A program made the position numbers and the translations under genes. From NCBI GenBank assembly GCA_003585845.1, contig NQOP01000001.1:24170-36679 (forward strand): a stretch of 12,510 nt of DNA, read 5' to 3'. The stretch comes from Bifidobacteriaceae bacterium NR021. GTDB lineage: Bacteria; Actinomycetota; Actinomycetes; Actinomycetales; Bifidobacteriaceae. Positions 1-12,510 of this stretch are shown one piece after another (the first letter of the stretch is position 1; every line of letters begins with the position of its first letter). Below the pieces are notes generated by a model. That model ran no database searches, was not told the origin of the DNA, and worked only from the letters and a program-made list of their open reading frames with translations.

Positions 1-30
1 TTGGGTTTTAGAAACTGGGTTGTGTTTTGT

Positions 31-67
31 GTGCGCTCCGATCTGCCTGAGCGCAGCATTGCGCGCG
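31..67 (+). repeat. Dispersed 37-bp hairpin repeat, copy 1
   Basis: This segment matches 8698-8734 at 33 of 37 positions in the same orientation. Both copies hold an inverted repeat with 7-bp arms (TGCGCTC, 32-38, and GAGCGCA, 49-55) around a 10-nt loop, and two of the four differences fall in the loop. It lies just beyond the 3' end of the minus-strand permease, so it could act as a 3'-end hairpin for that transcript, but no T-run accompanies it. It is probably a REP-like intergenic element. Confidence 0.7.
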
Positions 68-92
68 TAGGCGGCATAAACTGCGCACGAAA

Positions 93-1034
93 TCATCCCA
101 AAATAGTGGCAATTACGGCTATGCAAATCGGGCTAGTGACAGTAGAAAACAGTATGCCGTCGCGCGCAAAACTTAAGCCGACGTTGTAGCGCGCAGCATA
201 ATTGTAAACGTTTTGACCAGTCGGAAGCGCCGCCAGCACAACGCACGCATACAAAGTCGCCCCGCGAAAACCCATAACAAAATAAGCTAGCAAAAACGCA
301 ATTGCAGGCATAATAAGATTTTTTAGCACAGCAACAGTGGCAATAGCAGCGCGATTGGAATCCTTTCGTAAAGGTTTGCTTCCGTAAAGCGACATTCCAA
401 AAGCCATTAAAATCATTGGAACTGCAGAATCGCCAATCATCTTAATTGGATCGTAAAGAAAATTAGGAACAGGGAAGTAGCCAACTTTTGCGGAAATTGC
501 AGAAATAATAATTCCACCAAGCGAACCAATTAAAAGTGGCTGTTTTAAAGGCTGCTGAGCGATGCGCTTAAGCGAGCATTTTCCAGTAGTTGTAATGTCG
601 AGAACCGTCAAACCAACAGGAGTAAACACAGCTTGTTGCATAACTAAAATCGGAGCAACAAGCGCAGGATTTCCCAAAATATAAGTTGCAACCGGCAAGC
701 CAATATTGTTGGAATTTAAATAAAGAGAATTGAGAGCGCCTATAGTGCAGTCGGATGCAGGAAGATGGAAACAAAAGCGATTGAGCAGCACGAATGCAAC
801 TCCAACAATCATCGCAGAAAAGAATGCAACAAAAATCGAAGAGTGAAAAATCTCAAAAATAGGTTCTTTAGAAAGGATCGCAAACATTAAGCAAGGGCTG
901 GAAACGAAAAAACTTACGCGATTTAGCACCATTTGAGCTTGTGAACCGCCAACGCGCATGCGAGCAGTAACGTAGCCTGCAGCAATAACAATGCCAATTA
1001 CGCAAAAGCCTTGCATTGCGCTGATTAAGCCCAT
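93..1034 (-). CDS. AEC (auxin efflux carrier) family permease
   Basis: This is a predicted 313-residue inner-membrane transporter of the AEC family, which exports or exchanges small organic anions such as malate or auxin-like acids; the substrate cannot be told from sequence. The protein is almost entirely hydrophobic helices, in keeping with the family's roughly ten membrane segments. It carries the Asn/Gly/Pro signature NSNNIGLPV at residues 107-115 in the middle of the chain. A longer frame is open back to 1136, but the start at 1034 is preferred. It has a perfect GGAGG Shine-Dalgarno (plus-strand CCTCC, 1041-1045) six bases upstream, and the hydrophobic helix begins there. The stop is TGA at 93-95. 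The gene stands alone and is divergent from rne. Family assignment is firm; the biological substrate is unknown. Confidence 0.88.
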   Translation of the reverse strand: MGLISAMQGFCVIGIVIAAGYVTARMRVGGSQAQMVLNRVSFFVSSPCLMFAILSKEPIFEIFHSSIFVAFFSAMIVGVAFVLLNRFCFHLPASDCTIGALNSLYLNSNNIGLPVATYILGNPALVAPILVMQQAVFTPVGLTVLDITTTGKCSLKRIAQQPLKQPLLIGSLGGIIISAISAKVGYFPVPNFLYDPIKMIGDSAVPMILMAFGMSLYGSKPLRKDSNRAAIATVAVLKNLIMPAIAFLLAYFVMGFRGATLYACVVLAALPTGQNVYNYAARYNVGLSFARDGILFSTVTSPICIAVIATILG

Positions 1035-1061
1035 TTCTTGCCTCCAAAGAGTATCCCAAAT

Positions 1062-1090
1062 AGTATTTCCAAATAGTAGGTAGTGCGCAA
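1062..1090 (-). promoter_or_regulatory. Candidate promoter of the AEC permease with an operator-like inverted repeat
   Basis: Read on the minus strand, TTGCGC (1090-1085) and AATACT (1067-1062) are separated by 17 bp and would start transcription about 20 nt before the permease start. A 20-bp imperfect palindrome, GTGCG at 1083-1087 and CGCAC at 1098-1102 around an AATATATT core, overlaps the -35 box and could bind a repressor. The box matches are only moderate. Confidence 0.33.
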
Positions 1091-1265
1091 ATATATTCGC
1101 ACAAACCTCTGCTGCAACTATAGGAGCGATACGCAACTTTTATGTGCGCTATGGCTGAGTTTGAAATTATTGGAATTTTTAGTAACTGCTAATTGGCTTA
1201 AAGCAGTGATGCAAATTTAATATTCAACGAGTTATATATTTGACTCGGCAATATGGCATACTAGA

Positions 1266-1424
1266 GAGCGGTGGCACTGCAAGCCGCCAGGCAATCGATG
1301 GCGTCGATCCCCTCGTGAGCGTTTTCCGAGGCTGGCGTCCGCTGTCGCGCAGCTAGACTTTGTAGAGAGCTTTGGGGTGGCTCGCGCACGTGCGTGCTCA
1401 ACTTAAAGCCAGGGATGCGAGGCG
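1266..1424 (+). promoter_or_regulatory. Candidate structured 5' leader of rne
   Basis: This GC-rich stretch sits between AT-rich DNA and the RNase E start and can form a series of short stems. They are 1270-1275 with 1283-1288, 1294-1298 with 1304-1308, 1311-1315 with 1327-1331, 1341-1344 with 1350-1353, and 1369-1373 with 1405-1409, the last enclosing a palindrome at 1385-1394. No open frame runs through it into the gene, because TAA at 1404-1406 closes that frame. RNase E of Escherichia coli controls its own mRNA through a structured leader, so a similar role here is a reasonable guess. It matches no named RNA family I recognise. Promoter boxes nearby are poor (CATACT at 1257-1262). Confidence 0.4.
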
Positions 1425-4400
1425 ATGCAGCGTCTCGTGAGGAGCATAGTGCCCAGAATAATAAGAGAACGCTTCAATGAATCTGAAGCTGAAAATAGTA
1501 GAACTGTGTCTAAAACTACTACTTCTGCGGAAATGTCCGGAACAATGCAATCTGCAGATTCTGCGGAAAGTAATGTAGCTGCTGGTGATACTTTGCAGCA
1601 AAGCTCTGGTGTTACGCGTCGCCGTCGCGGTCGACGAGTTACGCGTGGTGCCGGTGCTGCTGGAGAAGCAATGGAACTAAAAGTTGAGGATTCTAGTACG
1701 AAGAATTCTGAGCCGCATGTTGTTAAATCGCGCCCAATAACTTCGCTCCTATTCCAGGAGCCAGTTCTTCCTAAGGTAGTGAACGATCGTAGTGAAGAAA
1801 GCAGCGGTTCGCGCGACGGTTCGCGCGACGATTTGCGTGACGGTTTGAATGATGACTTGCGCGATGGCTTGAATGATGACTTGCGCGATATTTCTCGCGG
1901 AAGACGAGGTGGACGCAATAGTCGCGATAGCCGTGATTCTCGTGATAGTCGTGATTCTCGCGATAGTAGAGAGCGCAAGTCACGTTCTGAAAGACGCGAG
2001 AATTCAAGCGAAATGAAGCGTGATAGCGGCAGAGGGAATAGCCGTGAAACATCGCGTGAAACAAGTCGTTCTATGTATTCTCAAGATTCTGAGTACGCTA
2101 AGGATTTTCAGGATTCACAAGTTGATCGCGATGAAAAAACTCGCAAAAACCAGCGTTCTCGCCGTTCTCGCAGATTGAATGCTGTTGAGCGACGTGCTGC
2201 AGCTGAAGTTGAGCAAATTGAAGAAGATCTTGCATACGACGATATTGTTTACGCTCCTATTGATACGCGCATCGATGAAACTCCTGATGTTAGCGATATT
2301 TTATCTGCAGAAAATGCTTCGAATAGGCGTTCTAATCGTCGCAATCTGTCGAATAACATTTCTGATGATGATGACGCTCAAAATGAAAACGATGCAGTAG
2401 ACAGCAGAGGCGGTAGCAATAGCAGAGATAACAGGGATAGTCGCGATAGCAGTGACGAAAGCGATAACAGAAGCGCAAACGACGACTATAATGCAAATAA
2501 TGACAATGATGACGACGAAATAATGATTACGCGCCGCCGTCGCCGCCGCCGTAGCTCTCGCGCTGATCGCAACGAAAGCCGCAACGGAAGTCGCGATTTC
2601 GATATCGATATTTCAAATGATATTGACGATGACGCAAATTCTCGCACAAAACGCACAAGAATAGATGAAGTCTCTCAAGAAGATCGCGATTTAATTCCAG
2701 ATCCAGAAGAACTTCGTGAGCAAGATGAGGAAGAAACCCTTTATACGCGTCGCCGTCGTCGCCGTCGTTCTAAATCCTCCGATGACGCAAATTCCGCATC
2801 TTCTCAGGAAGAGTCGTCCGACTACACTAATGCAAACGAAGACGACTTAACTTCTCGCCGCTCGCGCAAGCAGCAGTATATAGACGAAATTACGGATATT
2901 GAAGGCTCTACGCGACTTGAAGCAAAGCGCCAACGCCGTAGAGATAATAGACGTGAGCGTAGCCGTCAGAACCTTCTTATGGAGCAAGATTTCCTTGCTC
3001 GTCGCGAAAATGTTGAACGATTAATGGTTGTTCGTGAGCGCGATCGCCACACGCAAATTTCCGTTATTGAAGACAATATTCTTGTAGAACACTACGTTTC
3101 TGATATTCAAGAAGTTGCTACTGTTGGAAATATTTATCTTGGGCGCATTCAAAACGTGCTTCCAAGTATGGAGGCGGCATTCGTAGATATTGGTCAAGCC
3201 AGGAATGGCGTGCTTTATGCAGGCGAAGTTAATTGGGATATGGCTCGTCTTGAAGGTCAGCCTCGTAGAATTGAGCTTGCGTTTAAGTCTGGCGATCCTG
3301 TGCTTGTGCAGGTTACTAAGGATCCAATTGGACATAAGGGTGCTCGATTGACTTCGCAAGTAACTCTTGCAGGGCGTTTCTTAGTGCTTGTGCCATCTGG
3401 CGGCATGACAGGTGTGAGCCGCAAGCTTTCGGATCGAGAGCGCTCGCGTTTGCGCGCTATTGTGTCGAAGATTGCACCAAAAGATATGGGCGTTATTATT
3501 CGTACTGCTGCTGACGGTGCAAGCGAGGAGTCGATTGAAAAAGACTTAGATTCGCTTGTTAAGCAGTGGGAGCGCATTGAAGCTAAGCGCGAAGAATACT
3601 TGCATGGAAAGCGTCCTAAGCTGTTACAGGGTGAGCCTGATGTGGCAATTCGTGTTGTGCGCGATATTTTCAACGATGACTTCCAAAAGCTTATTGTTGA
3701 AGGCGAGGGAGTGCGTCAGCGAATTGATGAATATCTTGAGATGATGGCTCCAGATTTGCGCAGCAAGGTTGAATATTGGGATCCTGCTGAGCATGAAGGC
3801 AAAGACGTTTTCGATAAGTGGCAGATTGATAGTCAGCTTCGTAAGGGCATGGAGCGTCAGGTTTATTTGCCGGCTGGCGGCTCTATTGTGATTGATCGTA
3901 CGGAAGCAATGACTACGATCGATGTGAATACTGGACGATTCATTGGTCGTGGTAAGTCTTTGGAAGAAACGGTTACTCGTTGTAATTTGGAGGCTTCTGA
4001 AGAGATTGCGCGCCAGCTTCGTTTGCGTGATATTGGTGGCATGGTCATGATCGATTATGTCGATATGGTTATGCCAGCGAACCGCGATTTGGTTTTGCGT
4101 AGGCTTTTGGAATGCTTGGCTAGGGATCGCACGAAGCATCAGGTTGCTGAAGTTACGTCTCTTGGTCTTGTGCAAATGACACGTAAACGCGTTGGCCAAG
4201 GCTTAGTTGAAGCGTTCTCTGAAGAGTGTCCAACGTGCAAGGGACGTGGATTTATTTTGCATGATGAGCCTACTGTTTCTTCGGAATATGCGGATCCTTA
4301 TGCGCTTAAGGGCGGAGATCCTTTTGTTAAAACAAACAAGTATGGTCATGGAAGTGCAACGGAGCAGCCTGCGCCTGTTAAGCAGCAGGGTTCTAGTGCG

Positions 4401-4778
4401 GAAGTGAGAGCTAAGTTAGCGCGTATAGCTGCCGCATCTGTAATTACTGACGCAGCTCATAAATCTGAAGAAGAAACGCAGTATAGCAATTTTTTGAATT
4501 CTGACAAAGAGTCTGTGTATTCTAAGGCAGATGAAACTGGCGAAGTTGCGGAAACTAGTGAGGCTGCGGAAACTAGTGAGGCGGATAAAACTTCTGAAGA
4601 ATTAGTTGAAAATAATTTAGAGGATACTACGCAAGAGATTGCTGAGTATACTTCGGAGCAACCTGCGCAAGATACTATGCAAGAAACTATGCAAGAAACT
4701 ATGCAAGAATCTGCGCAAGATACTGCGCAAGAACCTGCGCAAGAGACTGCAGAAAGTGATGATTTCGCCTCTGAATAG
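1425..4778 (+). CDS. rne: Ribonuclease E/G with long N- and C-terminal extensions
   Basis: This endoribonuclease, 1117 residues long, cuts single-stranded AU-rich RNA in mRNA decay and in rRNA/tRNA maturation. The catalytic part lies in the middle. An S1 RNA-binding domain starts near residue 550 (VGNIYLGRIQNV near 567). The DNase I-like active site has D833 in TIDVNTG and D877 in MIDYVDM, which match the metal-binding aspartates of E. coli RNase E. A zinc-link CPTC follows at 935-938. Residues 1-540 are low-complexity, rich in Arg, Asp, Ser and Glu, with several all-Arg runs, and are probably disordered and RNA-binding. Residues 970-1117 are acidic and repeat-rich. A catalytic core flanked on both sides is known from actinobacterial RNase E. 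The ATG at 1425 has GAGG two bases and AGGGA nine bases upstream; GTG at 1449, behind GAGGAG, is an alternative start. It is read toward the L21-L27 operon, which has its own promoter. Confidence 0.92.
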   Translation: MQRLVRSIVPRIIRERFNESEAENSRTVSKTTTSAEMSGTMQSADSAESNVAAGDTLQQSSGVTRRRRGRRVTRGAGAAGEAMELKVEDSSTKNSEPHVVKSRPITSLLFQEPVLPKVVNDRSEESSGSRDGSRDDLRDGLNDDLRDGLNDDLRDISRGRRGGRNSRDSRDSRDSRDSRDSRERKSRSERRENSSEMKRDSGRGNSRETSRETSRSMYSQDSEYAKDFQDSQVDRDEKTRKNQRSRRSRRLNAVERRAAAEVEQIEEDLAYDDIVYAPIDTRIDETPDVSDILSAENASNRRSNRRNLSNNISDDDDAQNENDAVDSRGGSNSRDNRDSRDSSDESDNRSANDDYNANNDNDDDEIMITRRRRRRRSSRADRNESRNGSRDFDIDISNDIDDDANSRTKRTRIDEVSQEDRDLIPDPEELREQDEEETLYTRRRRRRRSKSSDDANSASSQEESSDYTNANEDDLTSRRSRKQQYIDEITDIEGSTRLEAKRQRRRDNRRERSRQNLLMEQDFLARRENVERLMVVRERDRHTQISVIEDNILVEHYVSDIQEVATVGNIYLGRIQNVLPSMEAAFVDIGQARNGVLYAGEVNWDMARLEGQPRRIELAFKSGDPVLVQVTKDPIGHKGARLTSQVTLAGRFLVLVPSGGMTGVSRKLSDRERSRLRAIVSKIAPKDMGVIIRTAADGASEESIEKDLDSLVKQWERIEAKREEYLHGKRPKLLQGEPDVAIRVVRDIFNDDFQKLIVEGEGVRQRIDEYLEMMAPDLRSKVEYWDPAEHEGKDVFDKWQIDSQLRKGMERQVYLPAGGSIVIDRTEAMTTIDVNTGRFIGRGKSLEETVTRCNLEASEEIARQLRLRDIGGMVMIDYVDMVMPANRDLVLRRLLECLARDRTKHQVAEVTSLGLVQMTRKRVGQGLVEAFSEECPTCKGRGFILHDEPTVSSEYADPYALKGGDPFVKTNKYGHGSATEQPAPVKQQGSSAEVRAKLARIAAASVITDAAHKSEEETQYSNFLNSDKESVYSKADETGEVAETSEAAETSEADKTSEELVENNLEDTTQEIAEYTSEQPAQDTMQETMQETMQESAQDTAQEPAQETAESDDFASE
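1806..1889 (+). repeat. Seven 12-bp tandem units inside rne (N-terminal)
   Basis: Seven consecutive 12-bp units encode the four-residue blocks GSRD, GSRD, DLRD, GLND, DLRD, GLND and DLRD (residues 128-155). The last four form two 24-bp doublets with only one base different, suggesting recent duplication. Gain or loss of units keeps the frame. Confidence 0.85.
1920..1973 (+). repeat. Six 9-bp tandem units encoding Ser-Arg-Asp inside rne
   Basis: Six 9-bp units encode SRD five times and then SRE (residues 166-183). Codons alternate between AGT/AGC/TCT for Ser and CGC/CGT for Arg. This implies either old slippage followed by drift or selection for the peptide. The peptide resembles the RD/RS repeats common in disordered RNA-binding regions. 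Confidence 0.82.
4548..4583 (+). repeat. 18-bp tandem duplication in the rne C-terminal tail
   Basis: Two 18-bp units differ only at their last base and encode AETSEA twice. A third, diverged DKTSEE unit follows. It belongs to the acidic tail of RNase E. Confidence 0.8.
4665..4748 (+). repeat. Seven 12-bp tandem units at the rne 3' end
   Basis: Seven 12-bp units encode (A/M)Q(D/E)(T/S/P) blocks, residues 1081-1108, ten residues before the stop. Units two and three are identical at the DNA level. The low divergence suggests copy number may vary between strains. Confidence 0.87.
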
Positions 4779-4800
4779 TGACTAAGTATATGCCTTGAGT

Positions 4801-4817
4801 ACAATATTGAATATTGT
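4801..4817. promoter_or_regulatory. Perfect 17-nt palindrome between rne and rplU
   Basis: ACAATATT and AATATTGT are exact reverse complements around a single G. The site lies 22 nt after the rne stop and about 27 nt before the proposed rplU -35 box. It is AT-rich and has no T-run, so it looks more like a protein-binding site than a terminator. A weak 3'-end hairpin of the rne mRNA is the alternative. Confidence 0.45.
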
Positions 4818-4843
4818 CTGCATTGACTCATGAATCTAGCGAC

Positions 4844-4871
4844 TTGACGTTAGTACATGGGTAGGTGTATT
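4844..4871 (+). promoter_or_regulatory. Promoter of the rplU-rpmA operon
   Basis: TTGACG (4844-4849) is followed after 16 bp by TGTATT (4866-4871). Transcription would start near 4878 and give a leader of about 75 nt that contains the hairpin at 4888-4919. The -35 box is strong and the -10 box is a 4-of-6 match. Confidence 0.5.
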
Positions 4872-4887
4872 TTTGATAGTCGGTGTC

Positions 4888-4919
4888 TTGCCGCGCGCGT
4901 TTTGCTGTGCGCAAGGCAA
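4888..4919 (+). promoter_or_regulatory. Leader hairpin upstream of rplU
   Basis: TTGCC plus GCGCGC (4888-4898) pairs with GTGCGC plus GGCAA (4907-4919). The 11-bp stem has one G-T pair, a two-base AA bulge and an 8-nt loop. It ends 21 bases before the Shine-Dalgarno of rplU and is not followed by T residues. Ribosomal protein operons are often controlled by protein binding to such leaders, so this is a candidate L21 autoregulation site; the role is inferred. Confidence 0.5.
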
Positions 4920-4952
4920 AAGTAAGCTTTCAATTGAGCTAAGGAACGAATT

Positions 4953-5261
4953 ATGTACGCGATTGTGAAGGCCGGTGGCCATCAAGAGAAGGTCGAGGTT
5001 GGCGACGCCATTCTCGTGAACCGTCTCGATGCAAAGAAGGGCGATACCGTGGAATTCCCGGTCGCGCTCGTTGTTGACGGTGCTAAGGTGACCTTGAGCG
5101 CCAAGGATCTTGCTAAGATCACGGTGAAGGCAGAAGTCTTGAATGACGAAGCCAAAGGTCCAAAGATTAGCATTATGAAGTATAAGAACAAGACTGGTGT
5201 GGCTCGTCGCAAGGGTCATCGTCAGAAGTTGACTCTCGTCAAGATCACGGCCATCGCCTGA
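4953..5261 (+). CDS. rplU: 50S ribosomal protein L21
   Basis: This 102-residue protein of the large ribosomal subunit binds 23S rRNA. It begins [18 protein letters not shown], which is the conserved L21 start, and ends with the basic segment [17 protein letters not shown] typical of the family's rRNA-contacting end. The length is normal. AAGGA at 4941-4945, seven bases before ATG, supports the start. It is the first gene of the rplU-rpmA pair, with 33 nt between them. Codons are enriched in C-ending and other favoured forms compared with rne and obgE, as expected of a highly expressed gene. Confidence 0.97.
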
Positions 5262-5294
5262 TTGACGGTGTTATAAACCTGAAAGGACAGTGAG

Positions 5295-5546
5295 ATGGCA
5301 CATAAGAAGGGTGCGTCTAGCTCGCGCAACGGTCGCGACTCACAAGCGCAATATCTTGGTGTTAAGAAGTTTGGCGGTGAAGCTGTAGTGGCTGGCAACA
5401 TTATCGTTCGTCAGCGCGGCACTAAGTTCCACGCAGGTCAGAACGTTGCTTTGGGCAAGGATCACACGCTGTACGCTTTGGTGGACGGCAATGTGAAGTT
5501 CGGTATCCGTCGCGACCGCAAGGTTGTTGACGTTGTTACCGCCTGA
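5295..5546 (+). CDS. rpmA: 50S ribosomal protein L27
   Basis: This 83-residue L27 has an N-terminal arm that reaches toward the peptidyl transferase centre. The start [19 protein letters not shown] and the following [11 protein letters not shown] block are diagnostic. The chain begins directly at the mature AHKKG sequence, so it lacks the cleaved N-terminal extension found in Firmicutes. AAAGGA lies eight bases before the ATG. The gene follows rplU in the same transcript and is closed by the terminator at 5565-5593. Confidence 0.97.
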
Positions 5547-5564
5547 GTGACAGATTAGTCTTCT

Positions 5565-5593
5565 AGCCGCACCCAATTCGGTGCGGCTTTTTT
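5565..5593 (+). terminator. Intrinsic terminator of rplU-rpmA
   Basis: AGCCGCACC (5565-5573) pairs perfectly with GGTGCGGCT (5580-5588) around a 6-nt loop and runs straight into six T. It begins 18 nt after the rpmA stop. Confidence 0.95.
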
Positions 5594-5614
5594 GTTCCCG
5601 CATGTTCCCTCGCG

Positions 5615-5753
5615 TTTGGAGCGCGTCGGTGTGGTTTTTGCTCCAAATGTGGGTGACTTGTCTCGTGTTTGGAGTGTTGAGATGTGTTTGGCGCTCCAAA
5701 TGTGTGTAAGTTGTCTCATGTTTGGAGTGTTGAGATGTGTTTGGCGCTCCAAA
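5615..5753. repeat. 53-bp tandem repeat array between rpmA and obgE
   Basis: Two full 53-bp units (5640-5692 and 5693-5745) differ at four positions. A partial unit precedes them from 5615 and the first 8 bp of a unit follow at 5746-5753. Each junction holds TTTGGAG and CTCCAAA arms able to pair, and the outermost arms (5615-5624 with 5691-5700) match over 10 bp. Each unit also contains TGTCTC, a word shared with the second array at 8841-8980. There is no credible coding potential and nothing that looks like a CRISPR. Confidence 0.85.
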
Positions 5754-5825
5754 CGCCGTATAAATTTCCGTCAAATGTTTTTGTAGCTTCGAAATTAAGT
5801 GTTTAGCTTCGAGTAAGGTAGCAGT
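5754..5825 (+). promoter_or_regulatory. obgE upstream region with candidate promoter and TAGCTTCGA direct repeat
   Basis: TATAAA at 5759-5764 is a good -10 box, but no convincing -35 box lies 16-18 bp upstream. TAGCTTCGA occurs twice, at 5784-5792 and 5804-5812, exactly 20 bp apart, in the leader just before the Shine-Dalgarno AAGG (5815-5818). Two helical turns of spacing would suit a dimeric or tandem binding site. Function is unknown. Confidence 0.35.
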
Positions 5826-7508
5826 ATGAGTGATTTTGTAGACCGCGTAACAGTGCATGTAAAAGGCGGAGATGGTGGAAACGGGTCTGCCGGAGTTCGT
5901 CGCGAAAAGTACAAGCCATTAGCAGGTCCAAATGGCGGTAATGGCGGTGACGGCGGTTCCGTTATTTTTGTAGCTGATCGCAACGCAAACAGCTTACTTG
6001 ACTACCGCTTCATGCCTCACCGCACTGCAGAAAACGGTACGATGGGCTTAGGTGACACTAAAGACGGTTCAAAAGGTGCAGACTTAGTACTTCCTGTGCC
6101 TGTTGGAACTGTTGTTTTTACAGCACGCGGTGCCGCAGGCTCTCAAAAGCGACCTGGCGAAGTTTTGGCGGATTTGCAACATGTTGGAGACAAATTCGTT
6201 GTAGCGCAGGGAGGTGCTGGCGGTCTTGGCAACGCAGCACTCGCAAACAAAACTCGTCGTGCCCCAGGATTCGCGCTTTTAGGCGAGCCTGGCGAAGAAC
6301 GCGACGTAATTTTGGAACTCAAGTCTATCGCAGACGTAGCTTTAGTTGGATTCCCTTCTGCAGGAAAATCAAGCTTAGTTGCCTCAATTAGTGCAGCTAA
6401 GCCGAAAATTGCTGATTACCCGTTTACTACTTTGGTGCCAAACCTAGGCGTTGTAAGCTTCGGCAACTATCGCTACACAATTGCAGACGTTCCAGGCTTA
6501 ATTCCAGGAGCTTCCGAAGGAAAAGGCTTAGGTCTTGAGTTTTTGCGTCATATTGAGCGCACAGAAATTATTGCGCATGTAATTGATTGCGCAACGCTGG
6601 AGCCAAATCGCGATCCAATTAGCGATTACCACGCTCTTGAGCATGAGCTTGCGCAATACGCTGATAAACTTGAGCTTCCGTTGGGTGCGATTCCAATTCC
6701 TGAGCGTCCGCGCATTATTGTGCTAAATAAAGTCGATGTGCCTGAAGCTAAAGAATTGGCTGATTTTGTACGCGGTGAATTTGAGAAAATGGGATTGACT
6801 GTATTTGAGATTTCTACCGCGTCTCACGAAGGATTGAAAGAGCTCGGTTTTGCGCTTGGACGATTGGTTGAAAAGATGCGCGAGAAGCTCGCTGCCGAGG
6901 AAGCAGCACGAGAAGAAGAGCGTGTTGTCATCCAGCCGCTTGAGCAGCAGACTTCAGCTTTGCGTCGTCGCCGCGATGATGGACGTGGAAATAGTGCAGA
7001 CTTTGAAATTAAGCGCGAAGAAGACAGGAATGGTGATTTTTGGTTCACTGTTACTGGCACAAAACCTGAGCGCTGGGTTGTACAAACGAATTTTGACAAC
7101 GACGAAGCCGTTGGTTATTTGGCAGATCGCTTAGCAAAGCTTGGTGTTGAGGACGAATTGCGCAAGAAGGGAGCGCGTCCAGGAGACGAAATTCGTATTG
7201 GCACTGGGAATCATATGGTTTGTTTCGATTGGGATCCAAGTATTGCTGCCGGTGCAGAAGGATTGGACGGCGCTAATTTGGGTGCGCGTGGCAAGGATTT
7301 GCGAATCGAAGCGAACGATCCTCGCGGAGCAAGGCGCACTAATGCTGAGCGTAGACGAGATTATCACAGCATGATGGATGCAAAGAGCGCAGTTCGAGAC
7401 GCGATGATGGCTGAGCGAAAGTCGGGTCACTGGGCGGATCCTTCTGTGGATGACGATCGCCATGACGAAAATAGCTTGTTTGGTCGTGGAGAAGAGCAGA
7501 AAAACTAG
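5826..7508 (+). CDS. obgE: GTPase Obg (CgtA), ribosome assembly
   Basis: This essential GTPase of 560 residues works in large ribosomal subunit maturation and the stringent/growth response. Residues 1-158 form the glycine-rich Obg fold (GGDGGNG and GGNGGDGG repeats). The G domain has the P-loop GFPSAGKS at 175-182, DVPG at 221-224, NKVD at 301-304 and the G5 segment STAS at 330-333. An OCT domain follows at about 390-471, seen in the [12 protein letters not shown] and MVCFDWDP segments. A charged tail to 560 makes it longer than the usual 430-480 residues, as in related actinobacteria. AAGG stands seven bases before the ATG. It is separated from rpmA by a terminator and the repeat array, so it needs its own promoter, and proB follows after only 25 nt. 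Confidence 0.97.
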
Positions 7509-7533
7509 AAAAATCAAGGTCAAGGGGAATCTT

Positions 7534-8679
7534 ATGAATAATCCAGAAATTGAGCTTACCGAAGATGGGGTTCGGTGTTCAATTCGTGAGGCTCGCACAA
7601 TCGTTGTAAAAGTTGGCTCAAGCTCACTTACGAGTGCGTCCGGGCAGCTGGATGTGCAAAAGTTGCGCGCTCTTGTGATTGCAATAAGTCACGCGCAAAT
7701 GCAAGGCGCTCGCATTGTGCTTGTGTCTTCTGGCGCAATTGCAGCTGGATTTGGTTTGCTCGGCTTTAATGAGCGTCCTAAAGATGTGCCAACTCAGCAG
7801 GCAACGGCTTCAGTTGGTCAAGGATTGCTTATGGCTCAATACGAAGCAGCATTTTCGCAATTTGGTTTCAGAGTCGGACAAATGCTTCTTACGGCGGACG
7901 TTACTATTTCGCCGTCGCGCTACCGAAATGCGCAACGCACAATGCTACGTTTGCTTGAGCTTGGCGTAATCCCAATAGTAAACGAAAATGATGCACTTTC
8001 TAGCAACGAAATTCGATTTGGTGACAACGACCGTTTGGCGGCTCTTGTAGCAAATATTGTGCGAGCGGAAGCTCTTGTGTTGCTTACGGATGTGGATTCT
8101 CTTTATACTGCGCCGCCTAGTGAACCGGGTGCTAAACGTGTGAGTTTTGTGCCAGATGTGACGCGCGCGATTGAAGAAGTGAAAGTTGGCGCAAGCGTTT
8201 CGGGCGTAGGTACCGGTGGTATGGTAACGAAGATGGAAGCTGCGCATGTTGCTGCAGTTTCGGGAATTCCAACTGTGCTAACTTGCGCTGGAAATGCTGG
8301 TCCTGCACTGGCTGGAGATGCTGTTGGTACTGTGTTTGCACCGGTGCATACGCGCGATTCTTCAAGGCGACTTTGGATTGGTTTTGCTTCGCATCCGCAC
8401 GGAGTTTTGGTGGTTGATAATGGTGCTGCGAAGGCGGTTCGCGGAGGTCGCGCGAGCTTGCTTGCGGCTGGTATTGTTGGCGTGCGTGGCGAGTTTTCGG
8501 CGACGGATCCTGTGTGGATTGACGATGAGCAGGGTAACCATTTGGCTAAGGGTTTGGTTGCTTTTGACGCGGAGGAAATTCCGGAGATTATGGGGCGTAC
8601 GAGCGATGAGCTTGAAGAATCACTCGGCCGTCAGTATGCGCATCCGGTTGTGCACCGCGACAATCTCGTGCTTGTGTAA
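7534..8679 (+). CDS. proB: Glutamate 5-kinase
   Basis: ProB phosphorylates L-glutamate with ATP to give gamma-glutamyl phosphate, the first step of proline synthesis in the cytoplasm. The 381-residue chain has the amino-acid kinase fold with VVKVGSSS (K26 in the phosphate-binding segment), VSSGA at 64-68, NEND at 150-153, FGDND at 162-166 and GVGTGGMVTKMEAA. A C-terminal PUA domain, from about 285 onward, is usual for bacterial ProB. An upstream in-frame ATG at 7450 lies inside obgE. The start at 7534 is chosen because AAGGGG sits six bases before it and the length fits the family. It is translated just after obgE, probably from the same mRNA. proA, which supplies the next step, is not in this window. 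Confidence 0.95.
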   Translation: MNNPEIELTEDGVRCSIREARTIVVKVGSSSLTSASGQLDVQKLRALVIAISHAQMQGARIVLVSSGAIAAGFGLLGFNERPKDVPTQQATASVGQGLLMAQYEAAFSQFGFRVGQMLLTADVTISPSRYRNAQRTMLRLLELGVIPIVNENDALSSNEIRFGDNDRLAALVANIVRAEALVLLTDVDSLYTAPPSEPGAKRVSFVPDVTRAIEEVKVGASVSGVGTGGMVTKMEAAHVAAVSGIPTVLTCAGNAGPALAGDAVGTVFAPVHTRDSSRRLWIGFASHPHGVLVVDNGAAKAVRGGRASLLAAGIVGVRGEFSATDPVWIDDEQGNHLAKGLVAFDAEEIPEIMGRTSDELEESLGRQYAHPVVHRDNLVLV

Positions 8680-8697
8680 TTAGCTGCAGCTCCAAAT

Positions 8698-8734
8698 GTG
8701 CGCTCCGACCTGCTTGAGCGCAGCACAGCGCGCG
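8698..8734 (+). repeat. Dispersed 37-bp hairpin repeat, copy 2
   Basis: This is the partner of 31-67, identical at 33 of 37 bases, including the 7-bp hairpin arms TGCGCTC (8699-8705) and GAGCGCA (8716-8722). It starts 19 nt after the proB stop. It is directly preceded by GCTCCAAATGTG (8689-8700), the 12-bp word that opens each unit of the 53-bp array, so the repeat families share sequence. Confidence 0.75.
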
Positions 8735-8749
8735 CGAAAGCAACTCGGA

Positions 8750-8801
8750 GCGGAAACTCGCTTAGGTTGGAAGTCCAGTGGACTTCCAACGCGAGTTTCG
8801 C
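8750..8801. repeat. Long inverted repeat with a 23-bp stem
   Basis: A 12-bp perfect palindrome (GTTGGAAGTCCA, 8766-8777, and its complement, 8779-8790) with a one-base centre is extended outward. AAACTCGC (8754-8761) pairs with 8791-8798 and GCG (8750-8752) pairs with 8799-8801. Only a 4-nt and a 1-nt bulge, both on the left arm, interrupt the stem. No T-run follows. It may end or stabilise the obgE-proB mRNA, or may be an element fossil. Confidence 0.85.
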
Positions 8802-8840
8802 AAGCGATCGCGTAATCCGCGCGAGCGCCAACTGCACTAG

Positions 8841-8980
8841 TGTCTCAAAACAAGCAAAATGAGACACTCGCGCAGAACGACGACTGCACGGATGTCCTAA
8901 AACAGACAAACAGAGACAATAACGCAGTAACTCATCTGCACCAGTGTCTCAAAATGGGCAAAATGAGACACTCGCGCAGA
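8841..8980. repeat. 52-bp triple tandem repeat with 9-bp inverted repeats
   Basis: Three units begin at 8841, 8893 and 8945, exactly 52 bp apart, each preceded by a CTGCAC-containing word. Units one and three hold AGTGTCTCA and TGAGACACT, 9-bp perfect arms around 12-nt loops (8839-8868 and 8943-8972). They then share CGCGCAGAA. The middle unit is decayed and has lost most of the pairing. Two intact outer copies around a degenerate one is unusual for simple tandem duplication. Confidence 0.85.
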
Positions 8981-9032
8981 AAGCAAGTCATTGCGCGCTA
9001 CGCTTTAAGTGCGAAAGCAGGTCGTTGCGCAC
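8979..9032 (+). repeat. Diverged 20-bp direct repeat, 34-bp period
   Basis: GAAAGCAAGTCATTGCGCGC (8979-8998) and 9013-9032 agree at 17 of 20 positions. They close the intergenic repeat cluster on its right side. GCCGG (9036-9040) and CCGGC (9048-9052) then form a short inverted repeat. Confidence 0.6.
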
Positions 9033-9056
9033 GCGCCGGTTAAATTTCCGGCAGAT

Positions 9057-9084
9057 TTGTCGTTTCGCGGCTTAAGGTTACACT
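9057..9084 (+). promoter_or_regulatory. Promoter of the aminotransferase, possibly leaderless
   Basis: TTGTCG (9057-9062) and TACACT (9079-9084) are 16 bp apart, and each matches four of six consensus bases. The expected start point, 6-8 nt past the -10 box, falls on or next to the ATG at 9092. The only purine-rich stretch (AAGG, 9074-9077) is 14 nt from the ATG, too far for a normal Shine-Dalgarno. Confidence 0.5.
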
Positions 9085-9091
9085 GTAAATC

Positions 9092-10330
9092 ATGGCAGAG
9101 AATATTGCAGAAACTTCATCCTCAGAAAATTGGCGCGTATTAAGCGAGCGTATTAACCGAGTCGCTCCGAGTGCAACTTTGGCAGTAGACGGCAAGGCAA
9201 AAGCTATGAAAGCTGACGGCATTGACGTTGTAAGCTTTGGCGCAGGCGAGCCAGATTTTCCTACTCCTTCTTACATTGTTGATGCTGCAACACAAGCTTG
9301 CAAAGACCCGTGCAACTATCGTTATACTGCTACGGCAGGTTTGCCAGAGCTTAGGGATGCGATTGCGCGCAAAGTGCAGCGAGATTCCGGCTACGAAATT
9401 TCCCCAAATCAAGTCGTAGTTACAAACGGCGGAAAGCAAGCTGTGTACGAAGCTTGCCAAATTCTTTTAGATGATGGCGACGAAGTTATTATTCCAGCTC
9501 CGTATTGGACGAGTTATCCGGAAGCAGTAAAGCTTGCAGGCGGCGTGCCTGTGCCGGTTTTGGCAGGTGCGGATCGCGGTTTTGAGCCAGATATTGAGGC
9601 AATTGAGTCCGCTCGCACTTCACGCACGCGCGCAATTATCGTAACTTCGCCTTCGAATCCTACGGGTGCTATTTGGAGCGCGCAAACTATTCGCGCAATC
9701 GGCGAGTGGGCTGTAAAACACAATATTTGGGTTATTTCTGACGAGATTTACGAGCACTTGCATTACGACGGCATTTCGACTTCGTATATTGGTGTCGAGG
9801 TGCCGGAAATTCGCGAGCAGCTGTTGATTTTGAATGGTGTTGCGAAAACTTACGCCATGCCTGGCTGGCGTGTTGGCTGGATGGTGGCACCAGAAGATGT
9901 TGCTAAAGCTGCAATTAAGCTTCAAAGCCATATGACTTCTAATGTTTCTAATATTTCGCAACGTGCAGCAATTGCTGCAGTCGGCGGTTCGCTGGACGTG
10001 GTTGCCACTATGCGTGAGGCTTTTGATGCTCGACGCAAAGCGATTGTGGAAGCGTTGAACAATATTGACGGCGTTACTTGCCCTCTTCCTCACGGCGCTT
10101 TTTACGCGTTTGCTAACGTTGAAGCGCTGCTTGAGCGTCCGCTTGGCGAGAAGCGCGAAGTGCCGCATACTTCTTCTCGATTTGCTGAAATGTTGCTTGA
10201 CGAAGCGCATGTTGCTGCGGTTCCGGGAGAAGCTTTTGGTGCTCCTGGCTATTTGCGATTCTCTTGCGCTCTTGCTGACGACCAGCTTGCTGAGGGCATG
10301 CGTCGCATGAAGAAGTGGGTTGAAGCTTAA
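9092..10330 (+). CDS. PLP-dependent class I aminotransferase, probable aspartate aminotransferase
   Basis: This cytoplasmic fold-type I aminotransferase of 412 residues most likely interconverts aspartate and 2-oxoglutarate with oxaloacetate and glutamate. All key residues are visible: SPSNPTG with N189, D217 in VISDEIYE (pyridine nitrogen), Y220, the Schiff-base lysine K252 in GVAKTYAMPGWRVGW, and the carboxylate-binding R389 in YLRFSCA. The pattern fits the prokaryotic Ib subgroup of aspartate aminotransferases. Close relatives act on aromatic amino acids, alanine or prephenate, so the substrate is less certain than the family. The ATG at 9092 fits the expected N-terminus (RINRVAPSATLAVDGKAKAM). 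The gene is probably transcribed alone, between the repeat cluster and a hairpin at its stop codon. Confidence 0.9.
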   Translation: MAENIAETSSSENWRVLSERINRVAPSATLAVDGKAKAMKADGIDVVSFGAGEPDFPTPSYIVDAATQACKDPCNYRYTATAGLPELRDAIARKVQRDSGYEISPNQVVVTNGGKQAVYEACQILLDDGDEVIIPAPYWTSYPEAVKLAGGVPVPVLAGADRGFEPDIEAIESARTSRTRAIIVTSPSNPTGAIWSAQTIRAIGEWAVKHNIWVISDEIYEHLHYDGISTSYIGVEVPEIREQLLILNGVAKTYAMPGWRVGWMVAPEDVAKAAIKLQSHMTSNVSNISQRAAIAAVGGSLDVVATMREAFDARRKAIVEALNNIDGVTCPLPHGAFYAFANVEALLERPLGEKREVPHTSSRFAEMLLDEAHVAAVPGEAFGAPGYLRFSCALADDQLAEGMRRMKKWVEA

Positions 10331-10363
10331 GCAAGTATTTATTGCAAAATAAGAACTTGCTTA
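10328..10363. terminator. Hairpin at the aminotransferase stop codon
   Basis: TAAGCAAGT (10328-10336), which includes the TAA stop, is perfectly complementary to ACTTGCTTA (10355-10363). An inner ATTT/AAAT pair can extend it. No T-run follows, so it may protect or trim the mRNA 3' end rather than terminate by itself. Confidence 0.4.
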
Positions 10364-10368
10364 CCATT

Positions 10369-10386
10369 GCAAAATGCGACACTCGC
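10369..10386 (+). repeat. Isolated half-copy of the 52-bp repeat
   Basis: This 18-bp word agrees at 17 of 18 positions with the right half of the 52-bp unit (GCAAAATGAGACACTCGC at 8855-8872). The left half is missing, so the hairpin cannot form. It lies upstream of the tRNA-Trp promoter. Confidence 0.6.
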
Positions 10387-10443
10387 TTTTGTGTGATGAT
10401 ATAACGAAATCATGCCCATGAGATAGTATGTCTATCTGGCGGT

Positions 10444-10472
10444 TTGCTATTTCGTCCCTTTTGGGGTATGAT
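10444..10472 (+). promoter_or_regulatory. Promoter of tRNA-Trp, secE and nusG
   Basis: TTGCTA (10444-10449), a 17-bp spacer and TATGAT (10467-10472) form a good vegetative promoter. Transcription would start near 10479, about 9 nt before the tRNA. A small hairpin, AGATAG/CTATCT (10421-10437), lies just upstream. Confidence 0.7.
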
Positions 10473-10487
10473 GAGCAAGTTCACCTT

Positions 10488-10563
10488 AGGGATGTGGCGC
10501 AATTGGTAGCGCAACGGTCTCCAAAACCGTAGGTTGTGGGTTCGAGTCCCGCCGTCCCTGCCA
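10488..10563 (+). tRNA. tRNA-Trp (anticodon CCA)
   Basis: A full cloverleaf of 76 nt including the encoded CCA end (10561-10563). The acceptor stem AGGGATG (10488-10494) pairs with CGTCCCT (10553-10559) with one G-T pair. The anticodon stem ACGGT/ACCGT frames the loop CTCCAAA with anticodon CCA at 10521-10523. The T arm has GTGGG, TTCGAGT, CCCGC. The discriminator is G, as expected for bacterial tRNA-Trp. No terminator separates it from secE 36 nt downstream, so it is probably cut from a shared transcript, an arrangement common in actinobacteria. Confidence 0.97.
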
Positions 10564-10599
10564 GTTTTTTGTTCAAGTTTTTACACGAAGGATTCAAGC

Positions 10600-10827
10600 A
10601 TGGCGCAGGCACGCAGTACTAAGAAAGCAGTAAAGCATAACTTGTTCGTGCGTATTGGCATGTTCGTTAAGCAAACTATTGACGAGACGCGCAAGGTTAT
10701 TGCACCTCATGGCAAAGAGTTGTTTGCTTGGTCGTCTGCAGTTTTCATATTTGTTGTATTTTTGATGGCTTTCGTCACCTGCATGGACTTCGGTTTGGGT
10801 AAGTCCGTAATGTGGCTGTTCGGCTGA
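10600..10827 (+). CDS. secE: Preprotein translocase subunit SecE
   Basis: SecE clamps SecY in the inner-membrane protein-export channel. This is the short, single-span form: 75 residues with a basic cytoplasmic N-terminus, the conserved amphipathic segment FVKQTIDETRKVIAPHGKEL and one membrane span at about 41-62. A longer open frame begins at 10534 inside the tRNA. The ATG at 10600 is correct because AAGGA (10588-10592) lies seven bases before it. nusG starts 41 nt after the stop, in the usual secE-nusG order. Confidence 0.95.
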   Translation: MAQARSTKKAVKHNLFVRIGMFVKQTIDETRKVIAPHGKELFAWSSAVFIFVVFLMAFVTCMDFGLGKSVMWLFG

Positions 10828-10851
10828 GTTGAAATTGGCTGAGTTGAAATT
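10822..10851 (+). repeat. 15-bp tandem duplication across the secE stop codon
   Basis: Two exact 15-bp copies of GGCTGAGTTGAAATT lie back to back (10822-10836 and 10837-10851). The first contains the last codon and TGA stop of secE. The duplication increases the secE-nusG spacing without altering either protein. Confidence 0.9.
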
Positions 10852-10868
10852 TTGAAGGTGTATGCAAG

Positions 10869-11744
10869 ATGACTGATGAATTCAATCTCGAAGAAGCAAG
10901 TGAAGCTGATGAGGCTTTTGCTTCTCATGATGCTGACGAAGCAAACGAATCAGCTGTGAATGATGAAGCTGATGCTTCTAGCGAGTCTGTTGAAGCTGAT
11001 GTGGATGAGGAATCTGCTGATGTTGTAGCTGTTGTAGCTGATGGCGCTGCTGCTGACAGTGCTGTAGCTGACAGTGTTGCTGATGAAGCTGGCGATGCTG
11101 GCGAAACTAGCGAAGCTGACCCAACTGATGCCGGCGCAATCGCTGTAGCAGAATTTTCTAAGAAACTTCGCACTTTGGAAGGCAAGTGGTACGTTCTTCA
11201 CACGTATTCTGGTTACGAAAAGCGCGTGAAAACTAACGTTGAATCCCGCGTGCAGAACTTTGGTTTGGAAGATAAAATTTTCCAAATTGAAGTTCCTATG
11301 GAAGAAGTCGAGAAGCATACGGAAAAGGGTAAGAAGGTTATTACCCGCGTGCGTGTGCCAGGCTATGTATTGATTCGCATGTGGCCGGATGAGAACGCTC
11401 GCCGCATTGTGCGCGAGACCGAGGGCGTGACTGGTTTCGTTGGTCCTTCTAGAGAGCCTGCACCATTGAGCCGCAAGGAAGTTGTGGCAATGATGGCTCC
11501 TATGATCGCTTCCGAAGCTTTGAAGAATGCTGGCGATAAGCCGGCTGCAGCACGTAAGCGTAAGGTTGAGGTTGCTTACAAGGTTGGCGATCAGGTAACA
11601 GTTACAGATGGTCCATTCTCGACGATGGCTGCTGTGGTTTCGGATGTGGAGCCTACAACTCAGAAGCTTACAGTGTTGGTTTCCATCTTTGGTCGTGAAA
11701 CTCCTGTGGAGCTTGGATTTAACCAAGTGGAGCCGATTGTTTGA
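10869..11744 (+). CDS. nusG: Transcription termination/antitermination protein NusG
   Basis: NusG binds the RNA polymerase clamp, affects pausing and links it to Rho or the ribosome. The NGN domain starts at K106 ([15 protein letters not shown]) and includes [12 protein letters not shown] and GVTGFVGPS. The KOW domain spans 237-291 ([17 protein letters not shown] to the end). Residues 1-100 are an acidic Ala/Asp/Glu extension encoded by many GCTGA-type words. Such extensions are common in actinobacterial NusG, and the E. coli protein is only 181 residues. GAAGG ends ten bases before the ATG, a slightly long spacing. It is the last gene of the tRNA-Trp-secE-nusG unit and is followed by a terminator. 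Confidence 0.96.
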
Positions 11745-11800
11745 GCTGAAAGCCTAAGCTTTTGTAGCTAGTTTTTGTAGCTAGCTTTTGTAGATTTTAC

Positions 11801-11832
11801 AAACCGGGGTGCGTATTGCACTCCGGTTTTTT
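11801..11832 (+). terminator. Intrinsic terminator after nusG
   Basis: AAACCGGGGTGC (11801-11812) pairs with 11818-11829 over 12 bp with one G-T pair and a GTATT loop, followed by a run of six T (11827-11832). A GTAGCTAG-containing short tandem (about 11763-11785) lies between the nusG stop and the hairpin. Confidence 0.93.
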
Positions 11833-11998
11833 GTTTAGTTTTGGTTTTTGGTTTTTGGTTTTGCTTGGTTTTTCGTTTTAGTTAGTTCGCTTATTTACTA
11901 CGACACGCCGTAAAATTTGGAAATAATCCTAAATTTTCTTGCAATTATCGTGCTTTTATCAATCTAAATAATAAATATTTCTAAATATCTAGTTTTGC
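11833..11998. other. T/G-rich and AT-rich intergenic DNA without a gene
   Basis: The left part is low-complexity, built from GGTTTTT-like words. The right part (about 11920-11998) is strongly AT-rich with A/T tracts just upstream of the poly-G promoter, where it could act as an UP-type or bendable element. No open frame with a ribosome binding site is seen. Confidence 0.5.
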
Positions 11999-12028
11999 TT
12001 GCAAATAGGCATGGGGGGGGGGTATAGT
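11999..12028 (+). promoter_or_regulatory. Promoter with a ten-G tract in its spacer, candidate phase-variable switch
   Basis: TTGCAA (11999-12004) and TATAGT (12023-12028) are separated by 18 bp, and the last ten bases of that spacer (12013-12022) are all G. Homopolymers of this length change size by slipped-strand mispairing, which would move the spacer around the 17-bp optimum and so raise or lower transcription. The -10 box is strong and no other good promoter is closer to the gene, apart from a weak TATGAT at 12134-12139. The 5' leader of about 130 nt contains two GAATTTTAGC copies (12061-12070 and 12073-12082). Confidence 0.65.
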
Positions 12029-12168
12029 GCTGAGTGTTTGAGAAGAGCGTTTTTAGCAGAGAATTTTAGCGAGAATTTTAGCAGAGTGTTTTGCAGGGAA
12101 TTCGAGTTTTTAGTGCCGTTGTAATAACGACATTATGATATAAGAGGGCGAATTAGGGGTAGGTGTAT

Positions 12169-12510
12169 ATGTTTAATTCGCATATATTTAGCCGTTTCCT
12201 TCGACTAGTGCGCTCAATTCGCCGTTCATTATTTGCTTTTTTCGTGGCGATTGCAATGTTGCTTGCTACATTTGTGATTGCTCCAACTTCTGCTTTAAGC
12301 GCTGGTGAGAATACTGGTGCTAATACTGCTTCTACTGAGAAGGCTGAGGGCGCGAAGGCTGGTTCTACTAAGAGTGATGTTGAGCAGCAGCAGCCTGATC
12401 AGAGTGAATCTAATAATAATACTGAGCCTAATAAGAAAGATACTGGCTCTTCTGATACTTTAAAGAATAATAATAAGGAATCGAAGTCTGTTGAAAAGCA
12501 GCAGAATGCT
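12169..12510 (+). CDS. Secreted low-complexity protein, N-terminal part (runs off the window)
   Basis: This frame is open for 114 codons to the end of the window. The first 20 residues are basic (SRFLRLVRSIRRS), followed by the hydrophobic core LFAFFVAIAMLLATFVI. A likely signal peptidase I site comes after APTSALSA, near residue 45. The exported part so far is polar and low-complexity, rich in Asn, Lys, Ser, Glu, Gln and Thr, with Asn runs and QQQ. That is typical of the linker at the start of a large cell-surface or cell-wall protein. AGGGG (12155-12159) lies nine bases before the ATG, and GTG at 12163 is an unlikely alternative start. No family can be assigned without the rest of the gene. 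Confidence 0.8.
   Translation, partial: MFNSHIFSRFLRLVRSIRRSLFAFFVAIAMLLATFVIAPTSALSAGENTGANTASTEKAEGAKAGSTKSDVEQQQPDQSESNNNTEPNKKDTGSSDTLKNNNKESKSVEKQQNA

What the first reader, a model, noticed from the sequence alone, without database searches (positions are those of the whole stretch)
11999..12510. Poly-G tract between -35 and -10 of a secreted-protein gene: likely phase-variable promoter
Ten consecutive G fill the end of an 18-bp promoter spacer and touch the -10 box TATAGT. The downstream gene encodes an exported protein, the class most often under phase variation. Spacer-length switching at homopolymers is established for Neisseria outer-membrane protein genes, and poly-G phase variation has been reported for bifidobacterial surface genes. 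Here a 9-G allele would give the optimal 17-bp spacer, so the sequenced allele may be a partly reduced state. The link to this protein is inference.
Basis: partly seen in the sequence, partly recalled or inferred. Interest (0 to 1): 0.82.

Follow-up and report, generated by a model that had tools for sequence, protein, structure and literature searches.

The report
Slippery-DNA promoter of Gardnerella pilus genes
A run of ten G letters sits inside the promoter of a pilus (surface fibre) operon in a Gardnerella vaginal bacterium, built like a copying-error switch that would let cells vary how much pilus they make.

Summary
Observation exact: G10 at 12013-12022 lies between TTGCAA (11999-12004) and TATAGT (12023-12028), spacer 18 = 8 + 10. 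The "secreted protein" is the tip subunit, first gene of a sortase-dependent pilus operon (tip, SpaH/EbpB-type pilin, class C sortase) in a Gardnerella near G. swidsinskii. In 12 Gardnerella-clade genomes I count 28 backbone-pilin loci; 25 have readable upstream DNA and all 25 carry a G tract 20-541 bp before the tip gene (23 intact, n = 8-13; 2 cut by a gap or contig end). TTG stands exactly 14 bases before the tract in 18 of 22 readable cases and 13 before in 3, so the spacer is 8+n or 7+n; 9 G gives 17 bp, the optimum published for B. breve. Near-identical paralogues in one genome differ in tract length, though assembly error at homopolymers cannot be excluded. Stops after the tract rule out the intragenic frame switch of B. 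breve pili. Phase-variable promoter: well supported by comparison, not shown directly (no reads, no transcript start). A new member of a known kind; its use at every readable pilus operon of this clade I did not find in print.

The parts
10869..11744 (+). nusG, the gene upstream
   Evidence: ORF; Pfam NusG 86 bits
11801..11829 (+). intrinsic-terminator-like hairpin between nusG and the tract
   Evidence: 1 found, 0.7 +/- 0.8 expected in shuffles, so weak alone
11999..12004 (+). -35-like TTGCAA
   Evidence: TTG at this offset from the tract in 18 of 22 readable pilus promoters
12005..12012 (+). constant 8-base part of the spacer
12013..12022 (+). G10 tract, variable part of the spacer (11 and 9 G in the orthologues of G031 and G045)
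12023..12028 (+). -10-like TATAGT touching the tract
12116..12145 (+). block conserved in the three nusG-locus orthologues just before the gene; role unknown
12163..12510 (+). start of the tip-pilin gene (GTG 12163 or ATG 12169), signal-peptide-like N-terminus; runs off the window
   Evidence: orthologue L015:2028-4340 is complete with LPNTG. In the window's own genome runs of N follow at once

Best explanation
The G tract is a slippage-prone part of the spacer of the sigma-70-type promoter that drives a sortase-dependent pilus operon. Replication slippage adds or removes G; each step changes the -35/-10 distance (8 + n) by one base and so the operon's transcription. About 9 G (17 bp) should be strongest, the sequenced 10-G allele (18 bp) somewhat weaker, and longer tracts weak or off. 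A clone would be a mixture of cells with graded pilus output. Shown here: anatomy, conservation, fixed flank geometry with variable G count, operon content in relatives. Inferred: that the promoter is used, that length changes in a growing clone, and that expression follows length.
For: 25 of 25 readable pilus operons in 12 genomes carry the tract before the tip gene; about 0.1 would be expected within 700 bp (212 tracts counted in about 19.3 Mb). TTG at 14 bases before the tract in 18 of 22 and at 13 in 3, whatever n is. Three species differ at the window's locus (10, 11, 9 G). Of 12 tract pairs with no gap in 160 flanking bases 7 differ in n, including same-genome pairs at 98-99% flank identity (pairs overlap). 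The tract keeps its place when the operon lies elsewhere in the chromosome. Among 42 sequence clusters of intergenic tracts in four genomes, TTG at -13 to -15 occurs in 11 of 26 with TA after the tract and in 0 of 16 without (p = 0.003). B. breve promoters have a 17-bp optimum (PMC5746004, passages). Another Gardnerella tract is 9 or 10 G in sibling colonies by Sanger sequencing (PMC11287997, section 11).
Against: No reads, no transcript start, no expression data. Homopolymer lengths in assemblies are error-prone, so some length differences may be technical. The promoter pair is unremarkable by consensus. One pilus promoter (G062 C9) has no TTG at the place, and 10 of 23 (10 of the 11 long-tip operons) lack the final T of the -10 box. 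TA after the tract also occurs in 5 of 9 in-ORF tracts, and 15 of the 26 TA clusters have no TTG at -13 to -15. In the window's own genome the pilin reading is cut by runs of N and one TAG is met inside the match, so it is open whether this copy is intact.
Confidence: 0.84

Rival explanations
1. The tract lies in the promoter spacer but is a fixed structural element (DNA shape or a protein-binding site); length differences are slow divergence between species, or sequencing error, and not a switch.
For: No within-clone variation could be measured here. Most tracts lie in a narrow range, 9-11 G in 19 of 23.
Against: Same-genome paralogues with 98-99% identical flanks differ in n; predicted spacers run from 16 to 21 bp, a poor fit to a fixed geometry; another Gardnerella tract is shown to vary between colonies (PMC11287997).
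Confidence: 0.09
2. Intragenic frame switch as in Bifidobacterium breve pili: the tract lies in an upstream ORF that must be in frame with the tip gene.
For: Published for B. breve with the same class of operon (PMC9187656), and seen here in other bifidobacteria.
Against: In 23 of 23 intact Gardnerella operons all three frames meet a stop within 160 nt after the tract, with the tip gene starting afresh beyond.
Confidence: 0.02
3. The operon is transcribed from another promoter, for example within or near the conserved block at 12116-12145, and the tract has no role.
For: That block, with TATGAT in it, is largely conserved in the three orthologues, while the DNA between it and the tract is full of indels.
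Against: No -35/-10 pair is called there. The tract layout recurs at pilus operons elsewhere in the chromosome with different surrounding DNA.
Confidence: 0.05

Closest known systems
Promoter-spacer repeat switches (Neisseria porA and opc, Bordetella fim, Haemophilus hif; details recalled, hif promoter indels also mentioned in PMC9187656)
   Same: A simple repeat in or at the core promoter whose length sets transcription of a surface structure
   Different: Different phylum; here the tract abuts the -10 box after a constant 8 bases and serves sortase-dependent pili; switching not yet shown
Intragenic G-tract pilus switch of Bifidobacterium breve UCC2003 (PMC9187656; abstract, sections 12 and 21, passages)
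   Same: Same family of bacteria, same operon class, G tract of 8-13
   Different: There the tract is inside the first gene and switches the reading frame; here it lies in the promoter spacer. That paper says in passing that other G tracts lie in promoter spacers of B. breve
Variable homopolymer tracts of Gardnerella (PMC11287997; section 11 and passages)
   Same: Same genus; about 70% of G/C tracts lie within 300 bp upstream of ORFs, often of surface proteins; one tract shown to vary between colonies
   Different: No promoter geometry or pilus operon in the parts I saw; 'spacer', 'pilin' and 'transcription start' do not occur in the main text
Slipped-strand mispairing in Gardnerella nanH3 (Kurukulasuriya 2021; seen only as a reference in PMC11868660)
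   Same: Repeat-mediated switching in Gardnerella
   Different: By its title, slippage within the gene of an enzyme; paper not read

Membership tests
Promoter-spacer simple-repeat phase variation | Homopolymer of 8 or more between -35 and -10 | tested here: met
Promoter-spacer simple-repeat phase variation | Tract length varies while the flanks stay | tested here: met
   Between species and between paralogues; assembly error not excluded
Promoter-spacer simple-repeat phase variation | Length varies reversibly within a clone | not testable with these tools
   No reads; shown for another Gardnerella tract (PMC11287997)
Promoter-spacer simple-repeat phase variation | Expression depends on tract length | not testable with these tools
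   No expression data
Intragenic G-tract pilus switch (B. breve type) | Tract inside an ORF that becomes continuous with the tip gene at some lengths | tested here: not met
   Stops in all three frames within 160 nt after the tract in 23 of 23
Sortase-dependent pilus operon | LPxTG backbone pilin, LPxTG tip subunit and class C sortase in one gene string | tested here: met
   G031 orthologue: pilin 388 bits (cut-off 95), sortase 262 bits (cut-off 160)
Sortase-dependent pilus operon | Same, intact, in the window's own genome | tested here: inconclusive
   Same gene order seen, but runs of N cut the genes and one TAG lies inside the pilin match

The most novel reading that the evidence does not exclude
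Gardnerella has put all its readable sortase pilus operons, and a wider set of surface-protein genes, under one promoter design (TTG-N8-Gn-TATA) in which slippage tunes transcription in graded steps. Its relatives switch the same kind of pilus operon by frameshift inside the gene, so one contingency function has moved between translation and transcription within one family of bacteria. With 2-4 independently slipping pilus operons per genome a clone would be a combinatorial mixture of pilus types.
Probability: 0.58. Interest if true: 0.66.

Novelty: new member of a known kind. Interest (0 to 1): 0.52.

Why it matters
Gardnerella adhesion and biofilm on the vaginal epithelium mark bacterial vaginosis. 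A slipping promoter at every readable pilus operon of the clade would explain cell-to-cell and culture-to-culture differences in surface fibres, and gives a plain measurement (tract length per colony) to test it. It also offers a natural comparison with bifidobacteria, where related operons switch by frameshift.

Tried and rejected
Judging the promoter by consensus alone: rejected, since the pair scores like chance sites. Using 'TA directly after the tract' as sole evidence: rejected as weak, because 5 of 9 tracts inside ORFs also have it. Intragenic frame switch: rejected for Gardnerella, recognised in other bifidobacteria.

An automatic operon walk in other bifidobacteria gave poor operon limits (6 of 40 without a sortase ORF, many single-gene operons). 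I replaced it by a plain listing of tracts within about 14 kb upstream of the class C sortase genes: 19 of 40 loci have a tract on the sortase strand (20 tracts), and at 10 of the 20 one frame stays open for more than 2 kb beyond the tract. Not every tract listed need belong to the operon. Two promoter-like tracts occur there too (L261, L263), so the contrast with Gardnerella is strong but not absolute.

Strain-level comparison: the named genome scan returned 2 loci, whose contig lengths equal those of G031 and G045 already in hand, so no further alleles. The strict pattern with exactly 9 G found 3 of 189 family genomes, one in another genus; too strict to be informative.

Rows dropped: of 81 tracts listed for four genomes, 8 were left out because their 40 upstream bases were identical to one already counted, leaving 73. 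Three of 28 pilus loci had no readable upstream DNA (G000 C2b, G014 C17, G092 C1a). Tracts preceded by N are not in the count. An earlier count said 17 of 22 for TTG at -14; recounting one search gives 18.

'Not found in print' rests, in an open-access library only.

Full report
Observation. The window ends with nusG, an intergenic stretch and the start of an exported-looking protein. G10 lies at 12013-12022, touching TATAGT (12023-12028); TTGCAA at 11999-12004 gives an 18-base spacer made of 8 bases plus 10 G. No other G8 run exists in the window, and shuffles give 0.01. The hexamer pair by itself is no better than chance sites in the region, so the case rests on comparison.

What the gene is. 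The window is G000 C4:24170-36679. Beyond the window its genome reads, through runs of N, an LPxTG tip protein, LPxTG pilin pieces and the start of a sortase-like gene; one TAG is met inside the pilin match, so this copy's integrity is open. In G031, whose nusG region is 93% identical, the string is complete: a 771-aa tip protein with LPNTG, a 644-aa SpaH/EbpB-family major pilin (388 bits, cut-off 95) and a class C sortase (262 bits, cut-off 160). The tip protein has no Pfam or NCBIfam hit. Of 382 relatives 120 are listed; those that bear a name are Gardnerella or Bifidobacteriaceae proteins, nearly all 'hypothetical', one 'LPXTG-motif protein'. The named genome scan gave Gardnerella swidsinskii GS 9838-1 and Bifidobacteriaceae bacterium NR047, whose contig lengths equal those of G031 and G045. 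So the finding concerns a pilus operon in a Gardnerella close to G. swidsinskii. GTDB files Gardnerella under Bifidobacterium (my knowledge).

The tract goes with pilus operons. I took as the Gardnerella clade the 12 genomes with the best nusG-region matches, all of 1.5-1.8 Mb. A backbone-pilin search gives 28 loci there when its rows are merged. Upstream DNA is readable for 25. In 23 an intact tract stands before the tip gene (n = 8 once, 9 six times, 10 five, 11 eight, 12 twice, 13 once). In the other two it is cut: at G022 by a 100-N gap with G9 on either side, at G060 by contig ends lying in the tract, whose adjacency is inferred. The operons lie after nusG in G000, G031, G045, G022 and (inferred) G060, and elsewhere in the other genomes, so the tract goes with the operon and not with the neighbourhood. 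By chance about 0.1 of 25 genes would have a coding-strand tract within 700 bp (212 tracts in about 19.3 Mb).

Geometry. In 18 of 22 readable promoters TTG starts exactly 14 bases before the tract, in 3 it starts 13 before, in one (G062 C9) it is missing; one more has N there. The spacer is thus 8+n or 7+n: 16 bp once, 17 six times, 18 six, 19 six, 20 once, 21 once (counted). After the tract 13 of 23 have TANNNT; the other ten, all of them long-tip operons (10 of 11 such), have TATAAA, TATAAC, TACAAA, TACAAC or TAGAAC, which lack the last T. B. breve promoters have TTGACA/TATAAT with an optimum of 17 bp, spacer length ranking second for expression (PMC5746004, passages).

A wider class. In four genomes (G009, G031, G064, G069) I read 73 distinct tracts (of 81; 8 dropped for identical upstream bases), 64 intergenic and 9 in ORFs. 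TA follows the tract in 46 of 64 intergenic but also in 5 of 9 in-ORF tracts, a caution. The -35 signal is cleaner: among 42 sequence clusters of intergenic tracts TTG at -13 to -15 occurs in 11 of 26 with TA after the tract and in 0 of 16 without (p = 0.003); five other offset ranges gave p of 0.28 or more. Fifteen of the 26 have no such TTG. Genes after promoter-like tracts include a family of exported proteins beginning MMNKKAIAAFAAGATLLAG and large proteins beginning MTTKS. The motif G8TATANT was present in 12 of 12 Gardnerella-clade genomes and 1 of 100 others of the GTDB genus; 19 places against 1 for the control.

Instability. Of 32 tract pairs with at least 80% flank identity 20 differ in G count; of the 12 pairs with no gap in 160 flanking bases 7 differ, among them pairs inside one genome (G009: 10 vs 9 G at 98-99% flank identity, 11 vs 13 G at 98%). 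Pairs overlap and are not independent, and homopolymer lengths in assemblies can be wrong. At the window's locus three orthologues have 10, 11 and 9 G. Published work shows a 9/10 difference between sibling Gardnerella colonies at another tract, by Sanger sequencing (PMC11287997, section 11).

Not a frame switch. In B. breve two pilus clusters depend on slippage at an intragenic G tract, and tracts are listed for four more species (PMC9187656; abstract, sections 12 and 21, passages). In the Gardnerella operons every frame meets a stop within 160 nt after the tract (23 of 23). In other bifidobacteria I find the intragenic form: upstream of 40 class C sortase genes (40 of the 42 best hits), 19 loci hold a tract on the sortase strand, and at 10 of their 20 tracts one frame runs open for more than 2 kb beyond it; four related loci show an upstream frame of about 205 nt with n = 8, 8, 9 and 11, of which only n = 11 continues into the long frame. 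Two promoter-like tracts also occur there.

Mechanism. Most likely slippage in the tract changes the spacer and so pilus transcription, in graded steps around 17 bp. Shown: anatomy, conservation, variation between relatives and paralogues, operon content. Inferred: that this promoter is used, that length changes in a growing clone, that expression follows length. A terminator-like hairpin after nusG (11801-11829) fits an operon that needs its own promoter. A conserved block at 12116-12145 is unexplained.

Novelty. Spacer-length switching, intragenic pilus G tracts in bifidobacteria and upstream homopolymers in Gardnerella are each known. The fixed promoter geometry at every readable Gardnerella pilus operon I did not find in seven literature searches (open-access library only). 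I rate it a new member of a known kind, of moderate interest.

Noticed in passing
window 12116-12145: A block (GTTGTAATAACGACATTATGATATAAG) conserved in three species just before the tip gene, while the DNA between it and the tract is full of indels; operator or second promoter not decided.
   Followed up: partly
L149-L222, e.g. L187:702, L151, L153, L169, L180, L199, L202, L217: A repeated promoter, TTGACT-N9-G9..11-TATGTTAATA, stands before several paralogous exported proteins (MMNKKAIAAFAAGATLLAG...) in each of four Gardnerella genomes; copies in one genome differ in G count.
   Followed up: partly
G000 contigs C1 and C4 (L025, L040, L042, L044, L045): 5 of 11 G8+ tracts in the window's genome directly adjoin a run of about 800 N; whether these are assembly gaps caused by the tracts cannot be told.
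   Followed up: no
L226-L229: Four related pilus loci of other bifidobacteria carry an in-gene G tract of 9, 11, 8 and 8; only the 11-G copy is in frame with a frame of about 8 kb.
   Followed up: partly
G113:C6:16772-16800: A genome of another genus of the family carries the same layout, TTGACC-N8-G9-TATATT; the gene downstream was not looked at.
   Followed up: no
window 1425-4778: RNase E/G family gene with a long low-complexity N-terminal half rich in SRD repeats; tRNA-Trp lies at 10488-10563.
   Followed up: no
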